The notes beneath the pieces were generated by a model. That model searched no databases. It was not told where the DNA came from and saw nothing but the letters and a program-made list of their open reading frames with translations. From positions 34,151 to 98,150 of the forward strand of contig JAFSEF010000116.1 of assembly GCA_017435865.1 (NCBI GenBank): a stretch of DNA of 64,000 nucleotides, in the 5' to 3' direction. Source of the stretch: Clostridia bacterium (GTDB lineage: Bacteria > Bacillota > Clostridia > Oscillospirales > Acutalibacteraceae). Each line of letters opens with the position of its first letter. Within the stretch, counting starts at the first letter, position 1. Shown here in pieces: positions 1 through 64,000 of this stretch. A program made the position numbers and the translations under genes.

Positions 1-298
1 CAACCGCTTCAAACATCAGCACTTCTGCAGGGAAAAGACCCGTGGGAACCATGCAGCAGGCAGCCTGCTTGTAAGATTCAGCAGCAATACCGTAAATATC
101 AAACAGAGAATCCGCATTGATGGTGCGGGTTTCTGTCAGATTGCAGTTGGTTTTAATGGCTTCAAGAACAGCGTTCAGATCCACATTGACACTTGCAACT
201 GCATTGTCAGAGGGAACAACGGCATCATCATTACCGCCGCAACCGACGAAGCAAACAAGCATGAGCAGACTCAGAGCAATCAATAAAAACTTTTTCAT
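1..298 (-). CDS. DUF4358-like lipoprotein (3' end outside window)
   Basis: The gene runs off the left edge; only 99 codons are visible. It opens with a lipoprotein signal (MKKFLLIALSLLMLVCFVGC) whose lipobox VGC puts the lipidated Cys at residue 20, then an acidic linker. The block ACCMVPTGLFPAEVLMFE resembles DUF4358 proteins, small Clostridia lipoproteins of unknown function; this family call is from memory and only part of the domain is present. An AGGTG site lies 7 nt before the ATG. It starts 42 nt after the SGNH lipoprotein gene on the same strand, so the two are probably cotranscribed. An envelope acyl-modification role is only an inference from that neighbour. Confidence 0.7.
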   Translation of the reverse strand, partial: MKKFLLIALSLLMLVCFVGCGGNDDAVVPSDNAVASVNVDLNAVLEAIKTNCNLTETRTINADSLFDIYGIAAESYKQAACCMVPTGLFPAEVLMFEAV

Positions 299-340
299 TA
301 TAATACACCTGTCTTTCTGATCAGAATTCAAACGTAAGTT

Positions 341-1258
341 TTATCCGACGTGGGTCAGCAGGTATTCAATCCATGCATGGCAGCCGGCATTTGTGAAGTG
401 CATCCCCATTCCGTCGGGATCGCTGCAGTAATCAACAAGCAGATAGCCGTCGGCATCGGAAACAACGGAATAAATATCAAGATACGTCCAACCGTTTGTT
501 GCACAACGGGTCTGCAGGGAGGTGTTGTAGGATCGGATATTTGCATTGTTCAGAACGGACTTTTCTTTGCCCTTGACAATGGGAGTACAGGACTGTGCAT
601 AGATTGCGGCATCCGGAGATTTTTCACGGATGGCGGAAACGAGTTCTTCATAATAATCCAGTGCACCTTCGATACCGTACAATGCAATGTCATTCATACC
701 GAGCATGATAAACACTTTCTTTGCACCGATCATGGCAACGGAATCCTCAAGAAGCATCTTCTGTCCCTGATAAGTCGGGTGCAGGGAGTCGGAGCTGACA
801 GGCAGCAAAGCTTCGGCACAACCGAGGCTGCCGGATGTCAGGAATTTTGCCTGACCGAGACAATCGCCGTAGTTACGCTGATCGGCAACATAATAGCTGA
901 GCATCAGGGAAACGGAGTCACCGATGAAAACAGCATCATTGAAGAAAGCAGACGAAGCAGTCTGTCCTGTAATGGGAGCTGTGGTGGGTGTATCAACAAT
1001 CACGGGGATGGTCGCCGTTTCGGTGGGCACTTCCGTAATCTGTTCGGTGACAGGTTCGGTTACGTACACAACTGTGGGTTCCACAAGCTCTGTACGATAT
1101 GCTTTTTCATTGATGTAAGCGGAATCATCGCCTGCAAAACCGCTTTCCTGAATATCGGATACGGATTCTTCTTCCTTATTCTTGCAGGATGCAAAAGAAA
1201 AGACTGTTACAAGTACAAGACATACCGCAATGAAGGAATTGAAAAACTTATGATTCAT
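341..1258 (-). CDS. SGNH/GDSL-family hydrolase lipoprotein
   Basis: 305 residues. A lipoprotein signal (lipobox FASC) is followed by an acidic, Thr/Pro-rich linker with repeated TEP/VTE units, then a compact SGNH hydrolase fold. Block I is FIGDSVSLML with the nucleophile Ser in GDS; a later block reads LGMND; the C-terminal block GMGMHFTNAGCHAWIEYL supplies the catalytic His. It is probably an extracytoplasmic esterase or O-acetyl transferase/esterase acting on cell-envelope polymers; the substrate cannot be read from sequence. The ATG was chosen because GAGGAG lies 11 nt upstream, whereas an in-frame GTG 12 nt earlier overlaps that site. It is transcribed from a consensus promoter at 1296-1324 and lies just upstream of the DUF4358-like gene. 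Confidence 0.85.
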   Translation of the reverse strand: MNHKFFNSFIAVCLVLVTVFSFASCKNKEEESVSDIQESGFAGDDSAYINEKAYRTELVEPTVVYVTEPVTEQITEVPTETATIPVIVDTPTTAPITGQTASSAFFNDAVFIGDSVSLMLSYYVADQRNYGDCLGQAKFLTSGSLGCAEALLPVSSDSLHPTYQGQKMLLEDSVAMIGAKKVFIMLGMNDIALYGIEGALDYYEELVSAIREKSPDAAIYAQSCTPIVKGKEKSVLNNANIRSYNTSLQTRCATNGWTYLDIYSVVSDADGYLLVDYCSDPDGMGMHFTNAGCHAWIEYLLTHVG

Positions 1259-1295
1259 GACAAAAGACACTCCTCAAATAATATTAACCTTATAG

Positions 1296-1324
1296 ATTAT
1301 AATTTATTTTTCTGATCTTGTCAA
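1296..1324 (-). promoter_or_regulatory. Sigma-A type promoter for the SGNH lipoprotein gene
   Basis: On the minus strand TTGACA (1319-1324) and TATAAT (1296-1301) are exact consensus with 17 nt between them. It sits immediately downstream of the MATE gene, so the lipoprotein pair has its own promoter. Confidence 0.8.
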
Positions 1325-1335
1325 CATGCGTTTGT

Positions 1336-2760
1336 TTACGTTTTCTGCTCTTGTGCGACAATATTCCGCATCCAGGAGTCACTTCTGACAAAAAAGAAGC
1401 CGACAAACGCTTTTACAAGTTCAAGTCCTTCACAAAGCAAATAAATCGGAACGATCGGCAAAGAGGTGAATCTTGCAAGCACAAAAGCAACGGGAACGCT
1501 GATCACCCAGATAAAACAGCTGTCGAACAGCATGGTGATAAAGGTTCTGCCGCCGGATCTGAGTGTGAAATAGGTTGCATGGTTGAATGCGTGCAGCGGC
1601 ATCATCAGTGCGATGATGAGAATGAACATGGTTGCAATGGAATGCACTTCTTCGGTTGTGTTGTAAACCTTCGGGAAGAAGGGTGAAATGGCAGACATCA
1701 GCACCGCAATGACTACGCAGCTGAGCACCGAAAAGGCAATCATCTTGTTATCGGTATCCCTTGCTTCTTTCATCTTGCCTGCACCGAGCAGTTTGCCGAC
1801 AACAATCGAAACACTTGAGCCCAGTGCAATAAAGACAACGCTGAACACATTAAAAACGGTGCTTGCAATGTTCAGTGCACCGACAACAGCAAGTCCTCGA
1901 GTGGAAAGACACTGACTGATGATGGTCTTGCCGGCTGACCACAGAAACTCGTTGATCAGCAATGGCATTCCTTTGCGAAGCACATCTGCTGACAATGAAC
2001 GCGGAATATGCCGGTCGGAGAAAATTTTCTTTGCAAACGGGTATTCATCAAGATGTCGTTTTGTCCATGCATAAATGGCAATGCATTCGACAAATCTGGA
2101 AAGGACCGTTGCAATGGCAGCACCTCTGACACCGAGTTCGGGAAAACCGAATTTACCGAAAATAAGCAGATAATTGAAAACAAGATTTGTAACAACTGCC
2201 GCAATACCCGTTTTCATGGGTGCCATTGTCTGACCGAGCTCACGCAATGTGCCGACATAACATTGGTTGATACTGAACGGTACAAGACCGATGAGCATGA
2301 TCATCAGATACTGCTTTGCAAAAGCAAGCGTTGCAACGGGATCCCCTGTCTGACCACCTTCATTCAGGAACAAGGTAATCAGCGGTTCCTGCCAGATCCA
2401 AAGAACGGCAATGCCGAGCACAAGCAGCAACACTGCAAGGATGAGCTTGATACGAAACACATTCCTGACACCCTCTTTGTTGCCGCTGCCGTTGAACTGC
2501 GAGGTAAAAATGCCAGCTCCCGACAGTGCACCGAAAATGCTCAGATTGAACACAAAAATCAGCTGATTGACAATGGCAACACCGTTCATTTCATCGGTAC
2601 CGATTCTGCCGACCATAAGATTGTCAAGCATATTGACAAAATTGGTAAAGCCGTTCTGAATCATAATGGGAACAGCGATTGCCATAATCATTCTGTAAAA
2701 TGCCTTGTCACCTATAAATTTATTTTTTAGTTTTTTTAACATACTTCTTGTCCTTATCAT
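1336..2760 (-). CDS. MATE family efflux transporter
   Basis: 474 residues, about twelve hydrophobic segments, the usual MATE length. The N-terminal half has the typical pattern with MIQNGFTNFVNMLDNLMVGR and the second half repeats it with PLLINEFLWSAGKTIISQCL. MATE proteins export cationic organic compounds or drugs by Na+ or H+ antiport; the substrate is unknown here. A GGAG lies 6 nt before this ATG; a second ATG 18 nt downstream (MLKKLKNKF) with AAGGA is an alternative start. This is the first of three MATE genes in the window and stands alone under its own promoter. Confidence 0.92.
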   Translation of the reverse strand: MIRTRSMLKKLKNKFIGDKAFYRMIMAIAVPIMIQNGFTNFVNMLDNLMVGRIGTDEMNGVAIVNQLIFVFNLSIFGALSGAGIFTSQFNGSGNKEGVRNVFRIKLILAVLLLVLGIAVLWIWQEPLITLFLNEGGQTGDPVATLAFAKQYLMIMLIGLVPFSINQCYVGTLRELGQTMAPMKTGIAAVVTNLVFNYLLIFGKFGFPELGVRGAAIATVLSRFVECIAIYAWTKRHLDEYPFAKKIFSDRHIPRSLSADVLRKGMPLLINEFLWSAGKTIISQCLSTRGLAVVGALNIASTVFNVFSVVFIALGSSVSIVVGKLLGAGKMKEARDTDNKMIAFSVLSCVVIAVLMSAISPFFPKVYNTTEEVHSIATMFILIIALMMPLHAFNHATYFTLRSGGRTFITMLFDSCFIWVISVPVAFVLARFTSLPIVPIYLLCEGLELVKAFVGFFFVRSDSWMRNIVAQEQKT

Positions 2761-2777
2761 AATTTACTCCGCACAAG

Positions 2778-2806
2778 AAAATACCACAAAACATGAACAA
2801 TGTCAA
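2778..2806 (-). promoter_or_regulatory. Promoter for the MATE gene
   Basis: Minus-strand TTGACA (2801-2806), 17 nt spacer, TATTTT (2778-2783), about 20 nt upstream of the start codon. Confidence 0.6.
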
Positions 2807-2830
2807 TAGACAACAACTTTAGCACATTAC

Positions 2831-2880
2831 AGTGTTTTTTTAAGAAAACACTTGACATCATGCAAAAAATTTATTAGAAT
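2831..2880 (+). promoter_or_regulatory. Promoter with overlapping palindrome, TRAP transporter
   Basis: TTGACA (2852-2857), 17 nt spacer and TAGAAT (2875-2880) form a near-consensus promoter. A perfect 8-bp inverted repeat AGTGTTTT/AAAACACT (2831-2838 and 2845-2852) abuts and shares the first base of the -35 box, a placement suited to an operator. It could instead be a weak hairpin. About 105 nt of leader follow before the start codon. Confidence 0.6.
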
Positions 2881-2985
2881 AGAGTATAACTTTTTAAAAG
2901 CGTATGCAGAGTTTCTGTATTTTTATGTATTTTGGGGGGTTCCCTTAAAATAAAAATCCAAAAATCATATTTATGGAGGAACATT

Positions 2986-4032
2986 ATGAAGAAACTTATC
3001 GCCATCCTGCTTGCTGCTATGATGCTCGTTTCCTTTGCAGCTTGCGCAAACGACACCAACGACAAGATCACCGACGGTGCTGCTGATGCATCCGCAGACG
3101 TATCCGACAACGTTGAAGCTACCGATGATGTTGCTGATACTGATGCTGAATTCCTTTCCACCATCAGAGTCGGTACAGGCGGCACAACCGGTACCTACTA
3201 TGCATTCACCACTGCTGTAGGCCAGATTCTTGCAACTGACGCTTACAACTTCGAAATCCTTTCCACCGGCGGCTCTCAGGCCAACATCGAAATGATCGAA
3301 GACGGCGACATCAAGATGGCTATCGTTCAGAACGACGTTATGAACTACGCTTACAACGGCACCAACGGCTTTGAAGCTCCCATCACTTCCTTCTCTGCTG
3401 TTGCTTGTGTATATCCCGAAGTTTGCCAGCTCATCGCTACCAAGGCTTCCGGTATCACTTCCGTTGCTGACCTTGCAGGCAAGAACGTTGCTGTCGGCGA
3501 CATCGGCTCCGGTGTTTACTACAATGCAACCCAGATCCTTGCTGCTGCCGGCCTTGACATTGATACTGACATCAACAAGACCGCTGCTTCCTTCGGCGAC
3601 AGTGCTACCCAGCTGAAAGACGGCTCCATCGATGCTGCTTTCATCACTGCAGGTACTCCTACCACCGCCATCACCGAACTTGCAACTTCCACTGACGTTG
3701 TTGTTGTTGAACTCGGCGAAGACGTTATTGCTAACCTTCAGGATCAGTACAGCTTCTATGCACAGTACGAAATGACCGATAAGGATTATGCATTCGTTAC
3801 CGAACCCGTAAACACTGTTTCCATCATGGCTACTTTCGTTGTTTCCAACGACATGAGCGAAGATCAGGTTTATGAAATCACCAAGGCTCTTTGGGAAAAT
3901 GTTGACGACATCACTGTCGCTCATGCAAAGGGTGCTGAAATGAGCACTGAACTTGCTGCAGCTGCTATCGGTTCCGTACCGCTTCATCCCGGCGCAGAAA
4001 GATACTACAAAGAAGCAGGCATCATCGCATAA
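2986..4032 (+). CDS. TAXI family TRAP transporter solute-binding lipoprotein
   Basis: 348 residues. A lipoprotein signal with lipobox FAAC, an Ala/Asp-rich linker, then the TAXI-type binding domain, recognised by IRVGTGGTTGTYYAFTTAVG near residue 60 and DIGSGVYYNATQILAAAGL in the middle. It captures a small organic anion (members of the class bind glutamate and other carboxylates) outside the membrane and hands it to the fused permease encoded next. The start is fixed by GGAGGA 5 nt upstream; an upstream in-frame ATG would add a non-signal extension. Its codons are strongly biased, suggesting high expression, and a hairpin separates it from the permease gene. Confidence 0.93.
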   Translation: MKKLIAILLAAMMLVSFAACANDTNDKITDGAADASADVSDNVEATDDVADTDAEFLSTIRVGTGGTTGTYYAFTTAVGQILATDAYNFEILSTGGSQANIEMIEDGDIKMAIVQNDVMNYAYNGTNGFEAPITSFSAVACVYPEVCQLIATKASGITSVADLAGKNVAVGDIGSGVYYNATQILAAAGLDIDTDINKTAASFGDSATQLKDGSIDAAFITAGTPTTAITELATSTDVVVVELGEDVIANLQDQYSFYAQYEMTDKDYAFVTEPVNTVSIMATFVVSNDMSEDQVYEITKALWENVDDITVAHAKGAEMSTELAAAAIGSVPLHPGAERYYKEAGIIA

Positions 4033-4067
4033 TTTATAATCCTGTTTAACATTTCAAGAATTTCAGT

Positions 4068-4097
4068 AAATGCTGCGATTGCAAAACCGCAGCATTT
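4068..4097 (+). terminator. Intercistronic hairpin between binding protein and permease
   Basis: A perfect 10-bp stem AAATGCTGCG/CGCAGCATTT (4068-4077, 4088-4097) with a 10-nt loop sits between the two TRAP genes. No long T run follows, so it more likely stabilises the upstream mRNA or causes partial termination, giving more binding protein than permease. Confidence 0.7.
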
Positions 4098-4118
4098 ATT
4101 TAAAAAGGAGGTAAAATA

Positions 4119-6266
4119 GTGGACAACGTCGACGTTAACATCAACAATATGATCGATGAACAAGTGGATGCGGATGCGATTATGCAGGAATTTGACCGCG
4201 AAAGCAACACCCGCGTATTCACAGGTTGGCGAAAGACAGTCATCACTGTCATCATGGCAGGTTTCAGTGTATATATGATTGCCATGGCATTGCTCATCCC
4301 CACTGCTACCAAGTTCACAAAACTGACAACATTCATGGGCTTTATAGTCTTTATCGGATACCTTATTTTCCCGGCATACAAAAAGCAAACCAAGAGAATC
4401 AATTATGTTCCTTTCTATGATATAATTCTGGCAGTCGTCGGCTGCGGCAGTTTCTTGTATTATGCAATTTTCCAGGAAGACATTATCCTTATGAGCCGTC
4501 GTATCGGCACATTACAGATTGTGATTGCACTTGTGTCCATCATTCTGCTCATTGAACTGGTGCGCCGTGCGGTCGGTTGGCCGATCATCTGTGTCTGCGG
4601 CTGTTTCCTTGCATATGCCGTATACAAAGCAATTGAAAACAACCCCGGTACTGCACTGCGTAACCTGATGTACAGCCTTTATTATGATGTTGCAAACGGT
4701 CTGTTCTCGACCCCTGTATATGTTTGCACCACTTTCATCGTTCTGTTCATCATCCTCGGTGCACTGCTCGAAAGAACCGGTATCGGCGGATTCTTTGTTG
4801 ACCTTGCAAACTCCATTGCAGGCTCCTCTGTCGGCGGTCCTGCTAAAGTTGCTGTTATTTCCAGTGCTCTTGAAGGTATGTACTCCGGTTCCTCCGTTGC
4901 AAACACGGTCGGCAGCGGTTCAATCACCATTCCTTTGATGAAGAAGACAGGTTACAAACCTGAATTTGCAGCTGCTGCAGAAGCTGCTGCTTCCACAGGC
5001 GGTCAGATCATGCCTCCCATTATGGGTGCTGCTGCATTCCTGATGGCTGAAATGACAGGTCTTCCCTACTCCACCATTGCCGTAACGGCAATTCTTCCTG
5101 CGTTCCTTTATTTTGCAGGTATCTTCCTGATGATTCATTTTGAAGCAAAGAAACTCGGCCTCAAAGGTCTTCCGAAAGATGCGCTTCCCAATTTCTTCAA
5201 GCTGCTTCTGAAAAAAGGCTATCTTCTTTTACCCATCGTGATTCTTGTTATCGCAATGAATCACTTCAGCACAGGTGTTGCTGCTTGTTTTGCAATTCTC
5301 GGTGCACTGATCGTCAGCCTTGTTCCGCAGAATCTCAACAAGGACAACCTGTGGAGACTTGCATTCCCCGCAATTCCCGTTGTTGTTCTGCTTGCAATCT
5401 GGCTGCCCTTGGGCAGTGCATGGATGAGCAAAGCCATGTTCATATCCATGGTCGTCTGCGTGCTGCTTTCCTTTGTAACCAAGGATACAACCCTGACTCC
5501 GAAAATCGCGGTTGAAGCCTTTGAAAACGGTGCAAAGAACACAGTCGGTGTTGCAGTTGCCTGCGGTATGGCAGGTCTGATTTCCGGTGTTGTCACCATG
5601 ACAGCTCTCGGTCAGCTGCTCATCAACACGCTTGTTCCCATTGCAGAAAACAGCACCTTCCTTGCTCTGTTCCTGACAATGCTCTGCTGTATTGTTCTCG
5701 GCATGGGTGTTCCGACCACAGCAAACTACGTTATCATGGCAACCATCACGGCTCCCATTCTCATCAAGATGGGCATTCCGATGCTGGCAGCTCATATGTT
5801 CGTGTTCTACTTCGGTATCGTTGCCGACATCACACCGCCCGTTGCTCTGGCAGCATATGCAGGTTCGGCCATTGCAAAATCGAATCCGTTGAAAACAGGT
5901 GTTACCGCCACACGACTGGCCATCACTGCTTTCATCGTTCCCTACATTTTTGCATATGACCCGACCATGCTGTTCATTGACGCACACTGGTATGACATTG
6001 TCCGTATCGCCATCACCTCCATCATCGGTATTTTTGCCGTATCTGCAGGTATGGAAGGATATATGTTCATCAAGTGTCCGTGGTGGCAACGCATCCTCTG
6101 CCTCGGCGGCGGTCTGCTGCTGATCATTCCGAGTCTTTCGACAGACATCATCGGTGTTGTCATCATTGCTGCTGTCATTCTGATACAGAAGCTGATGGAA
6201 AAGAAACAGAAAAATGCTGTTGCAGTTTCCGATGCGGCTCCTGCCGACACAAGCACGTCAGCATAA
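4119..6266 (+). CDS. TRAP transporter fused permease (TAXI type)
   Basis: 715 residues with about 16-18 hydrophobic segments: an N-terminal part equivalent to the small DctQ-type subunit (roughly residues 35-190) fused to the large DctM-type channel. Typical TRAP permease segments are visible, such as GGPAKVAVISSALEGMYSGS, EAAASTGGQIMPPIMGAAAF and LGMGVPTTANYVIMA. It uses an ion gradient to import the ligand delivered by the preceding lipoprotein. The start is GTG, 7 nt after AAGGAGG; no ATG is available in the right place. The C-terminal tail is Ala/Lys-rich and disordered-looking. A strong terminator follows. Confidence 0.94.
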   Translation: MDNVDVNINNMIDEQVDADAIMQEFDRESNTRVFTGWRKTVITVIMAGFSVYMIAMALLIPTATKFTKLTTFMGFIVFIGYLIFPAYKKQTKRINYVPFYDIILAVVGCGSFLYYAIFQEDIILMSRRIGTLQIVIALVSIILLIELVRRAVGWPIICVCGCFLAYAVYKAIENNPGTALRNLMYSLYYDVANGLFSTPVYVCTTFIVLFIILGALLERTGIGGFFVDLANSIAGSSVGGPAKVAVISSALEGMYSGSSVANTVGSGSITIPLMKKTGYKPEFAAAAEAAASTGGQIMPPIMGAAAFLMAEMTGLPYSTIAVTAILPAFLYFAGIFLMIHFEAKKLGLKGLPKDALPNFFKLLLKKGYLLLPIVILVIAMNHFSTGVAACFAILGALIVSLVPQNLNKDNLWRLAFPAIPVVVLLAIWLPLGSAWMSKAMFISMVVCVLLSFVTKDTTLTPKIAVEAFENGAKNTVGVAVACGMAGLISGVVTMTALGQLLINTLVPIAENSTFLALFLTMLCCIVLGMGVPTTANYVIMATITAPILIKMGIPMLAAHMFVFYFGIVADITPPVALAAYAGSAIAKSNPLKTGVTATRLAITAFIVPYIFAYDPTMLFIDAHWYDIVRIAITSIIGIFAVSAGMEGYMFIKCPWWQRILCLGGGLLLIIPSLSTDIIGVVIIAAVILIQKLMEKKQKNAVAVSDAAPADTSTSA

Positions 6267-6281
6267 TAGCCAAAAATTAAA

Positions 6282-6315
6282 AAGGTGATTTTCAGAAAAT
6301 ACTGAAAATCACCTT
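6282..6315. terminator. Bidirectional terminator between convergent genes
   Basis: A perfect 14-bp stem, 6282-6295 with 6302-6315 and a 6-nt loop, is followed by ATTTTTTATT on the plus strand and by a T-rich stretch on the minus strand. It ends the TRAP operon and the convergent dipeptidase gene. Confidence 0.9.
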
Positions 6316-6320
6316 ATTTT

Positions 6321-6998
6321 TTATTCAAGTATTCCTTTGTAAATCGGCTCTGTATTATTGAAACAAGCCCAGAAGCCGTTGCCGTAATCATAGTGCCACC
6401 ACTCGGACGGCAAGTTGCAAAATCCTGCGGCAACCATGCAGTTATAAAGCATCCGTCTGTTGTTACGTACCGTTTCGTTGTCACTTTGCTCAAAAGCGGC
6501 CGTATTGGCAAGTGATGTGAAGTCATCGAATGCAGTCCCCATATCAAGCATATTTCCGTCTGCATCCGTTATGGTGACATCGACGGCACCGCCTGAAGCG
6601 TGCACAGAAGGGTTCATAATATCCGTTGACGGCGGAGAGACAAAAAAACGGGTTTCTTCCGCAAGTTTTTCTGCCGACCACTGCGGATTCTGTTTGCGCA
6701 GCTGCTCATAATACGTGTCATACAGTCCTTTCTGCACAGCATAAGGACGCCACGCATCAAAGACCAACAGACGGTAGCCTGCAGGTAAAAATGAGGCTGC
6801 TTTCTGCAAACGTTCAAAAGCACCTTTGCGTAACATCGGCTCTTTGACAGCTCCCGGAATCCCCTGTTCAAAATAAACAGGCTGACTCAGGAAAGAGGAG
6901 TCATCTGTGATGCACACAAGCGGCTCATCGGCAGCGACACCGACCGGCTTATTGACAGGGAAAGAAAAAACCGGAATGGGGTTATCATACGCAATCAT
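6321..6998 (-). CDS. M15D D-Ala-D-Ala dipeptidase (VanX/DdpX family)
   Basis: 225 residues, typical for the VanX/DdpX zinc dipeptidases, which cleave free D-alanyl-D-alanine. Zinc ligands are seen in SVHASGGAVDVT (His and Asp of the SxHxxGxAxD motif) and EWWHYDYG (the catalytic Glu and third ligand His); the substrate-binding block DAWRP is also present. No signal peptide, so a cytoplasmic enzyme is expected. There is no vanH/vanA-type ligase next to it, so a role in D-Ala-D-Ala turnover or peptidoglycan recycling is more likely than glycopeptide resistance. The second ATG (MIAYD) was chosen because AGGAG is 7 nt upstream of it, while it touches the first ATG. Confidence 0.88.
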   Translation of the reverse strand: MIAYDNPIPVFSFPVNKPVGVAADEPLVCITDDSSFLSQPVYFEQGIPGAVKEPMLRKGAFERLQKAASFLPAGYRLLVFDAWRPYAVQKGLYDTYYEQLRKQNPQWSAEKLAEETRFFVSPPSTDIMNPSVHASGGAVDVTITDADGNMLDMGTAFDDFTSLANTAAFEQSDNETVRNNRRMLYNCMVAAGFCNLPSEWWHYDYGNGFWACFNNTEPIYKGILE

Positions 6999-7018
6999 AA
7001 ACATTCTCCTAAAAAAAA

Positions 7019-7044
7019 GGGAAACCGTTGCAATACAGTTTCCC
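7019..7044 (-). terminator. Terminator of the XRE membrane regulator gene
   Basis: Stem GGGAAAC/GTTTCCC (7019-7025, 7038-7044) followed on the minus strand by eight T residues. Confidence 0.8.
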
Positions 7045-7055
7045 TGTTATACTTT

Positions 7056-7853
7056 TTACCAGCGTCTTCTTCTGACAAACACTGCAACCGACCAATAATA
7101 AATCGGAATCAGAAGGAACAACATCCATGTCGGATGCCAGATATGGAACATAAAACCGAAAATCAAGAAGAGCATTACAATGACAATCGGCACAGGCTGA
7201 ATGAAAAGAAAACTCTTGAATGACTTTGCTTTCAAGGAAGCTGCAATCATATAGTAACACGGAATCAACAAAAAGAGAATCCATGCAGGATGCCACAGGT
7301 GCAGAACAGAACCTGCAAAAAGATATACCGCAACAACAATCAGCGGAAACGGGAATACAAACATGAGTCTTGCCGTTGTGGGAGCAAGTGCACCACCGAA
7401 AAGGCGGAATCCGTTTTTGAACACTTTTTTGACAAAATCACCTGCTGCCGCATTCACGGTTTCTTCCCATTGCTGCGAGTTCTGCTGTGCGTTTCCCTGC
7501 GGAGGTACATTGTATGCATTCCCCTGCGGAGGTGTGTTATAAGACGCAGACTGATTGTTTGCATTGTAAGTGTTGGATTGTGCGTTTGCATTGTACTGAT
7601 TCTGTGTTGTGTTTTCGTAGAACTGTTGACGGGGCACATCATTCGGACGGACCTGAGAACGCAGAATGTCATCCACACTGACGCCGTACAGATTGGACAG
7701 AGACAACACTTCCTGCACATCGGGTGTAGCGGAACCGATTTCCCACTGCGTGATCACATCGACGGAAACACCGATTTTCTGTGCAAGATCTTCTTTTGAA
7801 TAGCCGCTGTTGATGCGGTAAAATGCCAGACGGTCAGACAGACTCTGTTGCAA
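7056..7853 (-). CDS. XRE regulator with Asn/Gln-rich linker and membrane domain
   Basis: 265 residues. Residues about 5-60 are a Cro/cI helix-turn-helix (YSKEDLAQKIGVSVDVITQW). Then comes a low-complexity linker rich in Asn, Gln and Ser with PPQGNAYN-like repeats. The C-terminal half has four hydrophobic segments in two matching pairs: HLWHPAWILFLLIPCYY and HIWHPTWMLFLLIPIYY are clear copies. A membrane-tethered DNA-binding protein is implied; its signal and targets are unknown. TTG is taken as start because AGAGGTG lies 6 nt before it; an in-frame GTG inside that site (7862) is the alternative. The gene stands alone between terminators. Confidence 0.82.
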   Translation of the reverse strand: MQQSLSDRLAFYRINSGYSKEDLAQKIGVSVDVITQWEIGSATPDVQEVLSLSNLYGVSVDDILRSQVRPNDVPRQQFYENTTQNQYNANAQSNTYNANNQSASYNTPPQGNAYNVPPQGNAQQNSQQWEETVNAAAGDFVKKVFKNGFRLFGGALAPTTARLMFVFPFPLIVVAVYLFAGSVLHLWHPAWILFLLIPCYYMIAASLKAKSFKSFLFIQPVPIVIVMLFLIFGFMFHIWHPTWMLFLLIPIYYWSVAVFVRRRRW

Positions 7854-7976
7854 AACAATCACCTCTTTTGAATACTTCTGTTATTATACCTGTTTTTACG
7901 CCTTTTGACAAGAGTCTATTTACAAAAACTATTAAGAAAAGACAGTGAACGCACACTGTCTTTTCTGCTTTTCAGA

Positions 7977-8204
7977 TTATTCTTTTAAAGATGCAACCAA
8001 TGCTGCAAGATCACCGACGGTTGCAAGGTTTGCAAGATCCTCATCTTCAATGGAAATGGAAAAATGTTCTTCCACATCTCCGACAAGACTTACAAGAGTC
8101 AACGAATCTGCCCCCAATTCATACAGCAGATCGGTATTCTCATTGATAGAATCTGCAGGAATACCGAGACGATCAACAATAAGCTCTTTTACTTCATTAA
8201 ACAT
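7977..8204 (-). CDS. Acyl carrier protein paired with an acyl ligase
   Basis: 75 residues, acidic and helical, with the phosphopantetheine attachment Ser in YELGADSLTLVSL, the typical LGxDSL context. The start is the ATG 6 nt after GGGGAAG; this ATG lies inside the last codons of the acyl ligase gene (8 nt overlap), so translation is probably coupled. The dedicated pairing suggests that the ligase charges this carrier with an acyl or other carboxylic acid for transfer to an unknown acceptor, rather than that it serves general fatty acid synthesis. A second carrier protein gene lies at 22316-22534. Confidence 0.9.
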   Translation of the reverse strand: MFNEVKELIVDRLGIPADSINENTDLLYELGADSLTLVSLVGDVEEHFSISIEDEDLANLATVGDLAALVASLKE

Positions 8205-9963
8205 GGATAACTTCCCCTTTTCTTTGATTGTATAATTCAACAACTGTTTGTCTGACAATTTTCAAAGTAGTCGTTTTTTCAAATTCCTTCGTAAACACTT
8301 CCACGTCGCCGACTCGCATAAATGCAGGCAACCGCAAGCAGGCTGCAATGATCTCTTTTTGTATCTTTTCTGCAATCTGCTGTTCGCTCATGGTCGGAAA
8401 ATCTTCCGTTTTGACATATACCGCAGCAGCAATGACTTTTGTTTGTGTGCCGCCAAACTGTTTTATGCTTTCAAACACAACCGCTTCACGCAGACCGCTG
8501 ACATTCTGCAACAGATACTGTTCAATTTCTTCAGGGCTTATGTTCTTACCGTTGTCAAGCACAATCAGATTTTTCTTTCTGCCTGTGATGAACAGCTCAC
8601 CGTCTTTATCGATACGGCCGTAATCCCCTGTGCTGAACCAACCGTCTGCAAAGCAGGCAGCTGTCGCCTGCGGATCATTATAATACCCCTTGCTGACATT
8701 GGCACCCGTAAGCTGAATTTCACCGATGCCGTCTTCGTCCGGATTTGTAATTCTGAACGCGGAGTCCTTTGAAACAGGCACCCCCACGGCTTCCGGTTTT
8801 TTACGTGTTTTCAGATTGAGTGCTGCAATGGGTGAAGATTCACTCAGACCGTAGCCGATGAAAATTTCGAACCCTGCCGCTTGCATTGCCTGCAGGTAAT
8901 CCGTACGGACAGGTGCACCGCCGCAAGCAAGATACGGCAATTTGCCGCCGAACTTTGCAGCAATTTTTCGTCTGACAAAACAGCGTACAGGCAGCGGCAT
9001 TTTTGCAAGTGCCTGTGCTCCGTCTTTGATACCGCTTTTTTTGAGCTGCATATCAATTTCCTTGTACAGAAAATCAATGAAAGACGGAACCACAACAATC
9101 ATCTGTGGCATACTGGCAACTGCGTTTTTCATAAAGTGCCGCAGGCTGTCATTGATATAAAGAACCCCGTTGATGGTCACGGCGGTCAGTACCGTGCAGC
9201 CGAGCTCAAAAACATGATTCATCGGCAACACCGACAGTGCACTCGCCATCGGGGGCAACAAGCGTGACAAACAAAATGCATTTTCAACAAGGTTGCGATG
9301 CGAAAGCATGACCCCTTTGTTGGCACCGGTTGTGCCGGAGGTAAAAACGATGGCTGCCGTATCGTCGGCATCGGGAGTACGCATAAAAGCAATTTCAGAT
9401 TCGGATGCAAATTGCTTTTTACCATCCTCCACCAGCATCTGCAGCGTTTGCACATCTTCTTTGGCACCGTTGAGCAGCACACAACGCTGTGCACCGATCA
9501 CAGATGACGCGGTTCTGTAAAAACGCTCATCGCAAAGGACAAGTTCTGCATCGGCTTTTTCAAGCAAAGTTGCAAGTTTTTCGCCCTGCATTTCCTTATC
9601 GAGCGGAACCACCGTGCCGACACCGCAGGCAATACCGAAGAATGCAACCAGCCATGCATAACTGTTCTGCCCGAACACGGCAATGTTTTTCCCCTGCAGA
9701 CCTTTTGCACACAAACCTGCAGCGAGGCAGGCAGCATCGCGGTACAAGCGATCGACAGAATAAGCAACCTGCTCATCGCGTACAAATTCCACAACCTGTG
9801 TTCTGCCTGCATAGATAGCAGCCGACCGACACAGCATTTCATTGAGATTATACGGCTTCCCTGCTGCAAAATACTTCTCACGCAAAGGTGCAATCTGACG
9901 ATTATAGGATTTGTTGTCCGGTACAGAGCTATTCACTTTTTTCAAAGTTTTCTGCGTTTGCAT
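8197..9963 (-). CDS. AMP-dependent acyl-CoA/acyl-ACP synthetase
   Basis: 588 residues. Adenylate-forming enzyme core motifs: FTSGTTGANKGVMLSH (P-loop, A3), GYGLSESSP (A5), STGDYGRIDKDGELFITGRK (A7/A8) and the C-terminal region after GKNISPEE. It resembles long-chain fatty acid ligases. It activates a carboxylic acid as acyl-AMP and passes it to CoA or, given the overlapping carrier protein gene, to the ACP phosphopantetheine. No membrane segment or signal peptide. GAGG lies 7 nt before the ATG. The specificity cannot be read from sequence. Confidence 0.88.
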   Translation of the reverse strand: MQTQKTLKKVNSSVPDNKSYNRQIAPLREKYFAAGKPYNLNEMLCRSAAIYAGRTQVVEFVRDEQVAYSVDRLYRDAACLAAGLCAKGLQGKNIAVFGQNSYAWLVAFFGIACGVGTVVPLDKEMQGEKLATLLEKADAELVLCDERFYRTASSVIGAQRCVLLNGAKEDVQTLQMLVEDGKKQFASESEIAFMRTPDADDTAAIVFTSGTTGANKGVMLSHRNLVENAFCLSRLLPPMASALSVLPMNHVFELGCTVLTAVTINGVLYINDSLRHFMKNAVASMPQMIVVVPSFIDFLYKEIDMQLKKSGIKDGAQALAKMPLPVRCFVRRKIAAKFGGKLPYLACGGAPVRTDYLQAMQAAGFEIFIGYGLSESSPIAALNLKTRKKPEAVGVPVSKDSAFRITNPDEDGIGEIQLTGANVSKGYYNDPQATAACFADGWFSTGDYGRIDKDGELFITGRKKNLIVLDNGKNISPEEIEQYLLQNVSGLREAVVFESIKQFGGTQTKVIAAAVYVKTEDFPTMSEQQIAEKIQKEIIAACLRLPAFMRVGDVEVFTKEFEKTTTLKIVRQTVVELYNQRKGEVIHV

Positions 9964-10158
9964 TTCAGTGCCTCGTATACTGTATTATGGTATATACTAT
10001 AACATTAAACAAAAAGATTTTCAATCAACAATCTGTCTGTTTTTTGTGCAAATTATGCAATTTTATGAATTATTTATTAACAAATGGATAATATTTGTGA
10101 CATTTTCGCTGCATTTGCACCTTTTCTATCAATATTATTCTTTTTAAGCACCAAAAAA

Positions 10159-10182
10159 ACGTCGGCGTTGCAACACCGACGT
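10159..10182 (-). terminator. Terminator of the scfAB-metF-metH unit
   Basis: Stem ACGTCGG/CCGACGT (10159-10165, 10176-10182) extended by a G-U and a G-C pair, followed on the minus strand by a T run. Confidence 0.85.
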
Positions 10183-10197
10183 CTGCTATAATTCAAA

Positions 10198-12531
10198 TTA
10201 TGCAAACACTTTTTCAGCAATACGGACAGCTTCCATTGCATCTTTGCCGTAAAAATGAGCACCGATGGAATCTGCATAATCCTGTGTAACAACCGCACCG
10301 CCGACCATGATTCTGCAATCAAGGGCAGCTTTTTTAAGCAACTGCACCGTTTCTTCCATTGCAGGAAGGGTTGTGGTCATGAGTGCACTCAGACCGACAA
10401 GAGACGCATTTTCACGCCTGACCGTTTGCACGATCGTTTCGGGTGCGACATCCTTACCGAGGTCGATGACCTGATAGCCGTAGTTTTCGAGCAGCATGGT
10501 CACAATATTTTTTCCGATATCGTGAACATCCCCTTTTACGGTCGCAAAGACGATCTTCTTGTCACTCTGCATGGCTGAGGGGTTCTGCTTACGTAACACC
10601 GCAAATGCAGCCTGTGCAGCTTTGGCAGCAGACAACAACTGCGGCAGGAACAGGATCTTTTTTTCGTATTCATCACCGACAGCGGAAAGAGCAGGAATGA
10701 GTTCGTCATCGATGATCTGCAGTGCTGTCTTTTCACGCAGCAGCTTTTCGGTCAGCTGCTGTGCACGTTCGGCAAGACCTTTGCGGACCGCAAACGAAAG
10801 TGTTTCATTTTTTTCAGTCTGCTGTGCGGATACGGCAGGAGCCTGTGCTGCAAAGGCGATATAGTTTTCGCAGTTTTCGTCCATCCCTTTGAGTGCTCTG
10901 AATGACACAACGGCTGTGCGTTCAGGTCGGCTCATGGGGTTGATGATCGCGGCAGTCAGACCGTTTTGCATGGCAAGTGTCAGAAAAGCTGCATTCATGC
11001 CGGGTCGGTCAGGCAGACCGAAAGACACATTGGAAACACCCAGTACCGTGTGCAGACCCATTTCCATATGCACCCGACGAAGTGTTTCAAGGGTAATTTG
11101 TGCGTTGTCCGCCTTGGTTGCGACGGACATGGTCAGCGTGTCGATCAAAAGCTCTTTTTTTTCAATGCCGTACTTTGCAGCTTCGGCAACAATTTTTTGT
11201 GCAATGGCAAGACGGCCTTCGACCGTATCGGGAATACCGTTTTCATCCAATGTCAGACAAACCACGGCTCCACCGTACTTTGCCACCAAAGGAAATACGG
11301 CATCCATGGATTCCTGCTTGCCATTGACGGAGTTGACGAGTGCTTTTCCGCAATAACAACGCAACGCTTTTTCCATTGCAACATAATTTGCGGTGTCGAT
11401 CTGCAAAGGCAGCGAAACAGACTGCGAAATGATCTGCATACAAGCAGGCAGACATTGCGTTTCATCCACAGCGGGTGCACCTGTGTTGACGTCAAGCACA
11501 TCTGCTCCGTTTTCTTCCTGGGCAAGTGCTTCACTGACAACATAATCCATATTGTTGTCACGCAGTGCTTCTTTGAGTTTCGGTTTTCCTGTCGGATTGA
11601 TCCTCTCACCGATCACAATCGGTGCATCCTGCAGATCGACAAGCGTACTGTTGCTTGCAATTACGCTGCGGTTCTTTTTTGTCGGCACAACAAAGGGGCT
11701 GTCCGCAAATGCATCATGCAATGCTTTGATGTATTCGGGTGTGGTGCCGCAGCAGCCGCCGACAAAAGCAATGCCGTACTGCAGCAATTCGCCGACTGCC
11801 TGTGCATATTCGGTCGGCGTGATTTTGTATACGGTCTGTCCGTTTTCAAGTACGGGCATTCCTGCATTGGGATTCAGAAGAATCGGCAGCGATGTGACCG
11901 CTGCAATACGGGCAGCGATGTCTTTCATTTCCACGGGACCCAGACCGCAGTTGAGTCCGATGGCATCCACCCGTAAACCTTCCAGCACAGCGACAGCCGT
12001 TTCGGGGGTTGCCCCTGTCAGCAGCCTGCCGTCCGCACCGAAGGACATGGAAACAATGATCGGCAGATTGCAATTCTCTTTCGCAGCCAATACAGCCGCA
12101 CGGATTTCCTGCAGATCGCTCATTGTTTCAATAATAATAAGATCTGCACCGTCGCTGCCTGCCTGCACCTGCTGTGCATAAAGCCGATAACAATCCTCAA
12201 ATGACAGCGGGCCGTAGGGTTCGAGCATTTTGCCGCTGGGTCCCATATCGAGAGCCACCATGCCGTGACCGCATTCGGCAACCGCCTGTTTTGCAAGTCT
12301 GACACCTGCTGCGATCACGTCGGACGGATCTTCGTATTTGAAAGCGTTGGCACCGAAAGTATTGGTTGTGATGATGTCACTGCCTGCAGTCAGGTACTCC
12401 TTGTGCACGGCAAGCACAGCATCGGGGTGTGTCAGATTCCATTGTTCGGGCTTTTCTCCCGGTTGCAAGCCGCGTTTCTGCAGCAGCGAGCCGAAGCCGC
12501 CGTCAAAAAACTGCAATCGTGAAAACTGCAT
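10198..12531 (-). CDS. metH: Cobalamin-dependent methionine synthase, short form
   Basis: 777 residues with three of the four MetH modules: an N-terminal homocysteine-binding domain (FDGGFGSLLQ; zinc cysteines in GLNCG and GGCCGT), a pterin/methyltetrahydrofolate domain (from about residue 300, VIGERINPTGKPKLKEAL), and a C-terminal B12-binding module with the DVHDIGKNIV loop carrying the cobalt-ligating His. The reductive activation domain of the E. coli enzyme is absent, as is usual in anaerobic Clostridia, which use a separate activator. It methylates homocysteine using 5-methyltetrahydrofolate supplied by MetF, encoded 22 nt upstream. It ends the scfA-scfB-metF-metH unit. Confidence 0.95.
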   Translation of the reverse strand: MQFSRLQFFDGGFGSLLQKRGLQPGEKPEQWNLTHPDAVLAVHKEYLTAGSDIITTNTFGANAFKYEDPSDVIAAGVRLAKQAVAECGHGMVALDMGPSGKMLEPYGPLSFEDCYRLYAQQVQAGSDGADLIIIETMSDLQEIRAAVLAAKENCNLPIIVSMSFGADGRLLTGATPETAVAVLEGLRVDAIGLNCGLGPVEMKDIAARIAAVTSLPILLNPNAGMPVLENGQTVYKITPTEYAQAVGELLQYGIAFVGGCCGTTPEYIKALHDAFADSPFVVPTKKNRSVIASNSTLVDLQDAPIVIGERINPTGKPKLKEALRDNNMDYVVSEALAQEENGADVLDVNTGAPAVDETQCLPACMQIISQSVSLPLQIDTANYVAMEKALRCYCGKALVNSVNGKQESMDAVFPLVAKYGGAVVCLTLDENGIPDTVEGRLAIAQKIVAEAAKYGIEKKELLIDTLTMSVATKADNAQITLETLRRVHMEMGLHTVLGVSNVSFGLPDRPGMNAAFLTLAMQNGLTAAIINPMSRPERTAVVSFRALKGMDENCENYIAFAAQAPAVSAQQTEKNETLSFAVRKGLAERAQQLTEKLLREKTALQIIDDELIPALSAVGDEYEKKILFLPQLLSAAKAAQAAFAVLRKQNPSAMQSDKKIVFATVKGDVHDIGKNIVTMLLENYGYQVIDLGKDVAPETIVQTVRRENASLVGLSALMTTTLPAMEETVQLLKKAALDCRIMVGGAVVTQDYADSIGAHFYGKDAMEAVRIAEKVFA

Positions 12532-12553
12532 TAACCTGCCTTCTTTCTTTGTC

Positions 12554-13429
12554 TCAACCGAGAATCCCGGAGAGATTGTTCATTATGGCCCCTGCAACTT
12601 CGGGGCGGTTCATGGTATAAAGATGAATATGGTTGACACCGTTTGCAAACAGGTCAATGATCTGTTCGGTGGCATAGGCAATGCCTGCCTGTTTCATGGC
12701 TTTCGGATCATCGCCGAAACGATCCACGATCGCTTTGAAACGCGGCGGCAGCGGTGTACCGTTCACAGCACAGATCCGCTTGATGGATTTTGCATTGACA
12801 ATGGGCATGATCCCCGGCAGAACGGGAATATCCATTCCTTTGCCGAGCATACGCATCCGGAATGTATAGAAAATGTTATTATCAAAAAACATCTGCGTGG
12901 TCAGGAAATCAGCACCGGCATCGATTTTGCGTTTCAGGGATTCGATATCCGCTTCCGTATTCGGGGATTCGGGATGTCCTTCGGGGTAACAGGCACCGCC
13001 GATGCAGAAATCACCCTTTTCTTTAATAAAACGCATCAGTTCATCCGCATGGCGAAAGTCCTTGGAAAACGCAAAATCACTGTTGGCGGGAATATCACCA
13101 CGCAGTGCAAGAATGTTGCGGATGCCTCTTTCTTTCATTTCCGCGAGTGCCGCTTCAACCTTCTCTTTGTCAGACCCCACACAGGTCAGATGTGCGAGTG
13201 CGGGTACATTGTATTTTTCCATAATCTGCTGGGTCAGGGCAAAAGTGTAGTCCGACGTGCCGCCGCCTGCACCGTAAGTGACACTGATAAATGACGGTGC
13301 ATAGCAGGACAATGCTTTTGCAACCTTTTTGGTATCTTCCAGTTTTGCCCATTCTTTCGGCGGAAAAATCTCAAACGAAAGTCGCGGTTTGTCTTTGCTG
13401 ATGCAATCTCTGATCAATTTATTATCCAT
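12554..13429 (-). CDS. metF: Methylenetetrahydrofolate reductase
   Basis: 291 residues, the usual length for a FAD-dependent MetF. The N-terminal LSFEIFPPK carries the catalytic Glu, and SVTYGAGGGTSDYT, HLTCVG and RNILALRGD are typical of the TIM-barrel. It reduces methylene-THF to methyl-THF, the substrate of the MetH encoded next. The ATG giving MDNKLIRD was selected for family length although its ribosome site is weak; it lies 25 nt after scfB, and translation may depend on readthrough from upstream. Confidence 0.95.
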   Translation of the reverse strand: MDNKLIRDCISKDKPRLSFEIFPPKEWAKLEDTKKVAKALSCYAPSFISVTYGAGGGTSDYTFALTQQIMEKYNVPALAHLTCVGSDKEKVEAALAEMKERGIRNILALRGDIPANSDFAFSKDFRHADELMRFIKEKGDFCIGGACYPEGHPESPNTEADIESLKRKIDAGADFLTTQMFFDNNIFYTFRMRMLGKGMDIPVLPGIMPIVNAKSIKRICAVNGTPLPPRFKAIVDRFGDDPKAMKQAGIAYATEQIIDLFANGVNHIHLYTMNRPEVAGAIMNNLSGILG

Positions 13430-13454
13430 AACAAAAACCAACTTTATCTGAAAA

Positions 13455-14834
13455 TCATACGTTTTCGGTCTGTTCGGCAACCTTGAGCATAATGGCACAT
13501 TCAATGCGTTTTTTGTGCAATTCGCAGCCGAGTTTGTAAATACCCGTTATGCTGCCTGTGGAATGATATGCATTTGCAGCACAACCGCCCGAACAATAAA
13601 GACGTGCAAAGCAATCCTTGCATTCTTCGTGTGCATAAATATTGCAATGCTTGAACTCGTCAAGCACTTCCGGGTGCTGCACACCATCCCGGACGTTGCC
13701 GAGCAGGAATTTTTCTTCGGAAACAAACTGATGGCAAGGATACAGCTCCCCTGTCGGGGTGACAGCCATGTATTCCACGCCGACACCGCAGCCGGAAATA
13801 CGTTTTGAAATACACGGACCGCCCATCAGATCGATCATGTAATGATAGAACGTAAACCCGTTCTTTTCACGCTGCCGTCTGAGCATTTCGTCGGCAAGAA
13901 GCTGATATTGTTCGCAAAGAGCAGGTACGTCTTCTTCATGCAGAGCATATTCTTCCTTCGGGTCACAGACAACGGGTTCCATGGAAAGCTCCTTGAAACC
14001 GAGATCCGCAAGGTGCAGAATATCCGCTGCAAAATCCTTGTTGAAGCCTGTGTAAGTACCTCTTAAATAATAATCACGCTGACCGCGCTGTTCGATAAAC
14101 TTCTGAAATTTAGGAAGAATGATGTCATAGCTGCCAAGACCGTTGCGGCTGACACGCATACGGTCGTTGACACATTTTCTGCCGTCGATGCTCAGGACCA
14201 CATTGCTCATTTCGCGGTTGCAGAAATCAATGACTTCATCGTCCACAAGAATGCCGTTGGTGGTTAAGGTAAAACGGAAATTCTTGTTGTACTTCTTTTC
14301 GAGACTTCTGCCGTAAGCGGTCAGTTGCTTGACAACTTCAAAGTTCATCAGCGGTTCGCCGCCGAAAAAGTCAACTTCAAGGTTGTGTCTTGTGCCCGAA
14401 TTTTCAACCAGAAAATCAAGGGCACGCTTGCCGGTTTCAAAGCTCATAAGGGCCTTTTCACCGTTGTATTCGCCTTTGCCTGCAAAGCAGTATTTGCAGG
14501 CAAGATTGCAATCGTGTGCAACGTGCAGGCAGATGGCTTTGAGAACCGAATTGCGTTTTTTGAAATCCCACTGAAAATCGGCAAATTCATCCTCTGAAAA
14601 AAGCTGCTTTGATTCTTTCAGGGCAATGATATCATTGTAAATCTCTTCGAGTTCCGCTGCATCCACAGCAGGATTGTCAGTATATTTTTCGAGCACGGTG
14701 CTGATGAGTGTCTGTTTATCGAGCTTTTCAAACAGACCGATCATATCGTAAGCGACCTCGTCGACACTGTGTACGCAGCCGCTGTTGGCATCAATGACAA
14801 TATTATAACCGTTGTTTTTATAAAGATGGACCAT
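13455..14834 (-). CDS. scfB: SCIFF peptide maturase, radical SAM/SPASM
   Basis: 459 residues. The radical SAM cluster motif C109-x3-C113-x2-C116 lies in HDCNLACKYCFAGKG. The C-terminal SPASM/twitch region is Cys-rich (GCGVGVEYMAVTP, YPCHQF, ECKDCFARLYCSGGCAAN, LGCELHKK) and holds auxiliary 4Fe-4S clusters. About 90 N-terminal residues precede the barrel and match the peptide-recognition element of such maturases. ScfB (also called CteB) forms Cys-to-alpha-carbon thioether links in the SCIFF peptide; the substrate gene lies directly upstream. A hairpin between the two limits readthrough, so less enzyme than peptide should be made. Confidence 0.96.
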   Translation of the reverse strand: MVHLYKNNGYNIVIDANSGCVHSVDEVAYDMIGLFEKLDKQTLISTVLEKYTDNPAVDAAELEEIYNDIIALKESKQLFSEDEFADFQWDFKKRNSVLKAICLHVAHDCNLACKYCFAGKGEYNGEKALMSFETGKRALDFLVENSGTRHNLEVDFFGGEPLMNFEVVKQLTAYGRSLEKKYNKNFRFTLTTNGILVDDEVIDFCNREMSNVVLSIDGRKCVNDRMRVSRNGLGSYDIILPKFQKFIEQRGQRDYYLRGTYTGFNKDFAADILHLADLGFKELSMEPVVCDPKEEYALHEEDVPALCEQYQLLADEMLRRQREKNGFTFYHYMIDLMGGPCISKRISGCGVGVEYMAVTPTGELYPCHQFVSEEKFLLGNVRDGVQHPEVLDEFKHCNIYAHEECKDCFARLYCSGGCAANAYHSTGSITGIYKLGCELHKKRIECAIMLKVAEQTENV

Positions 14835-14863
14835 GGTAAAAAAACTCCCGTTAATACAGAAAA

Positions 14864-14886
14864 ACCGCAGTCACCAAAACTGCGGT
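14864..14886 (-). terminator. Terminator/attenuator between scfA and scfB
   Basis: Stem ACCGCAGT/ACTGCGGT (14864-14871, 14879-14886) with a 7-nt loop, followed on the minus strand by TTTTTCTG. Partial termination here would set a high peptide-to-enzyme ratio. Confidence 0.85.
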
Positions 14887-14905
14887 CGGTTTCTGTTTTT
14901 TACAC

Positions 14906-15061
14906 TTAAGCGTTGTTCTTCTTGCACTGTTCGCACTGCTGGTTAGCAACAGAGCAGGAGGTCTTGCTTGCGGACTGGCAGGAAGTCTGGCATTCGCCGC
15001 AGCCGCCCTTAACAGCGGATTCATGAAGATTTCTGGTATTGATGGTATTGATGTGAGCCAT
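14906..15061 (-). CDS. scfA: SCIFF (six-cysteine) RiPP precursor peptide
   Basis: A 51-codon gene. The leader part MAHINTINTRNLHESAVKGG is typical of SCIFF peptides, followed by a core with six cysteines at residues 21, 24, 28, 36, 43 and 46 in the CGECQTSC ... CEQCKK pattern. Family members are nearly universal in Clostridia; their mature role is unknown. The product is modified by ScfB, encoded downstream. GAGG lies 6 nt before the ATG, and a good promoter (15107-15135) sits 45 nt upstream. At 51 residues it is slightly longer than the about 46 typical of the family. Confidence 0.96.
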   Translation of the reverse strand: MAHINTINTRNLHESAVKGGCGECQTSCQSASKTSCSVANQQCEQCKKNNA

Positions 15062-15106
15062 AAGTATCCTCTTTCTCGCAGTAAACTGCGTAATTCTTTA
15101 TTTTAT

Positions 15107-15135
15107 ATAATAGCACCATGCTTGTGTCTTGTCAA
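15107..15135 (-). promoter_or_regulatory. Promoter of the scfA-scfB-metF-metH unit
   Basis: Minus-strand TTGACA (15130-15135), 17 nt spacer and TATTAT (15107-15112). The -35 box lies just before the stop codon of the upstream decarboxylase gene, so there is no room for a terminator between them. Confidence 0.75.
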
Positions 15136-15143
15136 GAAGAATT

Positions 15144-16571
15144 TCAGCACTCCTGTCGGCAGACGTCAATTTCCTGCGGCATTTTTCCGCTGCTGCCCGT
15201 GATTTTTGCTCCGTAGTGCAGTGCCGTTTGTATATAATCGAGCACTTGTTTTGTAATTCCTTCGCCCGGCACAAGCACAGGTGTACCCGGCGGATAGGCA
15301 CAGACATATTCGCGGCAGATTGCGTTTTCGGATTCCGAAAGCGGCAACAGGCTGCTGTCTTTTCCTTCGGCCTGCCACGGCAGCAAAACCACCTGCGGTT
15401 CGGGGCAGACAGGATATGCGGCAGATTGCAAGCTGCCTGCAACTTCCCCGTCAAGTGTTGTCAGTGCCTTTGCAAGGCGGTCAAACCCCTCTTTTGTGTC
15501 GCAGATGCTTGTCAGCAGCACCGTGTAATCGGCAAAAGACATTTCCGCTTCGATGCCGAAACGCTCCCTGAGTGCTTTTTCCAGATCAAAACCATTCACA
15601 CAAAGCTGCTGCACCCCGACAACAATGCGGCTTTTGTCATGGTCAAAAACACCGTCATGTTCCGAGAAAGCCTCTTTGCCGTAGTTGAATACCCTGATAT
15701 GCGACAAATGACGGACAACATCTTCAACTTGATTCAGATTTGCGAGCAAATCCGCAAACAATTTTTCTTTTTGCTCTGCAAGCAGACCGATGCAGGCATC
15801 CATGGCAGACATAAACAGATAAGACGGGCTGCTGGTTTCATAGATATCAAGATAACGACGGACATTGCTGCGACTGATGCGGTTTCCGTTGACAAGCAGC
15901 AGCGCAGTGCCTGTCGGTGAGGGCAGTGTCTTGTGCAGGCTGACAACAACCGCATCCGCACCGAGGTGAATTGCACTGTCGGGGAACGCAGGATGAAAAC
16001 CGTGATGTGCCCCGTGTGCGGCATCGACAATGAGAATCATGTTGTGTGCGTGCACGATGTCCGCAATGCTCTTTATGTCGCTGACAACACCGTCATAGGT
16101 CGGTGAAGTCAGCACAACCGCCTTGCAGTCGGGATTTGCGGCAATTGCATTTTCGATATCATCAGGCTGAATGCTGCCGTTGATGCCGAATCCGGTCTGA
16201 GCAGGAAACACATAAACAGGTTGCAGGCTGCGTAAATAAACGGCATTGTACACCGCTTTGTGACAATTTCTGGCAACGATCACACTGCTGCCCTGCGGAC
16301 ACGCGGCACTGATGGCGGTCAGCAAGCCTGCCGTGCTGCCGTTGACAAGAAAATACGCATCGTCTGCACCATACAAAGCGGCTGCCCTGTTTTGTGCATC
16401 ACGCAGAATCCCCTGCGGACAGTGCAGGTCATCCGCACCGTCAATTTCGGTCAGATCACGCAAAAACAAACCGTTCATGCTGTCAAATACGGGATTTCGT
16501 TTGTGGCCCGGCATATGAAACGGATACAGATCGCGTTCAAGATTGCGGCTTATTTCATCATGTAAGGACAT
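15144..16571 (-). CDS. Orn/Lys/Arg decarboxylase family PLP enzyme
   Basis: 475 residues, fold type I PLP enzyme of the short Gram-positive type lacking the wing domain of E. coli enzymes. Hallmarks: FHMPGHKRN at the N-terminus, LVNGSTAGLLTAI (PLP phosphate), VDAAHGAHHGFHP, and the Schiff-base Lys in VVSLHKTLPSPTGTALL. It would decarboxylate lysine, ornithine or arginine to a diamine or agmatine; the amino acid cannot be assigned from sequence. GGAGGGG precedes the chosen ATG by 5 nt; an upstream in-frame start was rejected. It is transcribed divergently from the pyr operon with back-to-back promoters. Confidence 0.9.
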   Translation of the reverse strand: MSLHDEISRNLERDLYPFHMPGHKRNPVFDSMNGLFLRDLTEIDGADDLHCPQGILRDAQNRAAALYGADDAYFLVNGSTAGLLTAISAACPQGSSVIVARNCHKAVYNAVYLRSLQPVYVFPAQTGFGINGSIQPDDIENAIAANPDCKAVVLTSPTYDGVVSDIKSIADIVHAHNMILIVDAAHGAHHGFHPAFPDSAIHLGADAVVVSLHKTLPSPTGTALLLVNGNRISRSNVRRYLDIYETSSPSYLFMSAMDACIGLLAEQKEKLFADLLANLNQVEDVVRHLSHIRVFNYGKEAFSEHDGVFDHDKSRIVVGVQQLCVNGFDLEKALRERFGIEAEMSFADYTVLLTSICDTKEGFDRLAKALTTLDGEVAGSLQSAAYPVCPEPQVVLLPWQAEGKDSSLLPLSESENAICREYVCAYPPGTPVLVPGEGITKQVLDYIQTALHYGAKITGSSGKMPQEIDVCRQEC

Positions 16572-16589
16572 AAAATCCCCTCCGCGGAC

Positions 16590-16618
16590 AGTATCCCACA
16601 TTTAATAAGAAAAGTCAA
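16590..16618 (-). promoter_or_regulatory. Promoter of the decarboxylase gene
   Basis: Minus-strand TTGACT (16613-16618), 17 nt spacer and GATACT (16590-16595). Its -35 box is 9 bp from the -35 box of the divergent pyr promoter. Confidence 0.6.
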
Positions 16619-16627
16619 GAATTTAAC

Positions 16628-16656
16628 TTGACAGAAAGATATAAAAAAGGTATAAT
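16628..16656 (+). promoter_or_regulatory. Consensus promoter of the pyr operon
   Basis: TTGACA (16628-16633), 17 nt spacer, TATAAT (16651-16656), both exact. Transcription should start near 16662, leaving only about 16 nt before the pyrC start codon, too short for a PyrR-type attenuator. Confidence 0.88.
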
Positions 16657-16678
16657 ACATTGAAAAGGAATGAGAGAA

Positions 16679-17932
16679 ATGAATTTTAAAGTTACAAATT
16701 GCAATGTTTATAAAGATCGCCGTTTTTCATCGGAACCCATTTCGGTGAAGCACGGCTCGTTTTCTGCTTTTGACATGGAAGCGGAAAAGGTGTTTTCTTT
16801 TCCCGATTGTGTTATTTTTCCCGGTTTTATCGATGCACACGTGCATTTGAGAGAGCCGGGTTTTTCTTATAAAGAAACCATCCGCACGGGAACTTCTGCC
16901 TGTGCCGCAGGCGGCTACACCGAGGTCTGCTCCATGCCGAACCTCAGGCCTGTACCCGACAGCAAAGAGAATTTGCAGCAGCAGCTCGACATCATCGAAA
17001 AAGATGCCGTGATCGGCGTGCATCCCTTTGCATCCATCACGGTCGGTCAGCAGGGTGAAACGCTTTCCGATCTTGACGGTATGGCAGAAAACTGCATCGG
17101 ATTTTCGGATGACGGCAAAGGCGTGCAAGATGAAGAAATGATGCGGCAGGCCATGCTGCAGGCAAAGCAGCTCGGCAAGATTATTTCCGCACACTGCGAA
17201 GTCAACGACCTGCTGTTCGGCGGCTACATTCACGACGGCGAATACTGCAAAGAGCACAACCACAAAGGCATTTGCTCGGAAAGCGAATGGAAGATGATCG
17301 AACGCGACCTGCGTCTTGCCAAAGAAACAGGCTGCAAATACCACGTCTGTCACATTTCTGCAAAAGAAAGCGTGGAACTCATCCGCAAAGCAAAAGCAGA
17401 AGGTGTGGATGTAACTTGCGAAACGGGTCCGCATTACCTTGTGCTGTGCGACAAGGATCTGCAGGAAGAAGGCAGATTCAAAATGAATCCGCCGCTGCGT
17501 TCCGAAGAAGACAAAAAAGCTTTGATTGAGGGCATCCTCGACGGCACCATCGACATGATCGCAACCGACCATGCACCGCATTCGGAAGAAGAAAAAAGCA
17601 AGGGTCTTGCAGGCAGCATGATGGGCATTACGGGCATTGAAACCGCCTTCCCGATCATGTACACACACTTTGTAAAAACAGGTCTTATCACACTCGAAAA
17701 GCTGATGGATCTGCTGCACAACAATGCAAAAAAACGCTTCGGCATCGGCACGGACATTGAAGAAAATGCACCTGCCGACTTCACGGTCTTTGACCTGCAC
17801 GAAGCATTCACGATTGACAGCAAAAACTTTGTTTCCATGGGGAAAGCCACCCCCTTTGACGGATGGAACGTGTACGGAAAGTGCCTTCTGACCGTCAAGA
17901 ACGGCAATATCGTATGGGAGACAGAAAGATGA
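16679..17932 (+). CDS. pyrC: Dihydroorotase
   Basis: 417 residues, class I/type of Gram-positive PyrC. The metal site HVHLREPG lies near residue 55, later ligands in SAHCEVND and VCHIS, and the catalytic Asp block TDHAPHSEEEK near residue 300. It cyclises carbamoyl-aspartate to dihydroorotate in UMP synthesis. The second ATG was chosen because AAGGA lies 9 nt before it; the first ATG directly abuts that site. It leads a seven-gene operon of the pathway; the stop codon overlaps the pyrK start (ATGA). Confidence 0.95.
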   Translation: MNFKVTNCNVYKDRRFSSEPISVKHGSFSAFDMEAEKVFSFPDCVIFPGFIDAHVHLREPGFSYKETIRTGTSACAAGGYTEVCSMPNLRPVPDSKENLQQQLDIIEKDAVIGVHPFASITVGQQGETLSDLDGMAENCIGFSDDGKGVQDEEMMRQAMLQAKQLGKIISAHCEVNDLLFGGYIHDGEYCKEHNHKGICSESEWKMIERDLRLAKETGCKYHVCHISAKESVELIRKAKAEGVDVTCETGPHYLVLCDKDLQEEGRFKMNPPLRSEEDKKALIEGILDGTIDMIATDHAPHSEEEKSKGLAGSMMGITGIETAFPIMYTHFVKTGLITLEKLMDLLHNNAKKRFGIGTDIEENAPADFTVFDLHEAFTIDSKNFVSMGKATPFDGWNVYGKCLLTVKNGNIVWETER

Positions 17933-18663
17933 CAAAACAAGGCATTTTCACCATTCTTGAAAACACGAAACTGACCGACAATGTTTACAAAATGATTCTC
18001 GGCGGCGACACATCCGCAATCACCGCACCCGGTCAGTTCATCAATATTCAGCTCGACGGTTTTTACCTGCGCAGACCCATTTCCGTCTGCGATTGGAATG
18101 ACAGCACCGTTACCATTATTTACAAGGTTGTCGGCAAGGGTACTGCCTACATGGCAACACTCGAAAACGGCAAAACACTCGACGTTTTAAGCGGACTCGG
18201 AAACGGCTTTGACACTGCAGAAGCGGGCGAAAATCCCGTTGTCATCGGCGGCGGTGTCGGTGTACCTCCGATGTTCGGCGTTGCAAAGAAACTGCTTGCA
18301 GAAGGCAAAAAAGTGACCGCCATCCTCGGCTTCAACACAAAAGACGAAATCTTTTACGAAGAAGAATTCAAGGCTCTCGGCTGCGAAACCCTTGTCACCA
18401 CTGTTGACGGCAGCTACGGCACAAAAGGCTTTGTAACGGATGCACTCAAAAACATCGATTATTCTTACACCTGTGCCTGCGGTCCGGAACCGATGCTCAA
18501 GGCAATTTACAATGCAAGCACCACAAGCGGACAATACAGCTTTGAAGAACGCATGGGTTGCGGCTTCGGTGCCTGCATGGGATGCTCATGCAAAACCAAA
18601 TACGGCAACAAGCGAATCTGCAAGGACGGTCCCGTACTTGTAAAGGAGGAGATCATATGGTAA
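17929..18663 (+). CDS. pyrK: Dihydroorotate dehydrogenase electron transfer subunit
   Basis: 244 residues. A ferredoxin-reductase-like fold with the FAD block YLRRPISVCDW, the NAD-binding GGGVGVPPMFGVAK, and a C-terminal 2Fe-2S site with Cys in GCGFGACMGCSC and KRICKDGPV. PyrK passes electrons from PyrD to NAD+, defining the type 1B heterotetramer. GGAG lies 8 nt before the ATG, which overlaps the pyrC stop codon by 4 nt; the 3' end overlaps pyrD by 7 nt. Confidence 0.95.
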   Translation: MTKQGIFTILENTKLTDNVYKMILGGDTSAITAPGQFINIQLDGFYLRRPISVCDWNDSTVTIIYKVVGKGTAYMATLENGKTLDVLSGLGNGFDTAEAGENPVVIGGGVGVPPMFGVAKKLLAEGKKVTAILGFNTKDEIFYEEEFKALGCETLVTTVDGSYGTKGFVTDALKNIDYSYTCACGPEPMLKAIYNASTTSGQYSFEERMGCGFGACMGCSCKTKYGNKRICKDGPVLVKEEIIW

Positions 18664-19568
18664 ACACAAAAGTCAATCTCTGCGGTCTGCTTCTTGACAA
18701 TCCCGTCATTCCCGCAAGCGGCACATTCGGCTACGGCTATGAATTCCACGAACTGTATGACATCAATATTCTCGGTTCATTCTCGTTCAAAGGCACAACA
18801 AGAGATCCCCGTTTCGGCAACCCGACACCGCGTATTGCGGAATGTGCATCGGGCATGCTCAATGCGGTCGGTCTGCAGAATCCCGGCGTTGAAAAGGTTA
18901 TCAGCGAAGAACTCCCGAAACTCAAGGAATGTTTCCACAAGCCCGTGGTTGCCAATGTCAGCGGTTTTTCACTTGACGAATATGTTGAAGTCTGCGAAAA
19001 ACTCGACAAGGAAGAACAGGTCGGCATTCTCGAAGTCAACATCAGTTGCCCGAACGTACACGGCGGCGGAATGAGCTTCGGCACAAGCTGCGAAAGTGCG
19101 GCAGAGGTGACAAAAGCGGTCAAAGCTGTTACCGCAAAACCCGTTGTTATCAAACTCAGTCCCAATGTCACGGACATTGTTTCCATTGCCAAGGCCTGTG
19201 AAGAAGCAGGTGCAGACGGCATCAGCATGATCAACACCCTGATGGGTATGCGGATTGATCTGAAAACAAAAAAACCGATCATCAAAAACAAGACAGGCGG
19301 CTATTCGGGTCCTGCCATTCTGCCTGTTGCGGTACGCATGGTCTACAGTGTGTTTGAAGCGGTTAAAATTCCCATCATCGGCATGGGCGGTATTTCCACG
19401 GCAGAGGACGTCATTGAAATGATGCTTGCAGGTGCAACGGCTGTTGAAGTCGGTGCTGCAAACCTCATTGATCCCTTTGCAAGCAAAAAAATTGTGGAAG
19501 ATCTTCCCGCGGTCATGCAGAAATACGGTATTCATAATTTAACAGATATAATAGGAGGCGCTCACTAA
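18657..19568 (+). CDS. pyrD: Dihydroorotate dehydrogenase, type 1B catalytic subunit
   Basis: 303 residues, FMN-binding TIM barrel. Motifs include [33 protein letters not shown] with the active-site Cys of class 1 enzymes, and IIGMGGIST near the phosphate site. It oxidises dihydroorotate to orotate and passes electrons to PyrK. AGGAGGAG lies just before the ATG, which is inside the end of pyrK. Upstream in-frame codons would extend into pyrK and were rejected. Confidence 0.95.
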
Positions 19569-20266
19569 TGGGTAAAGACGTAATCATTGCTTGCGATTTC
19601 AGCAGCAAACAGGCTTGTCTTGATTTTCTGGACAAGTTCACGGAAGAAAAACCGTTCGTAAAAATCGGTATGGAACTTTTCTATGCAGAAGGTCCGTCCA
19701 TTGTCAAAGCGATCAAAGAAAGAGGCCACAAGATTTTCCTGGATCTGAAACTGCACGATATTCCCAATACCGTTATGAAGGCAATGAACGTGCTTTCCAA
19801 CCTCGATGCAGACATCTGCAACCTCCACGCAGGCGGCACAAAGGCCATGATGGAAGCCGCAATCAAGGGGCTGACCAGACCCGACGGCACCCGTCCCCTG
19901 CTGATCGCTGTCACACAGCTGACAAGCACCTCGCAGGAAGCCATGACCGCCGACCTTCTCATCGACCGTCCCATCGACGAAGTCGTTATGCACTATGCAA
20001 AGAACGCTGCAGACGCAGGTCTTGACGGTGTTGTCTGCTCTCCGCTGGAAGCAGGCAAGGTACACGCACTCTGCGGTGAAAAATTCCTCACCGTAACCCC
20101 CGGTGTCCGTTTTGCAGACGGTGACGTGGGCGACCAGAAGCGTGTTATGACCCCTGCACAGGCAAAAGAAATCGGCTCCGACTACATTGTTGTCGGCAGA
20201 CCCATTACAGCCGCAGAAGATCCCGTTGCCGCATACAGACGTTGCTGCAACGAATTCATCGGATAA
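19568..20266 (+). CDS. pyrF: Orotidine 5'-phosphate decarboxylase
   Basis: 232 residues of the OMP decarboxylase barrel. The catalytic Asp-Lys-Asp array is in [13 protein letters not shown]; the phosphate-binding end is VTPGVRF and YIVVGRPIT. It makes UMP from OMP. The start codon overlaps the pyrD stop by one base (TAATG), with GGAGG upstream inside pyrD, so translation is coupled. Confidence 0.96.
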
Positions 20267-20287
20267 TTTAATAAGGAGTAGATAAAA

Positions 20288-20926
20288 ATGAGTATTGAAA
20301 GAACCGTAGCAGAAGCCCTGCTTTCCATCAAAGCCGTATTTTTCCGTCCGCAGGAACCCTTTACATGGGCTTCGGGCATCAAGAGCCCCGTTTATTGCGA
20401 CAACCGTCTGATCCTCACCGCTCCCGAACAGAGAAACATTGTCGAACAGGCTATTGCAGATACTGTTAAGGCCGAATATCCCGAAGCAGAAGTGCTCATG
20501 GGAACCAGCACCGCAGGTATTGCTCACGCAGCCATTGCAGCTTCCATTCTCGGCATGCCCATGGGTTATGTCCGCGGCAGCAGCAAGGACCACGGCAGAC
20601 AGAACAGAATCGAAGGCAAGCTCGAAGCCGGACAGAAGGTCGTTGTTATTGAAGACCTCATTTCCACAGGCGGCAGCGTTATTGACGTTGTGGATGCACT
20701 CCGTGAAGCAGGTGCGGAAGTTCTCGGCATCGTCAGCATCTTCACCTACGGCATGCAGAAGGGTCTTGACCGCCTTGCAGCCGCAAACGTAAAGAACGTT
20801 TCGCTTACCAACTTCGACACCATTGCCAAGGTTGCAGCCGAAACCGGTTACATTGCCGACAGCGACATTGCAAAGCTGCTGAAATTCCGTGACAACCCCT
20901 CGGATGAAAGCTGGATCGGAGCATAA
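20288..20926 (+). CDS. pyrE: Orotate phosphoribosyltransferase
   Basis: 212 residues. The PRPP-binding loop is VVIEDLISTGGSVIDV; FTWASGIKSPVYCDNR near the N-terminus matches the orotate-binding region of PyrE. It joins orotate and PRPP to give OMP for PyrF. AAGGAG precedes the ATG. It lies 21 nt after pyrF and 3 nt before pyrB. Confidence 0.96.
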   Translation: MSIERTVAEALLSIKAVFFRPQEPFTWASGIKSPVYCDNRLILTAPEQRNIVEQAIADTVKAEYPEAEVLMGTSTAGIAHAAIAASILGMPMGYVRGSSKDHGRQNRIEGKLEAGQKVVVIEDLISTGGSVIDVVDALREAGAEVLGIVSIFTYGMQKGLDRLAAANVKNVSLTNFDTIAKVAAETGYIADSDIAKLLKFRDNPSDESWIGA

Positions 20927-20929
20927 AAT

Positions 20930-21844
20930 ATGAGAAGTCTGATTGATATTCTCGACCTCTCCGTTGAAGAGATCGACGAACTCATTGAAACAGGACTTGA
21001 CATCATTGCCAATCCTGCCAAATATGCCCACAAGTGCGACGGTAAAAAGCTTGCTACCCTTTTCTATGAACCGTCCACAAGAACAAGACTGAGCTTTGAA
21101 GCTGCCATGCTTGAACTCGGCGGCAGTGTGCTCGGTTTTTCGGAAGCAAACTCATCTTCCGCTGCAAAGGGTGAAAGCGTTGCTGACACCGCCCGCACCG
21201 TCAGCTGCTATGCAGACATCATTGCCATGCGACATCCCAAAGAGGGTGCTCCTCTTGTTGCAGCCAGAAAGAGTCTGATCCCCGTCATCAACGCAGGTGA
21301 CGGCGGTCACAACCATCCGACACAGACACTGACGGACTTGCTGACCATCAAAAGAGAAAAAGGCAGATTCGACAATCTGACCATCGGCCTTTGCGGTGAC
21401 CTGAAATTCGGCAGAACCGTACATTCGCTGATCAGTGCCATGTCAAGATATGAAAATGTGAAGTTTGTGCTCATCAGCCCTACTGAACTGATGATCCCCG
21501 AATATGTCCGTCAGGAATACCTGCTTGAAAGAAACATTGAATTCGTGGAAACGACCGACCTTGTCGGTGTTATGCCCGAACTCGACATTCTTTACATGAC
21601 CCGTGTACAAAAAGAACGTTTCTTCAACGAAGCGGACTACCTTCGTCTGAAGGACAGCTACATTCTCACCCTCGACAAGATGGCAAACTCCAAGCCTGAC
21701 CTTGCTGTTCTGCATCCGCTGCCGAGAGTCAACGAAATTGCGGTTGAAATTGACGACGATCCCCGTGCCTGCTACTTCAAACAGGTTTTCAACGGCAAGA
21801 TCATCCGCATGGCTCTCATCATGAAGCTGTTGGAGGTACAATAA
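20930..21844 (+). CDS. pyrB: Aspartate carbamoyltransferase catalytic chain
   Basis: 304 residues. The carbamoyl phosphate site [13 protein letters not shown], the Lys-bearing loop SSSAAKGES and HPTQTLTDL are conserved, as is [10 protein letters not shown] near the C-terminus. It condenses carbamoyl phosphate with aspartate, the first committed step. It is followed without a gap by the regulatory chain gene, so an allosteric E. coli-like holoenzyme is expected. Confidence 0.96.
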
Positions 21845-22267
21845 ATGATCATCAACCCCATTACAAACGGCATCGTGCTCGACCACATCAAACCCGGCGG
21901 TGCCATGCATATTTATAATGTTCTCAAACTCGGCAACCTCGGCTGCACGGTCGCAATGATCATGAATGCAGACAGTGTCAAAATGGGCAAAAAAGACATC
22001 ATCAAGATCTTTGATCTGATCGACATCAACCTCGATGTCCTCGGATATCTGGATCCCGGCATCACCGTCAGCATGATCAAGGAAGGCGTTCTGGCAAAGA
22101 GAATTCACCTTGAACTTCCCGAAGAGGTTCACGATGTCATCCGTTGCCGCAATCCGCGTTGCATCACCTCCATTGAACAGGAACTGCCGCAGATTTTCCG
22201 CCTTACAAACCGCGAACAAAGAATCTATCGCTGCGAGTATTGCGAATCCAAGGCTAAAGACGACTAA
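21845..22267 (+). CDS. pyrI: Aspartate carbamoyltransferase regulatory chain
   Basis: 140 residues. The N-terminal nucleotide-binding half begins with NGIVLDHIKPGGAMHIYNVL; the C-terminal half has a zinc site of four Cys in CRNPRC and YRCEYC, which docks on PyrB. Nucleotides (CTP/UTP inhibition, ATP activation) would control the enzyme through this chain. It ends the operon and starts directly after the pyrB stop codon, with GGAGG inside pyrB. Confidence 0.95.
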   Translation: MIINPITNGIVLDHIKPGGAMHIYNVLKLGNLGCTVAMIMNADSVKMGKKDIIKIFDLIDINLDVLGYLDPGITVSMIKEGVLAKRIHLELPEEVHDVIRCRNPRCITSIEQELPQIFRLTNREQRIYRCEYCESKAKDD

Positions 22268-22275
22268 AAAAAACA

Positions 22276-22299
22276 AGCCGCACACTGTTGTGTGCGGCT
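22276..22299. terminator. Terminator between pyrI and a convergent ACP gene
   Basis: A perfect 10-bp stem AGCCGCACAC/GTGTGCGGCT with a 4-nt loop. A run of T follows on the minus strand, so it is strongest for the ACP gene; on the plus strand the tail is only GTTCTT. Confidence 0.85.
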
Positions 22300-22315
22300 G
22301 TTCTTATGCAATTCA

Positions 22316-22534
22316 TTATTTCTGCAACAACGCTAAAATATCGGCTACGGTTTTGGTGTTTACCATGGCAAGGTCATCGAGCTGAATGCCGTATTCATCT
22401 TCAATGGCAACCGCCATATCCACCAGCTCCAGAGATGTCATACCCAAGTCCCCACGAAGATCAGCCTCGGGGGTAATGGTATCGGGGTTGACATTGATAT
22501 ATCTTGAAATAATTTCTTTGAGTTTTTCGGTCAT
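22316..22534 (-). CDS. Stand-alone acyl carrier protein
   Basis: 72 residues, acidic, with the modified Ser in GDLGMTSLELVDMA and the usual four-helix pattern. AAGGGAGTG precedes the ATG. No fatty acid, polyketide or ligase gene lies beside it, so its partner enzyme is elsewhere. It differs clearly from the ACP at 7977-8204 (TSL rather than DSL at the attachment site), so the two probably serve different pathways. Confidence 0.88.
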   Translation of the reverse strand: MTEKLKEIISRYINVNPDTITPEADLRGDLGMTSLELVDMAVAIEDEYGIQLDDLAMVNTKTVADILALLQK

Positions 22535-22589
22535 TCAGAACACTCCCTTTGGTTATCTTCATTTTATAAAAGTTTTTTGCACAAGTCAA

Positions 22590-22632
22590 TTGACATTTTC
22601 AATATTCATGTTATAATTGTTACATGATGTAA
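22590..22632 (+). promoter_or_regulatory. Promoter and palindromic operator of the TetR gene
   Basis: TTGACA (22590-22595), 16 nt, TATAAT (22612-22617). The 13-bp palindrome TTACATGATGTAA (22620-22632) covers the expected transcription start, a typical place for TetR-family self-repression. Confidence 0.7.
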
Positions 22633-22655
22633 TTTTTCTGTAAGGAAGTGTTTCT

Positions 22656-23231
22656 ATGGCAGCCACGAAAGAATACAGTTGCATCCGCAAAACCAAGCGT
22701 GCACTGGCAGAAAGTTTGGCTCTGCTGTCGCAGGAAAAACCGCTGAACAAAATCACCGTCAAAGAAATCTGCGAAAAAGCAGAACTCAGCCGCAATGCCT
22801 TTTATACCCACTACCCAGACATCAACGGTCTGCTGGACGAAATTGAAAAGAATACACTTGCACGTGTCAGCGAAATTCTGCAGGAATTTGTGGACGGTGC
22901 GTTTCCGCAGAATATGCTCACAACTTTACAGAGATTGCTCGATCTTTTTACTGCAGAAAACAAAAACACAATGCTCATGCTGCTTGACAGTGCAAACACT
23001 GCGTTTCTGAACAATTTCAAAAAGATGCTCGGTGAGTTCTTTTTTGAGTATTTCAGGGACTTTGACAATGCGGGATTTGAAAGAACGTATGACTATTTCT
23101 TTGCATTCATTGCAGAAGGCATGATCGGTATGCTGCGTCTGTGGCTGCACAACCCCGAAAATATGTCAAAAGAAGTATTTTCATATATGTGCTACGTGAT
23201 GATCCGCAGATTGCTCCCCATGGAAGGCTAA
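22656..23231 (+). CDS. TetR/AcrR family transcriptional regulator
   Basis: 191 residues. The N-terminal helix-turn-helix is ITVKEICEKAELSRNAFYTHYPDIN, preceded by a basic stretch. The C-terminal two thirds is a helical ligand/dimer domain without recognised residues. AAGGAAGTG lies just before the ATG. A palindrome on its own start site suggests autoregulation. No obvious target gene is adjacent; dinB converges on it with a 4-nt overlap of the 3' ends. Confidence 0.88.
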   Translation: MAATKEYSCIRKTKRALAESLALLSQEKPLNKITVKEICEKAELSRNAFYTHYPDINGLLDEIEKNTLARVSEILQEFVDGAFPQNMLTTLQRLLDLFTAENKNTMLMLLDSANTAFLNNFKKMLGEFFFEYFRDFDNAGFERTYDYFFAFIAEGMIGMLRLWLHNPENMSKEVFSYMCYVMIRRLLPMEG

Positions 23232-24466
23232 TCCTTTTTACGTCTGCCGTTTTCAAGTTCATCCAATCCGAGATCCCCGTGTGCACTGTGACCGAAGGAC
23301 ACCACCTGTCTGCCGTATTTTTTGCGAAGGACAGCCATGGTGTCTTCTATTTTTTCCTGTCGGTCGTTGTTTTGCTCTTCTGCAAAAAAGCTGACCTGAT
23401 GAAAACTTTCATCCGCATCATACAATTCCGCAGCCGTGACTCCTAACAAACGGATCGGTTTTCCGATGCTCCAGTTCTCTGTCAGCAAATGCAGTGCAAC
23501 ATCGGTGATTTCACGCTGCAGCCATGTCGGCTGATGCAATGTTTTTTGGCGGGAAATGGTGCGGAACTCATTGTCCCTGATCTGAATCTGCACGCAAAGA
23601 CACTTTTTGTTTTCATCACGCAGACGCACCGCAACAGAGGCGGAAAGTGCAGACAGGGCAGATTTGATCTCACTGAGCTGCCGCAGATCACGGTAAAAGG
23701 TCATGGAGTTGCCGATGGATTTGACTTCCCTTTTTTCAAAATAGGATCGTACCGGTTCGTTGTCTTCCCCGTTGACGGCTCTGTGCAGACTTGCACCCTG
23801 CTTGCCGAACAGCTGCATAAGTGTCTGCACCTGCGTGTGTGCGAGATCACCGATCGTATACACACCGGCTTTTTTCAGCCTTGCAGCCGTCGCAGCTCCG
23901 ATGAACATAAAATTTTCAACCGGTTGCGGATACAGAATCGTCTGCACGTTTTCGCGTGTGATGCAGGTTGTGGCATCCGGTTTTTTGTATTCACTGCCCA
24001 TTTTTGCAAAAACCTTGCAAAAACTGACACCGATCGAAACACTCACACCGATTTCTGCCTTTACACGATGACGGATTTCGTCGGCAAGCTGCTGCGGTGA
24101 TTTGCCGAACAAACCGATGGAGCCGGTGACATCAAGGTAAGACTCATCAATACTGAACGGTTCAACAAGATCCGTATACTGCAGATATATTTCGTTGATG
24201 CGTTTTGAAATCTGCATATAAAATCCGTGGTGCGGTGCAACAGTAACAAGGTGCGGACATTTGCGGAATGCCGATTGCACGGTTTCTGCCGTCACGATAC
24301 CGTATTTTTTTGCTTTTTCATTTTTGGCAAGAATGATGCCGTGCTTCTTTTCCGGGTCCCCCGCTACCGCCATGGGAACATCTTTCAGAGATGCATCCAA
24401 CAGCTCTTCACAGGATGCGTAAAAAGCATTGCAATCGCTGTGCAATATGATTCTGTCCGCATTCAA
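23228..24466 (-). CDS. dinB: DNA polymerase IV (Y family)
   Basis: 412 residues. The catalytic core has ILHSDCNAFYASCE (first metal Asp) and EPFSIDESYLDVTGS (the SIDE motif with Asp-Glu), followed by the thumb with helix-hairpin-helix (IGDLAHTQVQTLMQLFG) and the little-finger domain. It is a translesion, error-prone polymerase. TTG is the likely start: it lies 6 nt after AGGCGGTG and gives MNADRIILHSD; a GTG inside the ribosome site is the alternative (24475). No LexA-type box was identified by eye. Its 3' end overlaps the TetR gene. Confidence 0.93.
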   Translation of the reverse strand: MNADRIILHSDCNAFYASCEELLDASLKDVPMAVAGDPEKKHGIILAKNEKAKKYGIVTAETVQSAFRKCPHLVTVAPHHGFYMQISKRINEIYLQYTDLVEPFSIDESYLDVTGSIGLFGKSPQQLADEIRHRVKAEIGVSVSIGVSFCKVFAKMGSEYKKPDATTCITRENVQTILYPQPVENFMFIGAATAARLKKAGVYTIGDLAHTQVQTLMQLFGKQGASLHRAVNGEDNEPVRSYFEKREVKSIGNSMTFYRDLRQLSEIKSALSALSASVAVRLRDENKKCLCVQIQIRDNEFRTISRQKTLHQPTWLQREITDVALHLLTENWSIGKPIRLLGVTAAELYDADESFHQVSFFAEEQNNDRQEKIEDTMAVLRKKYGRQVVSFGHSAHGDLGLDELENGRRKKD

Positions 24467-24597
24467 AACAATCACCGCCTTCTGTAATCATTATAATATA
24501 TTCAGAAAAAAGTTGCAACTTTTTCCGAAAACACATGAGTCTGTGCCGGATGCTTAAATTATTATAAAAAAAAATAGAAATTAAGTCAAAAATATCC

Positions 24598-24626
24598 TTG
24601 ACTTTTAAACTGTGATGTTCTATAAT
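24598..24626 (+). promoter_or_regulatory. Promoter of the small secreted protein gene
   Basis: TTGACT (24598-24603), 17 nt spacer, TATAAT (24621-24626), about 22 nt before the start codon. Confidence 0.8.
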
Positions 24627-24648
24627 GACTACAAAGGAGTGATTAAAA

Positions 24649-25230
24649 ATGAAGAAATTTATCGCACTGTTTCTTTCTGTCCTGCTTGCAATGGGCACCA
24701 TCGGTATGACTGCATCTGCATCCAGCATCGTTGGTTGTGACGAACCCAGACCTCCCAGACCCACCAGACCGGTCACCACAACCTGTGCTCCGACTACCTG
24801 TGCGCCCACCACCACTGTTATTGTTGACAACGATGTTACCATCAACAACGTTACCAACAACAACATCTACATCGAAGCAGAACAGGATCCGACCACAATC
24901 ATGGGCTTCCTGTACAGAGTCATCAAGACCATCGTTCCCTTCCTGTACAAGATTCTCAGCTTGTTCAGCTTTTCCGTAAGCTTCAATGATCCTGCAGCTT
25001 GTTCTTGCACCTGCAACTCCTGCTCCAACGGCGGTCATTGCGGCAACGCCGGCAACTGCGGCAACAACAACGGCGGCGACGTTATCGTCATCCCCTCCGT
25101 TCCTTCCAAGCCCGCAGAACCCACCACCACCCCCGGTGGCAATGTTGATACCGATTCTTCCGACAGCGATTCCGGCAGCGGTATCCTCGGTGATCTGTTC
25201 GGTGATCTCTTCGCAGGTTCCGAATCCTGA
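24649..25230 (+). CDS. Small secreted Thr/Asn/Cys-rich protein, function unknown
   Basis: 193 residues. A Sec signal peptide (residues 1 to about 24, ending ASA) precedes a Pro/Thr segment with TCAPTTCAPTT, an Asn-rich patch, an aromatic/basic amphipathic helix at about 85-107 (GFLYRVIKTIVPFLYKIL), a Cys cluster (118-137: CSCTCNSC, then Gly/Asn spacers), and a Ser/Asp-rich acidic tail ending in two GDLF units. There is no LPXTG motif. Nine Cys residues suggest disulfides or metal binding. AAAGGAG lies before the ATG; it is a single-gene unit with its own promoter and terminator. No family is recognised. Confidence 0.8.
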   Translation: MKKFIALFLSVLLAMGTIGMTASASSIVGCDEPRPPRPTRPVTTTCAPTTCAPTTTVIVDNDVTINNVTNNNIYIEAEQDPTTIMGFLYRVIKTIVPFLYKILSLFSFSVSFNDPAACSCTCNSCSNGGHCGNAGNCGNNNGGDVIVIPSVPSKPAEPTTTPGGNVDTDSSDSDSGSGILGDLFGDLFAGSES

Positions 25231-25250
25231 GTATGCACAAAACAAAAATG

Positions 25251-25272
25251 AGACCGTGTGAAAACGCGGTCT
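25251..25272 (+). terminator. Terminator of the small secreted protein gene
   Basis: Stem AGACCGTG/CGCGGTCT (one T-G pair) with a 6-nt loop and then a run of T. Confidence 0.88.
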
Positions 25273-25375
25273 TTTTTTTGTGCTTCACGGTGGTACGATG
25301 TTGGATTTAATAAAAGAAGATTCAAAAGAATAATCAACTGTCTTCTGTTGCGTTCACATCGCAATCAAAGACAAA

Positions 25376-25404
25376 CCCGTAAACCTGTCAGTCAGATTTA
25401 CGGG
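25376..25404 (-). terminator. Terminator after hslO
   Basis: Stem CCCGTAAA/TTTACGGG (25376-25383, 25397-25404), followed on the minus strand by TTTGTCTTTG. Confidence 0.7.
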
Positions 25405-25419
25405 AGCATTTGTTTATTT

Positions 25420-26322
25420 TTATTCTTCTTCGTCGTCCTCGTCATCATCGACGGAACCTTCGGCAAGCTTACGCAGTTCGTCGGGAGTGAACGAATAAAT
25501 CTTCGGGCAGAAATGGCAACGCACCTGCGTACCTGCATCTTCTGCCATTTCAAGCAGACTCTCTCTGCCTGTGCTCAGCAATGCAGCTTCCACACGTTCC
25601 TTGCTGCAGTTGCAGACATATTCGGGATGTTCTTCATCCAGCACACCGATTTCAAAATTGGGAACCACTTTTTTGCAGATATCAAGCGGACTCATTCCCT
25701 GTGTCAGCATTTCGGTAACCGACGGCAAGCCCTGCAGACCTGCTTCGACGCGGTCAATGATGGTATCATCTGCTGTCGGCAGCAGCTGAATCATGAATCC
25801 GCCTGCTGCGGCAATGCTCAGATCGGGATTGACAAGCACACCCAATGCACAAACGGTCGGCACCTGTTCACTGATCGCATAATAGGAAGTGACATCTTCC
25901 GCAATTTCGCCCGAAACAATGGGAATCTGACCGATATAAGGGTCACGCATACCGATGTCCTTGATGACGGTGAGGTGGCCGTCTTTGCCGACAGCACCGC
26001 CGACATCCAGCTTGCCTTTTTCGTTCAGCGGCAGTTCAATGTGCGAGTTCATGACATAGCCTCTGACGTTACCGTGCGGATCACCGACTGCAATGACACT
26101 GCCCGCGGGCCCACCGCCGTTGATACGCAGGGTCAGGCTGTAGTCATCACTTTTCAGCAATGTCCCCATCAGTGATGCAGCCGTCAGCAATCTGCCGAGA
26201 GCCGCAGAGCAGACTTTTGAAGTTTCATGGTATTGACGTGCCGTTTCCACAAGTTCTGTGGTATCAGCCGCCATAACGAGGACCGTTCCGTCCTCGGATA
26301 AACAACGAATCAGATTATTCAT
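25420..26322 (-). CDS. hslO: Hsp33 family redox-regulated chaperone
   Basis: 300 residues. The C-terminal zinc switch has the four Cys as CNC (near residue 235) and CHFC (near 268); these are oxidised to disulfides to activate holdase activity under oxidative stress. The N-terminal substrate domain starts with LIRCLSEDGTVLVMAADTTE. The tail is a run of Asp/Glu. GGGAGG precedes the ATG, which lies inside the end of the methyltransferase gene (8 nt overlap). Confidence 0.95.
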   Translation of the reverse strand: MNNLIRCLSEDGTVLVMAADTTELVETARQYHETSKVCSAALGRLLTAASLMGTLLKSDDYSLTLRINGGGPAGSVIAVGDPHGNVRGYVMNSHIELPLNEKGKLDVGGAVGKDGHLTVIKDIGMRDPYIGQIPIVSGEIAEDVTSYYAISEQVPTVCALGVLVNPDLSIAAAGGFMIQLLPTADDTIIDRVEAGLQGLPSVTEMLTQGMSPLDICKKVVPNFEIGVLDEEHPEYVCNCSKERVEAALLSTGRESLLEMAEDAGTQVRCHFCPKIYSFTPDELRKLAEGSVDDDEDDEEE

Positions 26323-27091
26323 TTTTTCCTCCCTGTCCTGTCGGGGTTATTTTCCGACACACATAATACACACGCTGTTCCGTTTCGGCAGGTGCATGCT
26401 GTGTCATTTCACCGTATCTTTTTTCGACGCTGAAACCTGCCTCTTCGAGCATTGCAGTCAGATGTGCATCCGTGTAAGCACGCTCACAAAAACATTCTTC
26501 CTCGCGAAGATAAGAACCGTCTTCCTGCTCGGAAAAGATGTCCAATGTGATTTCAACAGAACAATCATCTTCACAATAGTCATTCTGCCACACGCAAAAA
26601 ACGCCGTCATCTTCATACACAAAGGTATTGTCACCAAGGACTTCCCTGTGTTTATAAGGTGTATTCACGTCAAAAATAAAAACACCGCCCTGATTCATGA
26701 ACAAAGAAACAAGGCCGAAGCATTCGCGTACATCCTCTTCATCCGTCAGATGATTGATGCTGTCCAGAGAGCAGACGGCACAATCAACCGTACCGAACAA
26801 ATCAAGCTCCGTCATATCCTGACACAAAAGAAGAATGCGGTCACCGTAGGGTGCACATTTTTCTCTTGCCACAGAAAGCATCTCAAATGAGCCGTCAACC
26901 GCGACCACTTCATAGCCTTTGTCGCACAAAAGCGTGCTCAATGTTGCTGTACCGCAGGCGAGATCAAGCAGTGTTCCCTGTCCGCAGCCGGCATTTTGCA
27001 GCAACATAAACAGATAGTCGGCCCGCTGTGCGTAGCCGACATTCTCCGTCAATGAATCATAAACAGCTGCAAACCGGTCATAACCGGCCAT
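26315..27091 (-). CDS. Class I SAM-dependent methyltransferase
   Basis: 258 residues. Motif I is LLDLACGTATLSTLL, with the following acidic strand VVAVDGS and a later block DCAVCSLDSINHL. N-terminal YDRFAAVYDSLT is typical of small-molecule methyltransferases related to UbiE/YodH. The substrate is unknown. It overlaps yerC by one base and hslO by 8, so all three genes are translated as one operon. Confidence 0.88.
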   Translation of the reverse strand: MAGYDRFAAVYDSLTENVGYAQRADYLFMLLQNAGCGQGTLLDLACGTATLSTLLCDKGYEVVAVDGSFEMLSVAREKCAPYGDRILLLCQDMTELDLFGTVDCAVCSLDSINHLTDEEDVRECFGLVSLFMNQGGVFIFDVNTPYKHREVLGDNTFVYEDDGVFCVWQNDYCEDDCSVEITLDIFSEQEDGSYLREEECFCERAYTDAHLTAMLEEAGFSVEKRYGEMTQHAPAETEQRVYYVCRKITPTGQGGKNE

Positions 27092-27381
27092 TATTCTTTC
27101 TCCATTCTGTTGAAGACAATTTCATAACCGCCGCAACCGTAAGAAAGGCTGCGATTGACACGGCTGATGGTTGCAGTGGATGCACCTGTCAGACGTACAA
27201 TGTCATTGTACACTTTCTTATCAGACAGCATTCTTGCAACCGCAATACGCTGAGCCATGGCCTTGACTTCGGGAACCGTGCAAAGGTCCTCAAAGAACGC
27301 ATAGCATTCGTCGCGATCCTTCAACTGCAAAATAGCATCAAAAAGAAAATCGGTATTATCGTCTCTGATTTTACTTGCCAT
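27091..27381 (-). CDS. YerC/YecD family TrpR-like regulator
   Basis: 96 residues. It matches the TrpR-related YerC family: an N-terminal LFDAILQLKDRDECYAFFED helix pair, then a helix-turn-helix with KKVYNDIVRLTGASTATISR. Family members are conserved in Firmicutes; their ligand is not established. It heads the operon with the methyltransferase and hslO and may regulate that operon. Confidence 0.9.
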   Translation of the reverse strand: MASKIRDDNTDFLFDAILQLKDRDECYAFFEDLCTVPEVKAMAQRIAVARMLSDKKVYNDIVRLTGASTATISRVNRSLSYGCGGYEIVFNRMEKE

Positions 27382-27416
27382 AATAACGCCTCGCTTTCAA
27401 TCTTTCGAACATTACT

Positions 27417-27445
27417 ATTTTAACACACCAAAGACCAAAAGTAAA
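27417..27445 (-). promoter_or_regulatory. Promoter of the yerC-methyltransferase-hslO operon
   Basis: Minus-strand TTTACT (27440-27445), 17 nt spacer, TAAAAT (27417-27422), about 35 nt upstream of yerC. Confidence 0.65.
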
Positions 27446-27530
27446 GAGCTTTTTCATTGGTTCAGCTATTAAAAAGCAACTCCTTTTTTTCGTACAAAAT
27501 GCCAAATTTTTGTAAGTTTTCTGCAAGACC

Positions 27531-27559
27531 TTGACATTAATTGTCGGAAACAGTATAAT
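27531..27559 (+). promoter_or_regulatory. Consensus promoter of the uraA-upp operon
   Basis: TTGACA (27531-27536), 17 nt spacer, TATAAT (27554-27559), both exact. Transcription should begin near 27566, at the ribosome site of the leader reading frame. Confidence 0.88.
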
Positions 27560-27577
27560 TTTCGTGAGGTGAGCAAA

Positions 27578-27652
27578 ATGACAACGGCTAAAGCAAAAAA
27601 GATGTGCAACATTTTTTCTTTTCAGCCGTATTATTTTTATTTCACCTTTTAA
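27578..27652 (+). CDS. Putative leader peptide of the uraA-upp attenuator
   Basis: A 24-codon reading frame starting with MTTAKAKKMC and ending in a Phe/Tyr-rich tail (QPYYFYFTF). GAGGTGAG lies 4 nt before its ATG. Its second half is a U-rich RNA stretch, and its stop codon touches the 5' arm of a terminator hairpin. This is the layout of pyrBI-type leaders: when UTP is low, RNA polymerase pauses in the U-rich region, the translating ribosome catches up and blocks the hairpin. The peptide itself probably has no function. An aromatic amino acid signal is the other reading, less likely given the downstream genes. Confidence 0.7.
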   Translation: MTTAKAKKMCNIFSFQPYYFYFTF

Positions 27653-27685
27653 CTGACGTTTTTTTCGGCGTCGGTATTTTTTTTG
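27652..27685 (+). terminator. Attenuator terminator upstream of uraA
   Basis: Stem ACTGACG/CGTCGGT (27652-27658, 27669-27675; one T-G pair) with a 10-nt loop, then ATTTTTTTTG. It lies between the leader frame and uraA, so transcription of uraA-upp needs readthrough. Confidence 0.78.
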
Positions 27686-27717
27686 TGCAAAAAAAATAAA
27701 TAAAAAGGAGAATCCCC

Positions 27718-29106
27718 ATGAAACTGATCTACGGTATCAAAGACAAGCCCCCCTTCGGGAAACTCGTACTGTTTTCCATCCAGCAGCTGCTTTCCATCAT
27801 CGCAGCTACCATCCTTGTTCCCATGCTCGTCAACTACAACGGCGGCTACGAAACAGGCACGGTTCTTTCCACCTCTTCGGCTATGCTCGGTGCAGGCTTG
27901 GGAACCATCGTATACTTCCTGTTCACCAAGGGTAAGAGCCCCGTTTTCCTCGGTTCTTCCTTCGCCTTCCTCGGCTCTCTTTATGCCGCAACCGCAAACG
28001 GTTACATGGGCATCCTCATCGGCGGTTTGCTTGCAGGTCTTGTGTATGTAATCATTGCCATCATCGTCAAAATCAGCGGTACGAAGTGGATCTCCAAGCT
28101 GCTTCCTCCCGTGATCATCGGGCCCACGGTTGCCCTCATCGGTCTTTCCCTTGCAGGTTCGGCCATCAACAACGTGCAGAACATTGCAGCTTCTACCGAC
28201 AACTACAACCTGATCGCCATTCTTTGCGGCGTGATCACATTCATTGCAACCGTTGTTGCATCCTGCTACGGCAAAAAGACTCTCAAGCTGATCCCCTTTA
28301 TCATCGGTATTGCAGCAGGTTACATTTCTGCTGTTATCTTCACCGTGATCGGCATTGCAACCGAAACTCCCTATCTGCAACTGATTGACTTCAGTGTATT
28401 TGAATCCTTCTCATTCAAGACCATCGTTTCCGTTCCCGACAATATTGTTCTGTTCAAGGCAATCGGTGAAATGGGCTCCTTCGACTGGAAGAACGTTGCA
28501 TCCATCGCACTTCTGTTCATGCCCGTTGCTTTCGTTGTTCTTGCCGAACACATTGCTGACCACAAGAACCTCAGCTTCATCCTTTCCGACGGCGACAATC
28601 AGGTTGACCTTCTTGAAGATCCCGGTCTCTCCCGCACATTGCTGGGTGACGGTGTCGGCTCCATGATCGGTACCATGTTCGGCTGCTGCCCGAACACCAC
28701 TTACGGCGAATCCGTCGGTTGTGTTGCCATTACCAAAAATGCATCCGTTTACAGCATCATCGGTGCGGCAATACTGGCTATTGTAATGGCTTTCATCACT
28801 CCGTTTGAACTGTTTGTCAGCTCCATTCCGACCTGCGTCGTCGGCGGTATCAGTATTGCTCTGTACGGCTTTATTGCAGTTTCGGGTCTGAAGATGATCC
28901 AGAAGGTTGACCTGAACCAGAACAAGAATCTGTTTGTTGTTGCAGCAATCCTCATCCCCGGTATCGGCGGCATGACCCTCAACTTCGGCGGTGAAGATCC
29001 CTTCAATGCTCCCGTTATCAAAATCACAAACATTGCAGTCGCTCTTATCCTCGGTATCATCGTCAACGCTATTGTTTCCAAAGCAAAGGCTGACAATGAA
29101 GCATAA
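27718..29106 (+). CDS. uraA: Uracil permease (NCS2 family)
   Basis: 462 residues with about 14 hydrophobic segments. The N-terminus (GKLVLFSIQQLLSIIAATIL) and the NCS2 signature region (VVLAEHIADHK, with the substrate Glu, and CPNTTYGESVGCVAITK) fit UraA. It imports uracil with a proton for salvage by Upp, encoded 18 nt downstream. AAGGAG precedes the ATG. Expression is probably set by the leader attenuator. Confidence 0.95.
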   Translation: MKLIYGIKDKPPFGKLVLFSIQQLLSIIAATILVPMLVNYNGGYETGTVLSTSSAMLGAGLGTIVYFLFTKGKSPVFLGSSFAFLGSLYAATANGYMGILIGGLLAGLVYVIIAIIVKISGTKWISKLLPPVIIGPTVALIGLSLAGSAINNVQNIAASTDNYNLIAILCGVITFIATVVASCYGKKTLKLIPFIIGIAAGYISAVIFTVIGIATETPYLQLIDFSVFESFSFKTIVSVPDNIVLFKAIGEMGSFDWKNVASIALLFMPVAFVVLAEHIADHKNLSFILSDGDNQVDLLEDPGLSRTLLGDGVGSMIGTMFGCCPNTTYGESVGCVAITKNASVYSIIGAAILAIVMAFITPFELFVSSIPTCVVGGISIALYGFIAVSGLKMIQKVDLNQNKNLFVVAAILIPGIGGMTLNFGGEDPFNAPVIKITNIAVALILGIIVNAIVSKAKADNEA

Positions 29107-29124
29107 AAAGGCAGGTAATACAAA

Positions 29125-29754
29125 ATGGCAAATATCACAATTTTCGATCATCCGCTGATTCAGCACAAGATTGCCGTGCTTCGCAATGAAGCAACAGGCA
29201 GCAAGGAATTCCGCGAGCTTGTGAAGGAAATCACCATGCTCATGTGCTATGAATCGCTGCGTGATCTTCCGTTAAAGGATGTTACGGTAAAGACCCCCAT
29301 CACAGAAACCGTCTGCAAGATGGTAGACGGCCCGAAGTTTGCAATCGTTCCGATTCTGCGTGCAGGTCTGGGCATGGTGGACGGAGTGACAAGCATTGTG
29401 CCCGCAGCACGAATCGGTCATATCGGTCTGTACCGTGACGAAGAAACCCTTGAACCGCATGAATACTATTGCAAGCTGCCTCCGCAGATTGAAAAAAGAC
29501 AGATCATCGTTGTTGACCCGATGCTGGCAACAGGCGGCTCCGCCATTGCTGCACTCAACTTCATCAAGCAGCACGGCGGCAAGAACATCAAGTTCATGTG
29601 CCTGATCGCAGCTCCCGAAGGCATCAAAGCCCTCAGTGCGGCACATCCTGATGTACCGATCTTCTGTGCAAGCAAAGACGAAAAACTCAACGAAAAGGGT
29701 TATATCGTCCCCGGCCTCGGTGATGCAGGCGACCGTATTTTCGGAACAAAATAA
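29125..29754 (+). CDS. upp: Uracil phosphoribosyltransferase
   Basis: 209 residues, the standard length. PRPP loop [10 protein letters not shown] and the C-terminal uracil-binding region [17 protein letters not shown] are intact. It converts uracil and PRPP to UMP, giving salvage alongside the de novo pyr operon at 16.7-22.3 kb. Confidence 0.97.
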
Positions 29755-29769
29755 CAACACAAAAAGAAG

Positions 29770-29796
29770 CAGAGAGATGTTTTTGGCATCTCTCTG
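29770..29796 (+). terminator. Terminator after upp
   Basis: A perfect 10-bp stem CAGAGAGATG/CATCTCTCTG with a 7-nt loop, followed by TTTTTTAGTTTTT. Confidence 0.93.
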
Positions 29797-29800
29797 TTTT

Positions 29801-30598
29801 TTAGTTTTTACTTTTTAATCGGTTCAAGTGCTTTTCAAAAAACGCTTTGTAGGTGTCAAAGTTTTCGGCTTTGTTGTGGCCTTTGATTGCATCAAGCAGC
29901 AAAAGACAACTGTTCGTTTCGGTGATTGCCGCCTGCGTGTTGCCTTGTTCCTCGTAATATTCTGCCAGCTTCCACATCATCTGCAAAAGGGTTTCAAAGG
30001 AAAGCCATTTCTGTTTTTCGGCGGCATCGTATTTCGCCTGCCCTTTTGTGATGAATGCCAGTTCCGACAGCTTCGTAAAGTAGAGTTCGGGAATCTGCTC
30101 CATGCAGGCAACCGCCTGTTCGTCCTCCCCTTTTTCGCTGTAGGCATAGGCAAGAAAACGCAGTGCATCAAAACGGACTTCTGCATCATCGCTCTGTGAA
30201 AGCGGCAGTGCAAAGCGGATTTTTTCATCAGGGTCTGTCACAACATACAAGAGATTGTTCAGCAGAATCTCATTCCCGGGGTACTTCTGCAAACCGTCTT
30301 CGAGGATGGCACGGCTCTTTTTGTAATCACTCTCGCGGTATTCAAAGGCATGCAGACAGATCCTTTCGATTTCTTTTTCCATTTCCTTTTTGTCAAAACC
30401 GAACAGCACATCGGTAGACACATTGAAAATCCCTGCAAGCACGGGCACAAAAGTGATGTCAGGCAACGCGATACCCGTTTCCCACTTGCTGACCGCCTGT
30501 GCCGAAATATTCAGCAGCTCCGCAAGCTGCTCCTGCGTCATGCCTTTTTCTTTGCGTAAACGGCGGATTGTAGCTGCAAAATTCTGATTCATCGTCAT
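29801..30598 (-). CDS. XRE regulator with helical repeat domain
   Basis: 265 residues. The N-terminal Cro/cI domain is MTQEQLAELLNISAQAVSKWE, followed by a helical C-terminal part with TPR-like pairs (for example YPGNEILLNNLLYVV and FDALRFLAYAYSEKGEDEQA). Such proteins often bind peptides or partner proteins through the repeats. AGGAG lies 10 nt before the chosen ATG; an ATG two codons later is also possible. Nothing adjacent shows its target. Confidence 0.85.
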   Translation of the reverse strand: MTMNQNFAATIRRLRKEKGMTQEQLAELLNISAQAVSKWETGIALPDITFVPVLAGIFNVSTDVLFGFDKKEMEKEIERICLHAFEYRESDYKKSRAILEDGLQKYPGNEILLNNLLYVVTDPDEKIRFALPLSQSDDAEVRFDALRFLAYAYSEKGEDEQAVACMEQIPELYFTKLSELAFITKGQAKYDAAEKQKWLSFETLLQMMWKLAEYYEEQGNTQAAITETNSCLLLLDAIKGHNKAENFDTYKAFFEKHLNRLKSKN

Positions 30599-30707
30599 AA
30601 CAATCAAGCTCCTGTTGTGTTTTTACAAACTCACAATAACACAACAAACGCCGTTTTGCAAGCACCCGTCATACAACACAACTCAACCGCAGGTTGAAAA
30701 CGCTGCC

Positions 30708-31436
30708 TTATAAAGTAAGCGTATGCAGCACATCCAGGAATTCGTCAAGTGTATACTGTGTAGTTGAAAAAGAATACTGCACATTATCAAAAACAAGAAT
30801 TGCTTTCAGCAGTGCAGGCATATCTTCCGAGGAATAAAGCACTGCTTGCGTTTGCAGTTGTTCAAGCGGATACGTACCGACGTAGGTTTTGCCGCCCATT
30901 GCATCCGTCCCCTCCATAAAAGGATAAATATACCCCTCTTCAGCAGAAACGGAAAGCATTGACACAAGCAGATTGATTTCCTTTGTACCGTTTTCCGTGA
31001 TGAAGGACGGACACCACAAGTCAACACGAGCAACAGTTTTTCCGTCAGAATTAACAGCTGTGGAGTAATTATAAACGGTCGAATCAGCAGAAAGAGGACT
31101 GTGCAGAATGCCGAAGCCAAGTGTTTTTTCGACTTCAGCACGTGTCATTTCCATCATGCATTCATTTTCGCATACAACAGGCACATCGTCGGGAATCTCT
31201 TTAAAAAATGCATTTTCCGAAACCGTGACCTTTGTCCCGTCATGAAATGTCATAGAAGCGGTCCATTCATACAAATGTGCACCTGCATATGCTGCAACAC
31301 TGCCAAGAAAAAGGCAGGCGGCAATAATGGCTGCAACAGCCAACCGACTGACGGGTCTGCGAATCCGCTTGTTTTTTGCGGCATGGTAATTCTCTGCTTC
31401 CGCGATATAGTTTTCATGTATACTGTTGATTGCCAT
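30708..31436 (-). CDS. Membrane-anchored protein, candidate anti-sigma factor
   Basis: 242 residues. About 40 cytoplasmic N-terminal residues rich in charged groups, one transmembrane segment (VAAIIAACLFLGSVAAYA), then an extracytoplasmic beta-rich domain. No zinc anti-sigma motif (HxxxCxxC) is visible. The role is inferred from position: it starts 17 nt after an ECF-like sigma factor gene, and GGAGG sits 8 nt before its ATG. An earlier in-frame TTG overlaps the sigma gene stop and has no ribosome site. The extracellular domain resembles DUF4367-type domains only loosely. Confidence 0.75.
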   Translation of the reverse strand: MAINSIHENYIAEAENYHAAKNKRIRRPVSRLAVAAIIAACLFLGSVAAYAGAHLYEWTASMTFHDGTKVTVSENAFFKEIPDDVPVVCENECMMEMTRAEVEKTLGFGILHSPLSADSTVYNYSTAVNSDGKTVARVDLWCPSFITENGTKEINLLVSMLSVSAEEGYIYPFMEGTDAMGGKTYVGTYPLEQLQTQAVLYSSEDMPALLKAILVFDNVQYSFSTTQYTLDEFLDVLHTLTL

Positions 31437-31453
31437 TGACAAATCCTCCTGTT

Positions 31454-32011
31454 TCAAATTTCTACACCTTCTTTCTCAAGAAATATCCGCAGTGCCTTTC
31501 GGATGCGATTGAGGCGGACAGATACATTGTTTTGTGACAAGTGCATCCGTTCTGCAATTTGCGGAATACTGTCACTGAAATAATATCTTCTCACAAAAAT
31601 GATTCTGTTTTCGCTTTTCTGTGTGGCAAGAAAACTGTTGATCAGGTTTTCAAGTTCTGTCCCTGCCAGAACCTGTTCCACATCGTTCGCATCCGGCAAA
31701 CAGTCTGCCAGCTCCTGCAAAGCAACGTCGTAAAAACTGTTGCGTTTCACAGCTGTGTTTGCGTGGTATCTTTTTACGGCTGTGTTTCTGACTATACGCA
31801 AGAGGAATGCTTTCAAATTGTCGGGGCTGTGAGGCGGAATTGCATTCCAGACAGCAAGCCAGACATCGTTCAGGCATTCGCGGACATCTTCTTCATTTCT
31901 TAAAATGTTTACCGCAGTTTTTCGACACAGTTTTTCATATTTTTCCAACAGCACAGCAATTGCCTGCTCCGAGCGCTCAAAAAGCAAATCAATAATTTGG
32001 CTGTCTTCCAT
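31454..32011 (-). CDS. Sigma-70 family (ECF-like) RNA polymerase sigma factor
   Basis: 185 residues with region 2 (ILRNEEDVRECLNDVWLAVW) and region 4 (DSIPQIAERMHLSQNNVSVR) only. It should direct RNA polymerase to a set of envelope or stress genes and be held inactive by the membrane protein encoded next. AAGGA lies 10 nt before the chosen ATG (MEDSQII); an ATG two codons earlier is equally in range. Confidence 0.88.
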   Translation of the reverse strand: MEDSQIIDLLFERSEQAIAVLLEKYEKLCRKTAVNILRNEEDVRECLNDVWLAVWNAIPPHSPDNLKAFLLRIVRNTAVKRYHANTAVKRNSFYDVALQELADCLPDANDVEQVLAGTELENLINSFLATQKSENRIIFVRRYYFSDSIPQIAERMHLSQNNVSVRLNRIRKALRIFLEKEGVEI

Positions 32012-32091
32012 ATGCATCACTTCCTTTCCTGCCTCATCCATATACTACGGATCGGAAGAAAATTCTTACACATTTGTTGCATAAAAAAAGT

Positions 32092-32118
32092 AACCGACAC
32101 TCTTGCGGAATGTCGGTT
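32092..32118 (-). terminator. Terminator of the secreted alpha/beta hydrolase gene
   Basis: Stem AACCGACA/TGTCGGTT (32092-32099, 32111-32118), followed on the minus strand by ACTTTTTTT. Confidence 0.88.
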
Positions 32119-32134
32119 TGGTGTTATGAATTCC

Positions 32135-33682
32135 TCAGCATTCGGGCATCGTGATGCTCACGCTGCCGAACAATTTTGCAAATGCGTCTTTGAAGAACTG
32201 AATGATGCTGTCAATAAAGCGTTGGAAATAGCTGCGTTCGTCCGTGACTTCGGGTTCGGTGACGGGCACAAAGGCATCATGTGCATTGCACTGCATAAAC
32301 TGCGGATATGCTTCGTTGTCAAATACCGTCAGCTGTGTGTCTTCCGACAGCAGCCATGCCACAAAGTCTGTATAGGCATTGCACATATCAAGATGTCCCT
32401 GATAACGCATCAGCCATGTACGGTCGGGATACAGGCAGGTGGATGCATCCACCATGAGGTCGGGAGAAAAATACTGCGGCAGGGTTTCGCCCTCATAGCT
32501 GAGTTTTTCACCCGTTGCTGCACAGGTGGCACCGAGGGTCATGTAGTCGGTATCAATGAGCATATCGCTCTGATAAACCGCATCGTCATATACGGGAATG
32601 GGTGCGATTCCGTAGCCTGCAAGAATGTAAAACGGAATGTTCTTTGCTTCCAGATCGGCAAGAATGGCAGGCATCTGTGTCTGCACACCGTAGTGATAGG
32701 CATCAATAACGGGAATGATCTCTTTGTGTTCTTCTTTCTGAAGCATCACTTCTTTGGCTTCTTCATAGTATTCATCGGGCACAAATCCCCAGATACCGGG
32801 CATGGTTGCAAACATATCGATGAGTACATAGTCATACAGTGCATCCAGTGTGGAATCGAGGAACAGATCAACCGCCCCGACAAGTGCATCCAGCACACCT
32901 GCTTCGTCGAGCACCCCGATGAGGTTGACAAGGGTCTGCTGATCGGCATTCAGACGCATAAACGTATCGAGGAAAGCGGTCAGTGCAGGTGCTTTGCCGG
33001 CAATGCTGATATCGCGGGTATACAGCTGACCGACAAGACGAAGCCCCTGATAAGCAGGACTTGTGAAAATCACCTTTTCAATATCTTCCGTACCGAATTC
33101 TGAAAGGTATGACACGGCAATGATGTTACCCTGGCTGTGTGCCATCAGAACAATCTTTTCGTGTCCGGTTGCTTCTTTGATTTCCTGAATGTAAGCATCC
33201 AGCAATGCGGCACTTGCAAGAGGATCCAGTCGCCAGTCCTGATGGAAGGTGTAAAATGTTTCAAAATTCTCAGCATCAGGGTTCTTTTCGTTGTAAGCAC
33301 GCAGATGAATTGCAGGATCAGCAGGTGTGTTCGGACCGACACCGATGTCAGCAACCGAAGTGCCGTCTGCGTTGCAGTACAGATTGCCTGCAATCACGTC
33401 CACAATCTCTTTGACAGCCTTTGCAAAACCGACATCGTCACCAAAAGTCAGCTTACCGAGGGCAGACATGATATCAGGCACAAGCGCCATCACGTCCTCA
33501 GCGGTCATGGAAATCAGTGCACCCTGTGAGCCGTCTTCATTCACGGTATACATCGGCGAGCCGAAACCGTGTACAAGAACCACAGGGGCATTGCCGCAGT
33601 CGCAGGTGTCATCCGCAAAAGCGAACACGGGCAGACTCAGGCACAAAACAAGTGAAAGCACAAAACAAAGAATCTTTTTCAT
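32135..33682 (-). CDS. Secreted alpha/beta hydrolase, lipase-like
   Basis: 515 residues. Sec signal peptide (residues 1 to about 23, ending AFA), oxyanion block LVHGFGS (38-42) and nucleophile elbow MAHSQGN with Ser183, as in lipases and lecithin:cholesterol acyltransferase-like enzymes. The acid and His are not assigned with certainty; a late TYLMRYQGHLDMCNAY-like region contains a candidate His. The last 30 residues form an aromatic/basic amphipathic helix (FIDSIIQFFKDAFAKLF), possibly a surface anchor. The ATG has AAGGA 8 nt upstream; an earlier in-frame start would add a non-signal extension. Confidence 0.83.
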   Translation of the reverse strand: MKKILCFVLSLVLCLSLPVFAFADDTCDCGNAPVVLVHGFGSPMYTVNEDGSQGALISMTAEDVMALVPDIMSALGKLTFGDDVGFAKAVKEIVDVIAGNLYCNADGTSVADIGVGPNTPADPAIHLRAYNEKNPDAENFETFYTFHQDWRLDPLASAALLDAYIQEIKEATGHEKIVLMAHSQGNIIAVSYLSEFGTEDIEKVIFTSPAYQGLRLVGQLYTRDISIAGKAPALTAFLDTFMRLNADQQTLVNLIGVLDEAGVLDALVGAVDLFLDSTLDALYDYVLIDMFATMPGIWGFVPDEYYEEAKEVMLQKEEHKEIIPVIDAYHYGVQTQMPAILADLEAKNIPFYILAGYGIAPIPVYDDAVYQSDMLIDTDYMTLGATCAATGEKLSYEGETLPQYFSPDLMVDASTCLYPDRTWLMRYQGHLDMCNAYTDFVAWLLSEDTQLTVFDNEAYPQFMQCNAHDAFVPVTEPEVTDERSYFQRFIDSIIQFFKDAFAKLFGSVSITMPEC

Positions 33683-33799
33683 AATTCCAATCCTTTCCTG
33701 TATATACAATTCATTGTAATACCGAATGGAATTGTATTTGTTTCCTGTTTGTTTATAAATTGTGAACAATGTGTAAACAAGAGAATTTTCATTTTACTC

Positions 33800-33828
33800 T
33801 TGCATTATATTAAAAAAAAATATATAAT
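33800..33828 (+). promoter_or_regulatory. Promoter of metG-tatD
   Basis: TTGCAT (33800-33805), 17 nt of A-rich spacer, TATAAT (33823-33828). The roughly 55-nt leader is too short for a T-box. Confidence 0.65.
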
Positions 33829-33886
33829 AAATAAATCCGATGTTTATCGGACAAAACAAATGGCGTTATTCGCCGGGAGGTACATC

Positions 33887-35818
33887 ATGAAAAAAACACC
33901 CTATTACATTACAACCGCAATCCCCTACACTTCGTCCAAGCCCCATATCGGCAACTCTTATGAACTTGTGTTCACCGATGCCGTAGCACGTTTCAAACGA
34001 ATGCAGGGTTATGATGTATGCTTCCAGACCGGTACAGACGAACACGGTCAGAAAATCGAAAACAAAGCAAAAGAACAGGGCATCACATCCAAAGAACACG
34101 TTGACCGCATTGTTGCCGACATTCAGAATGACTACAAGCTGCTGAACATCAGCTATGACCGTTTTCTGCGTACAACGGACGAAATGCACGAACGTGTGAT
34201 TCAGAAGATTTTCAAAAAGCTCTATGAACAGGGCGATATTTACAAAAGCTCTTACGAAGGCAAATACTGCGTCGAATGCGAAAGCTTTTTCACCGACAGC
34301 CAGCTTGTGGACGGTAAGTGTCCCGACTGCGGCAGACCCGTCAAGCTCGAAAAAGAAGAAGCTTATTTCCTGCGTCTGAGCAAATATCAGCAGCAGCTGG
34401 AAGATCACATTGAACAGAACCCCGATTTCATTTATCCCGAAAGCCGCAAAAAGGAAATGCTCAACAACTTCATCAAGCCCGGTCTGCAGGATCTTTGCGT
34501 TTCGAGAAGCACCTTCACATGGGGTATTCCCGTAGACTTTGATCCCGGTCATGTAGTATATGTATGGATCGACGCACTTTCCAACTACATCACGGGTATC
34601 GGCTACGATCCCGACGGCAGCTCGGACGATTACAAGAAATACTGGCCCGGTATTCACATCATCGGTAAGGACATCGTAAGATTCCACACCATTTACTGGC
34701 CTGTCATCCTCATGGCACTCGGTGAGCCGCTTCCCAAGCAGGTCTTCGGTCATCCGTGGTTGCTTTCCGGCACCGACAAGATGAGCAAATCCCGCGGCAA
34801 CGTCATCTTTGCAAAGGACCTCGTTGAAACCTTCGGTGCAGATGCCGTGCGTTACTACGTTCTCAGCGAAATGCCGTTTGCACATGACGGTACGATCTCT
34901 TACGAAAACATCATCGAACGCTACAACACCGACCTTGCAAACACCCTCGGCAACCTTGTCAACCGCACCGTTGCCATGGTCAACAAATATTTCGGCGGCA
35001 CACTTCCCTGCAACACCGCTGCTGAAGAACTTGACACAGAGTTCAAAGAAACCATTCTTGCCTGCGTTCCCGCATCCGTAAAACTGCTTGACGAATTCAA
35101 GATGGCAGATTCCATCGAAGTCGTCATGAACGCAGCAAAGCGTTGCAACAAATACATTGACGAAACCGCACCCTGGGCACTTGCAAAGGACGAAGAAAAG
35201 AAAGACCGTCTTTCCACCGTGCTTTACAATCTGCTCGAAGGCATCCGTATTGTCACGCTGTCACTGTCGCACGTCATGCCCGCAACGGCAGAAGCAATCT
35301 GCAAGCAGATCAACACCGATGTAACGGACTACGAAAGCCTGTTTGCATTCGGCGGCTACAAACTCGGTACTGCTGTCGGCGAAGCAACTCCCCTGTTTGC
35401 AAGAATTGATGCTGAAAAGCTGCTTGCAGAACTCGAAGCCGAATACAAGAAACAGCAGGAAGCTGCTGCACGCAAAGCAGAAATTGCAGGCGTTGCAAAA
35501 ATCGGCATTGAAGATTTTGCGAAGGTTGACCTGCGTGTTGCGAAGATCGTGGACTGCGAACCCGTCAAGAAAGCCAAGAAGCTCCTGAAACTCACCGTCA
35601 ATGACGGTTGTGCAAACCGCACGGTCGCATCGGGCATTGCCAAGTGGTACAAGCCCGAAGACCTTGTCGGCAAGAGCATCATTCTTGTTTCCAACCTCAA
35701 GCCCGCCGTTCTTTGCGGCATTGAAAGCCAGGGCATGATCCTTGCAGCCGATTGCGGTGAAGACGATGTGAAGGTTATTTTCGTAGACGGCATGCCCGAA
35801 GGTGCAAAGGTCAGATAA
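33887..35818 (+). CDS. metG: Methionyl-tRNA synthetase
   Basis: 643 residues. Class I signature KPHIGNS near residue 20, knuckle Cys in CVECESFF and CPDCGRP, and KMSKS in TDKMSKSRGN. The C-terminal about 110 residues are the EMAP-like tRNA-binding domain (FAKVDLRVAKIVDCEPV), which aids dimerisation and tRNA capture. GGGAGG precedes the ATG; an earlier in-frame ATG would add about 46 residues unlike any MetG. The stop codon overlaps the tatD-like gene start by one base. Confidence 0.97.
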   Translation: MKKTPYYITTAIPYTSSKPHIGNSYELVFTDAVARFKRMQGYDVCFQTGTDEHGQKIENKAKEQGITSKEHVDRIVADIQNDYKLLNISYDRFLRTTDEMHERVIQKIFKKLYEQGDIYKSSYEGKYCVECESFFTDSQLVDGKCPDCGRPVKLEKEEAYFLRLSKYQQQLEDHIEQNPDFIYPESRKKEMLNNFIKPGLQDLCVSRSTFTWGIPVDFDPGHVVYVWIDALSNYITGIGYDPDGSSDDYKKYWPGIHIIGKDIVRFHTIYWPVILMALGEPLPKQVFGHPWLLSGTDKMSKSRGNVIFAKDLVETFGADAVRYYVLSEMPFAHDGTISYENIIERYNTDLANTLGNLVNRTVAMVNKYFGGTLPCNTAAEELDTEFKETILACVPASVKLLDEFKMADSIEVVMNAAKRCNKYIDETAPWALAKDEEKKDRLSTVLYNLLEGIRIVTLSLSHVMPATAEAICKQINTDVTDYESLFAFGGYKLGTAVGEATPLFARIDAEKLLAELEAEYKKQQEAAARKAEIAGVAKIGIEDFAKVDLRVAKIVDCEPVKKAKKLLKLTVNDGCANRTVASGIAKWYKPEDLVGKSIILVSNLKPAVLCGIESQGMILAADCGEDDVKVIFVDGMPEGAKVR

Positions 35819-36579
35819 TGAACAATATATTCGATTCCCACGCACACTACAACGACCGCCGTTTTGACGATGATCGTGCATCCGTTTTGCAGAATCTCCC
35901 CTTGCAGGGAGTGAAAACCGTTCTCAACTGCGGAACCACCATTGTTTCGAGTGAAGATTGCCTGCAGTTGGCAGAAGAATATGATTATCTTTATGCCGCC
36001 TGCGGTGTGCATCCGCACGAAGCAGAACAGGAAGAAGACAAACTGGATGCTCTGTGTGCACTTTTAAAGCACGAAAAATGCCTTGCAGTGGGTGAAATCG
36101 GTCTGGATTATCACTATGATTTTTCTCCGCGTGACACACAACAGCGTGTTTTTGAACGGCAGATTCAGATTGCAAACGAGTTGCAGATGCCTGTCATCGT
36201 GCATGACCGCGAATCACACGAAGACACCATGAACCTGCTCAAAAAATATAAACCCGCGGGTGTTGTGCATTGTTTTTCGGGCAGTGCGGAAATGGCAAAA
36301 GAAGTGGTAAAACTCGGAATGTATGTCGGTTTCGGCGGTGCATTGACATTCAAAGGAGCCAGAAAACCTCTGGAAGCTGCCGCTGCGGTGCCGAAAGACC
36401 GCCTGCTGCTTGAAACGGATTGTCCTTACATGGCCCCCGTACCGCACAGAGGCAAACGCTGCGATTCAAGCATGATTCCGCTTGCTGCCGAAGTGATTGC
36501 AGGCATATGGAATTGTACAGTGCAGGAAGTGCTGGACACGGCTGCCGAAAACGCAGAAAGATTGTTTTTCAAAAAATAA
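35818..36579 (+). CDS. TatD family metal-dependent hydrolase
   Basis: 253 residues. Metal ligands: FDSHAHYND at the N-terminus, AVGEIGLDYH, VIVHDRESHED, GVVHCFSGS and LLETDCPYM. TatD proteins are two-metal TIM-barrel nucleases or hydrolases; in Firmicutes the gene commonly follows metG, as here, with TAATG coupling. Its exact substrate in this organism is unknown. Confidence 0.93.
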   Translation: MNNIFDSHAHYNDRRFDDDRASVLQNLPLQGVKTVLNCGTTIVSSEDCLQLAEEYDYLYAACGVHPHEAEQEEDKLDALCALLKHEKCLAVGEIGLDYHYDFSPRDTQQRVFERQIQIANELQMPVIVHDRESHEDTMNLLKKYKPAGVVHCFSGSAEMAKEVVKLGMYVGFGGALTFKGARKPLEAAAAVPKDRLLLETDCPYMAPVPHRGKRCDSSMIPLAAEVIAGIWNCTVQEVLDTAAENAERLFFKK

Positions 36580-36591
36580 AGAGGATACACA

Positions 36592-36623
36592 AAACTGCAA
36601 GCCTGTGAAAAGGTTTGCAGTTT
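36592..36623 (+). terminator. Terminator after metG-tatD
   Basis: A 13-bp stem (one G-T pair) from 36592-36604 and 36611-36623 with a 6-nt loop, followed by TTTGTTTTT. Confidence 0.92.
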
Positions 36624-36667
36624 TTTGTTTTTCACGGAACGCTGAAGGACAAATAATGAATTGCGGT

Positions 36668-37444
36668 TTATCGCGGAGGTCTTTTGCGAAGCTTCGGCAC
36701 ACTTGTACGTGCAATCCGTTCCGCAAGCTCCAGGTCATAAGACGCAGGTGACGTCATAAAATCGTATGACACGGGGGTTCTTGTGTCAAGTGTTGCGGTG
36801 GTCTGTTGTTCACGCGACGGGGCGTTGTTGTTCGGTTTTGCAGAGGTTGCATTGTTGGTCTGTTTTGCAGGTGCTGCGGTTTCATCTTTTGCAATCCATT
36901 CGCACAGTACCGCAAAATCGTCCTTATACTCCTTGTCGGTTCTTCGCTTGTAAGCCGACAATCTGTCAACATAACTCTCAGCCACGGCACAGCGTTGGTG
37001 CAGCTGCCGGTTTTCTTCTTCTGTCAGGAGTACATTTTTGAACATACCGTAACTTGTTTTCGGTTCGGATTCGGATTGCGGGAGTGTGTCCTGTCTTTCT
37101 TCATCGGTCTCTTTTGACGACTTTGCCTGACTGTTGTTCTGCAAGTCTTCGGGGGTTTTGATGGTGATCAGCATATGGCGGTTGCGGATATTCTCATACG
37201 TCAGAAACTGCATTTCTTCAAGTTTTTCAAGAATATACCGCACCTGGCGTACGGAAAGCTTGCACCAACCGGCAATTTCGGGTGCACTTGCCAACAGCTG
37301 ACCGGGTTGCAATTCGATGTCATCCTGTATTGTTTTGGTGTAGCGTGCACGTGCACTCAGATGAATCCACACATGCATATAAACACTATCGCGGGACATG
37401 AGGAAGTTAATAACATCTCTCGGAATTTTGATATAACCTGTCAT
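36668..37444 (-). CDS. DnaD-like replication/helix-turn-helix protein
   Basis: 258 residues. The N-terminal 100 residues look like a winged helix of phage and plasmid replication proteins (SVYMHVWIHLSARARY, LSVRQVRYILEKLEEMQFL). The middle block SYGMFKNVLLTEEENRQLHQ with SAYKRRTDKEYKDDFAVLCE and WIAKDE resembles the conserved C-terminal block of replisome-organiser proteins in mobile elements. It ends in a Thr/Asn/Pro linker and a basic tail (KLRKRPPR). AAAGGAG precedes the ATG; an earlier start without ribosome site was rejected. No phage or plasmid gene is adjacent, so it is an isolated element remnant or a domesticated gene. Confidence 0.72.
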   Translation of the reverse strand: MTGYIKIPRDVINFLMSRDSVYMHVWIHLSARARYTKTIQDDIELQPGQLLASAPEIAGWCKLSVRQVRYILEKLEEMQFLTYENIRNRHMLITIKTPEDLQNNSQAKSSKETDEERQDTLPQSESEPKTSYGMFKNVLLTEEENRQLHQRCAVAESYVDRLSAYKRRTDKEYKDDFAVLCEWIAKDETAAPAKQTNNATSAKPNNNAPSREQQTTATLDTRTPVSYDFMTSPASYDLELAERIARTSVPKLRKRPPR

Positions 37445-38114
37445 TCGTTTCTCCTTTGTGTTGTCGGACAGTCCTGTTTTTGTGTAACTTTTTTTGTTCT
37501 GCAGTGACTGTATGGTAACAAAAAAGAGATATTTTTTCTGCCCCGGTTTCTCAGACACAAAGTGCCGAAAAGCCCGATTCTACGGGCTTTATGAGGTGTA
37601 AAAATTTTAAATTTTTGTATTTTTAACTCATTTATCAATCAACATATCCGCTTTATTTTTACTCTGTTCATCAAGCAGTGAGAGTCCTTTTTTCCGACAA
37701 AAAACCGATCTTTCTTTTTTCCGACGGCTGTGCTGTGTTTCTGATCACAACGCTTCTCTTATAATATAATAATTTATTTATTTTGCGTACGCGTTTATGT
37801 GTAACATTCTTTCAATTCTTTCTTGTCTTTCTTTCTATATAATTGTATGTCGGAATGACAATCGGTCAGACAACAAAAAGAGGCTTGTCTGCAAATCGGT
37901 ACACAAAAAACGGAAAACGCATACTGCCGAAAACCCTTTGCTGACGGGCATCGGCGGCACACGACGGTGTGAAAATCGGTATACCAAATTGCAGACGCTT
38001 GTCAGACACGCGGTATACAAAAAAGTCTGCTGCAACAGTATGAAGATGCTTTTTTCTCTTCACACCTGCATAAAAGAGCCGCAAACGGATTACAATACAA
38101 GTGGAGGGATTTAC
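37445..38114. other. 670-nt AT-rich noncoding region with short repeats
   Basis: No convincing gene is seen. It holds a hairpin AAAGCCCG/CGGGCTTT (37569-37590); two copies of CTTTTTTCCGAC about 27 nt apart near 37688 and 37715; two copies of CGGTAYACAAAAAA (37897-37910, 38011-38024); AATCGGT at 37860, 37894 and 37974; and an 8-bp inverted repeat GTCTGCAA/TTGCAGAC flanking the middle. The placement between a replication-type gene and a small gene would fit a relic origin, a structured RNA or operators; none is proven. Confidence 0.5.
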
Positions 38115-38306
38115 ATGATAAACGAAAACAAAAAACCGAATCCGCAGAAAAAGAACATCAAAGTCAACAGCCTGCCACCCGATATTCTGCCGTTGCCGTA
38201 TCACTCGAACCAAAAAGGCACACCGCAGATCGATGACGACACGCAGAATGCGGCGGATATTTATGACTTTTTACCCGACGGAATCTATGACCGTTATTCG
38301 GATTGA
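38115..38306 (+). CDS. Small protein of unknown function (63 residues)
   Basis: The start is supported by GGAGG 7 nt before the ATG and the end by a strong terminator. The N-terminus is basic (MINENKKPNPQKKN); the middle reads VNSLPPDILPLPYHSNQK; the C-terminus is acidic with DIYDFLPDGIYDRYSD. No signal peptide or membrane segment. No family is recognised. It faces away from the DnaD-like gene across the repeat-bearing region. Confidence 0.68.
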   Translation: MINENKKPNPQKKNIKVNSLPPDILPLPYHSNQKGTPQIDDDTQNAADIYDFLPDGIYDRYSD

Positions 38307-38313
38307 ATGAAAA

Positions 38314-38355
38314 AAACCGTACCTTATGCATCAGCGAAGATGCACGGTACGGTTT
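38314..38355. terminator. Bidirectional terminator
   Basis: Stem AAACCGTACC/GGTACGGTTT (38314-38323, 38346-38355) enclosing a second stem TGCATC/GATGCA. T residues follow on both strands, serving the 63-residue gene and the convergent XRE gene. Confidence 0.9.
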
Positions 38356-38370
38356 GCTTTTATCATAACC

Positions 38371-39222
38371 TTATCTGCCGTATAAACTGTCAAAATAATA
38401 ATGGCTACTTTTCTTGGATTGAGGATATCGCGGTGTTTCAATTTCTTGTTTTTCCGCATTCAACAGCACCGGAAAGCCATGGATATTATTCTGATCGGGA
38501 ATCACAAACAAATCAAGCACAAAGTTATTTTCCACGGGACAAAGATATTCAATCCCGTCATTTTCAAAGGTATACCACCTGGCATCCTTCGGGGGTTCCC
38601 CACAGCAAAAAACCAGCACAGCCGTCCCGTCGGAACCGCCGATATTCAGCGAGGTCATCATACCGGGCGCAAAATACGGTTTTCCACCGCCCGGATACCA
38701 GCGGTTGTGAAAAATACGGTCACGCTCAAACAGGCACATACACCAGAATTCACCGTCTGTTTTCGCAAGCACTGCCATGTAATCGCCGCGAATCTGCATA
38801 TCAACGATGCTGACACTTTTATACTGCACATAGCCGTCACGTTTTAACGCAGGGCTCAGATAGGCAACCATTTGCTGCGTTATTGCATCTTTGTCCGTTG
38901 TTTTTACGGTATCTGCATATCGGGAACAGAGGAAACCCGAAAACAGCAACACAACCACACAAACAAAACTGATAACCGCATACAGTAAAAAAATCCGGCG
39001 GTTCTTTTTGACAATCACGTTTTCTGCCTGTTCTGTGGCAAAAAAGGATTCTTCAATTTCAAAAAAGGCAAGCAATGCATCAAGAGAATCACGGCTCGGA
39101 AGTCCAAGTCCGTTTTCCCACTTTGCAACCGCACTGCGGCTGACATAAACCGCATCTGCAAGCGCCTGTTGCGAAATGCCTTTTTCCGTCCGCAGTTTTT
39201 TGAGTTTCACTCCAAACTCCAT
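38371..39222 (-). CDS. XRE regulator with single membrane segment and sensor-like domain
   Basis: 283 residues. Helix-turn-helix at residues 5-60 (ISQQALADAVYVSRSAVAKWE), one transmembrane segment (about 80-105, LLYAVISFVCVVVLLFSGF), then about 170 residues that should lie outside the cell, with no known domain. This one-component layout would couple an external signal to DNA binding. The ATG (MEFGVK) has AGGTGG 8 nt upstream. It is last in a same-strand series with a membrane protein, a LytTR regulator and a 27-residue peptide. Confidence 0.83.
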   Translation of the reverse strand: MEFGVKLKKLRTEKGISQQALADAVYVSRSAVAKWENGLGLPSRDSLDALLAFFEIEESFFATEQAENVIVKKNRRIFLLYAVISFVCVVVLLFSGFLCSRYADTVKTTDKDAITQQMVAYLSPALKRDGYVQYKSVSIVDMQIRGDYMAVLAKTDGEFWCMCLFERDRIFHNRWYPGGGKPYFAPGMMTSLNIGGSDGTAVLVFCCGEPPKDARWYTFENDGIEYLCPVENNFVLDLFVIPDQNNIHGFPVLLNAEKQEIETPRYPQSKKSSHYYFDSLYGR

Positions 39223-39286
39223 AAAATATACCACCTTTCACCTGCATTATAACACAAATCAGGCAAAAAGTGGTGTTACTTTGTTG

Positions 39287-39583
39287 TTACTTTTGAAAAT
39301 TCTCTTCATTGATTCCGCTGAAGGCGATGCCCTGCATGATACTCAGCACCAATGCGGCGGAAATGATAAAGCCGAAAGCCGCTTTTTCAAATTCCGCTAT
39401 GGCAAACACAGCGGACACAATCAACAGGATACCGCCGACAACAAGTCCGCCGACAATAATATGCTCCGTTTTGCCGAACGAATGAAAAATGCTTGCAACT
39501 TTTTCATTTTTCCGAAGCAAAATAAGAATGACAGCAATCGGCAGACCTGACAAAGCAACACAGATCAGAATCCAGTCGTTCAT
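39287..39583 (-). CDS. Small membrane protein, three transmembrane segments
   Basis: 98 residues with three hydrophobic stretches (MNDWILICVALSGLPIAVIL, IIVGGLVVGGILLIVSAVF, AAFGFIISAALVLSIM). No family is recognised. AAGGAG lies 5 nt before the ATG. It follows the LytTR regulator by 20 nt and is probably cotranscribed with it, so it may be part of a signal-handling unit. Confidence 0.8.
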   Translation of the reverse strand: MNDWILICVALSGLPIAVILILLRKNEKVASIFHSFGKTEHIIVGGLVVGGILLIVSAVFAIAEFEKAAFGFIISAALVLSIMQGIAFSGINEENFQK

Positions 39584-39603
39584 TTTTTCTCCTTCTTTCT
39601 TTT

Positions 39604-40308
39604 TTAAAGAATCAGACATTGTCGGTCAACAAAGGAATCGTAGGTCTTGAGTGTGTCATACCGCATACGCACACTCATCATCACACGTTGTCCGTTTGTA
39701 AGTAGCACACTGTCGGTTTCAATGGCACGGATGTAGTGCATATTCACAATAAAACCCTGATGGGTTCTTACAAACCCATGCGGTTGCAAAACCGTGTAAA
39801 TATCCGATATTTTGCCGACAATTTCAAAATTTCCGTTTGTTGTGTGTACGATCAGATGGCGGTTGTAGCCCTCAATAAAACTGATTTCATCGAGTGCAAT
39901 GCGGATTCTTTGATTCTGCCATTTCACAACGATACTCTGATTGAGTTCCCTGTATTTTTTGACAGCCAAGGTGAACACGGCATTGAACTCGTCTTCACAG
40001 ATCGGTTTTGTCAGACAGTAAAACGCCTGCGAACTGCTCAAACGGCTGTATGCAGTCAGAAAAATGACAATCGTTTTCGGAGACAACGCTTTGAGCTTTT
40101 CGGCAACCGCAATGCCGTTATCTTCCCTGAGATCGACTGCAATAAAAACAATGTCATAGTGATTTGCATTTTCAGCACTTTCAAAAAACTGACCGACACT
40201 GTCAGTCAGGGTCAGACTTATGTCGGAATCCGTCTTTTCAGAATCCGTTATAAGGCTGCCCAGTTGCCTGCACAAAGCGGCATCATCATCCAGAATACAG
40301 ATTTTCAT
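39604..40308 (-). CDS. LytTR family response regulator
   Basis: 234 residues. A receiver domain (acidic triad LDDDA at the N-terminus, probable phosphoacceptor Asp59 in FIAVDLREDNG, Lys in CLTKPI) joined to a LytTR DNA-binding domain (ISFIEGYNRHLIVHTTNG, HGFVRTHQGFIVNMHYI). AgrA/VirR-type regulators usually pair with a HPK10 kinase responding to a peptide, but no kinase gene is in the neighbourhood. AAGGTG lies 6 nt before the second ATG, taken as start; the preceding ATG is the alternative. A 27-residue peptide gene lies just upstream. Confidence 0.9.
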   Translation of the reverse strand: MKICILDDDAALCRQLGSLITDSEKTDSDISLTLTDSVGQFFESAENANHYDIVFIAVDLREDNGIAVAEKLKALSPKTIVIFLTAYSRLSSSQAFYCLTKPICEDEFNAVFTLAVKKYRELNQSIVVKWQNQRIRIALDEISFIEGYNRHLIVHTTNGNFEIVGKISDIYTVLQPHGFVRTHQGFIVNMHYIRAIETDSVLLTNGQRVMMSVRMRYDTLKTYDSFVDRQCLIL

Positions 40309-40341
40309 CATTCACACCTTCCAAAAAAAAGTATAAAAAAA

Positions 40342-40366
40342 GCACCTTCGCACAAAACGAAGATGC
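40342..40366 (-). terminator. Terminator between peptide gene and LytTR regulator
   Basis: Stem GCACCTTCG/CGAAGATGC (40342-40350, 40358-40366; one G-T pair), followed on the minus strand by TTTTTTTATAC. Confidence 0.85.
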
Positions 40367-40386
40367 CGAAAATAATCACTTTTCCG

Positions 40387-40470
40387 TCAATTGATAGCAG
40401 CGGATAAAATGGCACTTCGTTTGTATAGAATTTTCACAGAATCCATAAGTTGTACCATACGTACTGTCAT
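40387..40470 (-). CDS. 27-residue peptide, candidate signal or leader
   Basis: The reading frame starts MTVRMVQLMDSVKILYKRSA and ends with an alanine-rich tail (ILSAAIN). It is cationic and could form an amphipathic helix; there is no cysteine and no signal peptide. AGGTGG lies 8 nt before the ATG and a terminator follows directly, so it looks like a translated monocistron upstream of the LytTR regulator. A role as a pheromone precursor, a toxin-like peptide or a leader peptide is possible; no family is recognised. Confidence 0.6.
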   Translation of the reverse strand: MTVRMVQLMDSVKILYKRSAILSAAIN

Positions 40471-40519
40471 TTTATCCACCACCTTTCTTTTTGTTTTTTC
40501 GTTGAACACACAATAACAC

Positions 40520-40574
40520 AAGATGCCGCTTTCGTCAACCCAAAATGCAAAAGTGTTGACAAAAACGGCATCTT
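40520..40574. repeat. Inverted 20-bp repeat pair
   Basis: The 20-mer at 40520-40539 and the reverse complement of 40555-40574 differ at 2 positions, with a 15-bp spacer; the conserved ends are AAGATGCCG and GTCAAC. A further AAGATGCCG occurs at 40360-40368. The minus-strand TTGACG within the left copy could be a -35 box for the 27-residue peptide gene (17 nt before TATTGT). The pair may be a regulator-binding site or an RNA hairpin after the DUF896 gene. Confidence 0.75.
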
Positions 40575-40585
40575 TGACTGTTCTT

Positions 40586-40792
40586 TCATTTTTTAATCAG
40601 TTTCTCTTTTGTTCCGTCGGGACGAAGGACGTACGTGCTGTCCAACTGCGACACCAGCGATTCTTTGAATGCGGCAACATATTCGGCACGAAGCACCTTT
40701 TGTTCTTCACGCTCTTCTTTCGTCAACCCTTCGGGGGTCTTGGACTTTCTTGCAAGAACATTGATGCGGTCAATTTTTTCCTGTGTAATCAT
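40586..40792 (-). CDS. DUF896 family protein (YnzC-like)
   Basis: 68 residues, matching DUF896 throughout: ITQEKIDRINVLARKSKT, LTKEEREEQKVLRAEYV and the tail FKESLVSQLDSTYVLRPDG. The family is small, helical, widespread in Firmicutes and without a settled function. Its AAGGAG site is inside the last codons of the phosphatase gene upstream, so the two form an operon. Confidence 0.93.
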   Translation of the reverse strand: MITQEKIDRINVLARKSKTPEGLTKEEREEQKVLRAEYVAAFKESLVSQLDSTYVLRPDGTKEKLIKK

Positions 40793-40797
40793 ATCTC

Positions 40798-41523
40798 TTA
40801 CTCCTTGTTTTGTGAGGGATCATAGAAGCCTGCAAATTCGGCAGGATCAAAGTCTTTTTCATAATCAAAATCATCTTCGTCGGTGCCTGCAGCAGGTTCG
40901 CTTTCATCGGGCATATCGGGTACCCATGCAATCACTTCGAACTTGCGTGCCTGCGACCAGATCATCGGGGTAATACGCAGTGTATAGCCGCAACCGTTCG
41001 GGCAGACCCAATCGGTCATGGGACGTTCGGGCAGACCGAATGCAGACAGAATTGCCATCATAACACCGCCGTGGGTGATAATGGCAGCATCTTCCACACC
41101 TGTCTGTAAAAGACCGTCCACGATCATTTCAAAGCAATTCCGCACGCGGATGGAAAAATCCTCGTTACTTTCACCATAAGGCGGTGCAGCTTCGCCGCCA
41201 CCTTTGAGCCATTCACCGAACGCAGGGTCAGATGCCAGTTCTTCGGCGGTCTGGCCTTCAAATTCACCGAAATCGTATTCAATAAGATCTTCAAATACAA
41301 GCGGCTGCATATCGGGGAAAATTACGTTTGCGGTCTGCACACAGCGTTTAAGGGGACTTGTCAGCACGGCTCCGGGCTGCGGATAACCGTATTCATCACG
41401 CATTTCCTCAAGCTGTTTTCTGCCTTCTTCGGTCAGTGACACATCGGTGTGACCGATATAACGCCCCTCTGTGGCACCTTTGGAAAGACCGTGTCGGATG
41501 AGATGTATTTTATAAGTTTTCAT
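40798..41523 (-). CDS. Histidine phosphatase family protein
   Basis: 241 residues. The catalytic RHG is in IHLIRHGLSKGATEG, with the second Arg in TSPLKRCVQTA, Glu in the middle, and the second His in AAIITHGGVMMA. It resembles phosphoglycerate mutase-like phosphatases acting on small metabolites (such as alpha-ribazole-P or sugar phosphates). The C-terminal 35 residues are a very acidic extension (DEDDFDYEKDFD). The DUF896 gene follows directly. Confidence 0.9.
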   Translation of the reverse strand: MKTYKIHLIRHGLSKGATEGRYIGHTDVSLTEEGRKQLEEMRDEYGYPQPGAVLTSPLKRCVQTANVIFPDMQPLVFEDLIEYDFGEFEGQTAEELASDPAFGEWLKGGGEAAPPYGESNEDFSIRVRNCFEMIVDGLLQTGVEDAAIITHGGVMMAILSAFGLPERPMTDWVCPNGCGYTLRITPMIWSQARKFEVIAWVPDMPDESEPAAGTDEDDFDYEKDFDPAEFAGFYDPSQNKE

Positions 41524-41541
41524 AGAATTCTCCGTTTTGTA

Positions 41542-41570
41542 TTTACAGTTTTGATTTTTGATGTTATAAT
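41542..41570 (+). promoter_or_regulatory. Promoter of the XRE gene
   Basis: TTTACA (41542-41547), 17 nt spacer, TATAAT (41565-41570), about 28 nt before the start codon and inside the short divergent region shared with the phosphatase gene. Confidence 0.7.
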
Positions 41571-41598
41571 TATACTATCTGTTATATGAGGTGAGAGT

Positions 41599-42204
41599 AT
41601 GCAAACAGATTTTCCGAACAAATTGAGTGAACTGAGAAGATCAAAGGGTGTCAGCCAAAAGGAAGCTGCCGCAGCGTTGGGGATTTCGCAGGCTTTGCTT
41701 TCGCACTACGAAAAAGGCATTCGCGAATGCGGACTTGATTTTGTAAGAAAAGCAAGTACGTATTACGGTGCATCCACCGACTGGCTGCTTGGGCTTAGCG
41801 ATACCCGTCTGGGAGCCAATGAGATTTTTGAAGCCAATGACAGCCCTGCTGACGAAGAAATGCGGCTTCGCACCATCCTGCGTTGCTATGTGCGTCTGAG
41901 TGAGGAAATGAGCAGCCGCGGTGAACAGGCTCGCGGATTGCTGACAGACTACATGGCATTGAGCCTGTACCGTTACATAGCGGCACTGCGTTTTGCAGAC
42001 GGCAGTGCACCGCAATGGGTCAAGCTTGAAAACAACGCGGCAAACCGCTTGTCGGGCTTGTTACTGAGTGAAATGACCCAGGACTTTCCGCAACTGCGGG
42101 AATCGACTGCAGAGCAGGAAAAACCGCTTTGTATGCAGACGCTGATTGAATACTGCGAAACACTCATCCGAGATGAAACCGCGGGGATGCTGCGTTATCT
42201 CTGA
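41599..42204 (+). CDS. XRE family regulator
   Basis: 201 residues. N-terminal helix-turn-helix (VSQKEAAAALGISQALLSHYE) typical of Firmicutes XRE proteins that read GxSTDWLLG after the DNA-binding part (ASTDWLLGLSD). The C-terminal half is helical with no known domain. GAGGTGAG precedes the ATG. It is transcribed divergently from the phosphatase/DUF896 operon and may regulate it. Confidence 0.87.
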   Translation: MQTDFPNKLSELRRSKGVSQKEAAAALGISQALLSHYEKGIRECGLDFVRKASTYYGASTDWLLGLSDTRLGANEIFEANDSPADEEMRLRTILRCYVRLSEEMSSRGEQARGLLTDYMALSLYRYIAALRFADGSAPQWVKLENNAANRLSGLLLSEMTQDFPQLRESTAEQEKPLCMQTLIEYCETLIRDETAGMLRYL

Positions 42205-42262
42205 TCAATACTACATATGTTAACACAAAACAGCACAGAATGCAACGTCTGATTTGGCAAGG

Positions 42263-43030
42263 TTAAATATACTTAAAAACCGTTGTAACGACACCGAGGC
42301 AGACAAGAATGCATCCCGTAGCACGGTTGAGCGTTTTTGCACTTGCCCTGTTTGCAATTTTTGCGGCAATGCGTGCAAAAATGAAGGTAAACACAACGCA
42401 CAAAACAAAGCATTGCCAATCCGGTGCACCGTCGAGAGCAAAATGGCTGACCGATCCGGTAAATGCCGTAAAGGTCATAATAAAGACACTTGTTCCGACC
42501 GCTGTTTTAAGCTCATAACCGAGAATACTCGTCAGCACAAACAGCATCATCATTCCGCCGCCGGCTCCTACAAATCCACAGATAAATCCAATCATGATGC
42601 CGCCGATAACGGATTTTATGATCTTCTTTTTCGGGTCCTGTTCAGCCATTGTCTCTTTGGTTGCCGTAACGGGTCTGACAAGGAAGCGTATGCCGATAAA
42701 CGCCGTCATGACCGTAGCAAAGCCACCCATGGTTTCAGATGGCAGGAAGGAAGCGGCATAGCTGCCGATTGCAGTAAAAAGCAAAACCGTCAGCATCATA
42801 ATAATACCGTTTTTAACATCCAGATTCTTGTTTTTTCCGTATGTGTAAGAGCTGACCGCACTTGCGAGCACATCACTTGCCAGTGCAATACCGACTGCCT
42901 GATAAGCAGGCATATCCAGAAATGTTGCCAGCATAGGCGTAATAACGGCAGCGGCACTCATTCCGGCAAAGCCGGTTCCGATTCCCGCACCGAATCCCGC
43001 AATCAGGCAAACAATTATCTTTTCGAGCAT
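42263..43030 (-). CDS. TSUP (TauE/SafE) family membrane transporter
   Basis: 255 residues with about eight hydrophobic segments and two repeated halves typical of TSUP: GAGIGTGFAGMSAAAVITPM in the first half and GFICGFVGAGGGMMMLFVL in the second. Family members export sulfite, sulfoacetate or related organic anions; the substrate here is unknown. MLEKII was taken as start because AGGATG lies upstream; longer forms lack a ribosome site. Confidence 0.87.
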   Translation of the reverse strand: MLEKIIVCLIAGFGAGIGTGFAGMSAAAVITPMLATFLDMPAYQAVGIALASDVLASAVSSYTYGKNKNLDVKNGIIMMLTVLLFTAIGSYAASFLPSETMGGFATVMTAFIGIRFLVRPVTATKETMAEQDPKKKIIKSVIGGIMIGFICGFVGAGGGMMMLFVLTSILGYELKTAVGTSVFIMTFTAFTGSVSHFALDGAPDWQCFVLCVVFTFIFARIAAKIANRASAKTLNRATGCILVCLGVVTTVFKYI

Positions 43031-43176
43031 AGAAATACCGCATCCTTTCATAATGACCGGGTGCAATCCGCCCGGCTCGTATACAGCTGTTGTCAGGTGT
43101 TTCTCTAAAAAAACAAACAACGACAAAACAATAAATAATTATACTACTTAATTGTGAATTTTTCATTTCTTTTCAA

Positions 43177-43205
43177 TTGAAAGAATAAAAAAAATATGGT
43201 ATAAT
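43177..43205 (+). promoter_or_regulatory. Promoter of the SDR-oxidoreductase operon
   Basis: TTGAAA (43177-43182), 17 nt spacer, TATAAT (43200-43205), about 28 nt before the start codon. Confidence 0.75.
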
Positions 43206-43233
43206 AAGTGTAACTTTCAACAGGAGGGCGAAC

Positions 43234-44034
43234 ATGATAACAGGAAAAAACATTGTTCTCACCGGCTGCAACAGCGGTATCGGCCTTGAAGTACTTAAAA
43301 TTCTCACAAAAGCAGACAACCGCATTCTTTGCGTGGACAAGAATACGGATAATCTTGTAAAATTTGACCCGAAAAAAGTGGAAATTATGCAGGCTGACGT
43401 TTCCTCACAGGAAGCGGTGGATGCCATTTTTGAAAAGGCAGAATCCCTTTTTGAATTTATTGACATCTTTTATGCCAACGCAGGCTATCCCTATTATGAA
43501 GAAATGAATTACACCGACTGGGACCGCGTTGCCGCCATGTTTGAAACCAACGTCTACTCCCCCATTTATTCCTATCAGAAATACGTAAAATACCTGGACG
43601 GCAGAAAGGGTATTTTTGCAATCACCGTTTCTGCAATCGGCGAAATGGCAATGCCCGGATTCACCATTTACAGTTCATCCAAATTTGCAATGCACGGATT
43701 CCAACAGGGTATCAGACTCGAAAAACCCGACAACGTACAGCTGACCTGCCTGTACCCGGTTGCAACGGAAACCAATTTCTTCCGCACCGCAAACGAATAC
43801 AAATTCAAAAAACCCTTCCCCGTACAGCAGCCCGATGTGGTTGCAAGAAAAATGGTGGACGGTATTGAACAGGGCAAAGAAATCGTCAGTCCCTGTACAC
43901 TGTTCGGCATTTCAAAAGTGCTGATGAACTTCTTCCCCATTGTCAGAAAAATTTACTGGGGTATGGAACAAAAGGGATTTGAAAATTACAAATCACAGCT
44001 CAAGGACGGAAAGGCGGTCAAGTGGGATGAGTGA
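43234..44034 (+). CDS. Short-chain dehydrogenase/reductase
   Basis: 266 residues. Coenzyme site LTGCNSGIGLE at the N-terminus, NAG in YANAGYP, catalytic Ser and Tyr-x3-Lys in TVSAIG and YSSSK. The C-terminus is longer than usual with SPCTLFGISKVLMNFFPIV, a hydrophobic part that could touch membrane or a lipophilic substrate. It would oxidise or reduce an alcohol/ketone. AGGAGGG precedes the ATG. It overlaps by 8 nt with the old-yellow-enzyme gene, implying that both act on one substrate. Confidence 0.9.
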   Translation: MITGKNIVLTGCNSGIGLEVLKILTKADNRILCVDKNTDNLVKFDPKKVEIMQADVSSQEAVDAIFEKAESLFEFIDIFYANAGYPYYEEMNYTDWDRVAAMFETNVYSPIYSYQKYVKYLDGRKGIFAITVSAIGEMAMPGFTIYSSSKFAMHGFQQGIRLEKPDNVQLTCLYPVATETNFFRTANEYKFKKPFPVQQPDVVARKMVDGIEQGKEIVSPCTLFGISKVLMNFFPIVRKIYWGMEQKGFENYKSQLKDGKAVKWDE

Positions 44035-46099
44035 GAAAATGCTGTTCACACCGATGCACATCGGCTCTTGTGAAATCAAAAACCGTATTGTCATGGCCCC
44101 CATGCTCATGGGATTCGGTCAGTTTGACGGCAAAGCAACCGAAAAAATGCTCAACTACTACGAAGAACGTGCCAAGGGCGGTACAGGTCTTATTATTACC
44201 GAAATCACCCGCATTGACGACAAAACGGGTTCTGCTGCCTTTGCACAGCTGTCTGCAAGCACGGACGAAAACATTGCATCCCTGTCGGAGCTTGCACAAC
44301 GCATTCACAAACACGGTGCAAAAATATTTGTGCAGCTGCATCATCCCGGCAGACAGAACATCGGTCTGCTTGTGGGCACGGTTCCGCTGAGCATTCAGCT
44401 TGAAAAACTGACAAAGGGTATGTACGGCAAGCTTTTGTACAAGCTCACCCCTGCCGTCGGCCCGACACTGATTAAAAACAACATCGCTCCCCCGTCCGTT
44501 GCTCCGTCTGCGTGCGATCCTGCTTATTTTGCAGGCGGCAAAGTCAGAGCACTGACGATTGAAGAAATCAAGGAACTCGAACAGGAATTCATTGAGGGTG
44601 CCGTCCGTGTGCAGAAAGCAGGCATTGACGGCGTGGAACTGCACGCATCCCACGGCTACCTGCTGCAGCAGTTCTTCAGCCCCGTCACCAATCAGCGTAC
44701 CGATGAATACGGCGGCAGTTTTGAGAACAGAATGCGTTTCATCACCAATATCATTAACGGCATCCGTGAACGCTGCGGCAGAGAATTCCCGCTGATTGTC
44801 CGCCTGACCGTGGACGAATGCTATGACCGCATCGGGCAGCCTGAAAAAGGATATCACCTTGAAGATGGTATTCAGATTGCAAAAGCACTGGAAGCACTCG
44901 GCATTGATGCCATTGACGTTTCTTCTGCAGGCTATGACACCTTCAACTACTGGCTTGAGCCGACCTCTTTTGAACCCGGCTGGAGAAAACACATGGCAAA
45001 AGCGGTCAAAGAAGCGGTCAGTATCCCTGTTATTGCTGCCAACCTCATTCGTTCCCCCGAACAGGCAGAAGCACAGTTGCAGGAAGGCACACAGGATTTT
45101 ATTTCTCTCGGCAGACCGCATATTGCCGATCCGCATTGGGCCAAAAAAGCAGAAAACGGCGAAACCATCCGCCGCTGCATCTGCTGCCTGAACTGCATTG
45201 AAACCATGCAAAACAACGCTTACATCGGCTCGCACGGTGAATGTGCCGTCAACCCCTTTGTCGGCAAAGAGGGCACTGCACTCAAAAAGAACGGTGGCGG
45301 CAGACGTGTTGTTGTGTGCGGTGCCGGCCCTGCAGGTCTGATGGCAGCCGATATTCTTGCACAAAGAGGCTTTGACGTGACTGTTTTTGAAAAGGAAGAA
45401 CAACCCGGCGGTCAGATCAATCTCGCCAAAATGCCCCCGAAAAAGGACAAGATCGACTGGTTCACGCAGGATCTTTACAAGATGGCAGTTGACCACGGTG
45501 CAAAGTTCCTTTTCGGCAACGAAGCCACGGTTGAGAAAATTGCCGACATTCACCCCTACGCCGTGTTCTGTGCCACAGGCAGCTCCTCTTTCAAACCTTA
45601 TTTTGAAGGACAGTACACCTATGACGATCTGCTGACATTCGACGATATTCTTTCAGGCAAAGTCAATCTCACCGATAAGAACGTAGCCGTGATCGGTTCC
45701 GGTTTCACGGGACTTGAAACTGCCGAATACCTCAATGAAGCAGGCAACCGCACAACCATCATTGAAATGGCTTCTGAAATTGCTCCGGGTGCATGGATGC
45801 AGCACATTGATGATATGCTGCCCCGACTCAAAGCGGCAGGCACTGTGATCCGTACCGACGAAAAACTTTGTGCGGTTTACAAAGATCACATTGTTTCACA
45901 GAACACAAAAACAGGAAAACGCACCGAAATGCCTGTGGATGCGGTTGTGCTTGCACTCGGTTCAAAAGCTGATATGAAGCTGTTTACGGAGCTGAAAAAG
46001 ACCAACTGGCGAGTTTTCGGTATCGGTGACACCAAACGCTTCGGCAACCTTGCAAATGCCACCAAAACGGCATATGAAGCAGCTGTCGGATTGCAGTAA
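44027..46099 (+). CDS. Old yellow enzyme-type NAD(P)H:flavin oxidoreductase (dienoyl-CoA reductase-like)
   Basis: 690 residues. An FMN TIM barrel (residues 1 to about 375; GVELHASHGYLLQQFFSP) is followed by a 4Fe-4S site (RRCICCLNC and C406 in GECAVNP), an FAD domain (VVVCGAGPAGLMAADILAQ) and an NAD(P) domain (NVAVIGSGFTGLETAEYL). This is the layout of 2,4-dienoyl-CoA reductase, enoate reductases and the BaiCD/BaiH and related steroid ene-reductases. It would reduce a conjugated C=C; together with the SDR it could process a steroid, bile acid or enone, but substrate identity is not shown. An ATG 12 nt downstream is an alternative start. Confidence 0.9.
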   Translation: MSEKMLFTPMHIGSCEIKNRIVMAPMLMGFGQFDGKATEKMLNYYEERAKGGTGLIITEITRIDDKTGSAAFAQLSASTDENIASLSELAQRIHKHGAKIFVQLHHPGRQNIGLLVGTVPLSIQLEKLTKGMYGKLLYKLTPAVGPTLIKNNIAPPSVAPSACDPAYFAGGKVRALTIEEIKELEQEFIEGAVRVQKAGIDGVELHASHGYLLQQFFSPVTNQRTDEYGGSFENRMRFITNIINGIRERCGREFPLIVRLTVDECYDRIGQPEKGYHLEDGIQIAKALEALGIDAIDVSSAGYDTFNYWLEPTSFEPGWRKHMAKAVKEAVSIPVIAANLIRSPEQAEAQLQEGTQDFISLGRPHIADPHWAKKAENGETIRRCICCLNCIETMQNNAYIGSHGECAVNPFVGKEGTALKKNGGGRRVVVCGAGPAGLMAADILAQRGFDVTVFEKEEQPGGQINLAKMPPKKDKIDWFTQDLYKMAVDHGAKFLFGNEATVEKIADIHPYAVFCATGSSSFKPYFEGQYTYDDLLTFDDILSGKVNLTDKNVAVIGSGFTGLETAEYLNEAGNRTTIIEMASEIAPGAWMQHIDDMLPRLKAAGTVIRTDEKLCAVYKDHIVSQNTKTGKRTEMPVDAVVLALGSKADMKLFTELKKTNWRVFGIGDTKRFGNLANATKTAYEAAVGLQ

Positions 46100-46112
46100 T
46101 ATAAAGACATCC

Positions 46113-46141
46113 AAAGGGATTACCGCTGTGGTAATCCCTTT
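46113..46141 (+). terminator. Terminator of the SDR-oxidoreductase operon
   Basis: A 12-bp stem AAAGGGATTACC/GGTAATCCCTTT with a 5-nt loop, followed by TTGGTTCTT. A weaker stem AAAGTTTG/CAAACTTT lies at 46156-46193. Confidence 0.88.
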
Positions 46142-46228
46142 TTGGTTCTTCACTGAAAGTTTGGGGCTTATGATGAATCAAGAATCAAACTTTTTGTGAA
46201 TCCCCCCCATTTTTGCTGCATTGTAAAA

Positions 46229-46252
46229 CCGCCTGCGGATTTCCGCAGGCGG
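46229..46252 (-). terminator. Terminator of the giant repeat protein gene
   Basis: A 10-bp stem CCGCCTGCGG/CCGCAGGCGG with a 4-nt loop, followed on the minus strand by TTTTAC. It lies 12 nt beyond the stop codon. Confidence 0.85.
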
Positions 46253-46264
46253 CTTCTGTGTTGT

Positions 46265-49200
46265 TTAATCCAAGAGTCCTTTGAACCATTCGGCGATCTG
46301 TTTGAAGAGATCAATGAGTTTCCGGAAGAGCTTGATGAATCCGTTGGGAACCAGTTCATCGCGATCCAGAATATCTTCAAAGTTCTGATCGAGGAAATCA
46401 CCGAGTGAAGATTCGAGATTCTTCAGGAAGTCAACGTCGCTGTGTTCAAAGAGGTCATTGAGGAATGCGTAGTTGTCGTTTGCATTGTCATAGCCGCCTT
46501 CAACTCCGTCGGCTGCAGCCTTTGCGGAATAGAAGATGTAGTAAACGGTGTAAAGGATCTTATCCATACCGTCTGCATTGCCTGCCATGTCTGCAAAGTT
46601 GTCAAGCAGAGCACATACAAACTTGTAGCCGTCCTCGCTGAGGTCGTCCTTGATCATGGTCTTGATGACTGTTACGTTTTCACGATCGGAAACGAAGGCA
46701 AGTGCAAGACGAAGCACAACCGTAATCATGTCGGCTCTGTCGCCGCCTTCAGCATACTGCATGGTGTAAGCGGTGTCGCCGTTCTTGGAAGTGAATGCAA
46801 CCACTTCGCCGACGGTCAGTTCGTTGATTGCTTCCATTGCAACTTCTTCAAGATGGAAGCCGCTTTCGGTTTCGAGATCCTTGAGAAGCTGACGGATGAT
46901 GTTTTCGATATTGATGGTCTTGAAGTCAAAACCGATCAGTTCGTAAATATCAACTTCATCGATTGCAGGTTCAAGGTTTGCAAGCACACCGAGAACTGCA
47001 TTGATGATGTTTTGGAATGCGGTATCAAGTCCGTTGCAGTTGATGAAGTAAATGACACCGGGAAGAACGTCAAAGATTTCATTCAGCGGATCTGCAAGAA
47101 TGACATCCACCTTGTTGAGGATCGGATCAATGACATTTCTGAGAAGCAGTTCGGGATCATTCTGTGCTGCAGCCTTGAATTCGGCAGGCGTCATGGTTGT
47201 ATCGTGGCAACCGAGTGCTTCCATGACGGGGATGATACCGTAAGCATAGCCTTCTGCACCGTCAATGACGATCAGGTCGCGTTCGCTGCCGTCGTTGCTG
47301 TGGAAGAATGCAATGTCTTCGTCTGTCAGCAACCATGCAAGAAGCGGATAGAAGGGCTTGAGCATTCTGAGAAGTTCGTTGACAAAGCTTGCACGATCAC
47401 CTTCGGTGATTTCGGCAACGGTGTAATTGTCCCAATAAGTCAGATCCACACCGAGAGCCGTATTCACAACAACAACGATCTTTTCGTAAAGTTCTGCATC
47501 CAGGCTGCCGCTCAGGTTTGCAAGCAGGTCTTTGAGTGCAGCGAGAATCATTTCAAGATATTCTGTCTTGTAAACGGTTTCACCGACATAGTCATCCAGA
47601 ATTTCTTCGAGGCTTTCGTAGGTCACTTCGCTATCGCCGATCTGAATGCCGAGCAGATGAATCATGGTGTCCACAAATCCGGGGAAGTTTGCTTCCATGT
47701 ATTCTCCCATTTCACGGGTGAAATACTTGCCGTAGACATAATCATAGATGCTGCCCATGACAACGGGAGAAAGAACTTCGCCCGTGCCTGCATAAGAAGT
47801 CAGCTGCCAGTCATAATCCTGCATTCCGACTTCGATTGCATTGTCGGAAATGTATCTGTAAATGATGGTATAGATGTCTTCACCGATCCAGCCGATGAGT
47901 CTTCCTGCATTTCTTTCGTCAGCAACTGCATCACCGACGAAGGAGATCAGGCAAGTGATCATATCCTTGCGGGTTTCTTCTTCGCTGTAGGTCATGTGGT
48001 AAGCGGTCTTACCGTTTGCGGAGGTGAACGGTACCACCTGACCAATGAAGAATTCGGAAAGGAAGTCGATGGTATAATCCGGGAAGTAGAGATCGAGAAC
48101 GTCAATCAGAAGATCCTGTACGGCATACCAGTCAACATTTGTGATGTCGATCTGTTCAACGATGGTTGCAAAGTCAACCTTGACACCCATGGGTTCAAGA
48201 TGTCCGAGCAGTTCGTTGACAGGCAGAAGCAGGTTATTGACAACCACTTTCAGACCATCCGCATTGACGAAGTACAGGAAGTTGGGCAGCATATCGAGCA
48301 TGGTGCCGACAGTGCCGTTGTTTTCCTGATCTGCAAGATCACCGCAGATGACATACAGCCAATCCGTGACAGCGGAGAATACATCTCTGACGACCTGTGC
48401 CATGTCGATGTTGCCGTTTTCATCTCTGAAATCGTCGGCAGACTTGATGGCGGTCTGTCCGTCAGCGTAGGTACCTGTCATGCCGGGCATCTTTGCACCG
48501 ACACCTTCGAGCAGCGGTACAAACGCATTGTCATAACCCATAGCACCCGTCAGAGTGATCAGCGGTTCGTTGGTTGTGCCGTTGAAGAAGGTATAATCTT
48601 CTGCAAACAGAAGCCATGCAAGCAATCTGTAAGCAGGTTCAAGAGCGGTTACAAAACCTTCGACGAAAGCGGTACGCTTTGCATCGTTACCGACTGCGGA
48701 ATCAATGCCCCAGTCTTTGTTGCAGACAACAACGGTTTCACCGTTTTCATCGATGGAGATGTCACAGTAGGAGAACCAGTCTGCAATCTTTTCTGCACCG
48801 AGCAGGACGCCTGCTGCGGCAACAATCTCTTCATAATCGACAAGCAGTTCAACGACCATTTCAATGAGGCTGTTGAGGATGCTGTCCTGATACAGACCCT
48901 TGGAGATTGCATTGTCCAGAAGCTGACCGACGGTGCTGCCGTCATTTCTTGCAGCATCAGTGATATTCTTGACAAGTGAATCGAGCACTTCGTCCACATA
49001 TTCTGCTGTTGCTTCGTTCCAGTTGTTTTGGTACTTGGTATAAACTTCGTAGGAGTCGCCCGTACGTTCGGGAAGATTGTTTGCAGCAAGCTGTGCAAGT
49101 GCATCTTCGTCTTCATACATATAAGCCCAGTTCATTTCTCTGTAAACGAAGGGTTCGGCGGCACCGCGGATGAGGTTGTAAACTGCCCAATAGGTTTCTT

Positions 49201-52200
49201 CACCGAGAAGCTCCGAGAACAGTTCACGGTTGAGATTGAATGCATCCACTGCGAATGCAAGGACGATGGTAAGCATATCGTGGTAATCTTCTTCTTCCGT
49301 GAAGGTCATACGGTATGCATAGTTGCCGTTGGCTGCAGTGAACTGAGAAAGCTCGCCGACATAGAAGCTGCAAAGAATGCCTGCCATTTCTTCGTTGAGA
49401 ACGAAGCCGTTATCAAAAGCAAGAGTCAGCAGAGCTTCCATGGAAAGGTCGGAAATATCAAAGTTGATCATATCGGCAAGCAAGCCTTCAACGGTCAGAG
49501 CTGCATCACCGTCGGTAATGACGGACGACAGCTTTGCAATAATGCCGTTGATGCCTGCAAGCAGGTTCTTGACACTGACGGTCAGACCGTCGGCATTGAC
49601 GAAATAAATGACATTGACAAGAAGATCGAGTGCACCGTGGATGGGATCTGCAGAGATTTCATCAACCTTTGCAAGAAGTGCATTGAGCATATCTTCCACA
49701 GCAGCACCTGCATCGTATGCACCGCCTTCGGTCTTGTAAGCATCGGCACTCTTCATGGTGCAGCCGAGAGCTTCAAAGATGGGAGCCAGACCGTAAGCAT
49801 AACCGTGGCCGCCGTTGAGAACAATGATGTCATTGTATTTGTAAGAGCCGTCAGCATTCTTTTCGGTTCCGGTGAAGAATGCATAACCGTCACCGAAGAA
49901 CAACCATGCGAGCAGCTGATTTGCAGGAGCAAGCACTTCCCTGAGACCTGCTACGAAGAGATCCTTCTTGTCTTCTTCGGCAGCTTCGTCGATGCCCCAT
50001 GTCTTGTTGCAGACATACCTGACAACGGTTTCGGTCTCGCCTGTTTCTTCGTTTACTGTTTCTTCTTCAACAGCTTCGCACATTGCGAACCACGATGCGA
50101 TATCCGTATCGAGCACAACGTCAATCACATTACGCAGGTTTTCGTCAAGTGCACAAATGGCATTGACCACGAGTTCCACAATGGCAGCAAGATTCTGTTC
50201 TGTGTACAGATTATCCTGCAGCACAGCGTTGAGAAGCTGTGCAATGGTGTTGCACTCTGCGACTTCATCAAGGATGAGAGCAATGATATCATTGAGAGAT
50301 TCTTCAACCGTGACCGCAACATCTTCTGTCCAGTCGGTTGTGTAATCAAGGTAAACGATGCTGTGTGCGGGCAGGCTGACCTTTTCGGAGGCCTGCATAT
50401 CGGTTTCGAACATATAGTCCCAATCGGGTGTTGCATATTCAACAGAAACACCCTTGATGAGATCCGTAACGGCTGCATAAACCGCACCTGCTACAGCTTC
50501 CTTGCCGTCAGCAACAAGACCTTCGTCGATCATATCGCAGATGATCTGACCGTTGGTTCTGCCGTCTGCAGTTACAAACTCAGCAGCTTCAAGCACTGCG
50601 GAAAGAACGATGGTAAGTGCATCGGGAGCATCCATGGTGGACTTGTAAGCGGTCTGGGTCAGAACGGAATCGTATTCCACAATACCCGAGCACAGGCTCT
50701 TGAGACCGGGGTTGACAAGCTGGCTGCCGTAGAGGTTCGTGCCGAGGAGTGTATCAACGATGCTGATGATGTTTTCAAGAGTCAGAGCACCGAGGTCGAT
50801 GTTGAACCACTTGTAGTCAAGGTCATCGTTGACATAAACACCTTCGATGAACTGCAGAAGCACATCTGTGTTGATTTCACCGTAGTTGATGAGGTCGGAA
50901 ACAAGCAGAGATGCAATGCTGTTCAGATCGATATCGATGATCGGACGAACGGTGTCGAGAATGATGAGAACAGGCAGAAGAAGGTTGTGAAGCACGGTGG
51001 AAAGTGCGTTGCTTTCGATTGCATAAACAATGTTGGGCAGCAGTTCAACAATCTTCTGTACGGTGTTGCCTTCCAGAATGTAGCCGTCAAACCAGTTGAA
51101 GAGCTGTTTTACGGTGTAATTCAGAGCAGCAACGTCGCCGTTGGCATCACAGTAGGCTTCGTATTCAGCCTGATCCATGACGTCTTCGATGCCGAGGATT
51201 TCAAAGAGAATACCGATGGAGTCTGCATAGTTTTCATAACCGAGGAATTCGATTGCATCGTCAAACAGACCGATGGAATCCCCGCTGAGCATGGTTGCAA
51301 GAACGGGAGCAAATTCCTTGATGGCTTCGCAAAGAAGATCGGTGAATGTTTCGATGTCGCCGTCCACAAATTCGGTGCCGTTGTAGGACCATGTGATGAC
51401 GGTTTCGGTCTCGCCTGTTTCTTCGTTGACTTCTTCAGAAGCGGTTGCGGTAATGGCGTAAATATTTTCGTAGCCTGCTTCACCGGGCTTGAGAGGTTCA
51501 ACAAACTCTTCGCCGGCTTCGGCAGCTGCCTGACGGTCTTCATCGGTCACGAACAGATAACCGAATGCATCGTACATAGCAGTGAGGTCTACTTCGAGTT
51601 CGCGGTCGATGAGTTCATAAATGAATTCTTCACCGAGTGCGGTACCAAGAGACGAAAGCACGGAAACAAGTCCTGTGATTACATCATTGGTAAGAATGTT
51701 GTTGAAGCCGTCCTGAATGAGGGCATTGATCTGAGTCTGTTCGGAACCGGTCATTTCGAGCACGGATTCAAGAATGGCATCGACATTTTCAATCAGATAT
51801 TCCGCATCGGATTTCTGCCAGTCGTTGCCGTAGGTCAGGTATACGATGGAGGCATCATTCATGCCGTCGATGCCTGCGTAGTCATACTGAGAAGCAACCC
51901 AGTCAATGTCTTCCTTGTCATATTCCTGCGGAACGAAGAGTTCAACAAGGGCTGCAAGGGCATTCATGGGATTGTGATGCACGTTGTTGATAATCTGATA
52001 AACAAGTTCGGGAAGCTCGATGGTTTCAATGTCTTCGGGTGCGGGTGCATCGGGTTCGCCGTCACCGTCGGTGTCCACCGTCAGCTCTGCTTCGGAGTAA
52101 GCAATGAATTCAATCAGATCCTCAACAAAGGTTCTGTCGCCGACTGCAGAAACGATGTACTGCAGCAGGAAGTAGAATACGTCTGCTCTGTCGGCAGTGA

Positions 52201-55200
52201 ACTTGATTCGCTTGCCGTTGCCTCCCTGAGAAGTTGCATTCTTGTTGACGGATGCACAGGTGATGATTTCACCGGCATTGATGATGGGCAATTCAACATC
52301 CATGCCGAGGGTTTCAAGAAGGAATGCAAGCAGTTCGTTGAGGTTGGTGTATTCAAAGCCGAGCAGATCAACAAGGTTGACCATGTCGGAGAGCTTCAGC
52401 GGAATATCAAAGGACGGAAGCAGGCCGTTGATGGTGCCCTTGAGCAGGTTACCAAGCCATGCAAGGTCAGGCTCCCAACCTAAAATTTCAATAATTTTAA
52501 TGTCTTCAAAGTTTTCAATTTCGATATCTGCATGAATGTCGATCGTAACGGCATCAATCATGGACTGAATGGTATCAAAGGAAAGCGTGTAAACCAACTG
52601 CGGCAGCATGTCAACAAGCTTCTGCAAGGGCATCTGCTTGAGTTGTTCAATGAGAACGAGCAGCGGATAGAACATGGCATCTGCAATTTGTGCTGCAGAG
52701 GAAGAAGCGGAGATGGATTTGAACTTATAAGTACCGCTGATGCCGAGACCGGAAAGGTCATAGCCTGCATCGGTTACACCGAGAGATTCCATAAGCGGAA
52801 TCCACATATCCTTATAAAGGGTCTCCCCTGCAATCTGCAGTGTGATGTTTGCAAAAGCCTCTGCAGAGGTGATGCTGATATCGGGTTTGCCGAGGAAGCC
52901 GAGATCAAGAGCATCTTTAACAACCATATCATAAGCCTTGGCATAAGCAAGGTTTGTGATTTTCTGCGAATAAGCAGTGCCGGTAAGCACGGTTCTCAGC
53001 AACGGCAGAATGGAATCGAAAACAGTACCGATAACGCTGACAAAGCTGTTGTAGTCGGTAACACCCCATTCAAAGTCAAGAACAATATTGCCGTCTGCAT
53101 CAGCAAGCTTGTTCCAGTCAAGACCTGCACTTCTGAGCCTGGAAGCAATAGAAGAATACTTTGCAGGAAGTTTCTTTGCAAAGGACTGCGGATAAATGTA
53201 AATGCCGAGTGTTTCAAAAACGTCAACAAGCTTTTTGGTGTTATACTGGCCGTCAATGTAAAGGTCAAGATAGCCCTTGAATGCCCCATTGGAAAGAGTA
53301 TTCAGGTTGAATCTTGCGATTGCGTTCTTGTCGGGGGATGCACTGATGCCGTCCACACCGAGAGCACTCAGGTCACCGAGAATATCATCGAGGGTCTTGC
53401 AGACCATCGGGAACAAGGAGGAAACAAGCGTGTTGACAAGATCATCCGTAAAGAATGTTGTCTGAATGATATCATCAATGGCATCGGACAGACTGTTGTA
53501 AGGATTGTCGTTTTCATCTTTGAATCCGACAAGAGAACAGAAGTCTTCGCTGACAAGGAAGCTGTCAAGCTTTACGATTGTCTGGTTGACCTTGGTGACA
53601 TCAACAACATAGTCGTCTTCTGTGCCGTCTCTGGCAACATCATTGGGATAGCCGATCTGATCGCCGTTTTCGTCAAGCCCCTGATCGCCTGCGTAACGGG
53701 TGGTATAAATATTTGCTGCATCGTGGTAATGATTCTGCTTGAATCCGTTCAGTCCGCCTGATTCAACAAAAGCGTTGTATTTGACAAGCAGATTGTTGAG
53801 TGCATTGTAGATCTTCTGACGGTCACTGTTGACAAGTCCTCTTGCCTTTGCATCGGCATACAGGTCATGATCAACATTGTTAATCAGAGACTTGATCATG
53901 ACGAAGTTGGAGAAGTCAATCACAAGAGCTGTGTCATTGACATATTCGCCCAGAGGATCAAGCTGATCAGCCACTCTCTGTTCCATGCAAGCCTTCAGAG
54001 AAGCAATGTAAGCATCAATGACATTGATGAAAGCTTCTTCGCCTGCACCGAAGATCTCTTCCATCGCAGGGGTGCCGATGAGTGCTTCATATTTATTATA
54101 CATTGTAATATAAGCACTTCTCTTGCTTTCTGCATTGGGAAGGTTGGGAACGTTTTCGGGAACGTTCTTGCCGTAGATGACAGCACTTTCGTACTTGGTA
54201 AGGTCGGCATAGGTCAGCGGAATGAACCAGTCATAGAAATTGACGTATTCAGCAGCTGCGTTACGGTAGTCAACTTCCCACTGGGTTTCATCTGCAAAGG
54301 TCTTTACATAACTGACACCTTCGGTAAACACGGTTGCAATGTTTTCATCCGTGAATGTGCCGTTGGTAAGGGCGGTGTAGTAACCGTCAATCTTGTCATC
54401 CAGGGTGAGAAGAGTCAGGTTTTCGTTGATGTAGTTGCCTTCGGCATCGGTATCGATGGCTGCAATGGCAGCGGCATCGGGATAGGTTGCACGAAGTGCA
54501 TCAACAGCAGTTTTGATTTCTCTGAGTTTATAAAGCTCGATATCTTTTTTAAGCTGTGCATAGAATGCCTTGGCATTGTCAAGCGAGAAGCTTTCGTAGC
54601 CGGGGAAATTTTCACCGACGTATGCAAGAACATCAGCTTCGTAAGAATTGAGATTTTCAAGATGCGGGGTAAGCGTTGCATACATGCTTTCCATGCCTGC
54701 AAGATCCTGTGCATCGTAGCCTGCGGTCATGGCATTGTTGAATGCATCGATGGCAGGCAGTGCGTTGGCAACCTTTTCTGCATACACGACGTTGTCCATA
54801 AAGGTCTTGATCTGCGTCATGTTGAAGAAATGGTTTTTAATGGAATCCGAATAAGAATTCAGACGGTTGTATGCAGTGGTGTTAGCAGAGATCAATGCGG
54901 TCAGCTCTGCAGGGGTAAATGTGGTTACGAGCTGATAAACCGTATAATCAAGGTAAGAACCGTTTGTTTTGATAAAGTGGTTATTGAATGCCTTGATATC
55001 GCCTGCTGCGGTGGTATTCTGTGAATTGACGGTTCTGGTGACGGAGTTCAGATAATTCCATCTGTAAGCGGTACAAACATAACCCTTTCTCCAGTTGTAG
55101 CTGCCGTCACTTGCAGTCTGGCTGTAGGTGTGTCCCCATTTATAGGTCACATCAAGCAGAATGGTGGACGGAATGGAATCAATGGTGGATGCATTGTATG

Positions 55201-55732
55201 TTTTCAGAACATTTTCGAGTGTAGCGGCAACGCGGATCGTCTTTGTGATATTGTTTCCGTTGAGGCTGGGATACTTGTGATCCTGACCTGCCCAGTGACG
55301 GTCTGCACGTTTTACCTTGTTTTCATAAGCAATAACACCGGTGCCGTTGGGGTTGATAAGACGGCGTAATGCAGCGTTGTTATTGCCGGATGTATAACCG
55401 GTATCGGATGCAACCTTGGCCATGATAGTGGTGGTTGCGTTACGGCTTGAAGTGGTGCCCGTGCCGCCTCTGACGGATGTGGCATACGCATACACCTCTT
55501 CGGCTGCAGCCATGACGGAGCCGTCATCGCCCGTGTAGGAGTAAGCATTGCTGCCCTCTTTGCCGCCTGTTGCAATTTTGTTTGCAACTGCAGCAGTCAG
55601 CTTCGATTTTACACTCGCAGCTGTTGCGGCTTCAGCATCAAGAAGGGACAGCGGCATAACTCCGACCTGCACACAGCCGAAGATCATGAGCACTGCCAGG
55701 AAGATGCTGAGAATCTTTTTGCCCTGTTTCAT
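46265..55732 (-). CDS. Giant secreted repeat protein (3155 residues), function unknown
   Basis: A Sec signal (MKQGKKILSIFLAVLMIFGC onward; likely cut near AEAATA, residue about 35) starts the protein; GGAGG lies 7 nt before the ATG. Residues about 40-1000 are a helical region with no recognised domain. From about residue 910 to 3030 there are at least five diverged copies of a 410-520 residue unit, each with a motif like PIFEALGC, then LPxxxYFVNADGL, then FTxxNG-xAY. Acidic linkers such as NEETGETETVV recur. The last 30 residues are an amphipathic helix (FIKLFRKLIDLFKQIAEWF). There is no LPXTG, dockerin, SLH or catalytic motif. It is acidic and helical, probably a cell-surface or extracellular structural/adhesive protein. 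It is a single-gene unit. Confidence 0.85.
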   Translation of the reverse strand: MKQGKKILSIFLAVLMIFGCVQVGVMPLSLLDAEAATAASVKSKLTAAVANKIATGGKEGSNAYSYTGDDGSVMAAAEEVYAYATSVRGGTGTTSSRNATTTIMAKVASDTGYTSGNNNAALRRLINPNGTGVIAYENKVKRADRHWAGQDHKYPSLNGNNITKTIRVAATLENVLKTYNASTIDSIPSTILLDVTYKWGHTYSQTASDGSYNWRKGYVCTAYRWNYLNSVTRTVNSQNTTAAGDIKAFNNHFIKTNGSYLDYTVYQLVTTFTPAELTALISANTTAYNRLNSYSDSIKNHFFNMTQIKTFMDNVVYAEKVANALPAIDAFNNAMTAGYDAQDLAGMESMYATLTPHLENLNSYEADVLAYVGENFPGYESFSLDNAKAFYAQLKKDIELYKLREIKTAVDALRATYPDAAAIAAIDTDAEGNYINENLTLLTLDDKIDGYYTALTNGTFTDENIATVFTEGVSYVKTFADETQWEVDYRNAAAEYVNFYDWFIPLTYADLTKYESAVIYGKNVPENVPNLPNAESKRSAYITMYNKYEALIGTPAMEEIFGAGEEAFINVIDAYIASLKACMEQRVADQLDPLGEYVNDTALVIDFSNFVMIKSLINNVDHDLYADAKARGLVNSDRQKIYNALNNLLVKYNAFVESGGLNGFKQNHYHDAANIYTTRYAGDQGLDENGDQIGYPNDVARDGTEDDYVVDVTKVNQTIVKLDSFLVSEDFCSLVGFKDENDNPYNSLSDAIDDIIQTTFFTDDLVNTLVSSLFPMVCKTLDDILGDLSALGVDGISASPDKNAIARFNLNTLSNGAFKGYLDLYIDGQYNTKKLVDVFETLGIYIYPQSFAKKLPAKYSSIASRLRSAGLDWNKLADADGNIVLDFEWGVTDYNSFVSVIGTVFDSILPLLRTVLTGTAYSQKITNLAYAKAYDMVVKDALDLGFLGKPDISITSAEAFANITLQIAGETLYKDMWIPLMESLGVTDAGYDLSGLGISGTYKFKSISASSSAAQIADAMFYPLLVLIEQLKQMPLQKLVDMLPQLVYTLSFDTIQSMIDAVTIDIHADIEIENFEDIKIIEILGWEPDLAWLGNLLKGTINGLLPSFDIPLKLSDMVNLVDLLGFEYTNLNELLAFLLETLGMDVELPIINAGEIITCASVNKNATSQGGNGKRIKFTADRADVFYFLLQYIVSAVGDRTFVEDLIEFIAYSEAELTVDTDGDGEPDAPAPEDIETIELPELVYQIINNVHHNPMNALAALVELFVPQEYDKEDIDWVASQYDYAGIDGMNDASIVYLTYGNDWQKSDAEYLIENVDAILESVLEMTGSEQTQINALIQDGFNNILTNDVITGLVSVLSSLGTALGEEFIYELIDRELEVDLTAMYDAFGYLFVTDEDRQAAAEAGEEFVEPLKPGEAGYENIYAITATASEEVNEETGETETVITWSYNGTEFVDGDIETFTDLLCEAIKEFAPVLATMLSGDSIGLFDDAIEFLGYENYADSIGILFEILGIEDVMDQAEYEAYCDANGDVAALNYTVKQLFNWFDGYILEGNTVQKIVELLPNIVYAIESNALSTVLHNLLLPVLIILDTVRPIIDIDLNSIASLLVSDLINYGEINTDVLLQFIEGVYVNDDLDYKWFNIDLGALTLENIISIVDTLLGTNLYGSQLVNPGLKSLCSGIVEYDSVLTQTAYKSTMDAPDALTIVLSAVLEAAEFVTADGRTNGQIICDMIDEGLVADGKEAVAGAVYAAVTDLIKGVSVEYATPDWDYMFETDMQASEKVSLPAHSIVYLDYTTDWTEDVAVTVEESLNDIIALILDEVAECNTIAQLLNAVLQDNLYTEQNLAAIVELVVNAICALDENLRNVIDVVLDTDIASWFAMCEAVEEETVNEETGETETVVRYVCNKTWGIDEAAEEDKKDLFVAGLREVLAPANQLLAWLFFGDGYAFFTGTEKNADGSYKYNDIIVLNGGHGYAYGLAPIFEALGCTMKSADAYKTEGGAYDAGAAVEDMLNALLAKVDEISADPIHGALDLLVNVIYFVNADGLTVSVKNLLAGINGIIAKLSSVITDGDAALTVEGLLADMINFDISDLSMEALLTLAFDNGFVLNEEMAGILCSFYVGELSQFTAANGNYAYRMTFTEEEDYHDMLTIVLAFAVDAFNLNRELFSELLGEETYWAVYNLIRGAAEPFVYREMNWAYMYEDEDALAQLAANNLPERTGDSYEVYTKYQNNWNEATAEYVDEVLDSLVKNITDAARNDGSTVGQLLDNAISKGLYQDSILNSLIEMVVELLVDYEEIVAAAGVLLGAEKIADWFSYCDISIDENGETVVVCNKDWGIDSAVGNDAKRTAFVEGFVTALEPAYRLLAWLLFAEDYTFFNGTTNEPLITLTGAMGYDNAFVPLLEGVGAKMPGMTGTYADGQTAIKSADDFRDENGNIDMAQVVRDVFSAVTDWLYVICGDLADQENNGTVGTMLDMLPNFLYFVNADGLKVVVNNLLLPVNELLGHLEPMGVKVDFATIVEQIDITNVDWYAVQDLLIDVLDLYFPDYTIDFLSEFFIGQVVPFTSANGKTAYHMTYSEEETRKDMITCLISFVGDAVADERNAGRLIGWIGEDIYTIIYRYISDNAIEVGMQDYDWQLTSYAGTGEVLSPVVMGSIYDYVYGKYFTREMGEYMEANFPGFVDTMIHLLGIQIGDSEVTYESLEEILDDYVGETVYKTEYLEMILAALKDLLANLSGSLDAELYEKIVVVVNTALGVDLTYWDNYTVAEITEGDRASFVNELLRMLKPFYPLLAWLLTDEDIAFFHSNDGSERDLIVIDGAEGYAYGIIPVMEALGCHDTTMTPAEFKAAAQNDPELLLRNVIDPILNKVDVILADPLNEIFDVLPGVIYFINCNGLDTAFQNIINAVLGVLANLEPAIDEVDIYELIGFDFKTINIENIIRQLLKDLETESGFHLEEVAMEAINELTVGEVVAFTSKNGDTAYTMQYAEGGDRADMITVVLRLALAFVSDRENVTVIKTMIKDDLSEDGYKFVCALLDNFADMAGNADGMDKILYTVYYIFYSAKAAADGVEGGYDNANDNYAFLNDLFEHSDVDFLKNLESSLGDFLDQNFEDILDRDELVPNGFIKLFRKLIDLFKQIAEWFKGLLD
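50025..50053 (-). repeat. 29-bp direct repeat, copy A
   Basis: Identical over 29 bp to 51399-51427. Both encode the acidic linker NEETGETETV within the giant protein, in neighbouring repeat units. Confidence 0.85.
51399..51427 (-). repeat. 29-bp direct repeat, copy B
   Basis: The partner of 50025-50053, 1374 bp away. Exact identity contrasts with the low similarity of the surrounding units and points to recent exchange or slippage at the linker. Confidence 0.85.
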
Positions 55733-55965
55733 AATAATACCTCCGTTTTTTGCATTCGTATTGAAGATACAGAATGCCATTCAACCATTATATTAACATA
55801 TAGTTTATAAATAATCAAGTAATATTATTTATTTTTTGTTTATTGTCACAACTGACAGTGTATAATTTTTTATAACTTTTTGTTTTTTTGTAAAAAAACA
55901 AAGACAGCAACAGAAAAACATCCCGTTACCGTCTTGTTGATATTTTACAATTCATTTATTCTGAA

Positions 55966-57360
55966 TTATCTTTTGGAATTTTGCAGCCACGTCTTGCTCT
56001 TCAACCGCAGCAAAAACAAAACACCGCGTACAAACAACTCAATGCACATGGCAAACCAATAGCCTTTCAGACCATAGTGAACGGACAACAGTGCCGCCAA
56101 CGGCAAGCGCACCGCCCACATACTGACAAGATTCAGACAACTCGGCACAAGGGTGTTGCCTGCCCCTCTGAATACACCGTTTGCGACAATGGATGCCGCA
56201 TAAAAAGGCTCCACAAAAGCGGCAATCCGCAGCACTTCGGCACCGAGTGCCACTACATCAGGGTCAGGTGTCATAATGCCGATCATAAAGGGAGCAAAAA
56301 TGAACATCAGTACGGCAGCAAAGCCCATGACAAGCATTCCCAGTCCCGTTGTCAGCCAACCGAGACGACGTGTCAGATCGAACCGCTTCGCACCGATACT
56401 CTGCCCGATGAGCGTTGTTGCCGCATTGCCGATACCGTAACCGGGCATATAGCAAAGGCTCTCTGCCGTGATTGCAAAAGAGTTTGCAGCAATGGCGACT
56501 GTACCCAAGGGGGCGACGATGCGGGTCCCCATCACCTGTGCACCCGACATAATCATCTGTTCCGCACCGACAGGGATCCCGATTTTAGCAGCTTTTTTCA
56601 GACAATCGGAAGTCATGCGGAATTTTTCTTTCCTGCGAAGATGCAGATTATCCGAAGACACAAGCAACACCAGCGTCATGATGACAGCAACACTTGCGTG
56701 TGACAATGCAGTTCCGAGTGAAGCACCCGCAACTCCCAACCCCGCACCAAAGACAGTCACAGACCCCATTTGCCGTGTCGGAAAAATAAAGAAGAAATTA
56801 AAAACAACATCCAAAACACACATCAGAACAAACAAAAGACTCGGCGTACGCATATTTCCGCTTGCCTGCAACATGGCAGCCGAGACATTGTTCAGCTGTG
56901 CAAAAGGCAGCGCCAACGCATAAATCAGAAAATAAGCACTTGCATCCGCACAGATTTCCGCATTGCCGCCAAGCATCCCCGGCAGCACACCGCTGACAGC
57001 AGCACCGAGTGCACAAAGCAGCATCGCAACACCGATTGCGGTTATGAATCCCTGTTTCATAACCGAACGTGCATCCTTGTCCTTCCCCGCTCCGATGAGT
57101 TGTGCGACCTGCACGGAAAACCCCGTCACCGCTGCCGAACAGATGCCATTAAAAAGCCATGTGCTTGACGACACAATGCCGATGGATGCCGAGCTTTGTG
57201 CACCGAGCTGACCGACCATGGATGCGTCAATATACTGCATGACAATGCTCGACAGCTGTGCAAAAATGGCAGGCAGACTCAGCTGCAGAATCAGCAAAAT
57301 CTGCTGCCGCGTATTCAGTTTTTCCCCGTCACGCAAACGGAGCAACAAATTCTCTTTCAT
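55966..57360 (-). CDS. MATE family efflux transporter
   Basis: 464 residues and about twelve hydrophobic segments. The N-terminal block LPAIFAQLSSIVMQYIDASM and the duplicate GIPVGAEQMIMSGAQVMGTR fit MATE. Substrate unknown. The ribosome site before the ATG is weak (GGGA). It is not close to the MATE at 1336-2760 or the one at 62550-63941 in sequence, so the three are not recent copies. Confidence 0.92.
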   Translation of the reverse strand: MKENLLLRLRDGEKLNTRQQILLILQLSLPAIFAQLSSIVMQYIDASMVGQLGAQSSASIGIVSSSTWLFNGICSAAVTGFSVQVAQLIGAGKDKDARSVMKQGFITAIGVAMLLCALGAAVSGVLPGMLGGNAEICADASAYFLIYALALPFAQLNNVSAAMLQASGNMRTPSLLFVLMCVLDVVFNFFFIFPTRQMGSVTVFGAGLGVAGASLGTALSHASVAVIMTLVLLVSSDNLHLRRKEKFRMTSDCLKKAAKIGIPVGAEQMIMSGAQVMGTRIVAPLGTVAIAANSFAITAESLCYMPGYGIGNAATTLIGQSIGAKRFDLTRRLGWLTTGLGMLVMGFAAVLMFIFAPFMIGIMTPDPDVVALGAEVLRIAAFVEPFYAASIVANGVFRGAGNTLVPSCLNLVSMWAVRLPLAALLSVHYGLKGYWFAMCIELFVRGVLFLLRLKSKTWLQNSKR

Positions 57361-57605
57361 GCTTGTCCCGTTTCATTCTCATTTTGCAGAGCCATGATAA
57401 CAGATTTCTCCCCGACTTGCAAGCACTTTACTATTTTTTGTAATAAGAAAAAAAAGCGAAGTCGTCAAACTCCGTTTTCTGAATGTTTTGCCTTTATTTG
57501 ATCTCAATACTTTTCCAATATTGCCAACACTCAAATCGAAATGCAGAACAGCTCACCCATTATCATTACATATCCGGACACATACACGAATTCTTTACAT
57601 AATTA
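57361..57605. other. AT-rich intergenic region
   Basis: No gene, terminator or clear promoter is seen. It holds A/T runs and is bounded by the MATE gene start and the tiny reading frame after the Lgt-like gene. Confidence 0.5.
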
Positions 57606-57671
57606 TTATAAGTCATACCGTAGCACTGCCAAAACAATAGCCAAAAAACGTTTTTCTGCATTGATATTCAT
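57606..57671 (-). CDS. Possible 21-residue peptide coupled to the Lgt-like gene
   Basis: A short frame (MNINAEKRFLAIVLAVLRYD and one more Leu) whose ATG overlaps the stop codon of the Lgt-like gene (ATGA). AGGAGG lies 11 nt upstream inside that gene. It is hydrophobic with basic ends. The overlap and ribosome site make translation plausible; nothing is known of its role, and it may be chance. Confidence 0.35.
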   Translation of the reverse strand: MNINAEKRFLAIVLAVLRYDL

Positions 57672-58363
57672 TTCGTTGCATGCCTCCTATTTTTTGATTG
57701 TTCAGTTTTTATGTACCACAGCCAAATTAAGCCGATTATTACCGAAAGTACAGCCCATATGTGTGCCAGATGCAAAACACCAACCTGCGTTGTAAACTCT
57801 TCACGAAAGAATTCACATACAAATCTTATGATGCCATAAGAAATCATATATACAGGATATACTTCTCCGTTGGTTTTTCCCTTTAAAATTCTTCCTGCAA
57901 AGATGATGATAAACAGAAAATAGAAAACCAGTTCCGTTTCTCTTAAAGGCCATCTCTCGCAAAAATCAAAAGGAAAAAGAATTCCTTGACAACAGCCCTG
58001 CGTCATACAATTCAAACGTCCTGATATGGCTCCGAAGATTACGCATATTGCTGACATATCTGACGTCAGATGTATGTCTTTGTCTGTCTTTTTTGCCCAT
58101 AGATAATAAAGAATCGGTAAAACAAATACTGCTCCGAATAATCTCATATTTGCTGCTTTTTCAAAATTGAAACCGACTTCAATCAGTGCCAACAGTTTCA
58201 TGCAAGTCCATCCCAGAACCACATGAACCAAAGAAATTATAATCCCTTCATGCAACTTGATTTTCAGTTTTTTTTCAAATTTGAGAACCCAAAAAGTGTT
58301 GACTACGAAGATAAGCAATGCAAATATTGCAAGATTATGTTTTACAAACCATGCGTAAATCAT
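57668..58363 (-). CDS. Prolipoprotein diacylglyceryl transferase-like membrane protein
   Basis: 231 residues, seven or so hydrophobic segments. Lgt-family signatures: GRLNCMTQGCCQGI (the Arg/Gly/Cys loop), RWPLRETELVFYF and YGIIRFVCEFFREE with the conserved Arg and Glu. Lgt moves a diacylglyceryl group to the lipobox Cys of prolipoproteins. This member is diverged, and the housekeeping lgt is probably elsewhere, so it may have a special substrate. The ATG overlaps the stop codon of a 39-codon frame. Its base composition is visibly more AT-rich than its neighbours, hinting at acquisition. Confidence 0.8.
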   Translation of the reverse strand: MIYAWFVKHNLAIFALLIFVVNTFWVLKFEKKLKIKLHEGIIISLVHVVLGWTCMKLLALIEVGFNFEKAANMRLFGAVFVLPILYYLWAKKTDKDIHLTSDMSAICVIFGAISGRLNCMTQGCCQGILFPFDFCERWPLRETELVFYFLFIIIFAGRILKGKTNGEVYPVYMISYGIIRFVCEFFREEFTTQVGVLHLAHIWAVLSVIIGLIWLWYIKTEQSKNRRHATK

Positions 58364-58479
58364 ATTTTCTTTTGCTGAACAGGTGCAAAGAGACTGCCGG
58401 AGAAAAAGACAACAAGCAAAAACTTCATTATGTAAAGCACTGCCTTTTCCCGTTGGGTGTCTGTTATTTTTCGTTTCAT
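58360..58479 (-). CDS. Possible 39-residue hydrophobic peptide upstream of Lgt-like gene
   Basis: Starts MKRKITDTQREKAVLYIMKF and continues with a hydrophobic stretch (LLVVFFSGSLFAPV) and a basic tail. Its stop codon overlaps the Lgt-like start codon (ATGA), so translation would be coupled. An AAAGGA lies upstream at longer than usual spacing. A transmembrane micropeptide or a leader frame; no family recognised. Confidence 0.45.
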   Translation of the reverse strand: MKRKITDTQREKAVLYIMKFLLVVFFSGSLFAPVQQKKI

Positions 58480-58760
58480 TCCGCAAACAACATCCTTTTT
58501 TATATAAATGTCTTATCGATACTTTTTGCAATAACTAAACAATATATTATCACATACATTCCATCTTGTAAAGACATGAATCCTGAAAATTCTTTCATAA
58601 TCGAATTATATCACCCTTGTCAGGCAATGTCGTTATCTTAATGAGTCCGCCAATCAGGGGACGGCATCCGTATACAGCAAGCAAAGCTGCATACAAAAAA
58701 TACATCATAACAGATTTGCCTCGGTTTGCAAACATTATCTGTTTCATATATAACAAAAAA
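58480..58760. other. AT-rich noncoding region upstream of the Lgt-like locus
   Basis: No supported gene. A 32-codon frame at 58500-58598 (minus) lacks a ribosome site in range. TATAAT occurs near 58607 on the minus strand without a clear -35 box. Together with the terminator and 3' flank of spoVAD this makes about 370 nt without a firm gene. Confidence 0.45.
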
Positions 58761-58780
58761 AGCGGAGCGTGTGCTCCGCT
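58761..58780 (-). terminator. Terminator after spoVAD
   Basis: Stem AGCGGAGC/GCTCCGCT with a 4-nt loop, followed on the minus strand by a run of T. Confidence 0.9.
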
Positions 58781-58848
58781 AATGGCATAACAGCAATGAA
58801 AGACACCGTCATTCAGATTTCAATTGACAGTGTTGTCCGACTCAGCCT

Positions 58849-59874
58849 TTATTTGGTCAATTTATTATTCTTCATTGACAATAAAACAGCGTGTGCAATT
58901 CCCGGAATGGTTTCCCCCTGCTGCACGGACAACGGAGACATCAACGCTCCTGTGCCGACAAAAAGCACATTCTGCAGCAAACCGTTTTCAATTCTCCGAC
59001 GAAACAAAGTGCTGACCAGTGCAGCCGAGCAGCCGCAGCCCGATGCACCTGCGTGCACATCCTGTTTTTTTGCATCAAACAGAAGATTACCGCAATCCTC
59101 ATGCACGGCACTGATGTCGATTCCTTTTTGAAACAGAATCTGACACAACAGCCGCGACCCGACCGCACCGAGATCCCCCGTCAGAATGCAGTCATAGTCA
59201 ACAGGTGATGTCTGTGTCTGTGTCAGGAATTTTTCAATGGTGTCCGCCGCAGCAGGTGCCATGGCAGCACCCATATTGGCAGCATCGGTGATTCCCAAAT
59301 CCTGAATGGTGCCGATGAGGGCAGCATCGATGCAGCAACCCGTTTTGCTGTTGCCGACTAAAACTGCACCTGCAGCGGTGGCGGTCCGCTGTGTGGTCGG
59401 CTGTCGCTGATTTCCGTATTCCAGCGGAAAACGGAACTGCTTTTCGGCGGAACAAAAATGGGAAGACGCAGCCACAAGAGCATATTTTGCTGCATTGCAA
59501 CCGACAAACACCGCCGAGAGTGCAAGCCCCAACGCAAATGTGGAACACGCACCGTACAAGCCTGTCATCGGAATCTGTAAGTCTTTTGCTGCGGTGGCAC
59601 TGGCAATGCACTGATCAAGCAGATCCCCCGAAAACAAATAATCAACTTCCTGAGCATTTGTATCGGCCTTTTTCAGTGCCGTCAGCAATGCCTCTTTCTG
59701 CAACGCACTTTCCGCCTGCTCCCAGGTTTTACAACAGATATAATCATCCTCATAGCAACGGTCAAACTCGTTTGCACACGGTCCCTGTCCTTCTGCTTTG
59801 CCGCCGATTGCTGCCCCTGAAAGCAATACGGGACGGGACGAAAATGAAAGCACTCTTCCCTGTTTCTGAATCAT
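58849..59874 (-). CDS. spoVAD: Stage V sporulation protein AD
   Basis: 341 residues, thiolase-like fold typical of SpoVAD: SGDLLDQCIAS, GLYGACSTFALGL near the thiolase Cys position, NMGAAMAPAA and ASGCGCSAAL. In spore formers it binds dipicolinic acid and works in its uptake into the forespore with SpoVAC and other SpoVA proteins. Here neither spoVAC nor spoVAE is adjacent, which is unusual. The ATG (MIQKQ) has GGGG upstream; an in-frame GTG 12 nt earlier is the alternative. Confidence 0.93.
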   Translation of the reverse strand: MIQKQGRVLSFSSRPVLLSGAAIGGKAEGQGPCANEFDRCYEDDYICCKTWEQAESALQKEALLTALKKADTNAQEVDYLFSGDLLDQCIASATAAKDLQIPMTGLYGACSTFALGLALSAVFVGCNAAKYALVAASSHFCSAEKQFRFPLEYGNQRQPTTQRTATAAGAVLVGNSKTGCCIDAALIGTIQDLGITDAANMGAAMAPAAADTIEKFLTQTQTSPVDYDCILTGDLGAVGSRLLCQILFQKGIDISAVHEDCGNLLFDAKKQDVHAGASGCGCSAALVSTLFRRRIENGLLQNVLFVGTGALMSPLSVQQGETIPGIAHAVLLSMKNNKLTK

Positions 59875-60012
59875 AACAAACCCCACAAAATCAAAATATG
59901 CTTTTATTGTTTCCGCTTGCCGTGCAATTACAATAAAAATTTAGTGTAAAATATTTACTTTTAAAGCATTCAGTGGTAGTATAAAAATCGGTTATGCAGA
60001 GGAGTGAAATTT

Positions 60013-60855
60013 ATGTGGAAACAGAAAATCGGTATTTCAGTCGGCAACCGTTATTGCATACCGACATTGCAGGCTGTTGAACTGTTGGCAAAAATCGGAT
60101 TTGATGCAATTTCTCCCGAATGGAGCGATCGCGAACAACTGTCGGACATCGTTGCGTGTGCCCGAAAGAACGGTATGGCTGTACAATCCCTGCACGCACC
60201 GTTCGGGAAAGCGGCTGCCATGTGGAGTGATGATGAATCCGTCAGCAAGCCTGCCCTTGATGAATTGCTACTTGCTGCCGATATCTGCAAAGAACTGCAG
60301 ATTCCCGTGATGGTTGCCCACGCATGGATCGGCTTTGAATACACCTTTGAAGCTGACAAGCTGCATTTTGACAATTACGATGTCCTTGTGCACCGTGCTC
60401 AGCAAAACGGAATTCAGATTGCATTTGAAAATACCGAGGGTGAAGAATATCTTTTTGCACTGCTTGACCGTTACAAAGACAATCCGACGGTCGGTTTTTG
60501 TTGGGATGCGGGACACGAAATGTGCTATAACCGCAGTGAAGACCTGCTTGCACAGTTCGGTGACCGTCTGCTGATGACCCATCTGAATGATAATCTTGGT
60601 ATCAGCCGTTTTGACGGCAAGACATTCTGGACGGACGACCTGCACTTATTGCCCTTTGACGGTATCGGTGACTGGGATTACAATGTAAACCGCTTGCAGA
60701 AAGCAAGACACATGGAATACCTTAATTTTGAGCTGAACATTCAATCCAAACCGAACCGCCATGAGAATGATGTGTATGCAAATATGCCGATTGAGCTGTA
60801 TTTTACCGAAGCTTACAAACGGGCTTGCAGAATAGCTTATAAATATCAGAAATAA
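60013..60855 (+). CDS. Sugar phosphate isomerase/epimerase family (xylose isomerase-like barrel)
   Basis: 280 residues of the AP endonuclease 2/xylose isomerase-like TIM barrel. Metal-ligand blocks: IAFENTEGEEY (Glu), VGFCWDAGHE (Asp, His), LMTHLNDN (His) and YLNFELN (Glu). It would isomerise or epimerise a sugar, or act as a related hydrolase. GAGGAGTG lies 6 nt before the chosen ATG. It leads an operon with a GH43-type glycosidase and a MATE exporter, 14 nt before the former, which points to carbohydrate use. Confidence 0.86.
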   Translation: MWKQKIGISVGNRYCIPTLQAVELLAKIGFDAISPEWSDREQLSDIVACARKNGMAVQSLHAPFGKAAAMWSDDESVSKPALDELLLAADICKELQIPVMVAHAWIGFEYTFEADKLHFDNYDVLVHRAQQNGIQIAFENTEGEEYLFALLDRYKDNPTVGFCWDAGHEMCYNRSEDLLAQFGDRLLMTHLNDNLGISRFDGKTFWTDDLHLLPFDGIGDWDYNVNRLQKARHMEYLNFELNIQSKPNRHENDVYANMPIELYFTEAYKRACRIAYKYQK

Positions 60856-60869
60856 AAGGAGAAACAATC

Positions 60870-62534
60870 ATGGAGCACCGCATGAATCCGATTCTGCATC
60901 CGCAGACTTTTGTACCAGACGTCGAAGCACACGTGTGGAACGACGGCAGAATGTACCTGTACGGATCTCTGGACATTGCCGGCAAAAAGGACTATTGCTG
61001 CGGCGAATACCACGTGTTTTCGTCTGACGATCTGCTCCATTGGGTGGATCACGGTGTTTCGTTCCGATTGAGTCAGGCAAAATGGGCAGAAGGCAACACA
61101 GCTTTGTATGCACCCGATTGTGCATACAAAAACGGAGAGTATTTTTTATACTACTGTGTTCCCGACGGTCGCTGCGGTGTTGCAAAATCGACAAGTCCAT
61201 ACGGTCCGTTTGAGGACATCGGATATATGGAACACCTGAACAGAATCGACCCTGCCGTATTCACGGACGATGACGGGCAGAGTTATATCTATTGGGGACA
61301 GTTTGACGGTGTGCGAGTTGCAAAACTCAGGGACAACATGACAGAAATTGACCCTGCAACCATCACACAGCCGTTGAGCGTTGCCGAGCACGAATACCAC
61401 GAGGGCAGCTCGGTCAGAAAAATCAACGGAAAATATTATTATCTGTTCACCGACACCCACCGTCACGGCGGCCGAGCCACCTCTTTGGGGTATGCCGTTT
61501 CGGACAATCCGATGACAGGATTTGAATACAAGGGCGTTATCATTGACAACTTCGGTTGCGATCCCGAAACATGGAACAACCACGGCTCACTCGAATGTTT
61601 CAACGGACAGTGGTATATTTTCTATCACCGTTCCACACATTGCTCGCAATGTTCGCGTCATGTCTGCATGGAGCCGATCACGATCAACGAAGACGGCAGC
61701 ATTGACGAAGTGAAAATGACCACCTCCGTCGGCACAGATGCCGTTTGTGCAAACCTGCCGTTGGCAGCACACAGAGCCTGCGAAATGGGCGGTACGGCTT
61801 ATATCAAAACAGATAACAAATCAACGGACGGACTTGTAATCCGTGCATCACGATCGGGTGACAGTGTTACCTACCGATATCTTGCCTTTGACGGCGAAGA
61901 CACTTTTGGAATTATGATGTCTGCCGACAGCGATTGCAGGGCGGAAGTTTATATCGATGACAAGTATCTTGCATCTTTGCACATAGAGAAAAATGAAACG
62001 GATGAAATTTTCGATGTTGAACATTCCCCTGTTTACGGTACGCATACGGTGACAATTCGGCTTTTCGGCGATTTCAAGGATGCAACACTTTCATTATTTC
62101 TCTTTGAAAAAAGTGAACAACAACTCAGAAAGGAGCATGCAATGAAATACCCGAATACAGCGGAAGGTCCCTATCAACTGGCTGATTGGTACTGGAAACA
62201 CGGTTTGCACGATGCAAAAATTCTTTCAGTCAACGAATTGCAACTCACACCTGACTACAAAGAAAAAAGACCGAAAAGAAACTGTCTTGAATTGTATCTC
62301 GACTGTCAACAGGCTTTGTATGAAAGAAATATCAAAAAAATCTGTTTTTATAATTACAAACTAAAAACATACGATGTTGATCTTATGCAATTTGATCATC
62401 GTTGGTGGATAAACGATACCATTCAACAATTAGACAACGGGCATTATCTGTTGGAAATTGAAGTTGAATACAAAGCAAGAAAACAAATTCAATTTGTTAT
62501 AGAATTTGAATTTGCAGAAACAGAAAGAACATAA
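60870..62534 (+). CDS. Family 43-type glycoside hydrolase with C-terminal extra domain
   Basis: 554 residues. A five-bladed propeller of the GH43 kind: catalytic base Asp in FVPDVEAHVW, the pKa-modulating Asp in RIDPAVFTDDDGQSYIYWG and the acid Glu in YHEGSSVR. No signal peptide, so it would act on imported oligosaccharides (arabinoside or xyloside type). A beta-rich accessory part spans about 300-415. The last 130 residues, from AMKYPNTAEGPY, form a different, more AT-rich domain that has its own ribosome site and ATG (see the entry at 62129). AAAGGAG precedes the first ATG. Confidence 0.85.
   Translation: MEHRMNPILHPQTFVPDVEAHVWNDGRMYLYGSLDIAGKKDYCCGEYHVFSSDDLLHWVDHGVSFRLSQAKWAEGNTALYAPDCAYKNGEYFLYYCVPDGRCGVAKSTSPYGPFEDIGYMEHLNRIDPAVFTDDDGQSYIYWGQFDGVRVAKLRDNMTEIDPATITQPLSVAEHEYHEGSSVRKINGKYYYLFTDTHRHGGRATSLGYAVSDNPMTGFEYKGVIIDNFGCDPETWNNHGSLECFNGQWYIFYHRSTHCSQCSRHVCMEPITINEDGSIDEVKMTTSVGTDAVCANLPLAAHRACEMGGTAYIKTDNKSTDGLVIRASRSGDSVTYRYLAFDGEDTFGIMMSADSDCRAEVYIDDKYLASLHIEKNETDEIFDVEHSPVYGTHTVTIRLFGDFKDATLSLFLFEKSEQQLRKEHAMKYPNTAEGPYQLADWYWKHGLHDAKILSVNELQLTPDYKEKRPKRNCLELYLDCQQALYERNIKKICFYNYKLKTYDVDLMQFDHRWWINDTIQQLDNGHYLLEIEVEYKARKQIQFVIEFEFAETERT
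62129..62534 (+). other. In-frame internal start producing a 130-residue protein
   Basis: Inside the glycosidase gene, AAAGGAG (62129-62135) stands 6 nt before ATG 62142 in the same frame, the best ribosome site geometry. The product (MKYPNTAEGPYQLADWYWKH onward) has no known family. Either the gene is a fusion that still makes the short protein separately, or the site is fortuitous. Confidence 0.5.
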
Positions 62535-62549
62535 AGGGAGGGTTGCTCA

Positions 62550-63941
62550 TTGCACTCTGACAGCACTTCCCTGACCGAAGGGTCTGTATGGAAGTCGATG
62601 CTGCTGTTTGCCATGCCTGTGTTTTTGGGCAATGTGTTTCAGCAGCTATACAATACATTCGACGCATGGTGTGTCGGCAATTACATCGGTGACAATGCAC
62701 TGGCAGCGGTCAGCTCGTCAGGCAGTCTGATTTTTATGATGGTCAGCTTTTTCAACGGTGTTGCCATGGGTGCCGGTATCGTGATTGCCCGTTGGTTCGG
62801 CGCAAAAGAATACGATACCATGCGAAAGTCCATCCACACTGCCATTGCATTCGGACTTGTTGTGGGCGTTGTGCTGACGGTTGCAGGGATTGGGCTGACA
62901 CCTGTCATTCTTCGTTGGATGGGCACACCCGATGAAGTCTTCCCCGAATCCGTCGCATATTTCCGCTATTACTTCCTCGGTGCGATCTTTGTTGTAATGT
63001 ACAACATTTTTGTGGGGATTCTGCATGCCGTCGGTGACAGCAGACACCCTTTGTATTATTTGATTTTTTCGACATTTCTCAACATTGCACTTGACATGCT
63101 GTTTGTTGCGGTGCTCGGTTTCGGTGTCGGCTCTGCAGCGGTTGCGACCACCATTTCACAGGGTGTCAGTGCTGTGATGTGCTTCATACACTTATTACAC
63201 ATTGATGCACCGTACAAAGTGCGTTTTCGTGAAATCCGTTTTCACAAAGAAAGCCTCAAAGAGATCATCCGCTACGGTCTGCCGTCGGGTATACAGAACA
63301 GCGTGATTGCCATTGCCAATGTGGTGGTACAGACCAACATCAACAGCTTCGGCAAAGCCGCCATGGCAGGCTGCGGTTCTTATTCCAAATTAGAAGGATT
63401 TGCGTTTCTGCCTGTCACCTGCTTCACGCAGGCTCTTTCCACCTTTGTCGGACAGAATCTCGGTGCAAAACAGTATGCAAGAGTCAAAAAAGGGGTTGCA
63501 TTCGGTGTTATATGCAGTTGCACGCTTGCTGAAATCATCGGCGGATTGTCCTATGCACTTGCACCGCAGCTCATCGGAATGTTCACGGATACGGCTGAAT
63601 CGATCACACTCGGCACACAGCATATGCGTACCATCTGCCTGTTCTATTGCCTGCTTGCATTTTCGCATTGCATAGCAGGGGTCTTACGAGGTGCAGGTAA
63701 ACCGAGTGTACCGATGATTACGATGCTTGCCTGTTGGTGCGTTTTCAGAGTCAGTTACATTACGGTTGCGTTGAAGTTTTTCAACGAACTGACCACCGTC
63801 TCATGGGCATATCCGATTACATGGACTTTGAGCAGCATTATCTTCCTGATTTATTTCCTCAAAGCGGATTGGATTCATTCCTCTTTTCAAAATGACACAA
63901 AAAGCAACAAACACTTCGGGAAAGCAGGTGCAAAACAATGA
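62550..63941 (+). CDS. MATE family efflux transporter
   Basis: 463 residues, about twelve hydrophobic segments; PVFLGNVFQQLYNTFDAWCV and GLPSGIQNSVIAIANVVVQT are the two MATE repeat blocks. GGGAGGG lies 7 nt before a TTG start, and no ATG is placed to serve. It follows the glycosidase by 15 nt and its stop overlaps the next start (ATGA). In this operon it may export a sugar-linked or toxic compound. Confidence 0.9.
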   Translation: MHSDSTSLTEGSVWKSMLLFAMPVFLGNVFQQLYNTFDAWCVGNYIGDNALAAVSSSGSLIFMMVSFFNGVAMGAGIVIARWFGAKEYDTMRKSIHTAIAFGLVVGVVLTVAGIGLTPVILRWMGTPDEVFPESVAYFRYYFLGAIFVVMYNIFVGILHAVGDSRHPLYYLIFSTFLNIALDMLFVAVLGFGVGSAAVATTISQGVSAVMCFIHLLHIDAPYKVRFREIRFHKESLKEIIRYGLPSGIQNSVIAIANVVVQTNINSFGKAAMAGCGSYSKLEGFAFLPVTCFTQALSTFVGQNLGAKQYARVKKGVAFGVICSCTLAEIIGGLSYALAPQLIGMFTDTAESITLGTQHMRTICLFYCLLAFSHCIAGVLRGAGKPSVPMITMLACWCVFRVSYITVALKFFNELTTVSWAYPITWTLSSIIFLIYFLKADWIHSSFQNDTKSNKHFGKAGAKQ

Positions 63942-64000
63942 AGAATACCGACAGCCTTGATACACTTTGCAGTGCATTGACCTATGCCATGGGGATCACC
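63938..64000 (+). CDS. Unidentified protein (5' end only)
   Basis: 21 codons are visible (MKNTDSLDTLCSALTYAMGI and one more) before the window ends. The start overlaps the MATE stop codon (ATGA), so it belongs to the same operon. Too little to name. Confidence 0.7.
   Translation, partial: MKNTDSLDTLCSALTYAMGIT

Follow-up and report, generated by a model that had tools for sequence, protein, structure and literature searches.

In Escherichia coli K-12, the sequence of the pyrBI operon places a leader open reading frame (ORF), pyrL, before an intrinsic terminator, with a U tract ahead of the terminator and pyrimidine genes after it, and tight coupling across this pyr leader is needed to prevent the terminator (PMC5021804, PMC4824070). 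In the same species carA is preceded by two promoters, and carAB and upp are both subject to pyrimidine control, which the accessible part of PMC6245113 places at initiation, with no leader peptide or attenuator in its description. In Bacillota, PyrR-RNA attenuators serve the same genes as those considered here. The phylum has been classed, at phylum level, among the runaway transcribers (PMC13323073), and terminators near stop codons are a reported proxy of runaway transcription, in which polymerase outruns ribosomes (PMC7858274).

The window, i.e. the whole 64,000-nt stretch of clostridial DNA analysed (from genome G000), carries a leader unit in front of uraA-upp. The promoter, leader frame, stop codon, hairpin, T tract, uraA and upp listed by the first-pass annotation, which had proposed a pyrBI-like, UTP-sensing attenuator, were all recovered in place. 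The main features of the window, all on the forward strand, are as follows.

16679..22267, + strand: de novo pyrimidine operon pyrC-K-D-F-E-B-I (names from translations; pyrB by TIGR00670)
27531..27559, + strand: sigma-70-type promoter TTGACA-17-TATAAT, 12/12 match, with identical hexamers and 17-nt spacing in three relatives
27566..27573, + strand: Shine-Dalgarno sequence GAGGTGAG, read from the sequence; AGGTGA kept in 4/4 aligned rows
27566..27648, + strand: predicted leader hairpin over the Shine-Dalgarno sequence and start codon (-26.2 kcal/mol), proposed to act as a timing gate
27578..27652, + strand: 24-codon leader ORF MTTAKAKKMCNIFSFQPYYFYFTF, with ATG at 27578 and stop TAA at 27650-27652; open in 4/4 species
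27611..27650, + strand: U-rich second half of the leader (U 0.59, last 13 codons), a putative UTP-sensitive slow zone
27652..27684, + strand: intrinsic terminator (putative attenuator), stem 27652-27675, then A and T8 at 27677-27684
27718..29106, + strand: uraA, uracil permease family (Pfam Xan_ur_permease, 4.1e-74)
29125..29754, + strand: upp, uracil phosphoribosyltransferase (Pfam UPRTase, 8.7e-78)

The runner-up to this promoter in the same 4-kb scan matches at 9/12 positions, and from the spacing of the -10 hexamer the transcript is predicted to start at or near 27566. The leader frame runs up to the terminator, the first base of the stem being the last base of the stop codon. A length of 7 bp had been given for the hairpin, which holds for its core, the full stem having nine pairs when G-U is allowed. 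The two other frames of the uraA leader contain one or two stops each, with the exception of one frame in G001 that has none. Among 18,244 coding windows drawn from 43 open frames of the window, 16 are as rich in U as the last 13 codons of the leader, and U content before the uraA terminator is the highest upstream of any of the 38 terminator-like sites in the window; a U-rich site at 47368 proved to be the pyrC promoter read on the reverse strand. When 27566-27651 was dinucleotide-shuffled 20,000 times with the terminator fixed, 139 shuffles gave a Shine-Dalgarno sequence and an ORF that had 15 or more codons and ended no more than 10 nt from the stem, and the strict combination (strong Shine-Dalgarno sequence, ATG, at least 20 codons, end no more than 5 nt from the stem) arose in 5 of 20,000 shuffles of the same segment.

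The pyrL frame has 44 codons, passes through the terminator and ends after it, whereas the leader ORF of the present unit ends at the stem or beside it; the unit is for this reason classed as a variant that would work alike, and not as a pyrL homologue. Unlike pyrBI, the locus has a predicted hairpin that buries the Shine-Dalgarno sequence at uraA, the genes served are uraA-upp and carA, and the local pyr operon is without a leader. Over the 39 nt before the E. coli pyrL terminator U reaches only 0.36; the four uraA leaders compared have 0.56-0.59 in their last 13 codons (16-28 of 18,244 coding windows as high), and since pyrL itself scores 0.36, the U content of the last 39 nt is a crude measure.

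A uraA protein search of the genus (26 genomes; close matches at E <=1e-170) retrieved a close uraA from four genomes only, namely the window's own and those of G014, G001 and G021, with 86-100% identity, and the leader unit is present in all four. The attenuator proposal had been made to depend on conservation of the frame and hairpin among relatives; the frame, the U-rich end and the terminator are kept in each of these four genomes, on which the case for conservation rests, and in the terminator stem one pair is changed on both sides and two on one side. The leader peptides of the G000, G014, G001 and G021 group are MTTAKAKKMCNIFSFQPYYFYFTF, MTTAKEKKMQNDLISFKPYYFYFTF, MTTAKQMKTTSFVLVVYYSYFC and MTTAKEKKMCNDFSFKPYYFYFTF, with more nonsynonymous than synonymous codon differences in 6/6 pairs. 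Most of the peptide, including the ending PYYFYFTF, is common to the three close species, while the leader of G001 retains MTTAK and carries YY-YF near a differing end; codons 2-5 of G000 and G001 differ only synonymously. In the uraA tree (22 rows of 30 loci, leaving out G005, with a stop inside the match, and seven partial matches), the four genomes, which belong to uncultured gut bacteria, form one group with support 100/99, on a long branch flagged by the program.

A scan of 80 named uraA loci, taking in as much as 400 nt of upstream sequence, returned units only in G014, G001 and G021. Script flags at L063, L081, L088 and L099 were rejected because the ORF is the tail of an upp-like gene, with an internal TTG taken as its start (stem 3-11 nt past the stop), and those at L073 and L131 as ORFs ending 18 and 14 nt before the stem. 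An RNA model of the uraA leader, run on 300 family genomes, matched strongly in G000, G014 and G021 only; 31 other genomes matched at <30 bits, taken as chance, 246 gave no match, and G001 is outside the matches, presumably through not being in the 300-genome draw. The earlier suggestion of T-rich leaders in other Oscillospiraceae came out negative beyond the clade, at uraA loci, at carA loci and by the RNA model.

A second unit, at carA, consists of a 12/12 promoter, a Shine-Dalgarno sequence (AGCAGGTG or AGCGGGTG), a leader ORF and a stop TGA at the terminator stem. Its leaders have 37, 42, 38 and 38 codons, start with MTTK, MTAK, MTAM and MTAK, and show stop-to-stem distances of -2, -2, +1 and -2 nt in G000, G014, G001 and G021, respectively. 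Frame 0 is free of stops in 4/4, each other frame having two to four, and the peptide drifts, with 11-25 nonsynonymous vs 3-5 synonymous codon differences per pair in 6/6 pairs. The unit lies directly 5' of carA in G000, G014 and G001; a second consensus promoter stands between the two, so that the unit cannot be carA's only control. In G021 the unit and carA are on different contigs, the former towards the end of C16 and the latter at the beginning of C18, the match of the unit to G014 extends over the unit and near flank only, and a second, better-scoring carA on C9 has no unit seen upstream. By TIGR01368, carA of G000 scores 311 vs a cut-off of 307.35 and is backed by Pfam, the other three falling just short at 305-307. 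Of 26 other genomes, 14 supplied 16 carA loci, and in none of these was the unit seen in the 500 nt upstream. The carB of G000 (L161:5816-9850) is one 1,344-residue frame running into a diaminopimelate epimerase domain (Pfam) and is, by its sequence, a fusion of carbamoyl-phosphate synthase and DapF. Such a fusion is not known to have been described.

We consider it more likely than not that the leader of uraA-upp, and that of carA-carB, is a pyrBI-type attenuator, coupled to translation and set by the supply of UTP. With UTP in plenty, polymerase would leave the ribosome behind in the U-rich stretch, the leader RNA would close (hiding the ribosome site at uraA), the terminator would fold and transcription would end. 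When UTP is short, polymerase would be slowed in the U-rich stretch, giving the ribosome time to load and catch up; at the stop codon the ribosome would cover the 5' arm of the terminator, and polymerase would continue into uraA-upp. What would count is translation of the leader, not its peptide. A U-rich stretch just before the terminator is found in 4/4 uraA leaders and in carA leaders other than that of G001, U in the last 13 codons at carA being clearly raised in two of the four (0.62 and 0.56), moderate in G000 (0.49) and, which counts against this reading, not raised in G001 (0.36, a level attained by 2,394 of 18,244 windows). A short leader ORF with its own Shine-Dalgarno sequence separates the promoter from the first gene, the translation of which is suggested by frame conservation in four species, and 8/8 leaders have a terminator that a ribosome near the end of the ORF would be expected to cover.

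The specificity of this layout was assessed by two pattern searches of the four genomes, which demand an exact promoter or TATAAT plus GGTG, and ATGAC, and so miss other leader kinds. They returned 27 and 30 sites, 20 and 16 of them with an ORF of <=60 codons. A short ORF with its stop <=5 nt from a terminator stem was found at the eight uraA/carA units (by both patterns) and at one other site, L166 (G001 contig C22, from 346), where a perfect promoter and a Shine-Dalgarno sequence precede a 42-codon ORF, MTERELFALENRLFAELESAKGLKKLAIIMKLDGLMSMKNEL, whose stop begins an imperfect terminator-like stem. This ORF, with 9 U in its last 39 nt, is not U-rich and is perhaps a small protein gene; as its stop lies on the stem without a U-rich end, layout alone is no proof of an attenuator. 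Ten clade stretches with 98 terminator-like sites held seven such units (uraA 4, carA 3) and a 41-codon small ORF in two genomes. The latter was seen as similar ORFs, MNEQVLKEIQDFFAFL... and MDAGVLKEIQDFFAFL..., on the reverse strand of L054 and L056 (15925 and 10348 of the reverse complement), each with a promoter-like site and a terminator, and may perhaps likewise be a small protein gene. A separate arrangement at L178:1501-1765 (G001 contig C73) comprises a 12/12 promoter, GGCAGGTGG and a 22-codon ORF, MTMYYLYYSNSHIKSDVVLSAI, with a terminator 26 nt past its stop and then a further start codon.

These counts bear on the best placed, though still unlikely, alternative, according to which the leader is an ordinary small gene with its own terminator and uraA lives on leaky read-through, unregulated. 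In 22 longer clade frames (open frames of >=150 codons, uncurated, with the same genes recurring across several species), the terminator stem starts a median of 11.5 nt past the stop, with a minimum of 4 nt, so that nothing is unusual about a small gene that stops close to a terminator; at other species' loci the median is 14 nt and the stem lies <=2 nt past the stop in 18/188 longer frames (a yardstick from E. coli, with two values, was dropped). Small ORFs comparable to the leaders, namely the 41-codon ORF in two genomes and L166 in G001, also speak for this alternative. Against it, the distance is -2 to +4 nt in 8/8 uraA/carA leaders, with the stem nearer the stop in seven of the eight than in any of the 22 longer frames; eight of the nine short-ORF sites with a stop at the stem in the pattern searches are uraA/carA units, the carA leader peptide is not conserved, and the promoter scan detected no promoter-like site between the terminator and uraA. 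As for coupled attenuation, the clade's ordinary terminators are close to stop codons, as in the proxy of runaway transcription, and such short distances would fit a default-off switch and could equally be used to doubt that ribosomes catch up.

A comparably unlikely alternative takes the leader hairpin itself for a regulatory RNA, to which a protein or ligand would bind, the ORF being secondary and the U-richness serving to pair with the purine-rich Shine-Dalgarno half. The predicted fold of the uraA leader RNA begins at the first base and ends shortly ahead of the stop, its Shine-Dalgarno sequence and start codon paired with the U-rich end, and some of the U-richness at uraA could be there to pair with the purine-rich 5' half. 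The hairpin of the window reaches z -5.1 vs dinucleotide shuffles and z -4.4 with its halves shuffled apart; across the four species the folds span -24.8 to -27.3 kcal/mol, with z -3.9 to -5.9 and -2.8 to -5.0 in these two controls. Versus synonymous versions z is -3.7, -4.9 and -4.2, and in G001, where support is weakest, -1.0, so that the stable hairpin spanning the leader goes beyond composition in all controls in three of the four species. Against a regulatory RNA stand this synonymous control in G001, the Rfam search, in which no family reached its gathering score in the window (matches near the leader being weak and implausible), and the carA leaders, which have the same layout and whose folds, at z -0.7 to -2.3, are little better than those of half-shuffled controls. 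The hairpin and the terminator moreover coexist in the predicted folds, so that folding alone would not switch. For the attenuator reading, too, the alignment holds a weakness: RNAalifold gave 34 pairs, one with a two-sided change, which is in the terminator, and an unfavourable covariation term of +0.75; nine of the 25 leader hairpin pairs are broken in one row.

These folds also bear on the pausing hairpin that the first-pass annotation had seen in the stem ACGGCT 27584-27589/AGCCGT 27624-27629. The stem is real as a pairing and forms the inner part of the long predicted hairpin 27566-27648; the pausing role fits less well, the stem belonging to a larger structure over the Shine-Dalgarno sequence and start codon, and the carA fold being little above controls. 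Because the carA folds barely beat their controls, the hairpin is likely an extra of the uraA device and not its core.

Somewhat more improbable is a leader-peptide attenuator for another signal, either Phe/Tyr supply or a small molecule on which the nascent peptide would stall the ribosome. The uraA leaders do carry 5-8 Phe+Tyr codons of 22-25, and the shared PYYFYFTF ending of the three close species would suit such a role, but the genes that follow belong to pyrimidine metabolism, neither Tyr nor this ending occurs in the carA leaders, and the uraA ending of G001 differs. The predicted folds moreover contain no antiterminator pairing, so that a ribosome stalled early would favour termination. 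Action of UTP at initiation, by start-site switching or slippage with the leader incidental, is very improbable, since, for all that upp, carAB and also pyrBI of E. coli show UTP-dependent reiterative transcription (PMC6245113), the first transcript bases predicted from the putative start site are GAGG, without a U run, and the conserved leader and terminator would be left unexplained.

Returning to UTP-tuned, translation-coupled attenuation, the comparison with PyrR-RNA attenuators is set by the protein's distribution. The absence of a PyrR element or gene noted in the first reading of the window extends to G000 as assembled and to the three relatives: no PyrR protein (NF003549) scored over cut-off in G000 (85% complete), G001 (90%), G014 (97%) or G021 (97%), the sole match in G000 being upp, with 19.6 bits vs a cut-off of 138, nor did any PyrR site pass threshold in these four genomes, the uraA leader included. 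PyrR was over cut-off in 18 of the 39 genomes examined, including 12 of 22 other congeners, and in seven of these 12 pyrR precedes uraA in the same orientation, by 50 to about 370 nt. The ten other congeners have no PyrR over cut-off, several of them being incomplete; among them G006, G017 and G019, for which the full uraA upstream was read, are without the leader unit, so that absence of PyrR does not imply the leader device. The PyrR RNA site RF00515 was over threshold in none of 14 genomes, and is a weak test because PyrR-bearing congeners were missed too. Its best match in G000 has 30.2 bits, another (21.3 bits, E 2) overlaps the start of pyrC, and sub-threshold sites lie before uraA in G023 and G057.

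Before uraA in G006, G019 and G017 (L016:1331-1500, L018:1331-1500 and the reverse strand in L014), a terminator with possible alternative pairing was observed. The 5' arm of these terminators, of which AGCAATCTTGT...GGGATTGCTTTTTT in L016 is an example, could, by eye, instead pair with an upstream stretch, which gives them a switch-like appearance; these elements had no Rfam match up to E 0.5.

The de novo pyr operon of the window has its promoter about 20 nt before pyrC (16629-16690), with no leader or attenuator seen. No leader or terminator was seen at this promoter in G000, and no leader in G014 and G021 (the G001 contig is too short); pyrimidine control of the operon, if any, must therefore work otherwise, and the lack of such a leader on the main pyr operon counts against the attenuator reading.

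In the clade where PyrR was not found, this type of attenuator has probably arisen independently. Titles and abstract beginnings in the literature, with most subscription papers outside this scope, yielded no report that uraA or carAB of any Bacillota is under a leader-peptide attenuator, and we know of no kinetic-gate hairpin described for the E. coli pyrBI device. More tentatively, the clade, being without detectable PyrR, may have re-invented pyrBI-style control as a small regulon of uraA-upp and carAB, in which polymerase would normally outrun ribosomes, termination would be the default, and a UTP-slowed polymerase alone would admit the ribosome before the hairpin shuts the Shine-Dalgarno sequence. 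If true, UTP-sensing, ribosome-coupled attenuation would have arisen outside enterobacteria, in a genus where congeners carry a protein-based switch, and the clade would provide a test case from nature for gene regulation by coupling in Bacillota, a phylum whose transcription is believed to outpace translation. With two units and PyrR-bearing congeners at hand, the exchange of regulators would be directly testable.
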